NCBI GenBank assembly: GCA_024180945.1
Contig: JAKSGN010000023.1
Coordinates: 434,001 to 498,000 of the forward strand
DNA: 64,000 bases
DNA from: Macrophomina tecta
Lineage: Eukaryota > Ascomycota > Dothideomycetes > Botryosphaeriales > Botryosphaeriaceae
Reading direction: 5' to 3'
Below, piece by piece: positions 1 to 64,000 of the stretch. Each line of letters starts with the position of its first letter. Within the stretch, counting starts at the first letter, position 1. The position numbers and the translations under genes were made by a program. A model generated the notes under the pieces. It was not told the origin of the DNA. It saw only the letters and a list, made by a program, of their open reading frames with translations, and searched no databases.

Positions 1-922
1 CCGGTTGATGTAGGCAGCAGCCTGGGTGATTGCAAGAGGCGTGTAATCGAGAGCACGCAGTAGATCCACCGCGCCTTCCTCGGCCGACGTGTCCTGCAGC
101 TTATTGCGGAGAAGCTGCAAGCTTTGGCTCTCATCCATCACGCGCACCTCTCTAATTCGATTATAGCCTCCAGCCAGCCTAGCTGCTGCATCCTTGTTCC
201 GAGACGTGATTAGAATCGATCCGTTGCGGCTTTGGGGGAGGTACGACGCTAGCGATGCCGACGCGCCTTCGAGTAGCTCGCCCTGCCCGCGCCCTCGCGG
301 TGGGAAGAAGGTCTTGACATCGTCGGCATTGTCCAGGATCATCGTCCATCGTCCATTCGCCTCGTCGCACAGCCAGGTGTAGACTAGTCGTAGAACGTTC
401 GCCTTTGGATCGTGACGCCCAGGAAGCGCGAGTCTGTCTGCGAGGCCTCTGTACGCTTCTTCGAACCGGATCTTGGTGCTGGCGTGCACCCAGAGCACGA
501 ACGTGTGCGGTGTCGCATCGCGGACACTATGGGCATATTGGATGGCTAGCTGTGACTTTCTTCGTCTCGTCAGCACTGTAGTTTTTAGGAAGTAGACGTT
601 GACATACCCCACGCCGCCGAGGCCGACGAGCGCCGCCCGAGCGCCAGGTCCGGCGCACTTGTCGCGGATCCACGCTAAGATCTCGGGCCGATCCACGAAG
701 TCAGGGTCTGGGGCGAAAGGGACGGTGGAGAAGGGCTCGCGTTTGCGGGTGGAGCCGTCTATAGGGGTGTATTAGCCTTGTGGTGCGGGCTGCTGGCTGT
801 TGGTTAGCGCATTCACCTTGCCCCGGCGGATAGCCGAAGTTAAAGTTGTTCGTCCCGCCGGCGGCGGCATAGGCGCCAGGAATATTGATATTGCCGTCAA
901 GATTTCCGTGGAAGGTGCTCAT
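1..922 (-). CDS. NB-ARC receptor (NLR), copy 1, 3' part beyond the window
   Basis: Partial gene on the minus strand: exon 1 922-817, exon 2 758-608, exon 3 559-1, running off the left edge. Introns are 816-759 (donor GTGAAT, acceptor ATAG) and 607-560 (GTATGT, branch CTGAC). Exon 1 encodes a short N-terminal motif (MSTFHGNLDG, then IPG, GGT and NFNF), followed by the NB-ARC P-loop rebuilt across intron 2 (GLGGVGKSQ), a Walker B-like MILDNADD, an ITSRN segment and a PLAITQAA segment resembling the GLPLA box. No stop or frame break occurs in the visible part. Exon lengths 1 and 2 (106 and 151 bp) equal those of the complete paralogue at 5163-7617, which lies in opposite orientation. The expected role is a STAND/NLR signalling ATPase. 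An alternative start upstream (codons from 1045) would give an odd N-terminus and corresponds to the 5' flank of the paralogue, so I start at 922. Confidence 0.85.
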
Positions 923-1072
923 TTCTGCCCTGTGCGCGGTGCTCGCATCTTCTCCCGCGAGGATGATGGAGTCAGAAAACCCAAGGGCCCTAAGCTGAGC
1001 TGCTGACCATGTCAGCCTCGCCGCCGGGGCCTCAGCCGCAGTCACACAGCCTGGCTTGTGTAACGACGGGCC
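1..1072 (-). repeat. Left arm of inverted NLR duplication
   Basis: This segment matches about 5008-6075 in inverted orientation. Homology covers roughly 150 bp of 5' flank, exon 1, both introns and the NB-ARC exon. Identity varies strongly: clearly diverged in the flank and exon 1, about 93% over exon 2 as a whole, and identical between 247 and 647. In exons 2-3 the base at position p in the right arm corresponds to 6076-p here. Confidence 0.9.
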
Positions 1073-1335
1073 TCATCTACTAGGCTTCAAAAGCTGCTCA
1101 TGGGCTAACCATAGCATCAGACGTTATGATGGAGGCGATATTTTCTTACGCCGTGCAACAAGGCAATGCTTCTAGTATTGTTCTTCACAATGAGTTCAGA
1201 TTTTCTTCATGCCGAAAAGCGAGTCGCGGAAGAATTCTAGAAGCATCGATAGGCCAATCCAGCCACGTGGCCTCTGAGTCTGCTGCCTGGCGCTGCAGCT
1301 CGTCTCTCATCCCCCATCATGATCAGCATCGTAGA
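1073..1335. other. Intergenic stretch before pogo-type transposase
   Basis: No supportable gene. The transposase frame is open from an ATG at 1126, but the homologous protein at 11049 begins at the residue equivalent to 1336, so this stretch is probably the element's 5' untranslated part. I found no convincing terminal inverted repeat here. Confidence 0.4.
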
Positions 1336-3006
1336 ATGGATCCCGCCAGTGCTGTGCTGTCCGAAGGCCTTGGACCCTCGAAACCTAAAACGTATACTGC
1401 CCTATCAGAGTCCAGTAATGTCCCTATCTCTACGCTGTGGCACCGCGCGCACGGACGACCCTCGAGAGAAGATAAAGCAAAGAGTCAACAGTACCTCAGC
1501 CCTTCGGAAGAGAAAGCTCTCATTGAGTACCTATTGCGAATGTCTAACAATGGCTTCCCTATTCCGATTAAATACCTGCGTCCGCTGGCGCTCGTTATTG
1601 CGCGCCAGCGCTCCTCTGTCTTCCAAGCTCCTGCGACGGACGAAACGATCCAGCCTCCTGGCAAGAACTGGCCTCAGGCCTTCTGCAACCGCCATCCCGA
1701 GCTTAAAGCGAAAAGAGTCAAGGCGCTAGATTGGAATCGGCACGACAATAACATCTACGATAAGATAAGGCACTGGTTTGAGACCATCGGGAAAGAGCTA
1801 CATGATCCCGTCGTTGTGCCGGAGAATGTTTACAATATGGACGAAACGGGAGTCATGTTAAGCATGCTTGCTTCCCTCAAGGTCCTGGTAGGTAAGGATG
1901 ACCTGCGAGCTTATAGAGGTGCAGGCGTCAAACGGACAACCGTGACGGCGATCGAGTGCATTTCTGCAGATGGCAGGTGTCTCTTCCCACTGGTAATCTG
2001 GCCAGCAGCAACTCATCGAAACATATGGACTGTGTACCCAACTCCTGGATGGCATTTTGCGTGCTCTCAATCTGGATACACGGACTCCAGGATCAGCCTG
2101 CACTGGGTCAAACACGTGTTTGACCCGCAGACCAAATTACGGGCGAACCAGAAGCCACGGATTCTTATCTGCGACGGCTTCGGGACGCATGAGTCGCTCG
2201 AAGTCATGCAGTATTGTTTTGAAAACAACATCATTCTCTGCCGTATTCCGTCTCACACCTCCCATAAGCTCCAGCCCTGTGACGTTGGAGTTTTTGGCCC
2301 ACTGAAGACGGCATATCGAGAACAGGTTGAGCGGCTATATCGAGGAGGTGCAAATACAGTTGGAAAGCAGCATTTTACTTCTCTCTATAGCCGTGCACGC
2401 GAACAGGCACTTACCCCGCGAAACATCAAGTCAGGCTGGGCAAAGGTAGGTTTGTATCCATTCAGCCCAGACAAGGTACTTGGAGGCATCCAAATGCCAC
2501 TAGCCGAACTGCGTATCCCTCAGGAAGGTAAGGCGAAGGCGGAATCTTGTCCACGCGAAGTAATCCAAACGCCCGTGACGTTGGAGGCTCTTACTTTGCT
2601 GCATGACCAAATCGAACAGGATGCGCATACGCTCGATGGTCGGAGCAGACAGCGCCTACGTAAGCTGGCCAATGCTGCTCAAAAATCCTTTGCTGAATGC
2701 GCTCTTCTTCTCGATGAGAACCGGCTCTTGTTCGAGCAGAACAATGAAAGCAATTGCCGGAAATCGGCCAGGTCAACGGTGGTCGGGAAGGCGAAAGTAA
2801 TGAGCTATGAGGACATCGTTCAAGCACAAGCGAAGCGTGATGCAAAAGAAGCTGCTATGGTTAAAGGGAAACGTAGTTCCAAACGTGAGAGCGCTACGCC
2901 TACAGTGGCACAGGCTAAAAGAAAAAGGAAGAGCGAAGCAGAAGCTGCAGAGGAGGAGATAGAGGCACTAGGGCTAGGGAGTTACTGCTCTGTTCTGAAA
3001 TTTTGA
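1336..3006 (+). CDS. Fot1/pogo-type DDE transposase (copy 1)
   Basis: An intronless frame of 556 codons plus stop for a Tc1/mariner-superfamily transposase of the pogo/Fot1 branch. It has an N-terminal helix-turn-helix region, a CENP-B-like middle (PPGKNWPQAF, KALDWNRHDNNIY) and a DDE_1 catalytic core with acidic residues in NMDETGVM, ICDGFGTH and LQPCDVGVF. A basic C-terminal tail (KRKRKSEAEA) may serve nuclear entry. The frame could start at 1126, but alignment with the second copy (11049-12779, same family, clearly diverged) supports MDPASAVLSEG at 1336. The gene lies between the two inverted NLR copies and appears intact. No flanking terminal repeats were identified, so the element's borders are unknown. 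Confidence 0.88.
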   Translation: MDPASAVLSEGLGPSKPKTYTALSESSNVPISTLWHRAHGRPSREDKAKSQQYLSPSEEKALIEYLLRMSNNGFPIPIKYLRPLALVIARQRSSVFQAPATDETIQPPGKNWPQAFCNRHPELKAKRVKALDWNRHDNNIYDKIRHWFETIGKELHDPVVVPENVYNMDETGVMLSMLASLKVLVGKDDLRAYRGAGVKRTTVTAIECISADGRCLFPLVIWPAATHRNIWTVYPTPGWHFACSQSGYTDSRISLHWVKHVFDPQTKLRANQKPRILICDGFGTHESLEVMQYCFENNIILCRIPSHTSHKLQPCDVGVFGPLKTAYREQVERLYRGGANTVGKQHFTSLYSRAREQALTPRNIKSGWAKVGLYPFSPDKVLGGIQMPLAELRIPQEGKAKAESCPREVIQTPVTLEALTLLHDQIEQDAHTLDGRSRQRLRKLANAAQKSFAECALLLDENRLLFEQNNESNCRKSARSTVVGKAKVMSYEDIVQAQAKRDAKEAAMVKGKRSSKRESATPTVAQAKRKRKSEAEAAEEEIEALGLGSYCSVLKF

Positions 3007-3531
3007 CGGCTGTTTAATGTGTACAGGCCAGCTATTATAACTCAATGTAGTTGCACTGCGAAGATCAAAGGTGGTGGACACATAAGACCTAAGAGCGTGA
3101 GCAGAGGCGTAAGTTATCTTGCCAGCGCTTTATAAAAGCAAGTACCAGTATACTGTTACGTATAATCTCTCCGCCTTTGCATGCATTTGGCAGTCCAGTC
3201 TTCCGTCAACACCTGGCGACTGCCGTCAGGCAGTTTTTCATACATGTGTCGTCGAGCTGTTTTTTAGATATATTGTACCGGCCATCGATGTTAGACGAGA
3301 CAGAGTGCTGACAGAGGCTAAGATTTGTTGTCGTAGGTCTGTCGAACGACAGCAGCACTTGGGTGTTTGGGGATACTAAATAGGCTGGTTCATAATGTAA
3401 ACCCTAACTAAATTGGCAGTGGTAAGGTGATTTCTCGTGTTTATAAAAAGGAAAAGGGAGTAGCAGCTTGCATAGCCGTAGAATGCACATGAATATATAG
3501 ATATCGGTATTCTCTACTAAACGCCCCCGGA
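3007..3531. other. Intergenic, no gene seen
   Basis: Convergent space between the transposase stop and the hydrolase stop. It holds only short frames without recognisable domains. Confidence 0.5.
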
Positions 3532-4689
3532 TCATCCAGGGAAATTGAAGTTGACTGTACCGCCGGTGGTGTGAGCTCCAGGAATCACATACCGACCAGA
3601 GATGGCACCGTTGAAAACAGGGCCGTTGTATGAAGTTCTTCCACCAGCACTGTCATCGGTCGTTGATGCGCTCTCCGCTTCGCTAATATCCGAACGGCCA
3701 ACGTTGCTTTCAAATTCCTGCATCCATCGTTCCAGCACACCTCGGACCTGACCGTATCCCGGGTCCGCTCTTCCAGTGAACTTCGTCATGTCCCGATGAT
3801 CTGCATTGATGCTGCAGTTGTCATATGCAGGGAGTATCGCAGACTCTCGTTCCACAATCTTGCCGATCATGTCGTCCATCTTGAGAGCCTCGTAGAAGCA
3901 GTATATCTTCAGCTTAATGTCGTCTCGTCGAAGCATGTGCTGAAAGTCTTCTTCAGTCCTCTGTAGGTCCGAGGAGCCCGGCTCTAGATTTCGCAAGATC
4001 TCCCGGTTTGTGCCGCGGAATATGTTCACGTATTTTGCCACGGTGTTTCCCCAATTTGCCACACGTGAGCCTCCATGAGGAGTACCCATGAACACGATAC
4101 CTAGCGTATTGGACAGAACGGTCCCCAAGTCCTGTCTTTTGTTGCTGAGATTTAGAGCTTCCTCACACACCAAACCCCCAAGGCTGTGAGCGATGAATAT
4201 GATCGGTCGTTGGCTGATTTGTGCTCGCTGATCGAGAAGCGCGTACGCTAACGACTTCCCATGGTCGTTCAGCCGATTCGAGCTTGCGATGGTCCAGAAG
4301 CGGACAACGTCGGCGTCGTATCCGAATGTCATGATGCGAGCGCGGGGAAAGTCTTGAGAGAGGAGGGCGCCTGGCCAGAAAATTCCGTTGGGATGCGTCC
4401 ATGTCTTGTTACGGTTCCCTGTGAGTCCATGAACAAAGACGATACTGGAAACACAAGTCAGCGTATAGCGAGATGCTATGCCGCGGAGTCCTTACTCAAC
4501 AACTGCATCCGGAGGATCAGCAACTACCCTGATTCCGATTGATCCGTCGGTCGCATATCTGTATCGTTATCAGCAATGGCCAGACATTTAGAAAACTGCT
4601 TACAGCTCATTGTCAGCGCCCGTGTCAGGCCCGGAAGTGACTTCGGTGCGAGAGCCCGATGACTGCGCTGGTTTCTTAAAGATAGGCAT
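3532..4689 (-). CDS. SesB-like alpha/beta hydrolase with C-terminal amyloid-type motif
   Basis: Three exons on the minus strand: 4689-4604, 4558-4496 and 4444-3532, giving 353 residues. Intron 1 (45 nt, GTAAGC...ACAG) and intron 2 (51 nt, GTAAGG...CCAG) fit phase exactly. The fold is the lipase/SERAC1-like serine hydrolase used as effector domain in fungal NLR systems: IVFVHGLTGNRNKTWTH (51-67), GYDAD, nucleophile elbow AHSLGG with Ser137, FMGTPHGGS, and a likely catalytic His266 in ADHRDM. After an acidic Ser/Thr linker the last 30 residues (324-353) carry GPVFNGAISGRYVIPG, GGT and NFNF, a motif also found at the N-terminus of both neighbouring receptors. Known fungal pairs of this design (sesB and its NLR) link receptor and effector by amyloid templating. 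The gene is divergent from NLR copy 2 and shares its 473-bp upstream region. The hydrolase call is firm; the signalling role is inferred. Confidence 0.88.
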
Positions 4690-5162
4690 AGTGCAAGTGA
4701 CGGCGTTGAAGAAGCCGACACTTTGGCTCACTACTACAACTAGATTGACAGTGCTGGATAAAGCCTGCGATGGGTTGATGGTTGAGCTATTACGGCGCAG
4801 CCCTCACAAGTGGTGAGGACACCGAAAGGACAAGGTCAGAAGAATACGAAGCGGGGAACGAGATCGCGTGACAATCCGCGCTCAGCCAGAGCCCCCGGCT
4901 CAGAATGCCAAGACCTACCGAGCGACAATGCAGAACTGAGGCAAGCGGCTTAACTCGCACACCACGCTTAGCACTAACGGAGGAACCGAGCCAACCTCGC
5001 CCACTGGAAGAGGCCCGGTGTGACACAAGCTAGGCTGCGTCGACTGCGGCTGAGCCCCCGCCAAGCGAGGCTAACATCGCCAACAGCTCAGCTCGTGACC
5101 CTCCAACTTTCCAACTCCATCATCCTCACAGGAAGACGCGAGCCTCGCATTAAGGGTAGAAA
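4690..5162. promoter_or_regulatory. Shared divergent upstream region of hydrolase and NLR copy 2
   Basis: 473 bp lie between the two start codons, so both genes probably share control elements. The part near the NLR (from about 5008) is homologous to the 5' flank of NLR copy 1. No specific operator is recognised. Confidence 0.45.
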
Positions 5163-6075
5163 ATGAGCATCTTCCAGGGAAGCCTTCACGGACGCGTCGT
5201 TATTCCCGGTACCTACACCGCGACCGGCGGAACGACGAACTTCCACATCAGCTCTTCACCAGGCCGAGGTAAATGCACTAACTGGCAGCCAGTGCCCTGT
5301 GGCTAACAGGCCCATAGATAGCTCCACCCAGAAACGCGAGCCCTTCTCTACCGTCCCGTTCGCCCCAGACCCTGACTTTGTGGATCGGCCCGAGATCCTA
5401 GCGTGGATCCGCGACAGGTGCGCGGGCCCTGGCGCTCGGGCGGCGCTCGTCGGCCTCGGCGGCGTGGGGTATGTCAACGTCTACTTCCTAAAAACTACAG
5501 TGCTGACGAGACGAAGAAAGTCACAGCTAGCCATCCAATATGCCCATAGTGTCCGCGATGCGACACCGCACACGTTCGTGCTCTGGGTGCACGCCAGCAC
5601 CAAGATCCGGTTCGAAGAAGCGTACAGAGGCCTCGCAGACAGACTCGCGCTTCCTGGGCGTCACGATCCAAAGGCGAACGTTCTACGACTAGTCTACACC
5701 TGGCTGTGCGACGAGGCGAATGGACGATGGACGATGATCCTGGACAATGCCGACGATGTCAAGACCTTCTTCCCACCGCGAGGGCGCGGGCAGGGCGAGC
5801 TACTCGAAGGCGCGTCGGCATCGCTAGCGGCGTACCTCCCCCAAAGCCGTAACGGATCGATTCTGATCACCTCTCGGAACAAGGACGCGGCAGCCCGGCT
5901 GGCTGGAGGCTATAATCACATCAGAGAGGTGCGCGCGATGGATGAGAGCCAAGGCCTACAGCTTCTCCGCATCAAGTTGCAGGACATTTCGACCGAAGAA
6001 GGCGCGGGAGATCTGCTGCGTGCTCTCGACCACTTGCCTCTTGCAATCACCCAGGCTGCTGCCTACATCAACCGG
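5008..6075 (+). repeat. Right arm of inverted NLR duplication
   Basis: Inverted partner of 1-1072. Homology begins near 5008 in the 5' flank (GAGGCCC...CTGCGGCTGAG is shared) and continues at least to 6075, where the left copy leaves the window. Confidence 0.9.
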
Positions 6076-7617
6076 CGAGCTCGCATGACGATACTAGCCT
6101 ATCTAAAAGAGTTTCGCGCGAACGACACGAAGAGAAGAAAGCTCCTATATTTAGACGCAGGCGACTTGCGTCGGGATGGGAGCGCATCGAACTCGGTGGT
6201 GACGACATGGCAGATGTCGTTCGAACGCATCCGGCAAGAGCGGCCCTCCGCTGCCGATCTGCTGTCGCTCATGAGCTTCTTCAATCCCCAAGGCATTCCA
6301 GAGCCGATACTCCGAGGATTCAGCATAGCTGCAGTAGAACCGGGCTGCGAAGACGAGGCTGATGACATGTTTGACGAGGACTTTGACACCCTGCAGGCGT
6401 ACTCGCTCATAGCCGCAACGGCCGAGCCTAACATGTGTGAGATGCATGCTCTCGTGCAGTTCTGCACGCAAGTGTGGCTATCGTCGTCTGGTGATACGGA
6501 GCGGTGGAAGCGGGAGTACGTAGAGCTGATGGCACGAGAGTTTCCTACCGGAGAATTTGAGAACTGGGCACGTTGCCAGCAGCTACTTCCGCATGTCGAG
6601 CGGCTTCTTGACGCTGAGCCAGCGGCCGACGAGTTGCTAGAGGCATTAGCTCAGGTCCTCACAAATGTTGCGTGGTACATGTCGATGAAAGGAGGCTATA
6701 AGACGGGGGAAAAGGTAGCAAGAAAGGCGGTCACGGCTAGAGAGAGTGTGTTAGGACCGGATGACGAACGGACACTGATGAGCGTTAGCGTTTTGGCGGG
6801 CGTGCTGCAGGATCAGGGGAAGTACGGCGAGGCGGAGGAGCTGAACCGGCGGGCGCTAGAAGGGTACGAGAAGGAGCTGGGGGTGCAGCACCCGTATACG
6901 CTAACGAGCGTGAGCAACCTGGCGAGCGTGCTGCGGGCTCAGGGAAAGTACGGCGAGGCAGAGGAGCTGAACCGGCGGGCGCTGGAAGGGTACGAGAAGG
7001 AGCTGGGGGTGCAGCACCCTTCTACGCTGACGAGCATGAGTAACCTGGCGAGCGTGCTGCGGGATCAGGGGAAGTACGGCGAGGCGGAGAAGCTGAACCG
7101 GCGGGCGCTGGAAGGGAGGGAGAAGGAGCTGGGAGTGCAGCACCCGAATACGCTGACGAGTGTGAGCAACCTGGCGTTGGTGCTGCAGGCTCAGGGGAAG
7201 TACGGCGAGGCAGAGGAGCTTCAGCGGCGGGCGCTGGAAGGGAGGGAGAAGGAGCTGGGGGAGCGGCACCCGCATACGCTCATCTCTGTCTACAACCTCG
7301 CTTATCTTTTACACCAACAGCAGCGGTACGATGAAGCAAGCCAGCTGTACCAGCGAACATGCAACGGCTTCAAACAGGCGCTCGGTCCTCAGCACCCAAC
7401 AACTACGGCCTGTCTCAATCACTTCTCAGCCGTGCAGCAAGAAGCAACACAAGCTAGGCTCGAGCAAAGCCAGAAACCGGTTCACAACGATAGGACACCC
7501 GTTGGTGACGTTGTCCGTCCTGAACCCCGATCCGAGTCAGCAAGCAGCAGGCAGGGAAATAAGAAAAGCTCAATCGTCATGCGTCTAAAGGAAAGATTCC
7601 GTAGAAAAGCTTCGTAG
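5163..7617 (+). CDS. NB-ARC/TPR receptor (fungal NLR), copy 2, complete
   Basis: Three exons, 5163-5268, 5318-5468 and 5517-7617, give 785 residues. Intron 1 (49 nt, GTAAAT, branch GCTAAC, CATAG) and intron 2 (48 nt, GTATGT, branch GCTGAC, GAAG) restore frame; intron 2 is itself in frame and would otherwise break the P-loop. Order of parts: N-terminal motif (MSIFQGSLHGRVVIPG, then GGT and NF; residues 1-35), NB-ARC with Walker A GLGGVGKSQ (Lys87), Walker B-like MILDNADD (about 158-165), ITSRN (about 200), LPLAITQAAAYIN (about 260), a winged-helix-like region, then TPR_12/kinesin-light-chain-type repeats of 42 residues (about 505-730) and a basic tail. A STAND ATPase with TPR sensor and no large effector domain is expected to act through a partner. 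The adjacent hydrolase carries the same short motif, which makes it the likely partner. Confidence 0.92.
6817..7320 (+). repeat. Four near-identical 126-bp TPR-coding tandem repeats
   Basis: Units start at 6817, 6943, 7069 and 7195, each coding 42 residues that begin G-K-Y-G-E-A-E and contain RRALEG, KELG and HP..TL. They differ at only a few positions. Degenerate units lie on both sides (about 6691 and 7321). Such homogenised repeats are typical of variable fungal NLR sensor domains. Confidence 0.9.
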
Positions 7618-8432
7618 CCTAGACAGCACTTTTAATATCTATCTGCTTTTTAATAGCGTCTTGTTTTCATGCTGTGAATAACAGATCGAATGATGCGTAC
7701 AGTGACGAGAATCAAAGACCTTGCTAGACCCCTGTAACGTACCAGCATCAGCTGGTAACCATTGGGTAAAGCTATTGCAACATGGACCGTGCGCTACAAG
7801 CGAACAGGTCGTAAACTCGGCTGCTGTTTCCATTCGCAACAGTAAAAAAAAACAAGCTGATCTTGCTTTACGCGCAGTCTTCGTACTTAGTAAGAACAGC
7901 TCAGCGCATCGCGGCTAGCCGAGATTGGCCAAAGCTGCGCTGACAAGTACCGCCCTGCGTGGCGGACTCTCCTACTACACCACGTATCCTGCTGCTAGTA
8001 GTATTACAGTACGCGGTATAACACCGGAGGATATATGCGTCTCACCAACTAGATTTTCTAGGAGAAAAAAGCATTGGTGGTGCTATAGTAGAGCAATATC
8101 GTTCGCAGCATCAAGACTCATCCTGTAGGAATCAGGTAAGGGAACAGCCACGCCTGTGTAATATTAAATTTAAAACATTTCGCAAGTAGATTAAACGGCC
8201 GTAGAATATTCCCAGCATAGTTTTATAAGAATTTCTACATAGATACGCCTATGAAGTTGCTGCAAACTCGAAGTACCTCGGGCTTTTTTCGGCACACAGG
8301 GTTTTTCGTCACACCGGGGGGGAGGTTAGTAACAAATTATTCGACCTAACTAATTAATACCGCTCTATTTGCGCTAACTTGTTCCACAATCGAGTGCATC
8401 ACACAAGCGAGTGCATCACCCCATTAAACCTC
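7618..8432. other. Intergenic, no gene seen
   Basis: Short frames only. At 8278-8325 there is a sequence (TTTCGGCACACAGGG and a GGAGGTTAGTA box) with relatives near 10872 and 43490, probably old transposon ends. Confidence 0.4.
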
Positions 8433-8475
8433 TAAGGTCTATCCCTGAGTCGCGGGACGCACGGTGTAGCGGGAC
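8433..8475 (+). repeat. Left terminal inverted repeat
   Basis: Begins TAAGGTCTATCCC and matches the reverse complement of 13392-13434 at 37 of 43 positions. Confidence 0.8.
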
Positions 8476-8938
8476 GATTTTGTGAAAAAGACATCTTAAA
8501 ACCTTGTTCTTTAGGTATATAGAGCTTTGATTGATAAATAAATATTCTATGGCTATCTGACTCTAGGATCCTAGCTTTTCTTTGGGTTTTGCTTCGTGGT
8601 CGTCGTGCAATACGTCGATTCGTCGACGCCGTCAATCGGCAAATTATCAATCCACCCCTGTTTTTTCAGGACATGCAAGACCTCTCTTAAATTCGGATGT
8701 TTGAGAAGAGAGATCGATCATTAAAGAAATTTTTCCGAGCCATGAAGTTCGATTTGACTGGAGGAAGATGTTTTCCGAGAGTTTCGCCGTCGGCTGATTG
8801 ACCTTGAAATCCTTTGATGTTTTAGTGGTCCTTTGTGTGCATTAGCGTGGCTGACAAAGCGCGGTATTGAATGGTACTCTTCTCTAGCCATCCGTCCATG
8901 GGGTAACCTCCCCCCCTGTATGGCGAAGGACCCCTATG

Positions 8939-9388
8939 TGTTACAAACCTGACTTGGGGGATGGCGGCGCTTAAGAACGACAGGACAACAAGGCGGCCGA
9001 CAAGAAAGCTACCCCGCGTCAGCCTACGTTAGGTAATCGATCACGTGACATATGGCACGTGATGTCCCATGAGACCTCACGATGTCCCACACTGGGAAAC
9101 CGTGGGATCTCATGGAATCCCATGGGACAAGGGGAGACGTCCCATGAGAACATACATGTATATAGAACCCACGAAAGGCCCTTGTGGCATTTCGTGTTCA
9201 ACTTGATAGTTCAACTTGATAGTTGTCTTGTTTACAATCAGAACAGATTGTCTATTCAATACTCTCTATTGCACTCGTGCTCTACTCTTTACTCAATCCC
9301 CGAGAACCAACCCTAGCCTCCGGCTTATTCATATCCAACCCCTTTCGGCTAGTACGATCACTGTTTAAGCCACCAGGCGTTTAACACC
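8939..9388 (+). repeat. Candidate solo LTR (TGTTACAAACC...AACA)
   Basis: Starts TGTTACAAACCT and may end near TTTAACA. It contains a cluster of TCCCATG-type palindromic boxes (9065-9150), a TATATAG box (about 9158) and a duplicated TTCAACTTGATAG. The first ~62 bp recur at 10460-10521 downstream of the MAPEG gene. No target duplication was found, so the right border is uncertain. Confidence 0.45.
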
Positions 9389-10013
9389 TCGTTGCGATGT
9401 TGGATCGTGAGAGTCTGATATGTTGTAATTTATTTCCACGCCAGTACATATATGGTTAGCGCTAGGGACAAATCTCAAAAACGTGGGGACAAATCTCATC
9501 AGCCTATGAAATATGCCGATATGAAATATTAAAGTGGCAACCTTTACGCACGGACCCGGCGCTATTGAACTATTACCCTTGAGACCACAGTAGTGCGACA
9601 TAAGAACTACCTAGCGCGGCCGCAACGTTAAGCTTCCAGATAGATATAAGTAGCTCAGATTGATCGCAAGTATCCTGTTATTACTACGCTATAAAATCCC
9701 GTGATAATAGCTATTGTATGTAGCTCTACAGCCTCATTTTTCTATGTAGCTGATTTGATGTTCGCGATCGCCACGCGCACGGACACGGTACCAGTGGTTT
9801 GTAAGCCACTGATTTGTAATCAGGACTGGAGTCGGACCGTTCACTATAAGCGCCATGCGGCGCACCAACAAGGTAGGTTCCTATATATTCGATAATCGCA
9901 GCGTTCCCCTCTATCCAAGGCCACATTCATTCTAAATCATTGTTCCTCTGCAGCCTCGAAGATACGACAATTGCACCGCTTTGTTGTGCCCAAACTGTTG
10001 TCCAACGCCTACA

Positions 10014-10451
10014 ATGTCCGCGCTCCTTGCCAACAAACCTCTCCTCGGCCCCCTTGTCGGCCTTAACGCTTGGACTTTTGCTATGGAAGCCCTTCTATAC
10101 AAACGCAGAATCCCCGCGCTTTCAAAGTACGACGTCAGCTTCGACCCGGCAACCGTCAAAAAGCAGAAAGCAGAAAAGTTGCCAGCTTTCGTCCAATGGC
10201 CGGCTGATAATTTCAACAACTTACTGGAACAACCTACTCAGTTCTACGCAGTATTGCTGGGGTTGAGCCTTCTGGACGTCAAGGATAAGCGGACGGTTCG
10301 TTTGGCGTGGGCTTATGTGGGGCTGAGATTGGTACACAGCGTTATACATGTCTCTACCAATAATGTTTCCCTGCGCTTTCCAGTCTTTGCTGCGAGTTCG
10401 GTCGCGCTACTCGGACTCACAGCTGAGGCAGCTTGGAAGCTTTTGGTCTGA
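10014..10451 (+). CDS. MAPEG-family membrane protein
   Basis: 145 residues, intronless. I start at 10014, which sits in a good ACAATG context; upstream codons in frame (from 9981) contain no ATG. MAPEG-like features are NLLEQPTQFYAVLLGLSLL (the family's N-x-x-E-x-P region), an R-L-V-H-S-V-I-H helix and several hydrophobic segments expected to form a four-helix membrane protein. Family members are glutathione-dependent or related membrane enzymes; fungal homologues are mostly uncharacterised, so no substrate is proposed. The gene sits inside the 5-kb TIR unit and is followed by an LTR-like fragment at 10460, so it may be cargo or simply host DNA trapped between transposon ends. Confidence 0.75.
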   Translation: MSALLANKPLLGPLVGLNAWTFAMEALLYKRRIPALSKYDVSFDPATVKKQKAEKLPAFVQWPADNFNNLLEQPTQFYAVLLGLSLLDVKDKRTVRLAWAYVGLRLVHSVIHVSTNNVSLRFPVFAASSVALLGLTAEAAWKLLV

Positions 10452-10459
10452 GTGCCTAG

Positions 10460-10521
10460 TGTTACAAACCTACCTGAGGGGATGGCGACGCTTAAGAATG
10501 ACAAGACAACGAGCCGAATGT
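10460..10521 (+). repeat. Fragment repeating the LTR-like sequence of 8939-9001
   Basis: Starts GTGTTACAAACCT and continues with GGGATGGCGACGCTTAAGAA; similarity stops after about 62 bp. Confidence 0.6.
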
Positions 10522-11048
10522 GACGCAGCGATTCCTCGAGCATGGCGAACAGAGCGTTGCGTTTTTGCACGAAGAAGTCTGTCCTTGAGATAAGCGCAAT
10601 ACGGTCTGCTAGGTTTTGTGGGCTGTTCTCTTCATTAGGGAAAGCGCCAGCAATAGGATAGGTTAGCATTAAAGCGGCGGAAATAGTGTTATAGCGTTAA
10701 AGTACTCTGAACGCAAATAAACCGACAAGACAGCAAACCCTATGTAATTTTTAGTTGCAATCTGTTGCCTACCTAGAACAATGCCTAAGTATACGGTCGC
10801 TAATTTCTTAATGAAAATAATAAAATTTGAGCTGGTTAGTCTGCTATGAAGTCGAGGTATCACTTATTTCTTTCGGGATGCAGGGGTCTTTCGGCACACA
10901 GGGGATGAGGTTATTATTCCTTTTTTAGAATCAGCCACCACGTGCCCAGTTTCATTGTTTCCACCGTGTCCTTTGGCGCCGGGCATCCCCCCACACCGTT
11001 GATCGCTGCACCTCAAAGCCCTCAACACCACCACTATAGCCAACCAAT

Positions 11049-12779
11049 ATGGACAAGGCCAGCCGAGTATTATCTCAAGGGGTTCCACCTGGTGTACCGC
11101 ACTCGTATCGAGCGCTAGCAGACCACGGCAACGTCCCAAAGTCTACCCTCCACCGTCGTGCACACGGTCAACGCTCGATTGAGGAGAAGGCCCAAAGCCA
11201 ACAATATCTCACCGTTTACGAAGAAGATGCCCTCGCTAAATTTGTCTTACAGTTAGCCGATCTTGGACAACCCGTTCGAATAAAGTTTCTACCCTCGTTA
11301 GCCTTCTGCCTTGCCCGGCACCGAATAGAATCGAGTAGACCGTCCAAGCCTCCAGGCAAGAACTGGGCGAAGGCATTCCAGGATCGACATCCAGAGGTTC
11401 GAGCGAGAACAGTCAAGGCGCTAGACTGGAATCGTCACGAGAAGAACATCTATAATAAAGTAACGCAGTGGTTCGACGTCGTTGAAAGGGTACTACGTGA
11501 TCCAGCTGTCCTGGCAGAGAATGTCTACAACATGGATGAGACCGGAGTGATGCTGTCCATGCTAGGCTCTGTAAAGGTCCTTTTAGGTAAGAACGACATG
11601 CGAACCTATAGGGGAGCGCGTGTCAAGCGTGAAGTCGTGACGGCTGTCGAATGCGTTAGCGCTGATGGTAGGTATCTGAACCCTATGATTATCTGGCCAG
11701 CTGCGACTCATCGGAGTAACTGGACTACCTTTCCTACCCCTGGATGGCAGTATGCGCTGTCTGAGTCTGGATACACAGACTCTTACCTTAGTCTACAGTG
11801 GCTGAAGCGTATTTTCGACCCTGAAACTAAGGAACGAGCTCAGCATAAGTCTGGAGCACTCAAACCTCGAGTGCTGATTTGCGATGGTTTTGGCACGCAC
11901 GAGACCCTTGAAATCCTGGAGTTCTGTCTCTCAAACAACATTATATTGTGTCGACTTCCCTCTCACACCTCCCACAAGTTGCAGCCGTGCGACGTCTCCA
12001 CATTCTCCCCTCTGAAGACGGCCTATCGTGAGCAAGTCGAACGACTAGAGCGAGGCGGTGTTAATACAGTAGGCAAGGAGCATTTCATTTATCTGTATAG
12101 CCCTGCGAGAAGCAAAGCCTTCACACCACGGAACATTAAGGCTGGCTTTGCTGCATGCGGATTGTTTCCATTCAACCCAGATCGAGTGCTTGAGACTATG
12201 CCAAAGCCCCCACCTGAGCTGATCACTCCAAAAGCCGACGGGGTGACGGTAGGGCCTTGTCGTCCAGTTGAAACTAGTCTACCGCAAGACGCGGTGCAGT
12301 CGCCGAAGACACCAGTGACAGCGGAAGGTCTTGTATCGCTACAAAATCTGATTTTCCAGCAACATACGACCTGCTCTCAGAATGAGACGACTAGACAGCG
12401 CCTACAGAGGCTTATCCAGAAGCTTGCTAAAGCCGCCCAGATGTCTTTCGCCAAGGGCATACTCCAGCAGAATCACATTCAATTCCTAGTGGCGATTAAC
12501 AACGAAGCGAAGGTCCGGCGGGCAACTAAACCAAAAGTACTAGGAACGGCAAGAGTTATGAGTTATCAGGACCTTGTAGAGGCTCGGGCGAAGCGGGCTG
12601 AGAAGGATGCTGCTAAAGAGAAAGGGAAAGGGAAACGTGGTCGAAAACGCAAGAATACTGCGTCAGAAACAGACGGGACTGAAGCAAATGCGTTAGAGCC
12701 ACAGGCAAAGAAGACGCGTGTCAGTGAGGTGTTAGACTTACAGCATCCATGGAGCGTCCCAGTGGCGAAGATGTATTGA
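11049..12779 (+). CDS. Fot1/pogo-type DDE transposase (copy 2)
   Basis: An intact, intronless frame of 576 residues, homologous along its length to the product at 1336-3006. It has an N-terminal HTH (VPKSTLHRRAHG), PPGKNWAKAF and KALDWNRHEKNIY in the CENP-B-like part, then the catalytic Asp163 (NMDETGVM), Asp279 (LICDGFGTH) and Asp315 (LQPCDVSTF). The spacing between the second and third residues is 35, as in DD35D pogo/Fot1 enzymes. A Lys/Arg-rich tail follows. It lies within the TIR pair 8433/13434, so the protein could mobilise that unit. All key residues are present; activity is not shown by sequence alone. Confidence 0.92.
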   Translation: MDKASRVLSQGVPPGVPHSYRALADHGNVPKSTLHRRAHGQRSIEEKAQSQQYLTVYEEDALAKFVLQLADLGQPVRIKFLPSLAFCLARHRIESSRPSKPPGKNWAKAFQDRHPEVRARTVKALDWNRHEKNIYNKVTQWFDVVERVLRDPAVLAENVYNMDETGVMLSMLGSVKVLLGKNDMRTYRGARVKREVVTAVECVSADGRYLNPMIIWPAATHRSNWTTFPTPGWQYALSESGYTDSYLSLQWLKRIFDPETKERAQHKSGALKPRVLICDGFGTHETLEILEFCLSNNIILCRLPSHTSHKLQPCDVSTFSPLKTAYREQVERLERGGVNTVGKEHFIYLYSPARSKAFTPRNIKAGFAACGLFPFNPDRVLETMPKPPPELITPKADGVTVGPCRPVETSLPQDAVQSPKTPVTAEGLVSLQNLIFQQHTTCSQNETTRQRLQRLIQKLAKAAQMSFAKGILQQNHIQFLVAINNEAKVRRATKPKVLGTARVMSYQDLVEARAKRAEKDAAKEKGKGKRGRKRKNTASETDGTEANALEPQAKKTRVSEVLDLQHPWSVPVAKMY

Positions 12780-13391
12780 TTCTTTCTAGTCTCAGTTAGC
12801 TTAAAGATGGACAAGTTATGTAATTAATTGCTACACCGCAGAATGATATCGCTGTGTCAATGAGAAAAGCAGGTGCGACTTCAGTGTCATACCAACAAGG
12901 CTGCCAATCAGAACGCGAGAGTCTGCAAAGCCACAAGCTCACAGCTGACGAGCTTGGCAGCACTGACATAAGTAATTTACATCACGTTACAGCATAGTGC
13001 GAGCTCAATCTAACCAGATATAGAAGCTGCTTAAACAGAAGTACTGACCAGGGTGGCGAGACCGCATGAATCCTCGCGCCACGCCAGCCATAAGGCTGAT
13101 GTTAGTCTAACTTCATCAGAACCGGTTTCTAAGAGCCAGGAACGATCTTTGGCATGGAATTTGGCTAAGCGAAAGCCTTGTCCTGGGTGTATATAGAAAG
13201 GACTAGTTTGGCCATGAAAAGAATGCTCATCGCGCCCAAGGTTAAAAAGTGTCAATGCGATTGTAATTTTCCAGATCAAACAGGGTGCGGAGTATTATGA
13301 GAAGGTGTAGAAATTATTCCGGTATAGGTACCGCAAATATCAGCTTTTTGGGAAAGACCATCGTCTCCTAAAGTCGAAGTACCTCTGCTTT

Positions 13392-13434
13392 GTCCCATAA
13401 CACCGTGCGTCCCGCGACCCCGGGATTGACCTTA
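13392..13434 (-). repeat. Right terminal inverted repeat
   Basis: Its reverse complement begins TAAGGTCAATCCC and matches 8433-8475 at 37 of 43 positions. The outer TA at 13433-13434 mirrors the TA at 8433. Confidence 0.8.
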
Positions 13435-13986
13435 TTAAGTCTCTCACATACTCTACGAAGTTAGTAAGTCAACGTGCGCATGACAGTGGGCTGCTGTTAG
13501 TTCGCCCGGCAACATTAAACTTTTTTTTAATGCTCGTTGAGTTGTTCTCCGCTGGTCAGAAACTCATCTAAGTTCTACATGTCGAGCTCATCTAGTAGGC
13601 GTCAATGTCACTTCTGGCTTTCTTGACGGCGCGAGAGTATTCCAAGCAAAGTGACGTGACCTTTGCAGACAGCTCACCGACAGCGAGGACATTTGCAGCT
13701 GCTCCAAGCCCCTACATGACACCCTAACGTCGAGCGATTGGTGGTAGATAGCAAGAGACAATGAGGTGTGAACTATCCGATTTCAGAGGGCGAGCGAAGC
13801 AGCGGCTGAGAAAAGACATATCGCAAGACTGTAAGCAGGGGCGAACATAACGTGCTGTGCCGTAATTCACGTGGCGCTTAAATGCTGAAGTACTGTTTCT
13901 CTAAACTGTATATACATAATAACATGGTCCAAAATCGGTAGATAGTTCAAAAGCTTCCATTAAAATTAAGCCTGCAACTAACTAGC
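13435..13986. other. Intergenic, no gene seen
   Basis: No frame with recognisable features. The sequence at 13046-13110 just inside the TIR unit resembles 42945-43015, probably old repeat remnants. Confidence 0.4.
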
Positions 13987-14144
13987 TGTTGAGCAATTGT
14001 TTGAATTGCTAGAGACCCAACCGTTTGGTGAGGGAGTGGCATAAATTAGGAGGGGAGAGGCTCGGGAGCCGCCTCTTATCCTTAGAAACTAAGCGAACTA
14101 TTCTGGGATGCATCTGTGCAATCGTAGGTAGCGATGTTCAAACA
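13987..14144 (-). repeat. Solo LTR, short family A (diverged copy)
   Basis: 158 bp, TGTTGAGC...TTCAAACA in plus orientation. Read on the minus strand it shows TGTTTGAACATC at the start and a GATAAGAGGCGGC box, paralleling GATAAAAGGCCAC in the other family A copies. Confidence 0.5.
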
Positions 14145-14429
14145 ATAATGTAACTAATAACACGTCTAAATTTGAACTTTAACACTGCTGTTCTCATTAG
14201 GACGGATGACATATCTGGTAATTATGTAAAAGGAGCAAGTTGGACCAGAAAGAACCTCACGGTGTATCATCCGAAGACGAGACAAAAAATAAATTATAAA
14301 TAATAGAAAAGAAGCAGACATCTTGTAATCTCCCCTAGCAACCATTACGTTCATGCTCACGAGAAGGCTTACTTCAGATTACAAGATATCTCTGCGCTAT
14401 ATGAACATCGATGCAAGGACTGACTGCAG

Positions 14430-14858
14430 ATGCCGCGTGCCACCAAAAAAGCAATTTTTCCGCGAAGGAATTGCATTTCCTTAATGAGCACAACGTACCG
14501 TTGTTATCTGTGCAAGAGACCCCGGTCTCGACGGTTTCACAAAGAAAAAGCGTCCGATCGGGGCATGCTTCAAGCATCTTCGATATGCTCTCGATCATCC
14601 TGCAGAGACTCTGGACAAAACCTTTCATGGAGGCAAATGCCCCTTGCACTGGAGGTGCATGTGTATCACCATTACATGAACCAGCCGGAGATTGTTCTAC
14701 CGCAGAATGACAGGCCCATAACGACGATTAGCCAGATCCCATCTATACCTGAGCTTCCAGGTGAGCAGGATATGGGGACTGAGAACCCACCACCAGTTGC
14801 AAGACAGACAAAACCTTATCGTGCGTATAGACAATACAACAGGCCGACCGCTCTGTGA
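14430..14858 (+). CDS. Hypothetical small Cys-containing protein
   Basis: 142 residues from a true ATG. The N-terminal half is basic and has YRCYLC (Cys25, Cys28), RRFHKEK and SICSRSSC (Cys53, Cys58), followed by VHVYHHY; four cysteines and nearby histidines could form a zinc-binding module. The C-terminal half is Pro/Gln/Arg-rich and low in complexity. I do not recognise a named family. It may be one exon of a longer gene. Confidence 0.45.
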   Translation: MPRATKKAIFPRRNCISLMSTTYRCYLCKRPRSRRFHKEKASDRGMLQASSICSRSSCRDSGQNLSWRQMPLALEVHVYHHYMNQPEIVLPQNDRPITTISQIPSIPELPGEQDMGTENPPPVARQTKPYRAYRQYNRPTAL

Positions 14859-17283
14859 GTGCGCCTACTACCATTTTCGAATATGGCTAGACGCTGTTAG
14901 CTGTTTTGAAGGATTTTGTGGAGAAAGACACGTGGGAGAGCTTTTGGTACGTCTTATTTTCGGAAGCGAGAATCTGCAAATTACTGGTGCCACGTCATAC
15001 GGTTGGAATCAAGTTCGTTAATATTTCGGTGCGCCGGAAGGGGACACCGTGTTCACGCCAACAATATCGAGTAGTAACGAACCACTGAATCCAATTTTTG
15101 TTTTAATACAGTCTTACAAATTGCTTTTATTCCGCAGCATGACTTGCTTTTCTTGTGCTTGATAAACAAGATCTTGTAGTCTCTATACTGCCCCATGCGA
15201 GCAGCACTGTTGTAGTGGGAGAGCATATGGTTAATCAGCGTTGTGTGTGCTCTTGGCCAGTAGAGTCACCGCGATTGGATAAAGCAGCGCTTTTCACGGC
15301 CGGTTAGTCAACCGGACTCATCGGAATTGCTTCTTCAAATGCTTGAGGTTCCGCCCTGAGCAGTCACTTTCCACCTCCGTGCATATTCGAAGAACATCCG
15401 AGCAATAACTAGAGCAAAATACAAGAGATCTTATGCAGGCCTTCTTTCTAGCAGCAACGCCGGACTAAAGACAGCCAGATCTTGTAAGGCGAAACCGCTT
15501 ATTTTTGCAGCGGCATATTAGATCCAATTATTCGATAATAGAACATTGCATGTTGGTGAGCTTACCCCTGTTCATGGTCAGTGATTACCGACTGAAAGCC
15601 AAAAGGTAGAACTGATTTGGAAAGTGGCTCGTAAGCAGACAGAAGAAGAAAGGACGCGTGTCTGCATATAAAGTGAGCCCTTTACACTTCCATCTTCTAA
15701 TAATTCGAATTGTTCCAATTTAAATCTCCTTTTATCTCCTATCCCAACAATGCAAGACCCTGTCATCTGCCGCAGGGTATCTTCCAAGATTATTCTTGAT
15801 TTTGACACAAGATACGATGACGCCATAGAGGCTGGTTCCGAGCTAAGCTTACGGGTAAGTCTTTGGGGGCTGAGCCAATCCAGCAGAGCTCCACCTAGCC
15901 TTGGCCGAGTTCTTCGTGCTTCAGTTCGAGAGACGTACGGTTCTGGACGGCCTACGCGTAAGCGTAGCCCCTACTCCCTGAATACGAGCACCTCTAAATG
16001 GTAAAACCGCAGCAATGCTGGCCAGGAAAACCTCTGATCGAGCATTGAGGCGTGCACTACTGTCAGACTTGAGAATCATGTGACTTTCCGGTGCATCCGC
16101 TCACCCGTGTGGGGTATATAGGACCCTCTCCCCCACCCTCTACAGATAGCCAGCTGCTGCACAATTCATCACTTTTCTCAAAAGTTCGACAACTACTGTT
16201 ACAGGATTCGGGCAGACGTAGAGCTCACAGAAACCCTTTCGACGCTCCAGACGAACCTATGGCTCCTTGTTTGCATTTGCATGACATAGCAAGCACGCCG
16301 CAGGTATTGGGAAAAGGGACCGCTCAAAAAAGAAGAGCACGTCAGCCAATCCGATCAAAGCACGTCTGGGCCGTAGCGGACTGGTGGGATAGCGAATGAT
16401 TATGTTGGCTGATCATGAAACACCGTTCACCAGTCGTTGAGCTTATGCCTGGACACTCGGCGCTATTGCATGGATTACAGCAGAGACGGTACAGGCACAC
16501 CTCTAAGCCCAGCTGGCTGCTGGCAAATGTAATATTTTGGCCTCTCGAAAGCTGCAAACAAACCAGACGGCAGTACCTTACGAAATCCAGGGTAACTAAG
16601 AACTTAGATTGGGTTGTGATCGGACTAGAGGAATGTAGGTAGACACACCGTAGCAGTTTTGTGGTAACGTGAAAATACCAAGCGGTGGTTTCCTTTAAAT
16701 ATGGCTCTTATTTTTTAATTTCTCGTCTCTAATAGGGTTTTGCAGGTCTTGGAAAGCTGGTGCGCTGTCGTGCTTCTCGCCCTCTTCTGCGGCTATTTCC
16801 TTGATTACTGGCAGCAGAAAGACCGACCCCGAGTAGAGCCTCCTTACGTGCCTGATGCGTCTCCAACGATAATGTGGCCTTTGGCCCCCATACTCCATGG
16901 CTGTTTCGCTGACAGCAGGACTGCTGATTTAGAGTGCTACAGACGAGAAGCAGCATCCGGCGCTATGCAGCTGTCATTTATATACCCAACAGTCCCCATC
17001 GTGCTCAAATTAAATAAGCAGCCCTAATTACTTGGTCTAGGCCCAGAAAAAGAAGAAAAGGCGATGCTGTGGTATTATCAGAACACGCCAACAGGCCCTA
17101 TGTGCTTCCACTCAGTGATATCGGCCGAACGGTGCAAAAAGAGACACATAGTTCGTACCGATTATTTATAGCCCTCTGCTCATGCTATGTAGTGCGTTGG
17201 AAGACGGCAGGTACGAGGAAGAATATATTAGGGACGAGCCTGAGATAGCCGCGAGCGAAAATTATGCGGCTTGTACATACATT
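14859..17283. other. Long intergenic region with only weak ORFs
   Basis: Several frames of 60-100 codons overlap on both strands without domain support. At 15750-15848 a start with a following GTAAGT donor could be a short first exon, but no second exon was found. Confidence 0.4.
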
Positions 17284-18296
17284 TCAGATTATCACAGTGG
17301 AGTGCCGCCACACGCTTATCCAGCTCTTCCCTCTTCCCACTTCATGTGTGTCGTCGGGCATATAGTGCGCGAACCTAACCAGTCCGTTTTCCCTCTTCAC
17401 AACGCATCCGCTACCATCGATTTCTGGAATGACGTGCCCGTCGGAATCATAGACGACCGTCTCACCAGGTCGGCCGAGGTGCTGCTCGTACATCTCCGAA
17501 GATACGCCGAAGGGTGGGCCTCCAGTCGACGGCGGTTTGAACAACGGGTATTCGACGCAGATGAGTGCAGCATGGGGGTCCCGCGATAGGAGCTGTGACA
17601 TCCGCCGCGCCCAGGCAGGCCGTAGTTCTGGCGGCAAGGCACAGAAGAACTATGGTCACTGTATTAGCTGCTTTTATTTTTCTCCTTTCCTTTCCTTTCC
17701 TCTCCTCTTCTTTTTCGCTCATGCAGAGGATAAATATTAGAAGATCTTACCGTGTAGTCGTAGATTAGGTCGAAGCCGCTCTCGCCTTCTTTGTTCCACT
17801 CGTCCTGGAAGAAATCGCCGCACACGAGCCTAATAGATCCGCGTCCAAACCCACCCGGCCTTTCTTCCCCAGCCTCGCCCTGAAGGCTCCCGTGCGCTTC
17901 AATCCAGGCCTCTGCCGCGGCTATAGCATGTTCGCTTGTATCTAGTCCAACGACGTCGAACCCAGCTGAAGCCAGAAGATGCACATCGTAGCCTCTCCCG
18001 CATCCTGGAACCAGAGCCTTTCTCGTCCGTCCGGTGATGCGATCGATCGGCTCCGGAATCAGGCCCGGCACGTGGCTCGACGGCCCATGCTGAGCTCTAG
18101 AAAGCACTGACTGAACGAGCCGGACCAGTGCGGGGTTCGGGCATCCTTGGTCCCAAGGCGGACGCTCCCCAGCTCGCCAAAGCTCGTCCCATCGACCACG
18201 GTCGTCTGCGGCATCGCAAGCGGCGAACTGCTTGGTGAGCTCTTGGTGGGCGGGGACAGGAGCATATGTCCGGGCGATATTTTCCTGGGCTGGCAT
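17284..18296 (-). CDS. TPMT-family S-adenosylmethionine methyltransferase
   Basis: Two exons, 18296-17751 and 17649-17284, separated by a 101-nt intron (GTAAGA...CATAG) with a purine-rich GGAAA run; splicing restores YDYTFFCALPPELRPAWA, a hallmark of the thiopurine methyltransferase-like family. Product of 303 residues: WDELWRAGERPPWDQG (substrate-side entry), SAM motif I KALVPGCGRGYDVHLLA, GFDVVGLDTSEHAIAAA (motif II region), and LVCGDFF. Fungal members methylate small thiols, halides or thiocyanate; the substrate here cannot be told. An in-frame alternative start at 18380 would add 28 residues; I prefer 18296 (MPAQENIARTYAP) because family homology begins soon after it. It is a stand-alone gene. 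Confidence 0.87.
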
Positions 18297-18380
18297 GCTG
18301 TGTGACAAGAGGCCTAACAACCGGCCTGACTCAGTCGGCATGTACTGGTAAATGGGAATGTGTTGGACCGAAAAAAGCAC

Positions 18381-19107
18381 GGCGCCGCACTTAGATTCAG
18401 TGCGAATTGATTGAGTTATGTTCCAACAGAATGACTTGTTGTCGTGTCTAAATTGCGACTCGGAGGCAGGACATGCAAGCCGCTGGAGTGGGTTATATAT
18501 GCCTCAATGATCGTAAGTAGTGGTCTATGAACTCAAAATATAAAATTAAAAAAAAAAGAAAAATAGAAATAGTAGAAATTACGGTGCAGACCGGTGCAAT
18601 TTCTGAGAACGACGACGACCTGTCAAACCCAACCGTCGTCTGTGAAGTCCCATTTGTCATGCATTTTGATTTTTCTTAGTTTTTGAAGAAAAGAAAAAAA
18701 AAAAAAAAGAAATCTACCCGAAAGTCACTGTAGTATCCGCTGCGCGATATTGCAAGGCGATAGCAAGATGGAAAAGCGGTAATAATGCAGCCATAGCCCC
18801 TCAGTAGGTGTAGTCCGGAATATGAGCCACCCGCAGACCGTCCATCAACTGGGCAGGTTTATCGTCTGCTAGCTTAATATTATAAGATATAATAATGTCT
18901 ACAGACCTAGGACAGGGTTGGAAAAATGGAAAAAAAGGCGTAAAACAGGACAGTAGCCCTTAGTTTGTGAAACACTGACTGGGCTTTGAGAGGCCGGCCT
19001 TATGCACGCCATCGTGCCTCCTCGGAGTCCCGCTATGAAACGTTCAGCGCGCTCTCAACCCACTGCTTTAGATACCGGGTCGCCAGAATCCGTACCTCAC
19101 TCACGAC
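18381..19107. other. Intergenic with poly-A and A-rich tracts
   Basis: Contains A-rich runs near 18548-18575 and 18690-18710 and no supportable gene. Confidence 0.45.
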
Positions 19108-19755
19108 TCAGTATGGACTTTGCCGGTACGGGTTCGGTCTGTAGGGGCCTCCCCTTCTAGGTCGCGTGCGGTAAGAGCCTCTGTAATACTGGTTCCGGCC
19201 CCGCCCGCGGTGCCATCCGTATCTTCGATGCTCGGAGCCGTCGTCGTTAAAGTAAGTCTGGCCTGGGTTGTATGAATCGTATGAATCGTATGCCTGATAT
19301 GTTCTCTCGCTATGGTTGCGCGGCGTCCCTTGTGTCCGTGGTGTCTCCACAAACCTAGAGGAAGAAGTCCGGCTCTCTGGATCGGAGTAGTTTAGAGGAG
19401 TCGTGGGTTCGTCTCTGCAATAATCTCTATCCTCTGGGCCATCCTTATTGCTGGTGTCTGTTTGATCATCGACTGTTCTCTCTGCAAAGCCGGTTGTTGT
19501 GTGCGCTTCCAATGAACTGCGTCGGCCGAGAGGGCTGCGTCGGCCCAGAGGACTGCCCAGACATGGCGAGTAAGTCGACGTAGAGTCGTTCTGAGTTCGG
19601 CTCGCAGATTGCTCCGGTATGTGAGGGGCACCTGGCCATTCCCTCAGAGGATATGTATCGACAGCTGGCTGCTCGAAAGCGCGCAGCGATTCGAGGAGGT
19701 GAGAAGTGGCGGCTGATATATCCCGTGCCCATTTGACCCAGTATTCGTCGGCCAT
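19108..19755 (-). CDS. Hypothetical protein with Arg/Gly/Tyr-rich C-terminus
   Basis: 215 residues from ATG at 19755 (MADEYWVKWARDISAATSH). The first ~35 residues look helical; the middle is Ser/Thr/Asp-rich and likely disordered, with a short duplication (SPLGRRSPLGRRS); the last ~45 residues are rich in R, Y, G and P (RRYGWHRGRGRNQYYRG), resembling RNA-binding RGG-type tails. No known domain is recognised. Confidence 0.5.
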   Translation of the reverse strand: MADEYWVKWARDISAATSHLLESLRAFEQPAVDTYPLREWPGAPHIPEQSASRTQNDSTSTYSPCLGSPLGRRSPLGRRSSLEAHTTTGFAERTVDDQTDTSNKDGPEDRDYCRDEPTTPLNYSDPESRTSSSRFVETPRTQGTPRNHSERTYQAYDSYDSYNPGQTYFNDDGSEHRRYGWHRGRGRNQYYRGSYRTRPRRGGPYRPNPYRQSPY

Positions 19756-20518
19756 GGAGGCGACCTTGAAGGCGGTGTCGCAGTGGCTGAGCTCGCAGAT
19801 GGCTATTGCATTGCATTATGCGGAAAGAGAAAACGCTTAAAAGAAGATTCTGAATGCCAATTATGGTACACTCGAATATTTGGGAGTGTGCCATTTACCA
19901 GCTGGTCAGCGCTCTTGAAAAGCTCTCCTGATGACTCAATCTTTTTTCCCTCTCGGATGGGAAATGTCGTAATAATTGCGCGCTTTTTGGGTGACCTTAG
20001 AAAGCGCTGATTCTACTTTCTACACCAACGCCCAGTGATGACAGTCAGGCGACTAGAGTATCTCACTGGGGATACGCGGTAAGGCTGTTCCATTATGCGA
20101 AGCCCTCCAAGGACCGTCGAGGAATGTGATCAATGTCTCTAGATGGCGAGGTCTTTCTCTCGTGGTTTAAGAATATTTCAGGCGCACGGTATAACACAGC
20201 ATCAGGAACAAGAACCAGCCAGAGGGTTTAGGGATAAATCTGCTTCGAGAGCCCATAACGGTCGGATTATTACGGAGAGGCCAATGAATTGTGGGATTTT
20301 TCTCAGTCTAAAAGAACATGATATCTTGTACTTAGGTCATTAAGGCCCTCCAAATTACAGAACCAGAGGAAGACAGAACCATCGGGTCGAGGTCGAATAT
20401 TATAACTTTAGGTGCCAGTTCTTAATGTGAGCATCACCAGAAGTGTCCATTCGCGCATTACCTGACACACATACCACGTTTAGCTCTATTACAACATACA
20501 TAATTTCCGATATTTCCC

Positions 20519-20737
20519 ATGGATATCTCTACGCCAGAGAACGAGGCTACCAGTCACCGATTGCCCCAGAAAACGCCTTTTCTAGAAGAACGAATCAACA
20601 TACTGCTGTCGAGCTATAAGGACACCGAGAAAGAGTTCCGAAAAATCCGGGACATAGCGGACGAGATCGAGACCCATATCTCTGCAATCAGAGACCACAT
20701 CTATAGCCTCCAAATATTCGCGCAGACGTTAAAATAG
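20519..20737 (+). CDS. Small hypothetical helical protein
   Basis: 72 residues starting at an ATG in CCCATGG context. From residue 20 onward the sequence is heptad-like (EERINILLSSYKDTEKEF, IRDIADEIETHISAI), suggesting a coiled coil. No family is recognised and there is no neighbour context. It could be an exon or chance. Confidence 0.35.
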   Translation: MDISTPENEATSHRLPQKTPFLEERINILLSSYKDTEKEFRKIRDIADEIETHISAIRDHIYSLQIFAQTLK

Positions 20738-21565
20738 TACGGAGAATTGTAGAGCTGGTGAACAGAGCATTTCGAGCGCGGGATAACCCATGCGCGGTGC
20801 GAAGTTTGAGTTGAGCCACGAGAGAATAACGAGTAAAATGTGAAGAAGCGCGCTGTTGGAGAAAGAGTTGCCTGATTATGGGCAGGATTCTAAGCTTCGG
20901 CCGACGGATGCTAGCGCGAGACAGACACTCATGTTTATCGATGGACGATTGTCGAGGGTTATTGCCACTTGCATAATATACGAGAGCGATTCCTGAGCGC
21001 CAATATTTAGGTCTAGGATTTCGCAGCTATTCCGTTTGGCGAGAAGCTGAAGGTAGTGCAGAAAACTGATGTTCTCGCCGGTTTCTATGGCGCCGGAATG
21101 AACCTGTTGGAATGGAGCAAAAGGACGGAACTCGTCCAGTTACTCCATGTTGCTAGGGGGCCTCTTATACCCCCACCCCCTGATGTTAGGGTTGGTGGAA
21201 CTGACGCATATATCTAACAGAACCATTCGATGTATCACCCACCCAAATCGAGCGTTGTCGAAATACTGCCTCACGAACTCGAGTAGGAGGTGTTAATTCG
21301 CCGAACTTTCGGCGGAATTCTTGCTGTACTTCGAAATTGATGAATGCCGGTCGCTATGGATTCCTGGCACTCTAACCATGGCGAAGAGGAGGCTTAAGCA
21401 ATCGACCAAGAAGGCATCGATCAGCTAAATATTGAGCCCACAATGCATCTAATTGTTCGCAAATAGAAAGCGGACGACGCGTTAGTAGCAGCTTTCCGTA
21501 GTTAATTATTGCCTATGTTGTTCAATTTACCCGATGACGACATGGAAAGGACTGCCGTTCCATAT
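20738..21565. other. Intergenic, no gene seen
   Basis: No frame with support. Confidence 0.4.
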
Positions 21566-21721
21566 TGTTGGAACATCACGTGTATTTGATTTTTTGCCAA
21601 GTGTGGTCTATGCAGGGAGGATAAAAGGCCACCCTACGGCCTCTCCCTTCCAACACCATGCGAACCTATACCAATTCATCCCATTACTACTGAATAAGCT
21701 GTCACTGCACTTGTTCCAACA
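21566..21721 (+). repeat. Solo LTR, short family A
   Basis: 156 bp, TGTTGGAACATCACGTG...TTGTTCCAACA, with a GGATAAAAGG TATA-like box in the middle. TG...CA ends and the TATA-like element favour a solo LTR over a DNA-transposon MITE. No target duplication is visible. Other copies lie at 24828, 31309 and 39481, with relatives at 13987 and 45587. Confidence 0.75.
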
Positions 21722-23381
21722 CTGGTGAAGAAAAGCCGGCAGTTTCAGACCGCCAGGGCCGCAAAAAATGTGCCTATTGTCGAAACTTAGATCTATGTCT
21801 CCTTTGCTCTACAGGCGCCGTTTAAAATTGTTATAGCATGCGCAGACAGGGAAGCGGGGCGAGTCAGACGTGTCACGCGTCTTGTTGCGCAAATGCCGCA
21901 TCTTTGTTCTCTATTTCCCCTCCCTTCGGTGCCATGTATATGCTGTGTAGCACGTAACATGCCCTCAAAATGGCTAGATTTTTTTTTTTTTTTTTCAAAT
22001 CGTGCTGCATGCGAATTTGTGCATCATGCAAAATCTTCTGTAGGACGACGCGAATGGACGGACTCCAGGAGTAAGCTGGCCTCGACAGGCTCTAGATTCT
22101 TCAATATTGTATCCGAAGATTTTGCGTCCATACGCCCTTCAAACGGCATCCATTATGATTCAAGTTCTAACGGGGAGGCTTGGTGGTACCAGTATATTAT
22201 TTTCACATAACTTTACAGCCGTAGCTGCATCCCCCGCTTTTCATCCACATCGCATTCTGCACCCTTCCGCACTCAATACTTTCCACGGAAATAATTAGCT
22301 GGATTCCTGCTCCTCATGCAACGAGTATATTGCCACCCTAGAATCATATGATGTATTCCCATTATCTCATCGTGTCACCGAACTGGCGGTCTACCTCCCG
22401 TAAGACCCCAAATCTTGGAGAAACCTCTTGGGGACTTCTTGACTGACAGCGATTTTGTATCTAGCTTCTACGCTTGGAAATTGCCTGAGCTTATACTGCT
22501 ATAGTTATTTCGGTATAAGCGGTCAACAACAATCTTTCTTTTTTTATGACACAATGATCCTGGAATGCGGATTTATTTTCCCGCAGGACCATGACGCATC
22601 TGAATGAAATAGTTTCTTCTCAACCCTAAGCCGTGTGTTACAGTATGGCAGCTCGTATATGTTGCACAAATTGTTAAGAAACGATGCAGCTTCTCAGCCT
22701 TCAAATCAGAATCCCGGCAGCTGGAGACTCGCTTGTATCCGATAAGGGAGGGGAGGAGGGAAAATGGGGCATCCTCTTGCACCCTTTCCTGTTCTTGCAT
22801 GTTCATGGCCGGCTTGGGTAACATCTGTCATCCTTCACGAAGTCGTAGGCTAACACACTAAAACCGGATCGGTGGACTAAGGTGATTCAGTTTGAACTAA
22901 AGTCATGGAGAAGACAGTTACATTTTTCGAGAGACTAGAAGCTAGCCATTCCTCTTAACTGACTTTCATAAGATTAAACTGCTATCGACCAGGATTAGTC
23001 GAAGCACAACAGTTGTTGAGCAAACATGCAAGTACATCTGCAACCTCCCGCGTACTACGCCACCTCGTCAAGGTGTTTGTCCACATTTCCATTTTGTCCC
23101 ACAGGACTTCCTAATCTCGATCGCCCAGCTTAAAATTTCGGATGAGACTTGCTAGATGGTTTTCGGAAAGTGGAGTTGTCCATATATAGCGGCCTTGGCT
23201 GACTATAAGTGCTTCTACATCTCAATCGATTTTCACAGCGTTTTTATCATCCACGCCCAGCTTCATACCTTATTAAGTCATTCATGCAACTGGTTTCTTC
23301 TCAGGCTGGTGCATGTCCTCCTCGCTATATCTCACAAATTGGTCAATGAAGATATCGCTTTGGTGCCTAATTTGCTTCGTC
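21722..23381. other. Intergenic with poly-T tract
   Basis: A run of T at 21979-21996 and unconvincing short frames; nothing else supportable. Confidence 0.4.
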
Positions 23382-24233
23382 ATGGCTGATTTTAATATGA
23401 TCCTCAACGAAGACGCAAAAGCCCCGGCCACTTCCACTGGTTCCTCGAATGCAGTGGCATTGGAGCACGGAACGGACAAGCAGAGCCGAAGCTCGCTTCG
23501 TTCTGAGAGGATGTCCCTTAATTTTATCGCTCCTCCTGATCAACCATCTGAGCAGACGGCCGATAGCCGCACTACACACGATGCCGTTAAAAACGCTCCG
23601 CACGGCTACGGCACAGACAGTGGTATCCTCTACAATTCAGGTCCTGATGACTCGGAGTTGCGCTCGCGGCCTCGAACCGCTACCATGTACACGTATCCAT
23701 CACCTCAGAGTAGTCTCAGAAAGCCCGATAGACCCATTTCAGCTCTTCACCTCGAAGGAGCTCCTGGAACTGCCCATTACTTCGATCGTCATCTTGTGAA
23801 CACCGCTCAGCTCACATCAAATATCGGCAGCCATCGGGAATAGCCTTCAGAAAGCACTTCAGTCCCCGCCTGCATCCACAATTCCCACCGAGAACCTCGC
23901 CACGCCTATGATGAGGAGGAGCGTGCCTTCATAATGTTATGTGCCATCCTCCGAGGCATGACATGGAAAGAGATTGAGGGAGAGTTCTGCAAACGGTTCC
24001 CTGCTGGTCAGTTGCGGCGGCATCAAGGAGCCGGCCTGCTCCCAACGTACCCCATAGAACGGCGAACCGCTAGTGGCCTTACTTGCGTCTACTACAGTAT
24101 CCGCGAAGCATGGGGTATTCCTAAAGTTCGTGGCGTTTCAGATGAAAAGAAACCTGAGGTTAAATTGATTGTAAAGAGGAAGCTCATGCAAATGCACGAC
24201 TTTCCCGACCTGCAGGCGTTCGTGCAAGATTGA
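23382..24233 (+). pseudogene. Hypothetical gene interrupted by one in-frame TAG
   Basis: Frame 23382-23843 (MADFNMILNEDAKAP..., Ser/Thr-rich, probably disordered) and frame 23844-24233 are in the same phase, separated only by TAG at 23841. The downstream part has YDEEERAFIMLCAILRG, MTWKEIEGEFCKRFP, LTCVYYSIREAWGIP and a basic end, a helical module with W-x-E-I-E and YY-x-I-R-x-x-W-G features seen in uncharacterised fungal proteins. The stop could be a C-to-T change of CAG, or be removed by an intron (a GTGAAC donor lies upstream near 23796 and CTTCAG acceptors lie downstream, phase unchecked). I annotate one locus and leave the choice open. Confidence 0.5.
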
Positions 24234-24827
24234 CCATAGGTTTAGGAGCTACTAGTGCAAGCCTTTGGTCAATTTCAAAAATGAGATATTTTCCAATGTT
24301 ATAACTCACCAATATTTGTACGATGACGTCAGTCGTGTGATTTTATGTCGTGATTCCTCTAACGGTCATCTTTGACCTCCTGGGAAAATCAGAGGAGACA
24401 CTTTCTATTCTTATGCGCGTGTCCGTCCATTATTGGCATCTGTAAATCCACTAGGATGAGATCAAGGCACCTCCACTTGCCATGGCCGGATTGAGCAAGG
24501 TATTCGAGTGCGCTACGGCCATCCTCTACCACCTTGACGGAAAACCCTCGTTTGGAGATAAGCCGCAACGCGATGTGTGTTTACCTCACTAGGAGCAGTT
24601 AGCGCTGCCGAGTATTTGGCGATCGTGATACTTACTTACCGTCCGCGACAAGAAGCTGCTTGCTAGCCCTCACCAAATCGGAAAGTGTTGCAGTAGCGGC
24701 CGGCTGGAGAATTCTTTGTTGCTGATGCAATCAAACTTCCGCTTCAGCTGGTTGCAGTGCCTCTATGCATGAGATGAACTGGCGGCATGTGCCTATTACG
24801 ACTCTCTCCATAGAGGGACAGCACTTG
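24234..24827. other. Intergenic, no gene seen
   Basis: No supportable frame. Confidence 0.4.
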
Positions 24828-24983
24828 TGTTGGAACAAGTGCAGTGACAGCTTATTCAGTAGTAATGGGATGAATTGGTATAGGTTGGCATGCCGTTGGA
24901 GGGGGAGGCTGTGGAGTGGCCTTTTATCCTCCCTATATAGCATGCACTTTGGCAGGAATGTAAATACACGTGATGTTCCAACA
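24828..24983 (-). repeat. Solo LTR, short family A
   Basis: 156 bp, reverse orientation relative to 21566-21721, with the same TGTTGGAACA termini, CACGTG near the LTR start and TATA-like box. No target duplication is visible. Confidence 0.75.
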
Positions 24984-25468
24984 CCACTCTACACATTTAA
25001 AATTCCTATAACAACCGATGAGCATGGAGGAAGCTGATAAAAAAAATCCTGTACTGCTTTGTACGATGGGAAAATTCAAAGTTGATGATTTGCAGCCTCA
25101 GGGAGGGATAAACGAAGGACACCTATATTCCTGAGCAGTTGCTGGCGAAGCTTCGGCTTCACGCGTTCTTAGAAAGCTTCCAACCGCACTGCAGCACACT
25201 GCAACATAGTATGATTGCCTTAAAGTACAGTAACACGACTCGCGCTTTCTAACGACTTTCCATTAATTGAGCGTAATGGAAAGATCACGCTTAAGCTTTT
25301 AGCGCCATCTATTCTTGTAATTCATTTGATGGGTGCATCCTGCTTCATCGGAGTCTATCAATGCGGTGGATGCCAGTAGCACCGCCCCTCCCATGCATTT
25401 GAAATAGTAGCTTTAGCGTACATAACTTATTTCTTGAATCTAACATCGTCACTGGACCATTTCCATTT

Positions 25469-26171
25469 CTATGCCTTTGCAGCTCCGAAACTTACTTCGC
25501 GAAGATTGCATTGATTTGATGCTCGAATCAGACACGATTCGTTTAACTTTCCATCTCCGACCTCTTCTTTTCTTCGCTGCAAGACGCAGTGAGCGTCTTG
25601 TACAGTACTATTAGCTGCCCACCTTATATTATATGGTCTATGTATTACCCAACTCGTTTTCTTGAGCATATATTTCCCGACGCGACCATCTGATCTCATC
25701 TCGTGCCTCGAAAGCCTCGCCTTGCAGGCGCCGAAGCAATCCGTTTGCTCAAGCACGCGCAGCTTCTCCTCGGCATTATCAAGCAACTTGGATTTCAGGT
25801 GGGCTTGCATAGCCCGAAAGCTCTGCACGGCTTCGTGCAACTGGGCTCGCTGATTCCTAAGCTCGCTGTGGATTGCATGGAGCTGCCGATGCGTGGTCGT
25901 CTTTCTTGGCTGGGCAGCATCGGACCTCTGCTCGTAGTCCTCCCATCTCAGCCGAGATTTTCATATTCAAAGCCTGCGAAGCCGTATGGAATTCTGACTG
26001 TATCGATTGCACCTCATCTATCAAGGCACAGAACCATGCAGAAATGTCCCCGTGGGGTGGCGGTGTTGTGGTCGGGTAATGCATGATGCGCGGGTAAGCG
26101 AATTCGTGGAAGGGCACGACTGCCTGTGTGGTATAGAAACTGGCGGACAAGGGCGTTGCATAATCGTAAGA
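25469..26171 (-). pseudogene. Coiled-coil hypothetical gene with frame shift, 5' exon(s) not placed
   Basis: The frame from 26171 (after a likely GACAG acceptor) reads SYDYATPLSASFYTT... to ALNMKISAEMGG near 25940; coding character then continues in another frame (RLRWEDYEQRSDAAQ, then LHAIHSELRNQRAQLHEAV and LLDNAEEKLRVLEQTD) to a stop at 25469. The second part has strong heptad character, suggesting a coiled coil. The switch needs a 1-nt shift or an unrecognised splice. No family assigned. Confidence 0.4.
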
Positions 26172-26996
26172 CTGTCGTTCTGTGTCAGTAGCGCCGGTTT
26201 CTCGGTGAAAATTAAATGGATTGGCATACGCTCAGTCCAGCAACAGATCCTGTCTTTTATTGTTTGAGAGGGTGTGATTACCTCGCACCGGACGTATCAA
26301 ACGCTATTTAGAGTCTTTATTATGAATGACTAGATTTTGCTGGGCCTATATTACGCTATTACACCCCGCGGGATTATGGGGTGATCAACAGTAATGCATA
26401 GCAGCTTTGATAATAATTGGCACCACAAATGACGCGCATGCAAGAAACGTAAGACGCGGGCGGCGAGCTGACAGTTACTCCACGTCAACCCGGGGGCTAG
26501 CAGCCCATCTTGCCAGCTAACTAGATGCGACACCGATAGCTACCCTCAACGGCAGCCATCAGTACAAGGGGCGGTTCCTTATTTTTCTAAACCGTTTGAA
26601 AATTGCTCATCTCTAATCTAATAAAGACGCTTTAATAGGATGTCTGAATGAACGTCTTTATTAATCACCAAAAAATCCGCTAACACTACCATCGCCATAG
26701 CCGTTTCCCTACAATTGCCCTCCGATGAGACTCATTGCGAACACGTAACCCTACAGCTGTATTAAAGCAGACCAGTGGGTAAGCTATCGCATATTGTGGT
26801 GGCTACACTAAAGCGCCGTTGCAGTAGGACTTGTACCCACCGACTCTTGCCAAGAGTTCACTCTGCTTTGGTGGGAGATCTTGTACGATTGCGTATGAAC
26901 CGTGCATACAACCTCCTCTGAACTGACAGAGCGACTCTTAGAAGCAACCACACATACACCACGGCACCTCACCGTGACTGCGAATTATCCAAACAG

Positions 26997-27548
26997 TCAA
27001 AGAAGTCCGTGATAAAGAACATAGAGCAACGTTGGGGGGCGAAGATACAAGACTGGTTTAGACATCCTCATACAAGAGGATTTCCTACATACATTGTTCA
27101 AACTGGGGATGATGACCCAAGGGAATGGCCACAGCAAGTCATAGGTTGGATCCACAGTCTTGCTAGGCTGGATGTCGACCTTCATGAGGCGCGGCAGCTT
27201 CTGCATGCTCATCTGCTTGATAGATGGACTACTTATTGCAATGGTTTTGACTGGGAGCTGAGCGCAGCGGATGTACCTGCAGTGCATCGGGCGATCCAGG
27301 GAAATCTGAGCAGCGATATAGCACCCGTGCAGGGGGGAGGAGACAGAGAGGTTGATGGATGTAACGACAACAACAAACTCGACATCTCTTGTCTTTTAGG
27401 TAGCCGGCCGCTGATGGCAGCTTCTGAGATAGAGCACATTCAACCACGAACTCCTTTAATGAATGAGACAACACGAGGGCTGGTCGAAGCGATCTTTCGG
27501 TACATGATACCGCATGCCGCCGACGTCTATCGTGATCTAGAGAACTAG
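26997..27548 (+). CDS. Hypothetical protein, last exon
   Basis: An open frame of 183 codons plus stop following a plausible AAACAG acceptor at 26991-26996, with no in-frame ATG near its beginning, so it should be joined to an upstream exon that I could not identify. It contains IEQRWGAKIQDWF, PREWPQQVIGWIHSL and WTTYCNGFDWEL; no domain is recognised. Confidence 0.4.
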   Translation, partial: SKKSVIKNIEQRWGAKIQDWFRHPHTRGFPTYIVQTGDDDPREWPQQVIGWIHSLARLDVDLHEARQLLHAHLLDRWTTYCNGFDWELSAADVPAVHRAIQGNLSSDIAPVQGGGDREVDGCNDNNKLDISCLLGSRPLMAASEIEHIQPRTPLMNETTRGLVEAIFRYMIPHAADVYRDLEN

Positions 27549-28348
27549 GGCGCGCCTGCTTTTAGAAAACAGAGCGATGTATCTGACATCAACCTGACAT
27601 TTTCCTAGGGAAGAATCATAAGAGGATAATAAATGATAAACGAGTAGCGACGATTAATGGCAAACAAATTGAGCTTCTGATGAGAAAGGTATAGGCAGTG
27701 TTGTGAAACCGAGAGGAATAAGTGATGCAAACATTACTTCTATCTCCTTTATATGTTTACTGTATCAGAAATAGAGGTAATATGCGATAGAATAACGTTA
27801 CATGACCTTGTTGCTCTAACATCTACGTCTATAAATCCTGTTATCTGCTATCCGCGAACTTCTTTGCGAAGGTTAAGATATCGGCTGCCATAGCCGCGCT
27901 ATTACCAAAGAGCGCCTATTAATCGAGTTCCAGTTCGCAACAGTTTGTGACATTGTGCAACCAGCATAGCATGATCCATCGTTTACTTCTCTTGCTGCAG
28001 CTTCAATGCGGACAGACAGATAAACAACGATGAGGAAATACTGTATCGTCAAGTTAGATGTGTTCTATTTGAGTATGCACTACATAGGAGCCATTGGTGC
28101 GACGAAATATGCATGAGGATCGCCAACGGGAATTCTACTTGCATTCGGGAGTTTGACGAATTACCGGCTTGAACGCATACCAAGGGAGCATTGTATGTAG
28201 ATGAAAACGCCCAATAACGCCACAAGCGCTGAGTGATTACGTGAGACGACTTTCTGGCTCGAGATGTTGCCTGAACGTCAAAGTTTGTCCTTCCTACGTC
28301 TCTGCTCGAGTTAAGACCTTCAGCTGTCTTACAAACCATCCTGCAGAG
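27549..28348. other. Intergenic, no gene seen
   Basis: AT-rich with short frames only; its right end is the upstream region of the SDR gene. Confidence 0.4.
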
Positions 28349-29448
28349 ATGCCTCCACGTCTACTAGACAATCCCACCCTCAACGGCCAAAACATCATCA
28401 TAACCGGCAGCAACTCTGGAATCGGGCTCCCCACTGCCCGCCAGCTCCTTCTGTGCCGCGCTTCCACCATCATTCTCGCCGTGCGCGACATCCAGAAGGG
28501 CGAGTCAGCCAGGTCTACTCTGCTCTCAGATTCCAAAGTACAGTCTTGTAATCCCACCGCAAACGTATCGGTGATGAAACTCGACCTAGACGACTATGGT
28601 AGTGTATGCGGGTTCGCTGCCGCGGCAAAGGCCACGCTGCCCTCTTTACACCTACTTATCCTCAACGCTGGCGTTGGCAACGCCCTGTACGAGCAGAGTG
28701 TCTCCGGCCATGAGCGCACCCTCCAGGTCAATTACCTTTCCAACGTGCTTCTCATGCTGACCCTGCTACCCCTCCTACGGGAGACCGCGACCGCAGATGG
28801 CGCCCTGAGGCACACCCGCATCACCTGGGCAGGCAGCCGTGCGCATACGTACACCCGTTTACACAAGAGTGGACCAACCCTCAATCCTGACGAGACCATC
28901 CTTGGCCACTTCGATGCCCCGGAGAACTTTGCGCCGTTCTGGACCTACGCCGATACCAAGCTCCTAGCCGCATTGTTTCTGTACGAATTAGGCGAGCGTC
29001 TGAGCGTCCAGGATGGGGTAGTAGTGAACATGTTCTGCCCAGGACTGGTGGATACGCGGATAACTGATCCACTGCCGTGGTACCTGAGGATCCCACTCAA
29101 TGCCGTTAAGGCGCTGTGTGCGAAAAGCGTGGAGCAGGCGGGATGGGTGGCATTGAATGCAGCGGTGGTGGTCGGAACGGTGTCACATGGACAGTTCTTA
29201 GGAGATATGAGCCTCACGGAGTAAGTTATGTCACTTCTGCAAAGCTTGTTCTCGACTCTGATGCCAAGGAAAGCAGGAGCGCTTTTATAAGCAGCGAGGA
29301 GGGAAAGAGGATACGCGCAATGCTTTGGGACGAAACAGTTGAGGAAATGTCGAAGCATTCGCTAGTGCCGCAGTGGATGAAGAGCGGCGACGCTCAGAGC
29401 ACAGGAACAACGACCAAAGAGATATTAGGACATAGGCTATCATCCTAG
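28349..29448 (+). CDS. Short-chain dehydrogenase/reductase (SDR)
   Basis: Two exons, 28349-29220 and 29274-29448, give 348 residues. The 53-nt intron (GTAAGT...GAAAG) is chosen because reading through it stops five bases later, while splicing continues into RSAFISSEEGKRIRAMLWDE, the usual C-terminus of fungal SDRs of this type. Features: cofactor loop TGSNSGIG (20-27), LDLDDYGSV, LILNAGVGN, and active-site YADTK (Tyr200, Lys204), with PGLVDT after it. It should be an NAD(P)-dependent oxidoreductase related to fungal retinol-dehydrogenase/WW-oxidoreductase-like enzymes; substrate unknown. No biosynthetic cluster partners are adjacent. Confidence 0.88.
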
Positions 29449-31308
29449 AAAGAGTTTGATTGAAGGTGGGCGCTTAGTACGGTAGCAACTTCTTCACACT
29501 TTACAGAGTTCCTGCCTCCTTATTAGACCGGATCCCCAACCTCCGACTTTCGCAACTGGAGCTTCTACGTAATTTGCCTTTCGTTCCGATGCCTAAATCG
29601 TGAAGTGGACAATTAATAGCATTGGCGCCAGCGACAGCGTCCACTCAATTAGCATCGAGGCTATACTGGCCCGCACACGAGATTTTACGCAGAACTTAAA
29701 TGAGCCTGACCCTGTTTTCTTAGGTGAACATGGAAAAATATAGTAGGACTCGTTCTTTTTAAAGCTCACAATGACAGTTGGATAGGCAATGGAGACTGGT
29801 GTAATATTCGGTGACAGTTCATGAAGCAATGAGAGGCATCCATTCGCTTGGGGAGGTGTGGTGCTGGCCTTTTGTTTTCATCTTACATAGCTAGCTACAT
29901 TTTTTTATTCTTTCAAGAACGTGGGACTAACCATTTCAACAGAGATCTATCCGTATTCTTCTTCACACGATCAACTTTCAAATCACTGCTGGCGATAACA
30001 CATAGTGCATATAAATAATACCACAACCGAGCAGCTCTCGAACATTTATCACGTGGCGCTGATTTGAGTAGGCAGTCGAGCATCATAGTCTGTGTTAATG
30101 GTTAGACCTGGGAATGGAAGCATTCAACGGAAGTTGGTCGACGGAGACGTCGAGAGCGCCCTTACTAGAAGTCTATCTCTCCGCAGCACAGCCAAGGAGC
30201 TTTAGACAACTAACGGCATGTTTAACTAAATTATACTTCATGGTTTCCTTCCCGGTTCATGGGCATGCAACCGCCATAATAACACTGGAGGAGCTGCGGC
30301 GGCCGATTACTGCGTTCTCTGTTCCAACAGGACCCATGTTAGTGTATTTCACTTTGTACGATGCCGTGGTGAACTACTATGAAATGCGCATCCCTAGATG
30401 GCCTGTACTCTCCGGTGTCCAAATTAGAAACAACACTGATGTAACGATCGCCCTCTATCTTACTTGATGTACAAGTCAGCAAGATTACTCAACGGTCGGA
30501 GGGCTCTGTGATGAAGATAATTCTACCGCCCTTTCCGCCATCGCTAGAAACAGAGACAAAGGACGCGATTCCACACCAAAATACATCAAAATAATGGTTA
30601 ACTTGCTAATGACACCGTATATGAATTGATTGCATGTAGATTTATTGCGACTCCAGAGTTAATAAAATTCCTCAGAGCTCCTTTGCAAGCTCAGCATTTA
30701 GCCTAACAATGTCCAAACGCTGCTTTCTCCGCGTTCGTGACGATATCACGCCTTCATGGCGGACTAAACATTTAACCCGTCCCTCGGAGTTATTCCACGA
30801 TGTCTGAGAATACGGAAATGCTTTGATATGCGTGTAATGTCATTAGTCCATCACGGATCTTAAATACTCTGCGGAGGAGAAAAATACCTATCTCGTGTCC
30901 GTCGTGGGTATGATTGGCACGGGATGACCTTTGCTCACAAGCCCCTGTGGCCTGACGTTGCTGTCAATGGGGGCCATAAGACGGGAAAAGTTGGCTGTAC
31001 ATCATTCTGACTTACAGCCGAAGAAAGCTCTTCTGTAGTAGTGCAAAGTAGATCTTCATCCTCTAACTCTTCACCACCCGACTCATCCGTAGATTTCCAT
31101 ACTAATGCATAACTCGGATTTCTCAGCTCACCCCTTACATTTACAAGTCGACCCATACCGTACATGTAGTACTAAAATCAGAGACAGAGATGTAGTATTA
31201 ATCTCGAAGACAGAGGTCTCTTTTAAGATATAAGCGACTGCAGTGTATTAAAATTTACAGTATAATAATAAGAAATCATCTGGAATGTTCACAATAGCTT
31301 TTAGATGT
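29449..31308. other. Gene-poor stretch
   Basis: Weak frames only (30114-30467 plus, 117 codons; 31165-30935 minus, 76 codons). Neither shows a domain or splice context that I can support. Confidence 0.4.
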
Positions 31309-31466
31309 TGTTGGAACAAGTGCAGTGACAGCTTATTCAGTAGTAATGTGATGAATTGGCATAGGTTTGGCATGGTGTTGGAAGGGAGAGGCCGTGGAGT
31401 GGGCTTTTATCCTCCCCTGTATAGACTACAGTTGGCAGAAAATCAAATGCACGTGATGTTCCCACA
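31309..31466 (-). repeat. Solo LTR, short family A
   Basis: 158 bp, TGTTGGAACAAGTGCAG...TGTTCCCACA, reverse orientation. One terminal base differs from the perfect inverted ends. No target duplication. Confidence 0.7.
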
Positions 31467-33227
31467 GGTCGGCATGATTTTTTTTTTTTTTTTTTTGCAT
31501 CCCGGATGGAGGAGAGAGGCCTGGGAGGCTCCCTTTTATCCTTCAATCAAGTGACTAGCTAAAGCATACGAAATGATCCTGGCGTTGTTGTAGGGCAGAA
31601 AGTAGGCAGGCTGGATGAGACGTGCGAAGCCCTTATTGGTGGGAGCCGTGAGTACTGAATGGCGTATCAGAGGGAGGCTCTCATCCAGCAGGAGGCTGAA
31701 CACCAAGGGCAACGGGAGCACTCCAGGACGCGTGCAGGGGACACCACTCAACGCAACAACAAGGACGAGCTCCTCCCCAAGGGACACAAGAACGAGGCTC
31801 TCTCCAAGGAGGAGACAGCCGACCCACGTACATTACCAACGGTTTCGGTGAACGGCTCTTCCAACTACTTGCGGCGCACCTACGGGGTGCGTGGGAGTAG
31901 CTTTTGTTTTGGTTTTGGTTACCTACCCTTTGTACGCTACTTGATCGCCTACAAGGCTGGTTATAATGGACACGTTTTGGACTCTTATACTACCTCTCAT
32001 CGCCTCTTACACGGTTCTGGATTCCTTCGCCCTCTGGCTCACCAGACGCTCTTGTGAGGAGCGTCCCTCCCGACAACAGCGCTAGTAGCGCTAGATGCCG
32101 ATCAGCGGCAATTTATATAGAAAATGAATCCAAGGCTATCGTTCGATAACCGTGTATTGTCAAGCCTGCGTTTCATGCGTTAGACAGTAGGTGCCTTGCC
32201 CAAGCCTTGCCTCGTAGCGGAGTTATAAACAACGGCGGGCGTATATAAGGCGTTTACGCGCCGTTATTAACGCCACGAGGGGCCTCTTCATCAGGCACCG
32301 CTATAAAGAAGTTATTTCAGCGTTTTTAAGTTACTACGACGATAGTTTCGCGTGCAATGTACGAATACAAGGGCTGAGAACGAGGTAAATCGCAGCTAAA
32401 TGCCTAGTTTTCAAAAGCCTGAAGATTGGCGGTATTTACTACCATATAAAGTAGGTGGGTACGCTACCCGGCGCTAGAAAATTCTTCATCTAACGAATAC
32501 ACCGTTTCCTCGCGAAACAGAGGCTTGCGAAGGAACGGTCCACCTGGTTTTTATTCAATCCGTGTATTCACCGCGAATACGACCCCTTTGAATTCACGAA
32601 CGAACAGGCCCTTAGACTAGCGAAGCATAATAACCGCCAGCAAACGCGGAGAAGATGTCAAAGCTTTTGGCGAGCCAATCACACTTCGTAATCAATGTCC
32701 TAGCTCGGACTTGGAACGTCTCATACGATTTGCCCAGCCGCCAACATCCGTGCGACCCCACCCTTGCTAAATCATTCTAGGTCACGGACGCACGCGCCTC
32801 TCGGTCGCGCTCAAATAGACATCGTCTCCCTTTCTCGAATTTATCCATCGTTCATTCTCAATCTAGCCGCCGGACGAGAAGGGGCGGAGGAGTTGGACGG
32901 CAAATCTGAGGAAGATGCTGAGCCAGCGGAGCACAGCCATTGCAGCAGCAAAGTTCATGATGGCAACCAAGCTCCTCGGGCAATTTGGAGCGACATCACA
33001 CTCACGACATGAAGCTTGACACTGGAGGAAGACGGGATAGTTTGCGGAGGTTGCTGGCGCTGTGGGAAGGCCGTAGTGCCAATAGACGTGTATGCAGAGG
33101 TATGCAGAATAGATAGTGAAAAGGCCTGATCCCACCCGCCTCGCTTAGGCTCGAACGAGTCTAGCGGACGCGGAGGAGCCGGCCGCATGCCGCATAGCTG
33201 CCTTCGGCGGCTGGGACGGTTTATGAA
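31467..33227. other. Gene-poor stretch with poly-T tract
   Basis: A T run at about 31478-31497 is followed by a GAGAGGCCTGGGAGGC...TTTTATCC box similar to family A LTR interiors. The remaining frames show low-complexity composition without support. Confidence 0.4.
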
Positions 33228-33250
33228 TTCATCATCATCATCATCATCAT
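33228..33250 (+). repeat. (TCA)n microsatellite
   Basis: About seven perfect trinucleotide units. Confidence 0.85.
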
Positions 33251-33796
33251 TCTCAATCTAACCCTGCCACCCGCGGAGCACTTCTTTATCTACTCTACTA
33301 GCCCATCCATCGTCGGGGGCGCCTCCACACCCACTGTACGTACTCTCACTATTTTTATTTCTCCTTTTCGGATTTTTCTTGGTTTTGAAGAAGAGGTGGT
33401 GCTTAAAATTTGGGGGTCCAGACGAGTCGGCCGTTTCTTCCACGTCAGCACCCTCCTTTTTGCCACTCAGTTCTGGAGATCGGCCCATGGCTTTTCGACC
33501 TGCAACGGTCCTCTGGCCAGGCTAAGTCCCTGACTCGTGGCGGGAGGCGGGCTTGGCGCGTGTCCCGCAGTGCCCTGACTTTGGTTGGTGGCGTTGTCGA
33601 CCGGATGATCTGGCGTCAGACGTATATAGTATCTGAGTCAAGGCTAGCTCGCAAGTGCAACGCTTGCAAAAGCCTGGGCGGGTGGGATCCTACCGCAAAT
33701 GCGAGTAGGGGCTTTTCTTTACTCTGTTTTCTTTCTTATTTATCCAATAGAACACACCTCATAGCGAGCAGAATTAATTTGTTCTCTTTCAATCAG

Positions 33797-35718
33797 ATGG
33801 ATGACCTGGTCTTTGTAGACGGGTCTTTCCAACAAGTTGGCGAAGCAGTACCATGCTCTGTGTGTGCATCCGCGACTAGATTCCGTGGCCGTGATTGGCC
33901 GATTTTTTTTTTTTGACGTGGGATGACGTCACGACCGGGCAGCAGCAGTTCCTGGGTGATCTTTCAGTTGACCACTGCAGCAAGCCGATCTTCCTGACGC
34001 TCGGCTTGAGCGACGATTTCCTATTGTTCTATCTGCACATACCCATCAAAATCAATGCTACATCTAAAGGGCTAAGAAACGTCTACGTGGTCACACCCGT
34101 AGAATCTTTCAATACGGATCATGCTTCCGCCTTTACGGCCGTCTCTAGCGTTGTCCATGAGGCCGGTCTGACCCCAGAATTAGCCAAGGCTGGGGTGCAA
34201 CTGGGTACAAAACTCCTTAACCTCAAATTTGTTCTCATGGATCCGAGCTGCGTGGTCATGCCCATACCAAAGGTACTGAAAGACGTCAACGAGCGGCCTC
34301 GGGGACTGCTTTTGAGCCTCAAGTCTCTATCCCGGGCTACAGGCTTTCATCTCTACGTTCACTATCTGGGACCTAACCGGGATGTGTTGGCCAATTTCCT
34401 GAACAACCTGCGTAGTTGCCCTAAGCGGACCCCCGAGATTCAATTCAAGAGAACGTATAACGGACGCATTTGGGGAAAGAACAGCTGGCACTCTTACGGA
34501 CTCCGCGATGACGAGTCCATGCCTACATCCTGGAACCCAGTGCTAGAAGACTCGCCCCCAGCTTACAGCGAAATTGTCGAGTCTTCTCAAGCTGTTCTGA
34601 TCGCTCGTGAGGTGCACGACTCGCATCCAGATTTCTCGCGAGGGCCAGGGCGGGGCCCGGACTCAGATTGTCCGAGTACCGAATCACCTCCTTCTTCGTT
34701 TTGCTCAGAAACTGGCACACATCCCTCTAGTACGGGCGAACACGCACGTCAAGCCGCCGAGGTGGAAGATGACGAGCGCAACGAGGCCACCAGACAGTCT
34801 AACCCTCAGGGATCGACAGAAGAGCCGGTCTCAACGCAAAAGAAGAATAGAGAACAACATGAACCATCCGCCGGCCTCGCCCTGAAATAAAGTCAGCTGC
34901 AAGGAAGCAATGGGAAGCGCAAGGTCGGTGAAGCTTTTTCTGACACGGAGACTGTCGCAATCAGCCCCCGCCAGACGTTCAAGAAAAAGCGAGGAGCTCC
35001 GGTTGAACGAATTCTGGAACCTGAAACCTTCACGATGGGCTCCAACGAGGCGCGAGAGTACAAACGGGGGGCCCAAGTTGAACGACTTGGTTGCCTGGAT
35101 ACCGAACACCACTCAGATAATACTCGATTTGATAGCGAGATCGTAAACGTCATAAGGTCCCTAGATCTAACCCTTCCTTCTCTATCGGTTATCCAGGGAG
35201 GACCGAACAGGAAAAGGTTCGATGATGGTCAATACTGTTGGTTCCTGGATGCCGCTCTGTGGCTTAGCTTTGCGTGGTCCAGGATACCTACCATTACCGA
35301 GGATCATTTTACCGAACTTGGCATCCTCTCGCAGGCAATCAGACTACGTGGTCGGTCGGAATACCAAAAAGCTAGACTTGGGCTTGCATGCATATCCGCC
35401 CAAGAGATACACAAGACCCAGGGCCAAGGCCCCTTGATATATCCACTCATAGGGCGCTCGCAGTGGATGATAGAGTTTATCTATGGAAAGCTGGGACCTG
35501 GCTATGGCACTCTCATTATGGATGACCTGTCTGCCTTGCATGTGTCAGCCTACTATTGGATGAAGATCGGAGGTGACAAAGGACCCAGTGTCCCAACAGA
35601 CGAGGAGGAGTATACTCGTCACAGGCATGCAGTTTATCTGCAGATGGCCGCCTGCCTCTTGCTAGCGCTCTTCATAGATAGCTACGAGTGGTATGTTGTC
35701 GGCCAAAACGAGCTGTAG
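33797..35718 (+). pseudogene. Two-domain hypothetical gene split by one in-frame TAA
   Basis: Probable start at 33797 (MDDLVFVDGSFQQ) and an intron of roughly 130-140 nt ending before 33945 (GGGCAG), after which the frame reads QQFLGDLSVDHCSK onward. This frame is open to TAA at 34888 and then, in the same phase and without another stop, to 35718. The first part has LHIPIKINATSKG, VVTPVESF and a PPAYSE motif; the linker is acidic and Ser/Thr/Pro-rich with a basic patch (QTFKKKRGAPVE); the second part has QYCWFLDAALWLSFAW and a hydrophobic C-terminus (YLQMAACLLLALFIDSYEW). No named family. The TAA could derive from CAA by C-to-T change. Alternatively these are two genes, the second starting at 35035. 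Confidence 0.5.
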
Positions 35719-38033
35719 GAAACGATATCCTCAGCTTCGAGACAGGAGCCGCCGCCTGAAAAGTCCGATTGATCCTCGGTGCTCTTCGTTCTCTCTTGCT
35801 CTTTATTTTCCCTCCAAATGTAATTTAGCAGACAGGTAACGCAGACATCTCAAAATACATAATCTTCCTCTCTCGTACTATTTCTGATTATAAAAGCCTT
35901 TCCGTGTTTTCTCGAGCTTCCACATCAGGGCCTATTCTCTGAACACGAGCACCATGCTTTCTTTGAACGCTTAAAGCTTTGAAAGAATATTGGCTCATAT
36001 CAGCACTGCGATGACGACCACGCGAAGCCAACGTGCACCGCCAATTTTGGGTCATCAAGAGCCCATGGAGATTGCTTCACGTGCAAAAATCCGTCCGACA
36101 CTCATCCTATTGTAAGTGGCGCTAATTACAAAAACAACCACCTGCAGCGAGAATGAATTCTTGGAATTACGCCTTACAACCACGCGCAATCGCCCTGCAA
36201 CACGCGTCAAACCGCTCTACTGGCAATCCGCTATCGGATTGTCCGCTATGGCGGTCGCCGACGCCTTGCGACCGGGCGATAACTCACTTTCGCTCTACGA
36301 GCACGCCGCACAGCTTAGGACCCAGGCAAAGCAGCTCCTTGACGATGCAGGCGAATACAGACGCAGCTTTCGCTACCACACCATCGCCCCGCTGATTGAG
36401 AGCGCCATTAGGCTTTGCCCTCGCGGCACAGGGCGTAGGGCGCTTGCAAGGCGGCGGTCAGCTTGGTAACGAAGCATCGCAAATCGTCACACGAGACTTG
36501 GGTATTGATCGGAGAGAGTGAGGATGCTTCCAATGAGAACATCAAAGGCCGGCTGGAATCCGTAACAGGGACATCTCGAAAGACATTGACCGCTGGTATC
36601 GAGATAACGCAGACACTTGCCAGGGAGAAATTTCCAACATGACTTGGCTGCAGTCCGTATAACCTCCATGTGATGTTGCTGGAACCGAAAGATTAAAAGC
36701 GCGGCTAAGCTATGCATGGCCTCGATAATATCACGCCTATCTCAAGATTCAATAAGATTGTAGTAGATCACGCCAAGTCAAACTTGCTTCCCCCGTGCCG
36801 CATGTTCATTGCACTCATCCCCGCTCTAAATCAAGCTATGACTCGCTTTGGAATTCCCCAAACCCACTGGTCAATGGAATCTCCTCTCGGCTAGAGCGCT
36901 CGTTTTCTTTGTGCATCAGTATATGCCCCCGGACAGGGATGACACTGTGGTAGAACTCAGTCTCGCTTGAAAGTGAATGAACACGAAGATCCAAAGCCAG
37001 AAGGCTGTAACACCCAAATATGGCTGTAATGAAGCGATGCAATAGTAATGAGGCACGGAGGATATGTCTGCAATGTAGTCTGGGTCGAGGTTGACAGGCG
37101 CATGACTTGTCAACTGTCCCATCATCGCATGAAGGTAAATGCAAGTAATAAAGGGAGGGAATAATATGGCATTTGTGTATGCCAGTAAGTAGTACAGTCC
37201 TGTCATACCATACCTGGATGTTAGTTCTGCAGCATCGGCAGAGCACAGATCCAAGTGATCAGCAGGTTGCATATTTCGCACGCGCCGCACTTAAGCAGAC
37301 ACCTGCCAATATGGCCTGGGCCTAAAATCGCCTGCCGCCTACAGCTCCCGTCCGCTTCCTTCAGCCAACACACTGGCAGGCACGGACTGCACTCTGCAAT
37401 ATGGAGCTTACTCACGCCATTATGATCAGCTACAATCCGAGCAGTCATCCGAGATAGGCTTTGTGTCTGAGCTAATGAGGCGACTGAAAATGGAGTGCCC
37501 TTGGGTCTATCCTTGGTTGTGCATAGCAAAACTTCGGTCGAGACCCAATCATTCTCCCAATGATGATTTGGCATAAGACGCGACCTGCTGAGCAACAATA
37601 TCCTGTCCGCATGCACAGGAAGAGAGGAAAGCATGGTGAGTCAATAGGATGCGCCAGTTTCCATACAAGTTAATAGCTCGCAATGCTTCCATACCCGTAC
37701 GCTGTCCAGGGTGCTCGCTCCGTCCTTCATTACACATTAATACACTAGTGTCTTCTCCCAATGAAGGGCTGTCGTTTATCCTGGTCCCATGCAACCAATC
37801 ACCTGGTACAGGGGCCTGCCGTACCGTTTCGGTGGTCCTCACAAATGACTCACCGCGAAGCACGCACGCCGTTGCCCCGACGACTAAGTTAACGGAGTAA
37901 GACACTTTTTGGCTCGGCATATGTTTGCTTTTTTCTTAAGCTCAATTTTTCCGGTTATAAATGTTGAAGACATGCCGCTATAGCGGTGTGAAAATTCACA
38001 CCCACAGCCTTAAAGTTTCCGCTCGCTGGCAAC
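35719..38033. other. Region with weak membrane-type ORFs
   Basis: A minus-strand frame 37290-36916 contains two hydrophobic stretches (LYYLLAYTNAILFPPF and GVTAFWLWIFVFIHF) and may be an exon of a membrane protein, with possible upstream exons to 37920; I could not join them. The sequence near 36140-36175 (CGAGAA.GAATTCTTGGAA) recurs at 63470-63500. Confidence 0.3.
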
Positions 38034-38840
38034 ATGGCAGTACGATCGGCCCAGGAACAGCACAAGGCTTCGCCAACCCAAGTCATTAAGGCCGGAACGT
38101 CGAGCTGTGATCAGGTACTCTCACTAAGGCGAAACAGTGCGTAGTCAGACTCACCAATCTAGGCGCCTTTGTGGTATAATCGTTTGCCTGTGGAACTCAG
38201 ACTTATCGTCTACGAATACTTGCTCCTCTCCTACCCAACTGGTGTGCGCACTCCTCATTTTCGGATCACAAGATCGGCATCAGGCCCTCAGCTTGCTCGT
38301 CTGGACAGCTGGAAGTACGTGAAGAACGACAACATAGCCAGAGTCCTGTGCTCTCACATTTTCCTCGGCACGTATTCGCAAAAGCGGGGTCTCTATCATC
38401 ACCACCCTGGGGACCGTCATCCAAATGATGCGGAATTACCTGTGGATAAATGCATTCCTCTGGTGGAAAGGCGTGAGAACGTACGGAGGATTTCAGCAAG
38501 ATACAATCAAAGGTTCGATCCTAGACACGCCATGATGGATATCTTCCGATTAGTCTCCCATCTTTCGACAATTTTCGAACATGTCGAGTTCACAATTTCG
38601 ATCAAGAACTGGTGCCTCTGGTTGCCTGTTCTACAAAGTGGATCCATCGAGGATGTGGAGGGCTGGATTCGATCGCTGGAAGAAGAAGCGCCCAAAGGTC
38701 TCTCTGTTATCCTCCAGTTGGGCAATAAGACACCTACCTATGTGGACGGGTGGAATTCGGCAGGCCGGGAACTTTTCGAGAGGTTCGATGAGGAGGTAAT
38801 CAACAAGGCACTAACGAAGATATTTAGAGCTTCTTTCTGA
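38034..38840 (+). CDS. F-box-like hypothetical protein
   Basis: Two exons, 38034-38114 and 38163-38840, give 252 residues. The 48-nt intron (GTACTC...TCTAG) is in phase 0 and joins SSCDQ to APLWYNRLPVELRLIVYEYLL. The L-P-x-E-L-R-x-x-I-Y-x-Y-L-L sequence at about 33-47 is typical of fungal F-box or 2EXR-type N-terminal helices. The rest (GWIRSLEEEAPKGLSVILQL, FERFDEEVINKAL) has no recognised repeats. If F-box, it would bind Skp1 in an SCF ubiquitin ligase; that is inference from the short motif. Confidence 0.65.
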
Positions 38841-39480
38841 ACTGATCGAAGTCTACTGCGGTGGGCTAGGAGCATGGAGTATCATCGAAGGAAGCTATCA
38901 GGTATTTCACGTGCAAGTGGGGTTGTCTATATCTGTTTATGCCTAAGCGTTGCAGTGAAGGGGGATGATTAGAAATCGGAGTAATCCTTTTCCTGATTCC
39001 TTGACCTTCGTCCCCCTTGCTTCAATTAAGAACATCCTTATCAGCTGTACCTCAATTATAAAGCCATGGCATCGAGTAAGCGACAACTAAATTTAGGACC
39101 TAATTTATTTCTAAGTGAGCGGCGTCCTACCTTTCAGTCCCCTTACCCCTCTTCCTTAATTCTCCGGTCTGCCCGTCATCTCAGATCTGGAAGATGATAT
39201 CTTCGGACGAGATCGCGCGGATGCTGTGGTGCCTAGCCAATGAATCAGCACGAGAAAGCTGCAACTTGGGTCAGAATGATTGAATGGAAAGTCGCTCTGG
39301 TGTGAACTCACAAGCTCGATTTATCTGCTGCCGGATGATCACATCTGCTACGGATAACGTCTCCGAAACGACATCTCCGCTTTCACCAGCTACAAGCATC
39401 ATACGCTGACCGTGAGCCAGACCGAACATATAGGAACCTGGATGAAGACTTGCCTTTTGCATCTCGGTAGGACATTGATC
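38841..39480. other. Intergenic, no gene seen
   Basis: No supportable frame. Confidence 0.4.
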
Positions 39481-39637
39481 TGTTGGATCAATCACGTGTA
39501 TTTGGATTGCGCCAAGTGTAGTCTATGCAGGGGAGGATAAAAGGCCACTCCACGGCCTCTCCCTTCCAACACCAGGCCAAACTATGCCAATTCGTCCCAT
39601 TACTACTGAATAAGCTGCCACATCACTTGTTCCAACA
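39481..39637 (+). repeat. Solo LTR, short family A
   Basis: 157 bp, TGTTGGATCAATCACGTG...CTTGTTCCAACA, same orientation as 21566-21721; GGATAAAAGGCCACTCC box present. No target duplication. Confidence 0.75.
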
Positions 39638-40017
39638 ATTTCCTATCCTTCATCCAAACCTCCCCACCGAAATATCATCGACAGACTATACTCCAAACAT
39701 TGCGTGTCGGCCGTAAAATGCGACCGGTATCTTGTCTATGGAGAATAATATCGGCATATTCGGCCGTCACGTGCTTGCAAGCATTACCGAATGTAGCTCG
39801 GTGTGCAGCAGGACGATAACAGGCGCCTCCTGTGCCTCCCTCTCCGAGATCATGCTTCTCATTAGCTGATGAGCTGTCGCCACACTCTCCCACACCTGTC
39901 TATGCTAGTCTTCACTGGGTGCGTAGATAAGCCTCGTACTGGACGATAATCAAAAGTACCAAGAGTGTTTCTCTATTGAGCTTGTTTGGAGAAGGCGAGA
40001 GTAGACGGGAGCTTCGC

Positions 40018-40893
40018 TTAGAAGAAGCGTGGTGTTTGGTTCAGGCTAGGCAGTCTGGTATATTCAAGATTTAGCAGTTGAGAGAACAGGCACATTAGCC
40101 TTGTTCCACTGTCGTTAGAAGCAATCATACTCCATTCCATCTCCGGAATTTTAGGTAACGGTGCAAAATTTTGACAGTTGTAATGTGCCTTTGTCGGATA
40201 AATGCTCGGCGGCATGTCGAGCATGGGTGGAGTAGGATTAGAGTCGTGTCCCCCACTCATTGTTGTCGGAAGAAAACTCTGGTTATCGAGTGTGGGCGTA
40301 AGCTCTTGAATCTTACTGCCATTCTCGCCGACAGCATCGTTCTCTAGTGCTTGGCGGCCATTGACGACCACACTTTCTGGAGCATCATGAACGAAACTGT
40401 TACACAGGCTGTCCTCAGCCACAGAGCCTCTGTCGTTGTTATGCTGGAAGTCGTTCATCCGCAGGGCGTCTACTCCCGCTACTTGAGATGCGCCACAAGA
40501 GGTGTTTGTGATGGCTCCGTCGTCGCTAAAAAGCACATCTGCCGCATCTCCCGTGGTCTCCTTCTCCGGAATGTTAGATTCAGCCGTAAAAACTGCGGCG
40601 TCAAGCCAACTGTGGTTGGTGTCATCTCCACTACCTGTGTAATCCAGGAAACTCTTCGTGTGATCGTCAGTAAGCACCGCCCAATCTTGTTGATCGTTGG
40701 GTGGGGCCGGATTATCGAGCCTAGATCTCAACGATCTATTCTCTTTCTGTGCTACGTCAAGGGCGGTCTGAAGATTAGACATCTCGCCCTTCAGCGCTGT
40801 GAAGCTGTTCTTCAGCTCCTCTAATTCCTTTTGCCTCTTCTCGCGAAATCGCTGCTGCGCCCTCTTGTTCTGCTCCTTACGACGATCAGCCAT
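40018..40893 (-). CDS. AP-1-like bZIP transcription factor
   Basis: 291 residues from ATG at 40893. The basic region is at the very N-terminus (RRKEQNKRAQQRFREKRQ, residues 4-21), with the N-x-x-A-Q-x-x-F-R signature of fungal Yap1/AP-1-like factors, followed by a leucine-zipper coiled coil (ELEELKNSFTALKGEMSNL and onward to about 65). The remainder is acidic, Ser/Asn-rich and includes PLPKIPEMEWSMI. Cysteines are scattered (four) but no clear Yap1-type redox c-CRD pair is seen. The frame stays open upstream to a TTG at 40977 but has no ATG there. Expected nuclear DNA-binding regulator; targets unknown. Confidence 0.82.
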   Translation of the reverse strand: MADRRKEQNKRAQQRFREKRQKELEELKNSFTALKGEMSNLQTALDVAQKENRSLRSRLDNPAPPNDQQDWAVLTDDHTKSFLDYTGSGDDTNHSWLDAAVFTAESNIPEKETTGDAADVLFSDDGAITNTSCGASQVAGVDALRMNDFQHNNDRGSVAEDSLCNSFVHDAPESVVVNGRQALENDAVGENGSKIQELTPTLDNQSFLPTTMSGGHDSNPTPPMLDMPPSIYPTKAHYNCQNFAPLPKIPEMEWSMIASNDSGTRLMCLFSQLLNLEYTRLPSLNQTPRFF

Positions 40894-43022
40894 CTTGAGC
40901 TGCTTTCGCTTGCAATCTGAATTAGCTGGTGCTTTCGATGACGTGAAGCGGCTGGCTTTATAGGGAAACCTCAGCAAGTCTGGCCATTACCAAGAATACA
41001 GTCTGGTGATACTGCTGCTGCTCCGCCACCGCGAGTGGATGTGGTGATGCTATTCCTGGATGACGCCGGCGCTGCGCACATGTTGTTGGAGTGGGTGTTG
41101 GATTCTGGACGAGCTAGCTAAAAGCAGAATGGCTCAGATACCCAGAACGAGCAGCTGTGCTAATCTTAGCACCATGTAGAACCATACGAGAGAAAATGGA
41201 CGGTGGACGCGGTACACTGGACAGGGCCGTCCTACTTGAAACGCACTAACTAATCAGTCCTGGGCAATGCCTCTGTTCCAAAAATAGAACGAAGGAAAAA
41301 CGTCTGACTACTAGTTACTTCGCCTGAACAAAGCCCTTACTGGTATGAAATTGTTCTAGCGGCACATTTGTACATATGGGCCGGGAATCAGATGCTCTTT
41401 TGCATGGGCTGATTTGGGACAGAGTGAGCCATTTAAGTTAGTGCTCTTTTGTGCGTGCATATGTGTGTGTGTGTGTGTGTGTGTGCGCATGTTTTTGTCT
41501 AGGCCACCATGTTTAGCATGGCGCTCATGCTTTGCGGTCGTGCTGATCCAAGCATATCGTCCATTACTCACCTAACCTGTACTTATAACAATCCTATTTC
41601 CTTTAGAACACTCGAACCTCGACATCAACATCGCAATATGAATGATTCGTCCATTCCCGAGATTCCTCGTATATATTTATCCGGAACGTCTCCTACTCGA
41701 AACCTCCGCGCCACTAATAGTATAATGGGTCCGCAATTGTCCTCTCCTCGAGAATACTTGCAAACGCACACACGAGAGACCGATGTAGTTAGACGTCTCT
41801 ACCCTGCCGTTAATATACAAATAGGTGCCACGAGCTCGTTAGTAGCAAGACAGACTGTCACATACTTCTAGACGGTCGAACAAAGAGATAAGCTGGAAAC
41901 AGTCAAGCAAGGCCAGTAAGAGCTTTAATCCTGCCATTTACCAAGAATTCACTGGTTCGGGATGCCTTTAGGGTGTTATGGGATCGTTAAAAAGTCCTTG
42001 CTCCATATCTACCCAGTCATCCGTTGTCATATTGATTTTATGCAATCCTTTTCTGTCTATGTATCGTTGCAATAGGGCTGGCTCTTGTTAACGGGAAATT
42101 TACTAGAGTGATTACTCGTGGCTCGTTGTGTAGAATTTTTGCAACCAGCGACAGCAGGATTTATGGCTCTGGGCTATTTTCTTACGCCTTTTGTTTTAGT
42201 TTAGGATCGTAATATGATCTTTCGAGCATCCTCGCTAGACTTTTGATGTATCTGTTACACAAGTTTGAAAAGTGCTTAGGCGCTTATGCTCGTCATTTGA
42301 GCAGTTTGAGTGATTCGCATCGTGGACGTAGTTAATTTTCTCCATGGATATTCCGGGTCCCAACACCCGCGTACAGAGTAACGTCCGTCCAAGTGTGGCG
42401 GAAAACCACCTGTGCCGGAATGATCCACTATTGAGACATCTTAACTCTCTACCCCGCAGGTTTATGAGCTTATGACTAATAAAGCCCTATTCTTCAGTCA
42501 TTTCTCCCTAGAAGGCTATTGTGTAGCTAAAAAAAATACAGCGCTCTTAATCACACTCTCGGCCGTTCCATTCAGCACATCAAGAACCGCATTTGCTTTA
42601 CACCCTTGCTACACCACGAACATCTTATAAAATTCAAACTCCGGAGCATTGACTTAATAGGATATTGACCAACGAAGATGGATCCAAACTCTAGTAACGA
42701 TTAGCCTTTAAATAATAGTACTCCGGATTTATCCGTGGAAAAAGGTCTACGGTGTGTCTTGGCATAAGGGATTTGTGCGCTTACGTGGAAGGGTATTAAA
42801 TAACTAGCTAGCAGTATTAGATCCAACGCCATGCCTATTTAGCGCAACAAGTGCGATAATAGAAGCAGATTGCACCGTAATGATTACGTATAAAGTGCCG
42901 GGTCTTTTTACACTAGCCGATATGGGTTTGTTCTTTGTCTAGAAGTACCGACCGGGGTAGCGACCTCGCATGCATTTGCACCCGACAGCAGACATAAGGT
43001 TAATAATAACTTCTAATCATCG
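40894..43022. other. Intergenic with (GT)n microsatellite and weak ORF
   Basis: A plus-strand frame with ATG at 41638 to 41871 (77 codons) has no recognised features. The rest, increasingly AT-rich toward the right, shows no gene. Confidence 0.4.
41462..41485 (+). repeat. (TG)n microsatellite
   Basis: Twelve perfect TG units. Confidence 0.9.
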
Positions 43023-43433
43023 TAACGTGTTTCACCAGTGAGCTGCGCACCCCAGTGAGCTGCGCACCGCGTTTCTCACCAAAAATCGTAAATTTGGCAG
43101 CACAGCATCTCCACAACCACTAGATAACAACTTCCAAAACTCTACGGATAAGTTTGCACACATATTCCACTATTCCCATCTTAAATTTATAAGAATGCAT
43201 CAAGTGGCCATGGAGAAATGTAATTTCGGACCCCAAAATCTGCTCCAATTCTTGCAAGTCAACACTCACCTTGTCAATCACTCTAAAAATGAGAAAGAGA
43301 AAACATTGAACGTATAAAAGCTTAATAATGGAATTTTGGCAGTTTTTATTAGGTGACTGTGGAGATATCGTGCTGCCAAATTTACGATTTTTGGGGAGAA
43401 ACGCGGTGCGCAGCTCACTGGTGGAACACGTTA
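43023..43433. mobile_element. MITE 1 (long inverted ends, TAACGTGTTTCACC)
   Basis: About 411 bp with inverted ends of roughly 90 bp. The left end has a tandem CCAGTGAGCTGCGCACC box; the right end has one copy. Terminal TAACGTGTTTCACCA is shared with MITE 2. Both outer ends are TA, compatible with a TA target. No transposase is encoded. Confidence 0.75.
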
Positions 43434-43536
43434 ATAGAAAATTCATAAACCCTCGAGGGAAGACTTGAAATGCTGATTAGCTGAAATTGTTTCGGCACGG
43501 TGGGTTTTTCGCCACGCAGGGACGGACGTTAGTACT

Positions 43537-43944
43537 TAACGTGTTTCACCACTCAGTGGGCCAAAATTCAGAGAATCCGTACCTTAATATCTCATCAACG
43601 GCTGCGTCATATATTCTAAAATTTTAATATATGATGTGCAGTGCTTAAAACTAGAAGCTAGTTAATTTCTAGATGCTAAAAGTCCATAGTTTTTAGAATA
43701 GTAGTTTTTTGGCCCCTGAATTTGGAAAATTTCACCTTTCCCTTAATATCTCAAGAGCTATAGAAGTTTAGCTCTAGAAAATTTAATAATATCTATTTAT
43801 AAGCTCTTTACATAACCTATCAAAATTTTAGAATTTATTACGCAGCCGTTGTTGAGATATTAAGGTACGGATTCTCTGATTTTTGGTGGTTTTTGGGGTG
43901 GCCCACTGACTGGTGTGGCCCACTGAGTGGTGAAACACGTTAGC
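43537..43944. mobile_element. MITE 2 (same termini, different interior)
   Basis: About 408 bp with inverted ends of roughly 100 bp (CAGAGAATCCGTACCTTAAT is in both arms). The right end carries a tandem GGCCCACTGA(C/G)TGGTG box. The interior is AT-rich and unrelated to MITE 1. Confidence 0.75.
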
Positions 43945-43960
43945 CTCTATCGTACAACTT

Positions 43961-44671
43961 TCAAACTGTTATGGAAAATACTTCTGAGAGATATGCATCG
44001 AAAGGTTTGTAAAGTTCTTCTAGCTTTCTCTGAGCCTCTTTAGAGAGAGACCCGTTGTTATAAGCGTCCTTCAATGTCTTCGAATTATCATCAAGTATAA
44101 CCCACAATTTGAATTTCTTTATCTTGGCATGGTTTTCGAGTTCTTCCGACTTATGTAAAAAATAAGAACTCAACGAAATATTAGTGACTTTAAAAAAGCC
44201 TTCTAATGTCTGAAATCCTGTCATCCATAAGTCTAAGGTCTCTAGCCACTCATCATCCTCATCTAGCACGCATTTAGGCCAATATTTCTTTCGGATAACG
44301 CTCGGCCCATATTCATCAAGTGGTTCACAATCAAACAAAAGCTTAAGATAAAAAGAAAAGTGACGTGTTTGGTTCTCCCACATCTTCTTAATTGCTTTAA
44401 CGGCGCAGTTGAATTTGATTTCATACTGAATTGGTTTGTCTCTGAGTTTACCCTCCTCCGTTATATATTTTATTACAGGCTCAACATTTTCTTTACTATC
44501 CAAAATGCTACTGTTGACCAAAAGATGCCTAAAGGTGTGCTCATCCACTAATGGTGAATTTGCTTCAAATTCGTCATGATTCTTTTTCGACTTCTTGTTC
44601 GTTGGTTTGGATTCGCCTTCCGGGTTGGAAAACTTTGCCGCCTGGCTCCCTTGAGGCTGTTCTTTTTTCAT
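43961..44671 (-). CDS. Hypothetical protein
   Basis: 236 residues from ATG at 44671. Lys/Glu-rich N-terminus (KKSKKNHDEFEAN), then a folded-looking part with TRHFSFYLKLLFDCEPLDEY, RKKYWPKCVLDEDDEW and LSSYFLHKSEELENHAKI. No family is recognised. It lies between MITE 2 and LTR B1 in AT-rich, repeat-dense DNA and could be a transposon-associated or orphan gene. Confidence 0.45.
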   Translation of the reverse strand: MKKEQPQGSQAAKFSNPEGESKPTNKKSKKNHDEFEANSPLVDEHTFRHLLVNSSILDSKENVEPVIKYITEEGKLRDKPIQYEIKFNCAVKAIKKMWENQTRHFSFYLKLLFDCEPLDEYGPSVIRKKYWPKCVLDEDDEWLETLDLWMTGFQTLEGFFKVTNISLSSYFLHKSEELENHAKIKKFKLWVILDDNSKTLKDAYNNGSLSKEAQRKLEELYKPFDAYLSEVFSITV

Positions 44672-45058
44672 TCTCAAGTGATTTGCTAACAAAGTTCTAC
44701 GCAATAATCAAGGCGGACAGAAGAAAATTTTATATGTATTTATATCACTACCCTGGTATACATACTATGTTAGTGATCACAATAAACTTAGTAATCTTTA
44801 AAACTCTGAAGGAGTAAAGGAAAGTTAGTTTATAAATAGCTTACTAGTATTCAAAGTATGGTGATGTAATTAACACTTACATTTATCATTCTTTATTGGT
44901 ATACAAACAAAAGCAATGAAGACGTTCAATAACTCTCGAAATATTTCAAATACAACATGGCTAGGGAAAGTATTCATGGCAGGTAATATGCACTGTTTAC
45001 TAATAGAGAAGAGCACAAGAAGCAGTTTCTCCTCTCATTTGGTCACAGAATATCTATT

Positions 45059-45368
45059 TGTCAACCAAAATCCCCTGTTTTAGGCAACACTCTTTTTTTG
45101 ATGTCAGACTTTCTTGCCTTACTACCTCAGGCATCTCCTTTATCTCGAATATTCTATCCTTTAGGCAACAACACTCCTTAGTGTCCAACCCCGCATCGGC
45201 ACTCTTTCTCGGATCTTTGGTATCCTCGGTTATGTAGCTATCACTCACATATATAAGCAAGCCTACCGGCCTTCCTCTTGGGAGACAGGCAGAAACACAC
45301 AGGCAGAAATTCGATTCTCTCTTCTGACCTCACCGAGTTCGGGCCTGAGGCCCCCCCACAGTTCGACA
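45059..45368 (+). repeat. LTR B1 (solo; canonical orientation plus)
   Basis: 310 bp, TGTCAACC...TTCGACA with a TATATAAGC box near 45250. Nearly identical to LTR B2 (49239-49547) in opposite orientation. Left flank CTATT and right flank TATAC differ from each other but each matches a flank of B2, showing exchange between the two copies. Confidence 0.9.
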
Positions 45369-45586
45369 TATACCAACTATTTGGCGAAGAGATATGAGCT
45401 TTATGCAGGATAATGCGTCTATTCATACCGCAAAAAAAGTAACTATGTTACCTGGTTAGAAGCAAAACGTATAATGGCCAGCCTATAGTCCGGATTTAAA
45501 TCCAATCGAACATATCTGGTTTCATTTAAAACAAAAGGTTCTAGAGCTTTATCCAGAACCAAAAAACGCACCTGGGGGTGAGGATA

Positions 45587-45956
45587 TGTTGAAATATCAC
45601 GTGTATATACAATAAACTTTAGCTTAGTGTTGGATTTGGGTGAGTGAAGAGTAGTGAGGTCAGAAAGAGAGTAGATTCTGCCTGTCTCCTGAGAGGGAGG
45701 TAGGTATGCTTTGCTTATATACATAAATGAGTGCTTGAATAACCGAGGAGAATAGAAGCCGATATTGCTATCCGATGCTTGTGAAGATGAGGAGTAGTGA
45801 GGAGGTGGCAAAGAGTAGATGCTGATCTGTGGCAATAAGGCAAAATAGTCTGACACTTAGTCACGGAAGAGGACGGATAAGAGGCTCCCCCTAAGCGTAC
45901 CTCTTAATCCTTATGCCATTCATTCTCAATTGATGGTATCACCACCAATTCCAACA
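45587..45956 (+). repeat. LTR E, inserted in the Tc1 transposase, itself split by LTR C1
   Basis: Two parts, 45587-45627 and 45861-45956 (137 bp together), TGTTGAAATATCACGTG...TTCCAACA, flanked by 5-bp duplications GGATA (45582-45586, 45957-45961). Its CACGTG and GGATAAGAGGCTC boxes resemble family A. Removing it restores the transposase codons for G-E-D-I-I-K. Confidence 0.88.
45628..45855 (+). repeat. LTR C1, inserted in LTR E
   Basis: 228 bp, TGTTGGATTTGGG...AGTCTGACA, flanked by CTTAG at 45623-45627 and 45856-45860. Homologous to LTR C2 at 59235-63161. Confidence 0.92.
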
Positions 45957-46101
45957 GGATATAATAAAAGAGAAGCTAGGCAACGCACTAGAGGAAGCGC
46001 GGGAGCAATTACCACAGTCACTTTTCGACTCTGTATTAGGTAGTATGAAGCGGAGGTGTGAGGCAGTAATTGCTGCAGAGGGCTGGCACACCAAGTTCTA
46101 G

Positions 46102-47395
46102 AAGAAAATCAACACCAGATTCGTTCTTAACAGTCATTTTTAACCCATCACCAACGTTATATAAGCAGCAGAAAGCATGCGTTGAGAAACAACGACTTTC
46201 GTGGGTGGTGGCGATCGCTTATGCTCGCCAAGCGTACGGAAACTTTTGTCAGGTCACTGTAACAAGCAATGAATCACAATGTATTTATGCGACTATTATG
46301 TTAGAATGGCACTGTTGCCTTAGTGGCGAAAAAGTACTAATTACCAAAAGTAACATTAAAAGCGCCTGGGAGGTGTTGTTATTGAGCCTTGGAACCCTGA
46401 CTATATGCCCAAAAAATAAAAAAGGACCGCAAGTTGTAGGCCAGTCGACTACCAGTTAGAGAGGCAACACTAGCCGCTTCGTGGACTGAGCAAAGCGTCC
46501 CAAATACGCTTCTTGCTATTAGAACCCTCCGGCAGATGTGTGAGAAATTAATTAACACCGAAAATGGACTGGGAGCCAATATTAACTTGCTTAACAAATT
46601 CGTTAAAGGTGGACTAGCAGACCTTGAAGCTCGGTCATCAGCCAAGTTGACAAGAAAACGACGCAAAGTCAACAGCCGGAAGATTAGCTCATCAGATCAG
46701 TCAATGTATGATTGAGCAGGCAGGTTAGAATTAGTTAGCAGGGCAAGGAGTGCTAAAATACCAGGCAAAAGGACAGAAAGCGCAGCTAAGGAACACCAAG
46801 GCTGGGCAAGAATTAGCAGCAAATGTAGTTAAGCGAAAGGAAACTCGTAGAATTAGGAAATAGGGCGGTTTTAAACTAATATTTGGTTGAATAATTGATG
46901 ATGGAATTTGCGTTTGATCGGTCAAAATCGATGAATGAATGACTTCATTGCTTGGTCGTTGAGGCGCTCGGTGTGTTGATCCCCAAGACGTCTCAGAATG
47001 AATGACTAAGCTTATATACTATCCAATAACATAACGGAGGTGATTGAGCTCATTTTCCATCAATTGAGTATTCCATTGTCTACTGAGGTGTGATTGTTCA
47101 TTGAACTGTGAGCTCCTCGCTTGCGAGGAGTCCGACTAATTGGACCGCAGTTGATCCCACAGTTCAACTGACCCGACAGACCGTTGGCATGAAGAGGAAG
47201 GTTACAGAGTTGCACTGCCTTATTGTCTCTGTATCTGAGAATGCATAGGGCACTCTTGTATATTAGCCAAAAAAAAAAAAAATTAGATAAATATGCCGTA
47301 AAAGCTAAATACACATGATACTCTGACGATTACAGTTCTAAGTTGCTGATAGTGGAAATTTAGCATGGCAAAGGGGATTGCTAGCAAATAGAGCC
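46102..47395. other. Tc1 3' end and degenerate repeat DNA
   Basis: 46234-46261 (CGGAAACTTTTGTC...CACTGTA) is the probable 3' terminal repeat of the Tc1 element. Beyond it, plus-strand codons such as QMCEKLINTENGLG and KLTRKRRKVNSRK near 46530-46690 look like a transposase C-terminus. 46905-47010 repeats imperfectly at 49000-49105. An A-run lies at 47269-47281. Confidence 0.4.
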
Positions 47396-48094
47396 CTAAG
47401 AGCCAAAAATCTTTTGCTGTGTTTTGCTATCATTTTCAACCAAGTTGGTCATTTGCTTGAAGTGCTCACTGAGTTGCCTTTTCGTGTATGAATTAGGCTG
47501 CTTATCCTCCAGTAATCGTGTAAAACGAAGGATTTGCTCGGTTAATTCGCTTCCTAGGATTTTAAGTCTTTTCTTGAGTTCATTATCGCCTTCTATCGTA
47601 TCATCCTGATACCAATGCGGGTTATTTAGTATATCGAAAAAATGACCTTTGCTTCTGCATCCAGTAAGAAACACCCGGAGGCCTTCGAGAATATCGTTTT
47701 TCTCATCTTCTCTACGTTCTTTCTCATTGAAACTATCATAGCACCAAAACTCTTTGATATGAGAGTCTGGATCTTTTATCAACTGACGGTAGTAAGCCTT
47801 TGCTGTTTTTACTGGGCCTAGCTCTTCAGATATCTCTTCAACACTTTCCCAACAGTACTCGAAGTGATACTTGTGATGGCACGGAAGCCCTTTAAACAGA
47901 TTGCTATCTTCGATATGGCTATGAAGAATCTGTACCTTGTCCCAATTCTCAAGTATCGATTGCTGAGAGATAATTTCTTTTATCAAATGCAAATATGAGG
48001 GTTCATCTCGCTTGAGGGGAGTTCTAATGTTTGACGTTTCAGGTCCAACATCTAGGCCCGAAGCCTTTTGTTTCATGTGTCGTATAGAAGCCAT
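47396..48094 (-). CDS. Hypothetical protein
   Basis: 232 residues from ATG at 48094. Mostly charged and helical (LHLIKEIISQQSILENWDKV, YHFEYCWESVEEISEELG, KERREDEKNDILEGLRVFL). No family is recognised; similar in length and style to the product at 43961-44671. It lies inside the LTR-inverted segment. The frame is intact despite the degraded surroundings. Confidence 0.45.
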   Translation of the reverse strand: MASIRHMKQKASGLDVGPETSNIRTPLKRDEPSYLHLIKEIISQQSILENWDKVQILHSHIEDSNLFKGLPCHHKYHFEYCWESVEEISEELGPVKTAKAYYRQLIKDPDSHIKEFWCYDSFNEKERREDEKNDILEGLRVFLTGCRSKGHFFDILNNPHWYQDDTIEGDNELKKRLKILGSELTEQILRFTRLLEDKQPNSYTKRQLSEHFKQMTNLVENDSKTQQKIFGS

Positions 48095-48530
48095 CTTATT
48101 TTAGTCGCAGCAATGGTCTCCTATGATCCTTTCTTATATAATCTGAATCAGCAATGGTTTTCAATCTACCACGTACACGCAAATATTTATGTCATATCCA
48201 CAATGAGGTAGCTATGTCCCTGGGAACGATCTAATGGTGCAGCCACCTACAGGAAGTCAATGGCCACCTGGCTCGTGCGCCAAAATCCTTCTTACTTTCT
48301 CACGGCCAGTATGGTATCAAAGGCACTTATCACCATCTACAAAATGCAGAGTATGTAAGATATGTACATGCGATATACTATCGACCAATTTTGGGTAAAT
48401 TAGAGTGCTTTTGGTGCTATAGTAACTCCTGTATTTTGGGGACGATGTTGGCGCACTGACCAGGTGGCCATTGACTTTCTGTAGGTGGCTATACATTGAT
48501 GGGAAAGGAGGGTTATCGCTTTGGAAGCGG

Positions 48531-48560
48531 TCGCGCGAGAACTTTTGTCCTAGTATTGTA
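48531..48560 (+). repeat. Isolated Tc1-type terminal repeat
   Basis: Ends GAGAACTTTTGTCCTAGTATTGTA, close to the 5' end of the Tc1 element at 50349-50374. No partner end or transposase was found next to it. Confidence 0.5.
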
Positions 48561-49238
48561 CAAACACATGATATTCCAACACACCCTCTTCGCGTGGTGC
48601 CTGATTGGGCAGTGCGCGACAATCCGTGCTTTCTTGAACCCTTGCACAGTCAGATAATGAAAAGTAGTGATTTAAGCTGATGACGGCGTAGCCAATCGGT
48701 TAGCTGCAGGCTGTACGCATCTTAATAAGGAGTTGTGCATAACATTCAACGAGGGAAACAGAAGAAATTCGGTTATTGAAGCCATGATGTAAGGCCTAAT
48801 TGGTGAATGAACGCGTAGTTAGTCACATGTCAGCATCCTAAGTATTTGGCGCCCTTTGCAAGTCAGTACTATCTAAGTAATGCGATGCTCAATCTGTCAG
48901 ATTTTCTTGCACAGGGCTTATTAGGGGAATTTTTGCCCAAACACAAAAGTCGAACCACTTGTTAAGTACTGCAATTTTCTTGCTTCTTTATTGAAATTGC
49001 GCTTGATCGGCCGGAATCCAGAACGTGTCACTTGATTGCTTGATTCTCTTGGCACCTCTGATGCTGAGTCCCAAAGTGTCCCCGAATGAACCACTAGTTT
49101 ACAATGGATGGTTTTCATCAAAACTTGATCTCTTATCGAATGATACACCGAGGATCATCGTATATGTAAATTCTTTCCTAAGCAGTGACATTATCTTAGC
49201 GACACCCCCTCTTCCTCTTACAGATCATAGATGAATAG

Positions 49239-49547
49239 TGTCGAATTTGGGTGGGCCTCAGGCCCGAACTCGGTGAGGTCAGAAGAGAGAATCGAATTTC
49301 TGCCTGTGTGTTTCTGCCTGTCTCCCAAGAGGAAGGCCGGTAGGCTTGCTTATATATGTGAGTGATAGCTACATAACCGAGGATACCAAAGATCCGAGAA
49401 AGAGTGCCGATGCGGGGTTGGACACTAAGGAGTGTTGTTGCCTAAAGGATAGAATATTCGAGATAAAGGAGATGCCTGAGGTAGTAAGGCAAGAAAGTCT
49501 GACATCAAAAAAAGAGTGTTGCCTAAAACAGGGGATTTTGGTTGACA
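49239..49547 (-). repeat. LTR B2 (solo; canonical orientation minus)
   Basis: 309 bp, nearly identical to LTR B1 in reverse. Left flank AATAG, right flank GTATA. Confidence 0.9.
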
Positions 49548-50282
49548 GTATATTTTCCTCGAGTACCTCGAGATAGGAGTTAGCAGAATACCCCCCTCTC
49601 TTAGCCTCCGGACCACGTATCATTACGTGTAGTTTAGACCTTCCACGCTTGCCAAGAATGCGGCCCAAACCGTAACAGATACGTCCTTGCATTTAGCGTA
49701 CGTTTGGATTATTGGGCGCTCCCACTTCTGCCCAGGTGTGCGAAAACACCATTCACGTTTCTTACCGGCTCCTCGCTCCGCAGAGCACTCATCTGACCAG
49801 ATGATTTTTGCCCATTGCTGTTCGGTCCAGTCCAGATGCTCGATCGCCCAGGCAAGTCGGTTGGCAGCGTGTTCCTCTGTGAGCTCTGGCCGGCCTGCTG
49901 CACGCCATTTGCGTATGTTGTACGTATCCAAGAGACGCGCAATTGTTCGATCGTGGCAGTCGCCTCCAGTCTGTTCGCGTACTTGTTTGTAGGTGGCCTT
50001 TGGGTCCTTTCGCACGATACGAAGAATATATCTTTTATCGCCATCTGACAAGATCTTAGGCCTGCCAGAGTGAAGCTGAGAGCGTCCTTCATTGCGTAGT
50101 GGCGCGAGCAATGAGGTCGATCTAATGGTGGATTTCGGCACGCCAAGCTCCTTGCGAAACCACGCCGGCTTCTGCCCCAACGCCTGGCAGGCAAGCAGAA
50201 TGCCACGCTGGAGAGGAGAGTACTGGTGATTTGGAACATGAGGACCGAAGAGTTCCTTTAAAGGAGTGCGTTGTGGTGGCAT
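49548..50282 (-). pseudogene. Tc1-type transposase, N-terminal half
   Basis: ATG at 50282 (MPPQRTPLKELFGPHV). Contains a helix-turn-helix (LGQKPAWFRKELGVPKST), a second DNA-binding segment (ATYKQVREQTGGDCHDRTIA), a W-T-x-x-Q-W region and the first catalytic Asp in IIWSDECS. A frame shift near 49630 is followed by PEAKRGGYSANSYLEVLEEN in another frame, ending exactly at LTR B2. The remaining part is at 45369-46101 on the plus strand. The terminal repeat at 50349-50374 (GCGGAAACTTTTGTCC...CTGTA) marks the element's 5' end. Confidence 0.88.
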
Positions 50283-50348
50283 GAAGGTGGTGCAAAGATG
50301 CCGTGTTGCTGCGCGTCACGATCTTGACGCGCGCGGGCGGTGGACCGT

Positions 50349-50374
50349 GCGGAAACTTTTGTCCTAGTACTGTA
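50349..50374 (-). repeat. Tc1 5' terminal repeat
   Basis: Shares CGGAAACTTTTGTC and terminal ACTGTA with 46234-46261. Confidence 0.65.
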
Positions 50375-50507
50375 GAACGGGCCTTCAGGGTGCTCATCGA
50401 GTACTCCTATCTGCGTAGAAGCTATATCCGCAGTAGATAGGAGCGGGTCCGCGTCTGGTACTGAAGGGTCACGGGGCGTAATGCGCATCGCATCGATGGT
50501 GAGATAC

Positions 50508-51465
50508 TGATGGTGCATGGTCCTGCAAGCCTCAAAATAGGAACCAGTCCGCGAAACTGATGATGAATTCTGGTTGTTCGCTACTACGAAATAAGTGGCG
50601 CTGGCTATAAGCATCTAGCACTATAACCGAGGCAAACAGAAAGCTTAAACAAATCAGGTAATAAGGCATTGATCAGCCAACGATTGGGCTCATGTTCCAT
50701 CAGAATTTAAGCCATCACATACGGGAGAACGTCTGTAATCTCCTCTGCTGTATTCCGAAGTCTAACATGCTTGCAAACCGCTCTGAAATCATGGTCTCTA
50801 TCCTTATTTTCACGTGGAAACCAGCCGATGAGAGCCCTGGTCCCTGCAGCTGTTTCTTTCGTCCTGTTGCTATATTTTAGGCATTCCGATCAGGACCAGT
50901 TACGTCCCCTTCTCACCGTCCCCGCACAACAGCACGCTCGTCCATTCCGAGATGCTCCTTCCTTCCGAATATTTGCACCAGGCGACATATTCAGAACAGT
51001 GCCAAAGCAAATAGCACACTGCATACCTCACTTCTTTACGCGATGGAAGACAATCCTGCTGCAACCACAGCGTGTCCGGCTCGTCATTGGACTGCTTCAG
51101 CACGCAGATAGCGGATGAGCGCAAGGATATGTTTTGCGTAGTGGGGAAGGCATCGCTTGCGCAAAAGTATCAGAAACCGCATTTCAGACTCCACTGCACG
51201 ACTCCGAACAGCGAAAACACGGATAGGCTTGGAGCATTGCCGAATACACACTTCTTTCCAGGCTATGTTTACGGCACCAGACCTTACTTTGTGATGGGAC
51301 AGGAGCCCAATCGTTGCCTGATTTGTTTAAGCTTTCTGTATACCTCGGTTATAGTCTCAGATATCTATAGCCAACGCCACTCGTTAGCTAAGAGAACAAC
51401 CAGAATTCATCATCAGTTTCGCGGACTGGTTCCCATTCTGAGGCTCGCAGGACCATGCACCATCA
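50508..51465. mobile_element. Element with LTR-like ends in inverted orientation (D1/D2)
   Basis: D1 (50508-50702, 195 bp, TGATGGTGCATGG...TTCCATCA) and D2 (51292-51465, 174 bp, reverse complement, same start) are clearly homologous and enclose 589 bp without a recognised gene. Outer flanks are GATAC and GATAT, a near-perfect target duplication, implying insertion as one unit into the integrase gene to its right. D3 at 59054 is another copy of the end sequence. Confidence 0.65.
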
Positions 51466-54342
51466 GATATTAGTATTAGCAGCGAGAGAATCGAGGTCTT
51501 TTGGCCGTAGAGAGCCATCCATAAGTTCGGAATCATGCGCTGCAAAGGGACGGTCAACTACGCCAAAGGGAGTCTGTAAAATGTAGTATCTGACGTCGTC
51601 TACGGCCTCGAATATTACTCGGTAGATGAAACTCAGAATTACGGCCAATTTACCTCCCTTATACTCCGGCGGGACCGTCGCTGTTACAACGTCGCCGATA
51701 TTGTAGTGGATAGGCGTCAGTGGCGTGTTGAAGCGACGAGTCATGTGTTCCCGCCCCTTCCGATGACCTTGACGGAGTCCCTAATCATATCCTGTGCGGT
51801 CAAAGCCGATCTTAGAACGTCCTGGGGTTACCCTCAATGGTGTTGTGAAGTGTCATCGATAAGCGATTCCCCATAGGCATCTCCAGCCATCTCTCCGGCG
51901 AATGATACCCTTTTCCGTTTCCTGGGTACAGGAACTGTAGGTCCAGCAGCTGAATCCCCTTCTTCCTTAGCTACAGACGCTTCTAATGAACTAGCAGAAG
52001 CATCCGCAGGTGCTGGTTTAGTAACAACACCATGGAAAGTAGATGCACTGACCACTGGGGCGGAACCCGATGCCTGGGGATCACACTGGGGATCACGTTG
52101 TGCGTTCTCCGCACCTCCACCTAGAAGGCTATCAGGATAGAGGTAGTCATACGTTGAAGGAGCCTCTTCAACGCTAAGCGCTCTTACCACACGCTCATCC
52201 TCGCTCGCAGCTTCCTCCGAAGACGACTCAGAAGACGATACTACCCCTTCATTGCTTGGGGCTGTGTCGAGGAGTCCATGGGAAGCGGGGGAGACTCGTT
52301 GCGACCGTTTCGGTTGCCACTTGCGAAGAATCTATCCATAAGCGCACAAGAGGCTTCGCCAGGCGAGGACCTGCTAGGACGATTATTAAATATCAACGGC
52401 TGAAGTATAACAGGCTTCCAAAAGTCGTGGTTGGGTGATGGTAGGACTTCCCATTCGTCATGCTGCTCCCAAGTCCTCTCCAGTATCTCAGTGAGTTCAG
52501 GGTTATTGGGCGACGTTCGCAATAGCTCCTTGCGCTTGTGGGATGGAGCCTATGGCTTATCTGTATACAAAATACCGCTTAGGCAGGGCTTGCCATTATC
52601 CAGAGCTGTTTCAGGATCACTTTTAAGCTTCTCGTAGCCGTCGTTTGCCAGGGAGTCCTCGAGGATTTCTCCAGGCATGGGAGGTGCGTCATCCTCGAGT
52701 ATACGCGGGTCCTGCACCTAATTCTCATTCCTCTATGCAAGAGCAACACGAGGCGGCTTGTTTTGCCACATGGAGCGTCCAAGGAACGCAAAGTAGGGCG
52801 TGCAACGGCGGTTTCTTGATACACGGTTGTTGAGAGAAAGAGCCGCGTCAATGCATGCATGAGCGAAGCCTGGATGGTCTTACTCGATCTGTGCAGCCTC
52901 AATAGCAGCCTTTGCCTCCCCGTTGGCTTGCTCGACCTTGCCCTGTGACTGTTGATGATAAGGACGGCCAACATCGACGGTGATACAGTACATCTAGAAG
53001 ATGTCTTTAGCCACTTTGAGAAACTCATTTCCTGAAACGAAATTAGCGTTGATGCCTGCTAGGGGAGGGGCGGAGATTTCTACCGAAATTAGTAAGGAAT
53101 CTCCAGGGTTCTCACCATTATCATTTTGGACCGTCTTCATGGGCCCAGATACAAGAATCCAACGCAGAACTCTAGCCGTAACGGCTCTGGCTGTCTTTTC
53201 TGGAAGCGGTACTGGCATCGTGTAGTCGGTGAAGTAGTCCCGTAGGTGTAGAACGTATCGATCGCCAGTGACGGGGTCAGGACGGTTGTTATAGTCAATA
53301 AGATCAATCTGGACCTTCTCGAAGGCGTCGTGTTCCTCAATTGGATGAATAGGAGCCCGTGGGCTGTGCTAATCGCGTCTACGAACGCAAATGTGGCAGA
53401 GCTTAAGCGCTACTTCAATATCTTTGCGAGTTACGCCGTAATGTCGCGCCTGAATGTCCTTAAATGTCGGCTCGATGCCTGTACGTTGTTAGACGGGATA
53501 CATACGATTCTTAAGGGAGACGAGGAGATACACAGTAAAATATTACGCGGTATCTCCAAGCGTCTCCGGGTTCTCGACTGAACGAGTACTTACCTCCTGT
53601 CGAATTTGGGGTGGGCCTCAGGCCCGAACTCGGTGAGGTCAGAAGAGAGAATCGAATTTCTGTCTGTGTACTTCTGCCTGTCCTTCTATCTGAAGGAGAA
53701 TGAGTGTCCTTAAATACATGAGTCTGAAACAGTATAACCGAGGAATTGAGAACATCCGAGGAAAAGTAGAAGATCCGAGGTGTAGGGCATACCGAGGAAG
53801 GAATCAATGTAGTGCCTAAGGAAGCAATGATAAATGTTGCCTAAAAACAAGGGGATTCTGGTTGACACCTCCATGTCCCGTGTCAAAATGCGCCTGTCCA
53901 ATGGCGTCGAATACCTTTCCCTTCTTCAGTACCTTTCTCCTGTGTTCCTTGATCGGGCGCCTGTAGAGGCCCTGCTTGCCGTCATTCTCTCGCGAGAAGT
54001 AGACGTAGTTACCCTCAATTGAGCGCTTCTCGCTCCGCTGGGCCTCGCCGCGAGCAATACGGCCCGCACACCATGCGACGTACTCATCATACTGCTCCCC
54101 ATTGAAGTGACGATGAAGCTTCTCGCCGCGGGCTAAGTAGGCGTTGAATGCGCGGCGGCTGGCCTCGTTGAAGGCCTGGATGGAGCGCTCAGGATCGTTA
54201 CGGCGGCCTCGCAGCGGCGCCGCGCGGACGTAGATGGGGCATCAGCAACCGTCAGGGTCGCTGGGTTGGTAGAGGATATAGAAGAAGGGTTGTTATTAAG
54301 CATCGGAGGGGCTGCTGAACGAGTAGAGTTGCTGGAAGCCAT
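51466..54342 (-). pseudogene. Degenerate stand-alone integrase gene (Ginger/KRBA2-like)
   Basis: Read on the minus strand from ATG at 54342 with frame shifts and stops. In order: a Ser/Thr/Ala-rich start; YDEYVAWCAGRIARGEAQ; an H2C2 zinc-binding module (FDAIGQAHFDTGHGG, cut by LTR B3, then ARHYGVTRKDIEVALKLCHI); an integrase core with VQIDLIDYNNRPDP, QNDNGENPG, NEFLKVAKDIF and GRPYHQQSQGKVEQANGE; TPYFAFLGR; and a C-terminal module with YNIGDVVTATVPPEYKGGKL and GVVDRPFAAHDSEL. The V-D-L-I-D style core and the C-terminal module resemble integrases of Ginger elements and KRBA2/SCAND3-type genes. No reverse transcriptase or protease is seen beside it. It is broken by LTR B3, the D1/D2 element and nonsense changes. 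Confidence 0.75.
53598..53867 (-). repeat. LTR B3, inserted in the integrase gene
   Basis: 270 bp, TGTCGAATTTGGG...GGTTGACA in plus orientation, a diverged member of family B, flanked by perfect CCTCC duplications (53593-53597 and 53868-53872). It interrupts the zinc-binding module just after G-H-G-G. Confidence 0.93.
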
Positions 54343-54863
54343 TATGCGTACAATGATGTTCGCATTGATAGTTGTGAGGATTGATTTGGATCTGTGTTCA
54401 TTGACCACCATCTAAGAATGACTTAGATACCTGCGAAAATAGATCCTCTGGAGCGCTTGGCGGTAACCAGAACTCCCGACGACTCTTGCCGTATATTACT
54501 GCTGCGCTTATCGGCGGTAATTGCCTCTCGTGGGGTATTACATCGTTACTTAAGCGTCTACGGTAGTCCCTTCGTTCTCTTTGTCAAAACCAGATACAAT
54601 CTTTAATGCATGCATGATCCAGAAGATTTAGTAGTGTCCTAAAGAGCCAAAAGTTGGTAATTTTACGCGTTCATCTCTACCTGAATCTACCGACTGGTGC
54701 CTTTGTCATGGCTGGAGCTCCTAATCCAGACTTTAAGCAAGCAGTCCGCTCCAGCGGTTATCTTGTATAAAGTATAAAGCGACCCGTAACATCGTATTCC
54801 GCGCCATCATATTTCGGTAGAACATCAACTAGAAGCACCTAGCTCGATTACAACTTTCCAGAA
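54343..54863. other. Intergenic, no gene seen
   Basis: Upstream of the integrase pseudogene on one side and of the next gene on the other; nothing recognisable. Confidence 0.4.
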
Positions 54864-55520
54864 ATGCAAAATGAAGTGGCAGACAGTCAAGCAAACGAAC
54901 GGGCCGGCATCTGGATGCAAACTGATATTGATGGCATAGAAAACGAAATACCCCGACTCGTAGGGGAATCCACCCCAGTCATATATGAGACCAGCCTTCC
55001 TCCAGTATCGATTTTGGGGAAGTCCGAGGAGATTTTGCATACCGCCAAGTTTACATATCTCCCCAGGTCTGCTGCCTGCGACGTGACTGCTCGGTACCTA
55101 CAACGTCACGGGGAAATGATACTGACTCACAGTATAGATATCAGACAGGCTTGTAGTAAGCTCCTGCGAGATGATTGGGTAAAAACCATAAGCTACAGAT
55201 GGACTACTGTCCAAGGGAACAGGGTGAAATTTAGCTTAATCATGCTGAGGCCGAGCGAAAGCGCGAGATACGAGCCAATACTAAAGAGCCTAAGCTACAG
55301 AGAGGCTCACGAATTGCTGGCTGAGAAAAAGGCGAGAGTTCTAATAAATGACGAGATAGAGGCGAAATGTGTACTCTCAGTCAATATACAGAGAGTGGAG
55401 AAGCCTGCAACTGATCGGTCGGCAGAGGATATATACAGGAAGGTCTTATGCTTTCTTGACCAGCAGCCAAAAACGTACACTGCGCTACGAAATCTGTTCA
55501 CTCAGAAAGCTCTTAAGTAG
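54864..55520 (+). CDS. Hypothetical protein
   Basis: 218 residues from ATG at 54864 (MQNEVADSQANERAG), intronless and intact. Contains ENEIPRLVGESTPVIYETSL, LRDDWVKTISYRWTTVQGNR and a basic helical end. No domain is recognised. It is the first undamaged gene right of the transposon nest. Confidence 0.5.
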   Translation: MQNEVADSQANERAGIWMQTDIDGIENEIPRLVGESTPVIYETSLPPVSILGKSEEILHTAKFTYLPRSAACDVTARYLQRHGEMILTHSIDIRQACSKLLRDDWVKTISYRWTTVQGNRVKFSLIMLRPSESARYEPILKSLSYREAHELLAEKKARVLINDEIEAKCVLSVNIQRVEKPATDRSAEDIYRKVLCFLDQQPKTYTALRNLFTQKALK

Positions 55521-57587
55521 ATGAGAGAAGCTCGTCATCTCTTCTATCGAATTTCGATATGGCTTGTCACCACCATCTGTTATCATGTGTCGCGTATTTG
55601 TACTTGGTGAGCGGTGGAGGAGAGGATGCACTGCTGTCCTATGAAACAACGCAAAATCGGAAGAAATTATGTACTTATATACATGCAGGCCCTGTCAATT
55701 TCGCGTGCTAGCGGTGTATGGTGCTGTGATTGCGAAGAAAACGAATAAAAAAACAACTTAATATTTTCAAGCTTCTTACTGTCTCCATGCTCAGATCTTT
55801 GAACACCCTATTACTGATTGCCATCGAATGGTGTGTTATCTGAGCCAACCAGCAACCTTCTGTCCTAAGAGCTGGTGCGGAGAGATGAGTACTTTTCTAG
55901 TTGAGAGATTGTGGCACATTCCGGCGTTGTATGACGTCTGAGCTCAACTTCCGCCAGGGACGGAGATAAGTTGACGGGAATCAGGGCAGCCCGCAGTTAT
56001 GGTTTGCGGGATGGCTACCCTTCAGGCTTAACTCCATGTAGAACGTTAGAGTAGTCTTCTCGGCAGAGCTTGGTCGGCAATTTCTCCTTGTGTGGGATTC
56101 TATATATGTGCTATAGGCATGACGAAGGGATATGAGCATATGCCTCCCAAATTATTTTAATCTTTTTGCAGCACCACAACGCGGAGATCAAATTCAGACG
56201 TCTCCAAGTCTACTACTACGAGCTGCAATAGCCTTGCGAACCATATTAACCTGACCATAGGCTAATTTGGCAAAGAGACTGCGCCGCGGCTTCTCAGTTC
56301 TTTAGCAAAAGCTGCCACGCAGTCCAACCCTAGCTCTGCGATCCCCAAATCGCAAACCTTACTCAGACAGTACAACTCTCGATATCCGGGTCGTTTGTAT
56401 GAGTCTTCAAGCCCTGTTACAGGTTGCTGATTCGACAGCTTGTTATCAGGGGGTGCATCTGAATGAAATGGAGCTTTGTATCACTAAATTCTGCGTTTGG
56501 TCATATTTTCGATGCTCCTTCATGCTAACAGAAAGCCTGAGCGGGCCTGTTGCACCAGATATTTCAGGTTTTCTCTCCCTCGTCGAACAAGGTCACCGTC
56601 AACAAGGGCTTCTTTATTCGAACACTATCTCGGCGCGTCGATCATGATGGTTACATCATCTATTATCAGCACCTTTTGGGTAGACAATCCATTACCATTT
56701 TGCTCACGATACTGGAGCGTTATTAGCAACACCAATGAATGCTACTAGAGACCTACCGCGCTCATGGTACCCGCTGCTTGCACCGGTTACTCTTTGGCTG
56801 CTTTTTAGTGGTTTAATCAGCATAGGCACTGGCCTCATCAGATTTCGGCGATCGCCCCCGCTCTTCTCGGGGGGATCGAGTTATCGCTAGTCCTAAAGGC
56901 TGATCTGGAACACATTATCAGGAATGCCTTAACTTGGAGCATGTTCTCCAGGCTGATAGTGAGCGCCATCATGGATCGCCGAAAGGTCTCCCGAGGCGGG
57001 GGTTAGCCCGTCCGAATAGAACGAAAAGATTTCCGCACTTCATTTCGACCGCATTTGTTGCAATTGGTGATCACAGTCCACTAAGTAATGGATGTTAAGG
57101 GGGAGGATATTTCTTAAGACAATGGTGCTTTCAGTGACATGTGTATTCGCTTGGTCTTAGCCAATGCGCATAGAGTTCGCTAAGTTTTGGATGAGATTCT
57201 GCTTTCAGTTTATTAATTTTGCACGAGATGTCTGTTTGCAACAACAGTGCGTTCTTACTGGACATTCCAGTGGTTCATACTGATTTGGAATGCTAAAATG
57301 GAGCAAAGTCCTACTAAATTTCCAGGAGGTTTTTGCTCAGCTGGAGTGTTATTCAACATCCGTAATCAAAACTCCAAATCAAATCCCATGTCATACAGTA
57401 GGATCAGCAAGATGCATTCCTTACAGAGAAAATCCGAGGACCTGTTCAATACAGTAGGGGCAGTTCCATTGCTCAGCGATTTGACTCAACCAGTGCTAAT
57501 AATATGCATATACATAATGTCCGTATATCAGGGTGGAAGCTAGGGCCTACTGGCTTCTCAGTTCAAAATCAACTAAAACGAAGCAAA
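55521..57587. other. Gene-poor stretch
   Basis: Short unsupported frames only (for example 56399-56647). Confidence 0.4.
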
Positions 57588-58180
57588 ATGGCCGATACCG
57601 CGGAAAATAATCAATCATGGACCAAAGGGCGACTGTACAAACTGCTACTTTCACTTCAGTGGGCTTCTTCAGTCGTGGTTCTCGGCGTAATCTCTTTCTT
57701 TCTCCACAAATACGCCACTGACGGGTATCTCATTTACTGGGAGATAGTCGTATGTGTTACATCTTTTCGCTCAGGCTTACGCTGCAAAAGCCGACGCGGA
57801 GTCCGTTCCACTGACATCACTGTGGTCGCAGGCATCTTTCAACCTTATTTTGTCTCCCGGGCTAGTCTATCTCTGGGCTAGACTACATTGGAAACCATAT
57901 GTGTTGATCGCACTCACTTTCTCATACCTGTCAGTCATTGCCATATTGGCCAATCCGTCAGCGGGAACAGATTTTTTGACATAATTCTAGGTGGTTGGTG
58001 TCCTCGGTCTTGGTGGCGCGAAATCTCAACTGGACCAGCTGTAGCTCGGCGGCGGCGGCAGACCAGGATTTCTGCTGGCAAGCGGCCTTTGTAGCGGCGT
58101 TCATGTTCCTCACCTGGTATGTCGAGCGCTCATTTCCTCCAACGAGCCGTTTCGTCTTGAGTTGTAATTTTACCCGATAA
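57588..58180 (+). CDS. Small polytopic membrane protein (MARVEL-like organisation)
   Basis: Proposed exons 57588-57749, 57832-57956 and 57991-58180 give 158 residues. Intron 1 (82 nt, GTATGT, branch CTGAC, CGCAG) is convincing; intron 2 (34 nt, GTCAGC...TCTAG) fits phase but is unusually short. The product begins MADTAENNQSWTKGRLYK and has hydrophobic segments WASSVVVLGVISFFL, FNLILSPGLVYLWA, YVLIALTFSYLSVIAIL and AAFVAAFMFLTWYV, with a Cys-containing loop (WTSCSSAAAADQDFC) between the last two. This layout resembles fungal MARVEL-type four-helix proteins, but the family call is tentative. Confidence 0.5.
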
Positions 58181-59053
58181 ACTGACCGTAAGCTTAGTGG
58201 CTTGACCATGGCATGCACTGTTCATGGAATAATTCACTGGACCCAACGCGTTCTGATTTTCGAGAACGTGCAACCGGAGCAGTATAACAGGACATGACAC
58301 CTACTACTTTTTGACCTTGGGTTTAGCTCTGCAGATGTTCTATGTCGCGAAGAAAGGATGGTATATGGGAGTACATAGCCTTGAACATCCAGATTGCGGA
58401 AATCTTTTCCACGCATTTCTATAATAATTACGTGGGATTTGGTTTTATATACATGTCCAAAAGCTAATCGCCAAAGCCATTTAAAGCTTGTGTCAATTCG
58501 GCATAAAGGCACTCGAGCCTAAAGTTATTTTTTATGCAAAGCTGAAAAGACAGACAGCAGCTGAAACTAACTAATCTGTTTCTACACAGTTTTAGATCTC
58601 TTGGAATCGTCTTCCAGCTTGACCAGAGCACGTCAGCCAAGATGTCGACCACACCACCGACGACCACTCTTCTTGAACAGCCGAAGTTTTCCTCGAAGGT
58701 GTGAGCACTATTTTCAAACCTAACGTCCCTCCCTACGCGGCGAGAAACCCACTGCGCCGAGAAATTGAGGGGTACTTTCACTTCAGGCAACGCAAAATCT
58801 TCGCACACTTTAATATTTACCATAATTTTTTATAGGTCGTGTGTTGTAGCCACTCCTAGATATGTACGATACCTTTTATCCAAAAATTTACATTACGCAT
58901 CGTCACCTTTGCGCCTGATTTACGAAGAGCATCTTTCTACAGCGCAATAGAGTTCCTTCTCTATAGCATTACTGCTAAGCTCTTACTTCTCTATGATACT
59001 AAAGAAATGGCTTATCTGAGCCCCAGGGACTTACTAAGATGGCGAGAAGTTAT
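58181..59053. other. Intergenic with weak ORFs
   Basis: A minus-strand frame 58823-58464 (119 codons) has no domain; nothing else. Confidence 0.35.
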
Positions 59054-59310
59054 TGATGGAACATGGTCATGCGAGCCTCAAAATGGGAACCAGTCCGCGA
59101 AACTGATGATGGAGTTCTGGTTGTTCTTCTACGAATGAGTGGCGCTGGCTATAGATATTTACACTATAGCCGAGGTAAGCTTAACTAAATCAGGCATTAA
59201 GGCATTGATCAGCCAACGATTGGGCTCATGTTCCTGTTGGATTTTGGGTGAGTGAAGAGTAGTGAGGTCAGAAAGAGAGTAGATTCTGCCTGTCTCCTGA
59301 GAGGGAGGTA

Positions 59311-62300
59311 ATAGTAGTGGCATTAACGTCTATCTGTACTAACTTAATAGCTAGTTTGCCTCCCATGGGGCTTATTGACGGGTGGAGTAGCCACCTTTTC
59401 GCTGGACAAATGAGATCCTCCGCTTCCTACCTAGTTTTTATTACAGGTCATGCTGTGCAGCCGCCTTGTTGGCCGCCCCAGCGGTCCGCGAGTTAGACTC
59501 GCGGTCTCATCCATTTACAGTGCCTTGGCATCCGCCCCGGAACACCGCCGTTGATTCAAGGAGGTTTTGAAAGAGAAACCACCCCGTTGGTCCGAGGAGG
59601 TTCCTAATCTTCTCTGCTCTCGTCGCAGTTCCTGGATACTCCCAGCCCGCTGCCAGGCGGCAGTCGATAAAGTGCCATTGCGCCTTCTCAGCGCCGCATT
59701 TGCAGGTAAGTTCTGCCCTTTCGTGCTTAGCGCGTCTGTGGTATTCGGCGAAATCCCCGTGTCCCGTTCTTTCGGCTATCAGCCGGTATAGCGTCTGCCT
59801 TGGTAGCGCCAGCTCGGGGTTCCTTCCCTTTCTTATCTTGAGGCCTAGGTGTTGGTAGGTTGGTGTTTGGTGCTCCTCCCACCAGGCCTCGTAGATACGC
59901 GACCTCTCCTCCCTGTTCCTCCGCCTTGTCCAGGATACCGATGCCGGCCCCTGTTCGTCATTTTGTAGACCGATGGCTGCCTTCGCTAGCTGATCGGCCT
60001 CCTCGTTTCCCGTGATTCCCATATGGCCAGGGCACCACCTAGTCTCCACTGGGATTGGGAGCTCCTGTCTCGTGCTCTTTAGCCTCGTGAATTGGCTCTG
60101 TGAGCTAGCCGGGGTGTGCCCGTCTATGCCTTGTATGACTGACGTGTTGTCTATGCATAGCGTGACGTTCGTAGCCTGTAGGGCTTCTGCGTTGGCGGCC
60201 GCCCACGCGAGTCCTTCTGCTGCGCCTCGGATCTCCGCGTCAAACACCTCCGCCTTGTGTAGGCTTCCGCTTTGGGCATGGATCCGTGCGCCGTGACTAT
60301 AGGCAACGAAGGCCCAGGCGGTCTTCGAGTTCATGCTTGAGCCATCCGAATAGATATGTAAAGTTTCCGGTGGGTCTCGTTTCAGTGATTCTGCAAATTC
60401 CTTTGTTCCCCTCTCTTTCCCCTGCACCGTCTTTTGGGGGCTATTGGTGTAGCTCGGCTGTAGTAGCTGGGGTCTTTCGCAGTCTTCCACGAGCTGCGCC
60501 GTTCTCTGTAGCCTTGTGGCCCTCGGCGGCGAATTGGGGGCCCTCGGTGCCCATCCCCCGTGTCCTCTTATGACCTGTGTCCGCCCGACGATTGGGTGTG
60601 CCTCGTCCAGCAGCCGTAAGCGAAGTGATGCTCTTCTCTGGATCTGCTGTAGGAGTACGCTTGCCGGTGGGATCCCTGTCTCGCGGTGGAGCACCGGGAT
60701 CGGGGTCGTTCTCCATACGGGTACTACAGCCCGGGCCGCTGTCCGCAGCGCTCTATCAATAGTCGCCGTATGGTATGATTGTCTCGGTATTACCGTCCTG
60801 GCAGTGTATGGTATCGGCTTCATTGTTCCTTCATACCAGACCTCCGCGCCGTACGTGGCGACCGGGAGCATGCATGCGTGTGCGGCTTTCGCCGCTGCTG
60901 CCGGGGGCATTCCCTTCATAACCTGGTTTAGGCCTCTGAGGTGTGCTGCGACTCTGCTGCCTTTAGAACCCCATACTTCGGCGTGATGCCTAAAGTTAAG
61001 CTTTTGGTCAAAGTAGACCCCTAGCCATCGGACTGGCTTTTCTTTAGGGCGGATTACCGTCTCTCCTACTTGGATCGTTTCGGATAGTTCTGAGGATCTA
61101 CTTCTTGAGAAGTGAATAAGTTCATACTTATCTGGCGCGAAGGCGATTGCGTTCTCCTCCCCCCAGCAGAGCGCATCCTCTAGGTCAGCCGTAAGGGCCT
61201 CAGTTGTCTCTTCTGTGTTTTTCCCAGTGCGTAGGAAGGCGACATCGTCGGAGTATGCGAACCTCGTCTGTACGTTCCTCCGCTTTAGCAGCGGCGAGAG
61301 GTAGAGCATATAGAGGATTGGCGAGGCTGGAGATCCCTGCGGGACCCCACACTGCAGCTCCTTCTCGTCTGTGGTGACTCCTTCCATGCGGACCCTGGCT
61401 TTGCGTCTGGTGACGAACTCCTGCGTCCACCTTACCACCCGCTCTGGCCAGCCCTGCTCCCGTAACCGCTTTATCAGTCGGTTCGGTAGTACCGCGTCAA
61501 AGGCGCCCTGCACGTCCATCATTAGCATTGAGGCCTCTTGGTGCTTTAGCAGCGCTTGTTCGATGTCGTGTGCGGCGCAGGCGGCGAGGTCTAGTGCGGA
61601 GCGCTGTGGTAGCGCCCCAAAGTGTTGTGGGCTAAGTAGATTCAGCTTTACCGCCAGGTAGGACATCCTTCTTGCCACGAGCCGTTCTAGTCCCTTGCCG
61701 AGGCACGAGAGTAGCGCGATTGGTCGGTAGGCACGAACACTTGAGGGATCCCTTCCCGTCTTAGGGATAATGGCAACCTCTGCGGTCCGAAAGGCCTTGG
61801 GGTGGTATCCTTGCTGTAGGCAGCCTTGATATAGAGCAGCTACTATATTCCCGATTTCCGGCCAGGCGGCCTGGAGCAGCCTGACCGTTACCCCGTCCGT
61901 GCCAGGCGTGGTGTTCCCGGTTTTGATGCAGTGTGCTTCTGCTTCCGCCAGCGTAACCTCTTCCTCCCACGGGATCTCCTCTGGTTTCGTGTCTAGTGGG
62001 CACCATGGGTCTGGGATGTCCTGGTCCGCATTAAAGCGGTATAGGATTTTTTCCCGGAGGAGTTCGGTCTTATCCCTTGGGTTTGTAATTGCCCTACCCC
62101 CGTCAACTAGCGGCGGGGACCTGAAGCGGTCAGTTGCTTTATGCCAGGCCGTGATCCGGAAGAGGTCCTGGTTGTCTTTCGCGTTGGCGATCTGGTCCTC
62201 CCAGTACCGCCGTTTTGTCTTCCTGACTACGTTGCGTAGTGCTTCTTCTGCCTCCTGCCGCTCCTCAGGGAAGGATTCCCTAAGGCGGCGCACCGCTGCC

Positions 62301-63005
62301 TTGCAGTCTTCGTTCCACCACGCAGCAGGCTTGCCCTTTGTCGCGGCTTCCTTCCCTACCACGGCTATGGCCTCCTGCAGTAGCTCAACTAGCGCGCGCG
62401 TGGTCCGCTCTAGGCCTTCCCTTGTGCCTGTGTCGGCCGTGATCGTGCCTATGTTCCTCTTCACGGCCTGTCGAAAATCTGCAAGCCGGTCCTCGTGCAC
62501 TGTAAGCTTTCGCGTTCCTGCCCGGGTCTGGGTTTGGGAGGGAATGTTGGTCCACAGCGTGTGGTGATCCGATCCTGTACTTAGTTCCTCTAGCACCTGA
62601 GTCTCCGTTCCTGGGATGTTCGTGAATACTAGGTCTATAGTGTTGCCTTGTTTGTGCGTGGGGCCGTCTGGGTTCGTATTAAAGAGCCCCTGGTTTTCAG
62701 CCCATTCCGCTACCCGGGTGCCAGGGCCCCCATGCCGGCCGTGTCCCGGCTGCCAGGTCCAGTGTACCGCGTTGAAATCGCCTGCTACTACTGTGTTCTG
62801 GGGTGGCTCCCATGCCTCTAGCTCCGCTAGCGGGGCGTCTGTTCTAGGGGGTTTGTAGACGTTGGCTATCGTTATACTATTTACCTCTACTACGCAGGCG
62901 TTAGGCGTGTCGAAGGGACGTATTTGGAAAGACTGTAGGCTCAGCGTCTTTCTCACGTATATTAGGACCCTTGGGGGCATCGACCAGTCGTCTTGTGGGG
63001 CAAAG
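59311..63005 (-). mobile_element. 5'-truncated LINE (Tad1/I-like) inserted in LTR C2
   Basis: A 3.7-kb non-LTR retrotransposon on the minus strand, flanked by a 12-bp target duplication GAGAGGGAGGTA (59299-59310 and 63006-63017). The coding frame runs open into the 5' junction at 63005, so the element lacks its first ORF and the beginning of the endonuclease, the usual result of incomplete reverse transcription. The 3' part after the stop is 196 bp with no long poly-A. Confidence 0.92.
59507..62980 (-). CDS. LINE endonuclease / reverse transcriptase / RNase H (partial)
   Basis: 1157 codons from the first ATG at 62980, though the frame is open through the truncation point (APQDDWS precedes the Met). 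Order: AP-endonuclease-like domain lacking its N-terminus (VVAGDFNAVHW, IDLVFTNIPG, GSDHHTLW); reverse transcriptase (AYRPIALLSCLGKGLERL, QGAFDAVL, LQCGVPQGSPASPILY, active site FAYSDDVAF); RNase H with acidic residues in IYSDGSS, DAEIRGA, LCIDN and GNEEADQLAKAA; and a C-terminal Cys/His segment (CKCGAEKAQWHFIDC). RNase H plus the terminal zinc-like motif fits fungal Tad1/I-type LINEs. No internal stop, suggesting a recent insertion; truncation makes it non-autonomous. Confidence 0.93.
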   Translation of the reverse strand: MPPRVLIYVRKTLSLQSFQIRPFDTPNACVVEVNSITIANVYKPPRTDAPLAELEAWEPPQNTVVAGDFNAVHWTWQPGHGRHGGPGTRVAEWAENQGLFNTNPDGPTHKQGNTIDLVFTNIPGTETQVLEELSTGSDHHTLWTNIPSQTQTRAGTRKLTVHEDRLADFRQAVKRNIGTITADTGTREGLERTTRALVELLQEAIAVVGKEAATKGKPAAWWNEDCKAAVRRLRESFPEERQEAEEALRNVVRKTKRRYWEDQIANAKDNQDLFRITAWHKATDRFRSPPLVDGGRAITNPRDKTELLREKILYRFNADQDIPDPWCPLDTKPEEIPWEEEVTLAEAEAHCIKTGNTTPGTDGVTVRLLQAAWPEIGNIVAALYQGCLQQGYHPKAFRTAEVAIIPKTGRDPSSVRAYRPIALLSCLGKGLERLVARRMSYLAVKLNLLSPQHFGALPQRSALDLAACAAHDIEQALLKHQEASMLMMDVQGAFDAVLPNRLIKRLREQGWPERVVRWTQEFVTRRKARVRMEGVTTDEKELQCGVPQGSPASPILYMLYLSPLLKRRNVQTRFAYSDDVAFLRTGKNTEETTEALTADLEDALCWGEENAIAFAPDKYELIHFSRSRSSELSETIQVGETVIRPKEKPVRWLGVYFDQKLNFRHHAEVWGSKGSRVAAHLRGLNQVMKGMPPAAAAKAAHACMLPVATYGAEVWYEGTMKPIPYTARTVIPRQSYHTATIDRALRTAARAVVPVWRTTPIPVLHRETGIPPASVLLQQIQRRASLRLRLLDEAHPIVGRTQVIRGHGGWAPRAPNSPPRATRLQRTAQLVEDCERPQLLQPSYTNSPQKTVQGKERGTKEFAESLKRDPPETLHIYSDGSSMNSKTAWAFVAYSHGARIHAQSGSLHKAEVFDAEIRGAAEGLAWAAANAEALQATNVTLCIDNTSVIQGIDGHTPASSQSQFTRLKSTRQELPIPVETRWCPGHMGITGNEEADQLAKAAIGLQNDEQGPASVSWTRRRNREERSRIYEAWWEEHQTPTYQHLGLKIRKGRNPELALPRQTLYRLIAERTGHGDFAEYHRRAKHERAELTCKCGAEKAQWHFIDCRLAAGWEYPGTATRAEKIRNLLGPTGWFLFQNLLESTAVFRGGCQGTVNG

Positions 63006-63170
63006 GAGAGGGAGGTAAGTAGGCTTGCTTATATACATAAATGAGTGCTTGAATAACCGAGGAGAGTAGAAGCCGATATTGTTATCCGAAGCTTGTGAAG
63101 ATGAGGAGTTGTGAGAAAGTGGCAAAGAGTAGATGCTGATCTGAGGCAGAATAGTCTGACAGTTCCATCA

Positions 63171-64000
63171 TTGTGTAATCCTGGGTCTGCTTGGGGATTT
63201 GCTCCCACTCAGCAGCAGCGAGCCTTTCGGGGGTATCGGGAGCAGCCTTGTGAAGGAACTGCTGAGCGTCGGTGAGAGTGCTACGGATGAAATCCATTGG
63301 GTACGTGGTGGGAGCGTTGTTAAGGTGTAAGGTGCTACGGTAGAGATTAGGAGAGAGTTATTGGTAAGTAGGTTCTTGGAACGGAAGCGGCCATTACCAC
63401 TGCTAGGTAGGGGAGGGATAGGGGATGCAAGGGAAGCTAATCTTGTAGCTCCACGTTTCTCGCCTTGCAGCGAGAACGAATTCTTGGAACCACGCCAGTC
63501 GTCAAGGTTTTGTGTAAGCTCCAAAATTCAGGTCGATCTCGGGCTACACAAGCTATCCCTAGTGAGCTGAGCATCACCGATACCCAATCAACTTTCTTGG
63601 AAGGCCTCTCCATGCTAAGGAACCTTTACTGAGGGTTGACTGGGCAAAGTTTGGTCTTGCAGAGCGGTTATTTGCTTAGTAAGTAAGTTTATATGCATCA
63701 GAAGCGGCGCAGAGGCACGAGCTCGCTTGTGAGTATCCAAAGACTTCGCTCTGGTTGGCCTGAATTGTAGCGCTCGCCCACCGTGCTCTCGTACATATCC
63801 GATCTCCCAAGGATCTTTCGTTGTACAAGGGCGGGATCAGCCAGCACACGTCTGCAGGGGGTGACCGATGGCGCCAGAGCAGAGCGAAGCACATAAACTA
63901 TGCGCAGTTATATGCTCTCCGGTTGTTTTTCAGGCTGAGCTTCCGAGAGTAACTGAGCGCTCATGAAAACCTGTAAACACATACCTCCCCCGATCCCGCA
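63171..64000. other. Retroelement-like remnant and unassigned DNA
   Basis: On the minus strand, codons near 63297-63165 read FLHKAAPDTPERLAAAEWEQ and KQTQDYTMMEL, and codons near 63524-63440 read DDWRGSKNSFSLQGEKRG in another frame; these look like pieces of a retroelement gag but I cannot assign a family. The rest to the window end has no gene. Confidence 0.35.

Follow-up and report, generated by a model that had tools for sequence, protein, structure and literature searches.

The window analysed here, a stretch of 64,000 nucleotides from Macrophomina tecta, opens with a cluster of four genes. One of them is modelled on the reverse strand (3532–4689; exons 4689–4604, 4558–4496 and 4444–3532) and encodes a SesB-like alpha/beta (DUF676) serine hydrolase of 353 aa, whose matches are lipase-like. 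The residues of its candidate triad, Ser137, Glu235 and His266, are each invariant in 50 of 50 aligned rows. The protein ends in NGPVFNGAISGRYVIPGAHTTGGTVNFNFPG, its last 30 residues (3535–3624, reverse strand) forming a terminal motif. In the structure model of a homologue, P0001, the pLDDT is at least 90 at 156 of 351 residues and about 45–53 over the final 30, a low predicted order for the tail. The NLR gene to its right, on the forward strand (5163–7617; exons 5163–5268, 5318–5468 and 5517–7617), encodes 785 aa in which a motif, a P-loop (GLGGVGKS at residue 81), an NB-ARC domain, DUF7779 and a TPR region follow one another, including the nucleotide-binding oligomerisation domain with P-loop of an NLR. 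DUF7779 matches with 37.3 bits and NB-ARC with 19.6, under the Pfam cut-off of 23.5 that the relative P0121 passes (29.2 bits). The N-terminus of the protein is MSIFQGSLHGRVVIPGTYTATGGTTNFHISSS, and its first-exon motif (5163–5264, forward strand) is MSIFQGSLHGRVVIPGTYTATGGTTNFHISSSPG.

An earlier note on this DNA had described the hydrolase and the right NLR as a pair, a description that holds, and had overlooked the rest of the locus, namely a second, inverted NLR with its own motif (1–922), a transposase ORF (1084–3006) and a terminus at 8328. The window contains the 5′ part of the left NLR (1–922, reverse strand; exon 1 922–817, exon 2 758–608, exon 3 from 559 leftward), with the first-exon motif MSTFHGNLDGNINIPGAYAAAGGTNNFNFGYPPGQ (815–922, reverse strand); the gene runs past the window to about C21:430320 and is intact, with 1499 aa overall. 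The ORF at 1084–3006, measured stop to stop on the forward strand with a probable start at ATG 1336, encodes a transposase with a Tc5-type HTH, a DDE_1 match of 111.5 bits and no internal stops. Its spacing is DD35D, as PMC7325037 gives for pogo groups 33 to 40, and together with DDE_1 this identifies the protein as pogo/Fot1-type. No Starship-type tyrosine-recombinase captain was found among the long ORFs of the element that contains these genes; the mobility gene is DDE_1, and the other long ORFs listed for the element belong to or overlap the NLRs, the transposase and the hydrolase. Rfam gave no match within the window at gathering scores.

This element (B, 12.8 kb) begins left of the window, at C21:429563, and end alignment shows that its outer right arm (7618–8328, unstranded) finishes in a terminal inverted repeat (TIR), with the outward end ...GGGGGGGAGGTTA at 8328. 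It is one of four elements of 11.0–13.9 kb (13872, 12766, 12145 and 10979 bp), A to D, all on one contig and all with transposon-like ends. Each has a pogo/Fot1-type DDE transposase and a single hydrolase, and its arms hold two NLRs in inverted orientation; positions 1–770 of the window are a 94% inverted repeat of 5306–6075. The inverted repeat TAACCTCCCCCC.. is common to all eight ends, the left end of D being one base off, and homology ceases at this repeat. A duplicated TA borders the TIRs at 8 of 8 ends, weak evidence of target-site duplication because it consists of TA only and is already contained in the TIR pattern. With up to two mismatches allowed, this pattern occurs 29 times in the genome (reversed control, 0), with 22 occurrences on the elements' contig, eight of which are the element ends. 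The contig as a whole is rich in related transposases and TIRs. Relics of the system are also present in the genome. A locus on C29, where NLR relatives lie beside a TIR-like site, was considered as a fifth element and rejected, because by eye its NLRs are HET-type and PNP-type and the only transposase nearby is a relic. RIP was likewise rejected as the source of divergence between copies, the composite index being below zero in each of the four elements and in the two relics as well.

The hydrolase C-terminus and the NLR first exon have in common the pattern F-x-G-x-[IL]-x-G-x3-I-P-G…GGTxNF. The earlier note had proposed this pattern, and we recovered it in the window's hydrolase tail with four spacer residues and in NLR exon 1 with five; the motif is terminal in both proteins and, in the gene models, fills the first exon of the receptor. 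A matching motif is thus found at the N-terminus of an NLR and the C-terminus of an effector encoded by neighbouring genes, the arrangement of an NLR/effector pair. The exon-1 motif is present in all eight NLRs and follows the exact pattern in six; in A the right NLR has IAG in place of IPG, and in D the left one has FQEQV. When the 54 Mb genome was searched with two motif copies, 15 sites were recovered, six hydrolase ends and nine NLR first exons, all belonging to the system or its relics. The hydrolase tail as query gave 10 matches at E<=10 (six hydrolase copies and four NLR first exons), and the left-NLR motif gave nine, every one an NLR first exon; as first-look candidates alone were scored (10 and 9), weaker copies may be missed.

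A profile built from 40 hydrolase tails of other species recognised the N-termini of all eight NLRs of the elements (E 3.9e-8 to 0.019) and, at E<1e-3, 36 of 128 NLR N-termini against 3 of 3852 decoys, these three being motif copies within P0033 and P0167. Profile comparison of tails with NLR heads by hhalign scored 55.7, against at most 12.8 across 30 column shuffles. The hhalign rows were chosen by regular expressions that already demand parts of the pattern, so we put weight on the tests with unselected targets, that is, the HMM search of the 128 N-termini and the genome searches. The motif also occurs in both kinds of protein, hydrolase and NLR, in other ascomycetes. Among the matches listed, 10 named organisms have both proteins, with hydrolase and NLR on contigs of equal length in four and of differing length in six. 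In Trichoglossum the hydrolase and NLR tags are consecutive; the Melanomma NLR on a shared contig is a partial record lacking the N-terminus. Among the transposase homologues listed from other organisms (120 of 1091 matches), none was tied to a contig on which the other two genes also lie.

Amyloid templating from the two receptors to the one lipase-like effector is the likely function of this motif. The best-placed alternative is that it serves as a non-amyloid docking tail, for example by beta-strand pairing or through a common adaptor, and adopts no self-templating fold. The motif is short, has a proline at its centre and matches none of the described amyloid-motif profiles tried, which would fit this alternative. 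However, its Gly/Asn/aromatic composition and the low predicted order of the tail point towards an amyloid, as does a placement like that in the experimentally supported NWD2/HET-S system (PMC4344463), and we regard simple docking as unlikely.

Purifying selection acts on the hydrolase, its tail motif, the NB-ARC domain and the transposase. For the hydrolase, dN/dS is 0.06 in the core, 0.44 in the linker and 0.09 in the tail, the last two values being drawn from few changes (in the tail, 12 non-synonymous and 38 synonymous, summed over six pairs). The value for NB-ARC is 0.19 when the left NLR of C is excluded and 0.35 when its out-of-frame part, which also enters the 0.63–0.67 identities of this gene, is included; that for the transposase is 0.09, with the two open copies compared. 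The motif of the NLRs is less constrained, at 0.42. These values bear on the idea that hydrolase and NLRs are hitchhiking cargo without current function, their copies being maintained by transposition only. In favour of the idea are the relics, two broken copies among the eight NLRs (on the left side, that of A stops early and that of C is frameshifted; six are full length) and the three element hydrolases whose tails depart from the exact pattern kept by the window's copy (GGTVTF in A and C, with one Gly also missing in C, and GRTVTF in D). Yet the core and the tail of the hydrolase are far more constrained than the linker, and in every element the main hydrolase exon is still open and one or more of the NLRs are full length; we consider functionless cargo unlikely. 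The transposase is open in two elements and has stops in the other two.

That a two-gene allorecognition locus of the host was segmentally duplicated and later struck by an unrelated pogo transposon is very improbable. In its favour, published fungal NLR/effector pairs are described as host loci in PMC3321046, the contig abounds in related transposases and TIRs, and some flanks have repeats in common (a 100% identical block of 2.5 kb lies 0.1 kb beyond the right end of B and 1.7 kb beyond the left end of D, and a block of 0.6 kb beside the left end of A is found again 4.5 kb past B), but the transposase occupies the equivalent internal site in 4 of 4 elements, inverted repeats enclose the whole module, the flank repeats stop short of the ends without ever crossing them, no homology extends outward from the ends, and neither motif copies nor hydrolases of more than 40% identity were found in the genome beyond the elements and their relics.

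A receptor-to-enzyme circuit packaged in a transposon is therefore our preferred reading, since each of the four elements holds a transposase, two NLRs and one hydrolase that shares their motif. We consider it probable that the elements are moved by their own transposase, that each carries a two-NLR, one-hydrolase circuit with predicted amyloid templating and that this circuit likely kills cells; mobility, amyloid formation and cell death are the parts that we infer. The earlier note's reading of receptor and effector as partners with a common terminal motif of amyloid type is well supported: the motif recurs in both proteins across ascomycetes, purifying selection acts on it in the hydrolase tail, and in this genome it was found only in the pair or its relics. 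The description was incomplete in a respect that alters the finding. The locus is not a pair of host genes; it travels as cargo in a DDE transposon of which there are four copies, and each hydrolase has two receptors.

In the circuit as we picture it, a ligand would bind the variable TPR region of an NLR, and NB-ARC would oligomerise the receptor, bringing the first-exon motifs into a cluster. The clustered motifs would nucleate a cross-beta fold, and the hydrolase tail, otherwise unfolded, would adopt that fold by templating. This would activate the hydrolase (Ser137, Glu235, His266) or raise its local concentration, and its substrates would be lipids. One effector would be served by two different receptors, and the circuit would spread and persist as transposon cargo. 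A bolder version is possible and less probable than the general reading: the DDE transposon would be a self-mobile immune circuit, with two NLRs encoded in its long inverted arms and their shared amyloid-switched killer hydrolase in its core. It would use the circuit selfishly, for exclusion or addiction, through a motif family distinct from sigma, PP, HRAM and PUASM. If so, it might kill cells entered by a rival nucleus, a mycovirus or a competing element, and cells in which the element's own balance is lost. As transposon cargo, incompatibility or immune circuits would have a direct way to move among loci and perhaps species, much as defence systems do on the mobile elements of bacteria. The four elements also provide a natural example of one effector common to two receptors in matched copies, and the motif is a candidate new amyloid motif that is short enough for peptide work.

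Among the closest known systems is the sigma cluster sesA/sesB/het-eN of Nectria haematococca, where a SesB-type alpha/beta hydrolase likewise bears a C-terminal motif that is repeated at the N-terminus of the adjacent NLR, the NLR gene has a 5′ intron as here, and both motifs contain a GGT-x-N block; sesB homologues adjoin STAND genes with a terminal motif in common (PMC3321046). In contrast, our motif consists of a single short unit in which only one block is B-like, there are two NLRs per hydrolase, the cluster lies within a transposon, and neither NACHT_sigma nor Ses_B gives a Pfam match at the locus. As described in PMC3321046, sigma comprises three repeats with motifs A (GxGxQFNxx) and B (GGTQNINT), against the single unit that we read here. 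The comparison with sigma and Ses_B profiles that the earlier note had proposed was negative: a genome search with NACHT_sigma (PF17106) gave nothing at E<=10, the sole match of Ses_B (PF17046) reaches 13.5 bits against a cut-off of 23.2 and lies on a different contig, and Ses_B is absent among the families listed (25 of 26) for 42 hydrolases. Motif peptides alone matched nothing in Pfam by hmmscan, a result of little weight, since short matches tend to be lost to the HMMER filters.

In the PP set, PNT1/HELLP/SBP, an NLR likewise governs a lipase-like effector through a common terminal motif (PMC5485727). The PP consensus FxGx(x)NxGLQLxGxNxGxL is a pseudopalindrome centred on Gln (PMC3321046); by reading, the four element hydrolase tails have no Gln and end in GGTxNF or a near variant, Gln occurring in the spacer of relic F and of several homologues. 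PUASM pairs also combine an enzyme effector with a C-terminal motif; they differ in their pattern, FxGxGxQxxGxGxF, which we did not find here by reading, and in having PNP_UDP effectors (PMC9815663) where ours is DUF676. As the motif falls outside the published sigma, PP and PUASM definitions, the likeness to sesB and its NLR suggested in the earlier note is one of architecture rather than of demonstrated motif membership.

NWD2/HET-S (HRAM) are likewise divergent neighbours with an N-terminal copy in the receptor and a C-terminal copy in the effector, and there templating through the shared motif has been shown (PMC4344463). By description, HET-S differs in being a pore-former with two 21-residue repeats, whereas our effector, which is not HeLo, is a hydrolase with one motif. 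As transposons, the elements resemble the pogo/Fot1 transposons of fungi in DDE_1, DD35D, TIRs, TA at the ends and many related copies; those carry a transposase only, whereas here 11–14 kb hold four genes, with NLR genes in very long inverted arms. No DDE transposon bearing such a receptor-effector circuit was found in the literature searched. Starships are likewise fungal transposons with incompatibility-type cargo, and one putative NLR is reported on a Gaeumannomyces Starship (PMC12134995); they span hundreds of kb and use a tyrosine recombinase, whereas the elements described here combine a DDE transposase with a complete receptor-effector circuit.

The earlier note had claimed that a serine hydrolase and a divergently transcribed receptor of the NB-ARC/TPR type share a terminal motif, and the gene models bear this out exactly. 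The hydrolase (window 3532-4689, minus strand; 353 residues in three exons) carries F-x-G-x-[IL]-x-G-x3-I-P-G, 4-5 residues, GGTxNF at its extreme C-terminus; in the receptor (window 5163-7617, plus strand; 785 residues in three exons), here called the right NLR, the motif fills exon 1. Both genes were spliced by hand. At the level of sequence, the pairing of the motif between hydrolase and NLR is confirmed.

The pair belongs to a four-gene module. Window 1-770 is an inverted copy of 5306-6075 (94% identity) and belongs to the first part of a second receptor gene, the left NLR, which exits the window leftward, is intact (1499 aa) and likewise bears the motif in its first exon. The interval separating the two NLRs contains a transposase ORF (1084-3006) and the hydrolase. 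The module is present four times on the same contig (C21), with both orientations represented: element A (C21:200743-214614, 13872 bp), element B, the one in the window (C21:429563-442328, 12766 bp), element C (C21:754821-766965, 12145 bp), and element D (C21:934251-945229, 10979 bp). Their inverted arms, which contain the NLR genes, are ~79-92% identical. Contig C18 holds a relic with a hydrolase and an NLR start, and contig C10 a relic hydrolase with a transposase, 90-92% identical, ~6 kb away.

That the module is borne by a transposon is strongly supported by the shared ends and four copies seen in the assembly. The eight outer ends align to a common terminus, TAACCTCCCCCCCGGTG.., with one base different in the left end of D, and no homology continues outward past the terminus at any of the eight. 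The 2.5 kb repeat found near the right end of B and the left end of D, with 100% identity, crosses neither end, and a 0.6 kb repeat near the left end of A and beyond B crosses no element end. The target-site duplication is TA only. When two mismatches at most are allowed, the TIR pattern has 29 genome matches and the reversed control pattern none; C21 (1.57 Mb, 2.9% of the assembly) harbors 22 of the 29, eight being the ends of A-D. The internal ORF encodes a transposase of the DDE_1 family that has a Tc5-type helix-turn-helix and DD35D spacing, which is also described for pogo groups 33 to 40 (PMC7325037). Its frame is open in B and C (dN/dS between the two, 0.09) but is interrupted by a single stop in D and by several in A.

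A 2.0 kb element (window 8904-10913), whose ends are akin to those of A-D (TAACCTCCCCCCCTG.. at the left end, two mismatches at the right one), encloses a MAPEG-family gene (9936-10451; PF01124, 90.6 bits) and has a 100% identical copy beside element D (C21:930035-932044). A second, related DDE_1 transposase (window 11040-12779), which shares ~55% identity with the transposase of the element, has an equal-score copy at C21:928286-929947. Several TIR matches on C21 are paired ~1 kb apart, e.g., 1171184/1172176 and 1098995/1099987, and look like short, non-autonomous relatives. At window 59507-63028 (minus strand), a 1173-aa open frame with endonuclease, reverse-transcriptase, and RNase H-like segments appears, by eye, LINE-like.

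Chance does not readily account for the motif. Among first-look candidates, a count that weaker copies may escape, the hydrolase tail had 10 matches at E<=10 in the six-frame genome (54.1 Mb), six of them in hydrolase copies and four in NLR first exons, and exon 1 of the left NLR had nine, all NLR first exons; the two queries combined give 15 genomic sites, all within elements A-D or the two relics. A profile built from 40 hydrolase tails of other species, those fitting the tail pattern used among 120 hydrolases listed, recognizes all eight NLR N-termini of the M. tecta genome (E 3.9e-8 to 0.019). At E<1e-3 it recognizes 36 of 128 NLR N-termini vs 3 of 3852 decoys, and these three are genuine motif copies inside the proteins P0033 and P0167; none of 2560 shuffled decoys reached E<0.1.

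Of the four element hydrolases, only that of B keeps the exact pattern; of the eight NLR first exons, six do. The tails of A and C read GGTVTF, with one Gly also missing in C, and that of D reads GRTVTF; among the NLRs, A's right copy has IAG in place of IPG, and D's left copy departs with FQEQV. Pooling the six pairs among the four hydrolases, dN/dS is 0.06 for the catalytic domain, 0.44 for the linker, and 0.09 for the tail motif (12 non-synonymous and 38 synonymous changes summed over pairs), the last two values resting on few changes because both stretches are short. The tail is therefore constrained about like the enzyme, while the stretch preceding it drifts. For the NLRs, dN/dS is 0.42 in exon 1 (eight copies) and 0.19 in codons 37-165 (seven copies, the frameshifted left NLR of C being excluded). 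All four elements keep the main hydrolase exon open, and six of eight NLRs are full-length (659 to 1499 aa, with varying TPR number); the two exceptions are left NLRs, that of A, which stops early, and that of C, which is frameshifted. No RIP signature was found in elements A-D.

In elements B and D, the two NLRs of one element are alike in NB-ARC codons 37-165 (100% in D, 97% in B), and the motif exons of the same pairs stay different (70-75% identity); B's left NLR and D's right NLR share a 100% identical exon 1. Only 6 of the 105 possible NLR pairings match or undercut the within-pair motif identity of the real one. These sequence comparisons are suggestive of gene conversion that leaves exon 1 untouched, or of elements having exchanged exons.

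The enzyme belongs to the DUF676/SesB-like alpha/beta hydrolases; its sequence matched four solved structures, with the lipase BlEst2 ranking first (E 1.3e-7). Ser137, Glu235, and His266 are invariant across all 50 aligned rows. The structure model of its homolog P0001 (mean pLDDT 75.2, with 156 of its 351 residues reaching at least 90) resembles hydrolases, lipases, and thioesterases; its linker and motif are modeled at pLDDT of about 43-53, as expected for a tail predicted to be unfolded. The right NLR contains a P-loop, DUF7779, and TPRs, with NB-ARC below cut-off in this copy and above it in a relative, P0121.

Other ascomycetes carry both halves. Tails resembling VFNGPISGRYVIPGxxTTGGTVNFNF end hydrolases of Melanomma, Lindgomyces, and others; heads resembling FHGPIDGHxVIPGTHTAAGGTTNFNF begin NLRs of Melanomma, Curvularia, Alternaria, and Lentithecium, with variants in Colletotrichum and Zopfia, and the head pattern used fits 44 of the 120 NLRs listed. 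Among the matches listed, ten named organisms have both proteins, on contigs of equal length in four (Melanomma, where the NLR is a partial record without N-terminus, Zopfia, Tricladium, and Trichoglossum, where the tags are consecutive) and of unequal length in six. In Alternaria rosae, two motif-bearing NLRs (J4E91_011127 and J4E91_011130; P0128 and P0154) lie three tags apart on an equal-length contig, a spacing that would fit the order NLR-transposase-hydrolase-NLR. P0167 of Colletotrichum chrysophilum, one predicted protein, reads ...GGPVFNGPISGHN..., then MAESIFNGEIHGRNVVAAPHAAHGGTNNFYF, then NB-ARC, and appears to join an effector with one motif copy to an NLR with another. The effector part appears nucleoside-phosphorylase-like by eye, Pfam reporting no phosphorylase; probably two neighboring genes were merged by annotation, one of them for a putative effector of a different type that uses the same motif.

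In NWD2/HET-S, the N-terminal motif of the NLR templates the effector (PMC4344463). On this model, a ligand would bind at the TPRs, NB-ARC would oligomerize the receptor, and the clustered exon-1 motifs would seed a cross-beta fold that recruits hydrolase tails, so that the clustered hydrolase would attack membranes and kill; by analogy this is the most likely mechanism, every step of it a prediction, and an amyloid fold and death are the likely outcome of the circuit. We conjecture that, as transposon cargo, the circuit might serve for exclusion or addiction.

Pairs of NLR and effector that share amyloid motifs have been described before, some of them with SesB-like lipases (PMC3321046, PMC5485727), and one report places an NLR on a Starship (PMC12134995); in the literature searched, which covered few subscription papers, no DDE transposon with an NLR-effector circuit was described. 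Among fungal motif families, those supported by effectors are PP, HRAM, sigma, and PUASM (PMC9815663). Pfam Ses_B and NACHT_sigma gave no match to the motif, and by written definition the motif falls outside sigma, which has three A/B repeats, and outside PP and PUASM, which have a central Gln. A likeness between its GGTxNF block and unit B of sigma makes a distant kinship with that family possible. One of the unassigned NLR motifs described in PMC9815663 may be the receptor half of the M. tecta motif.
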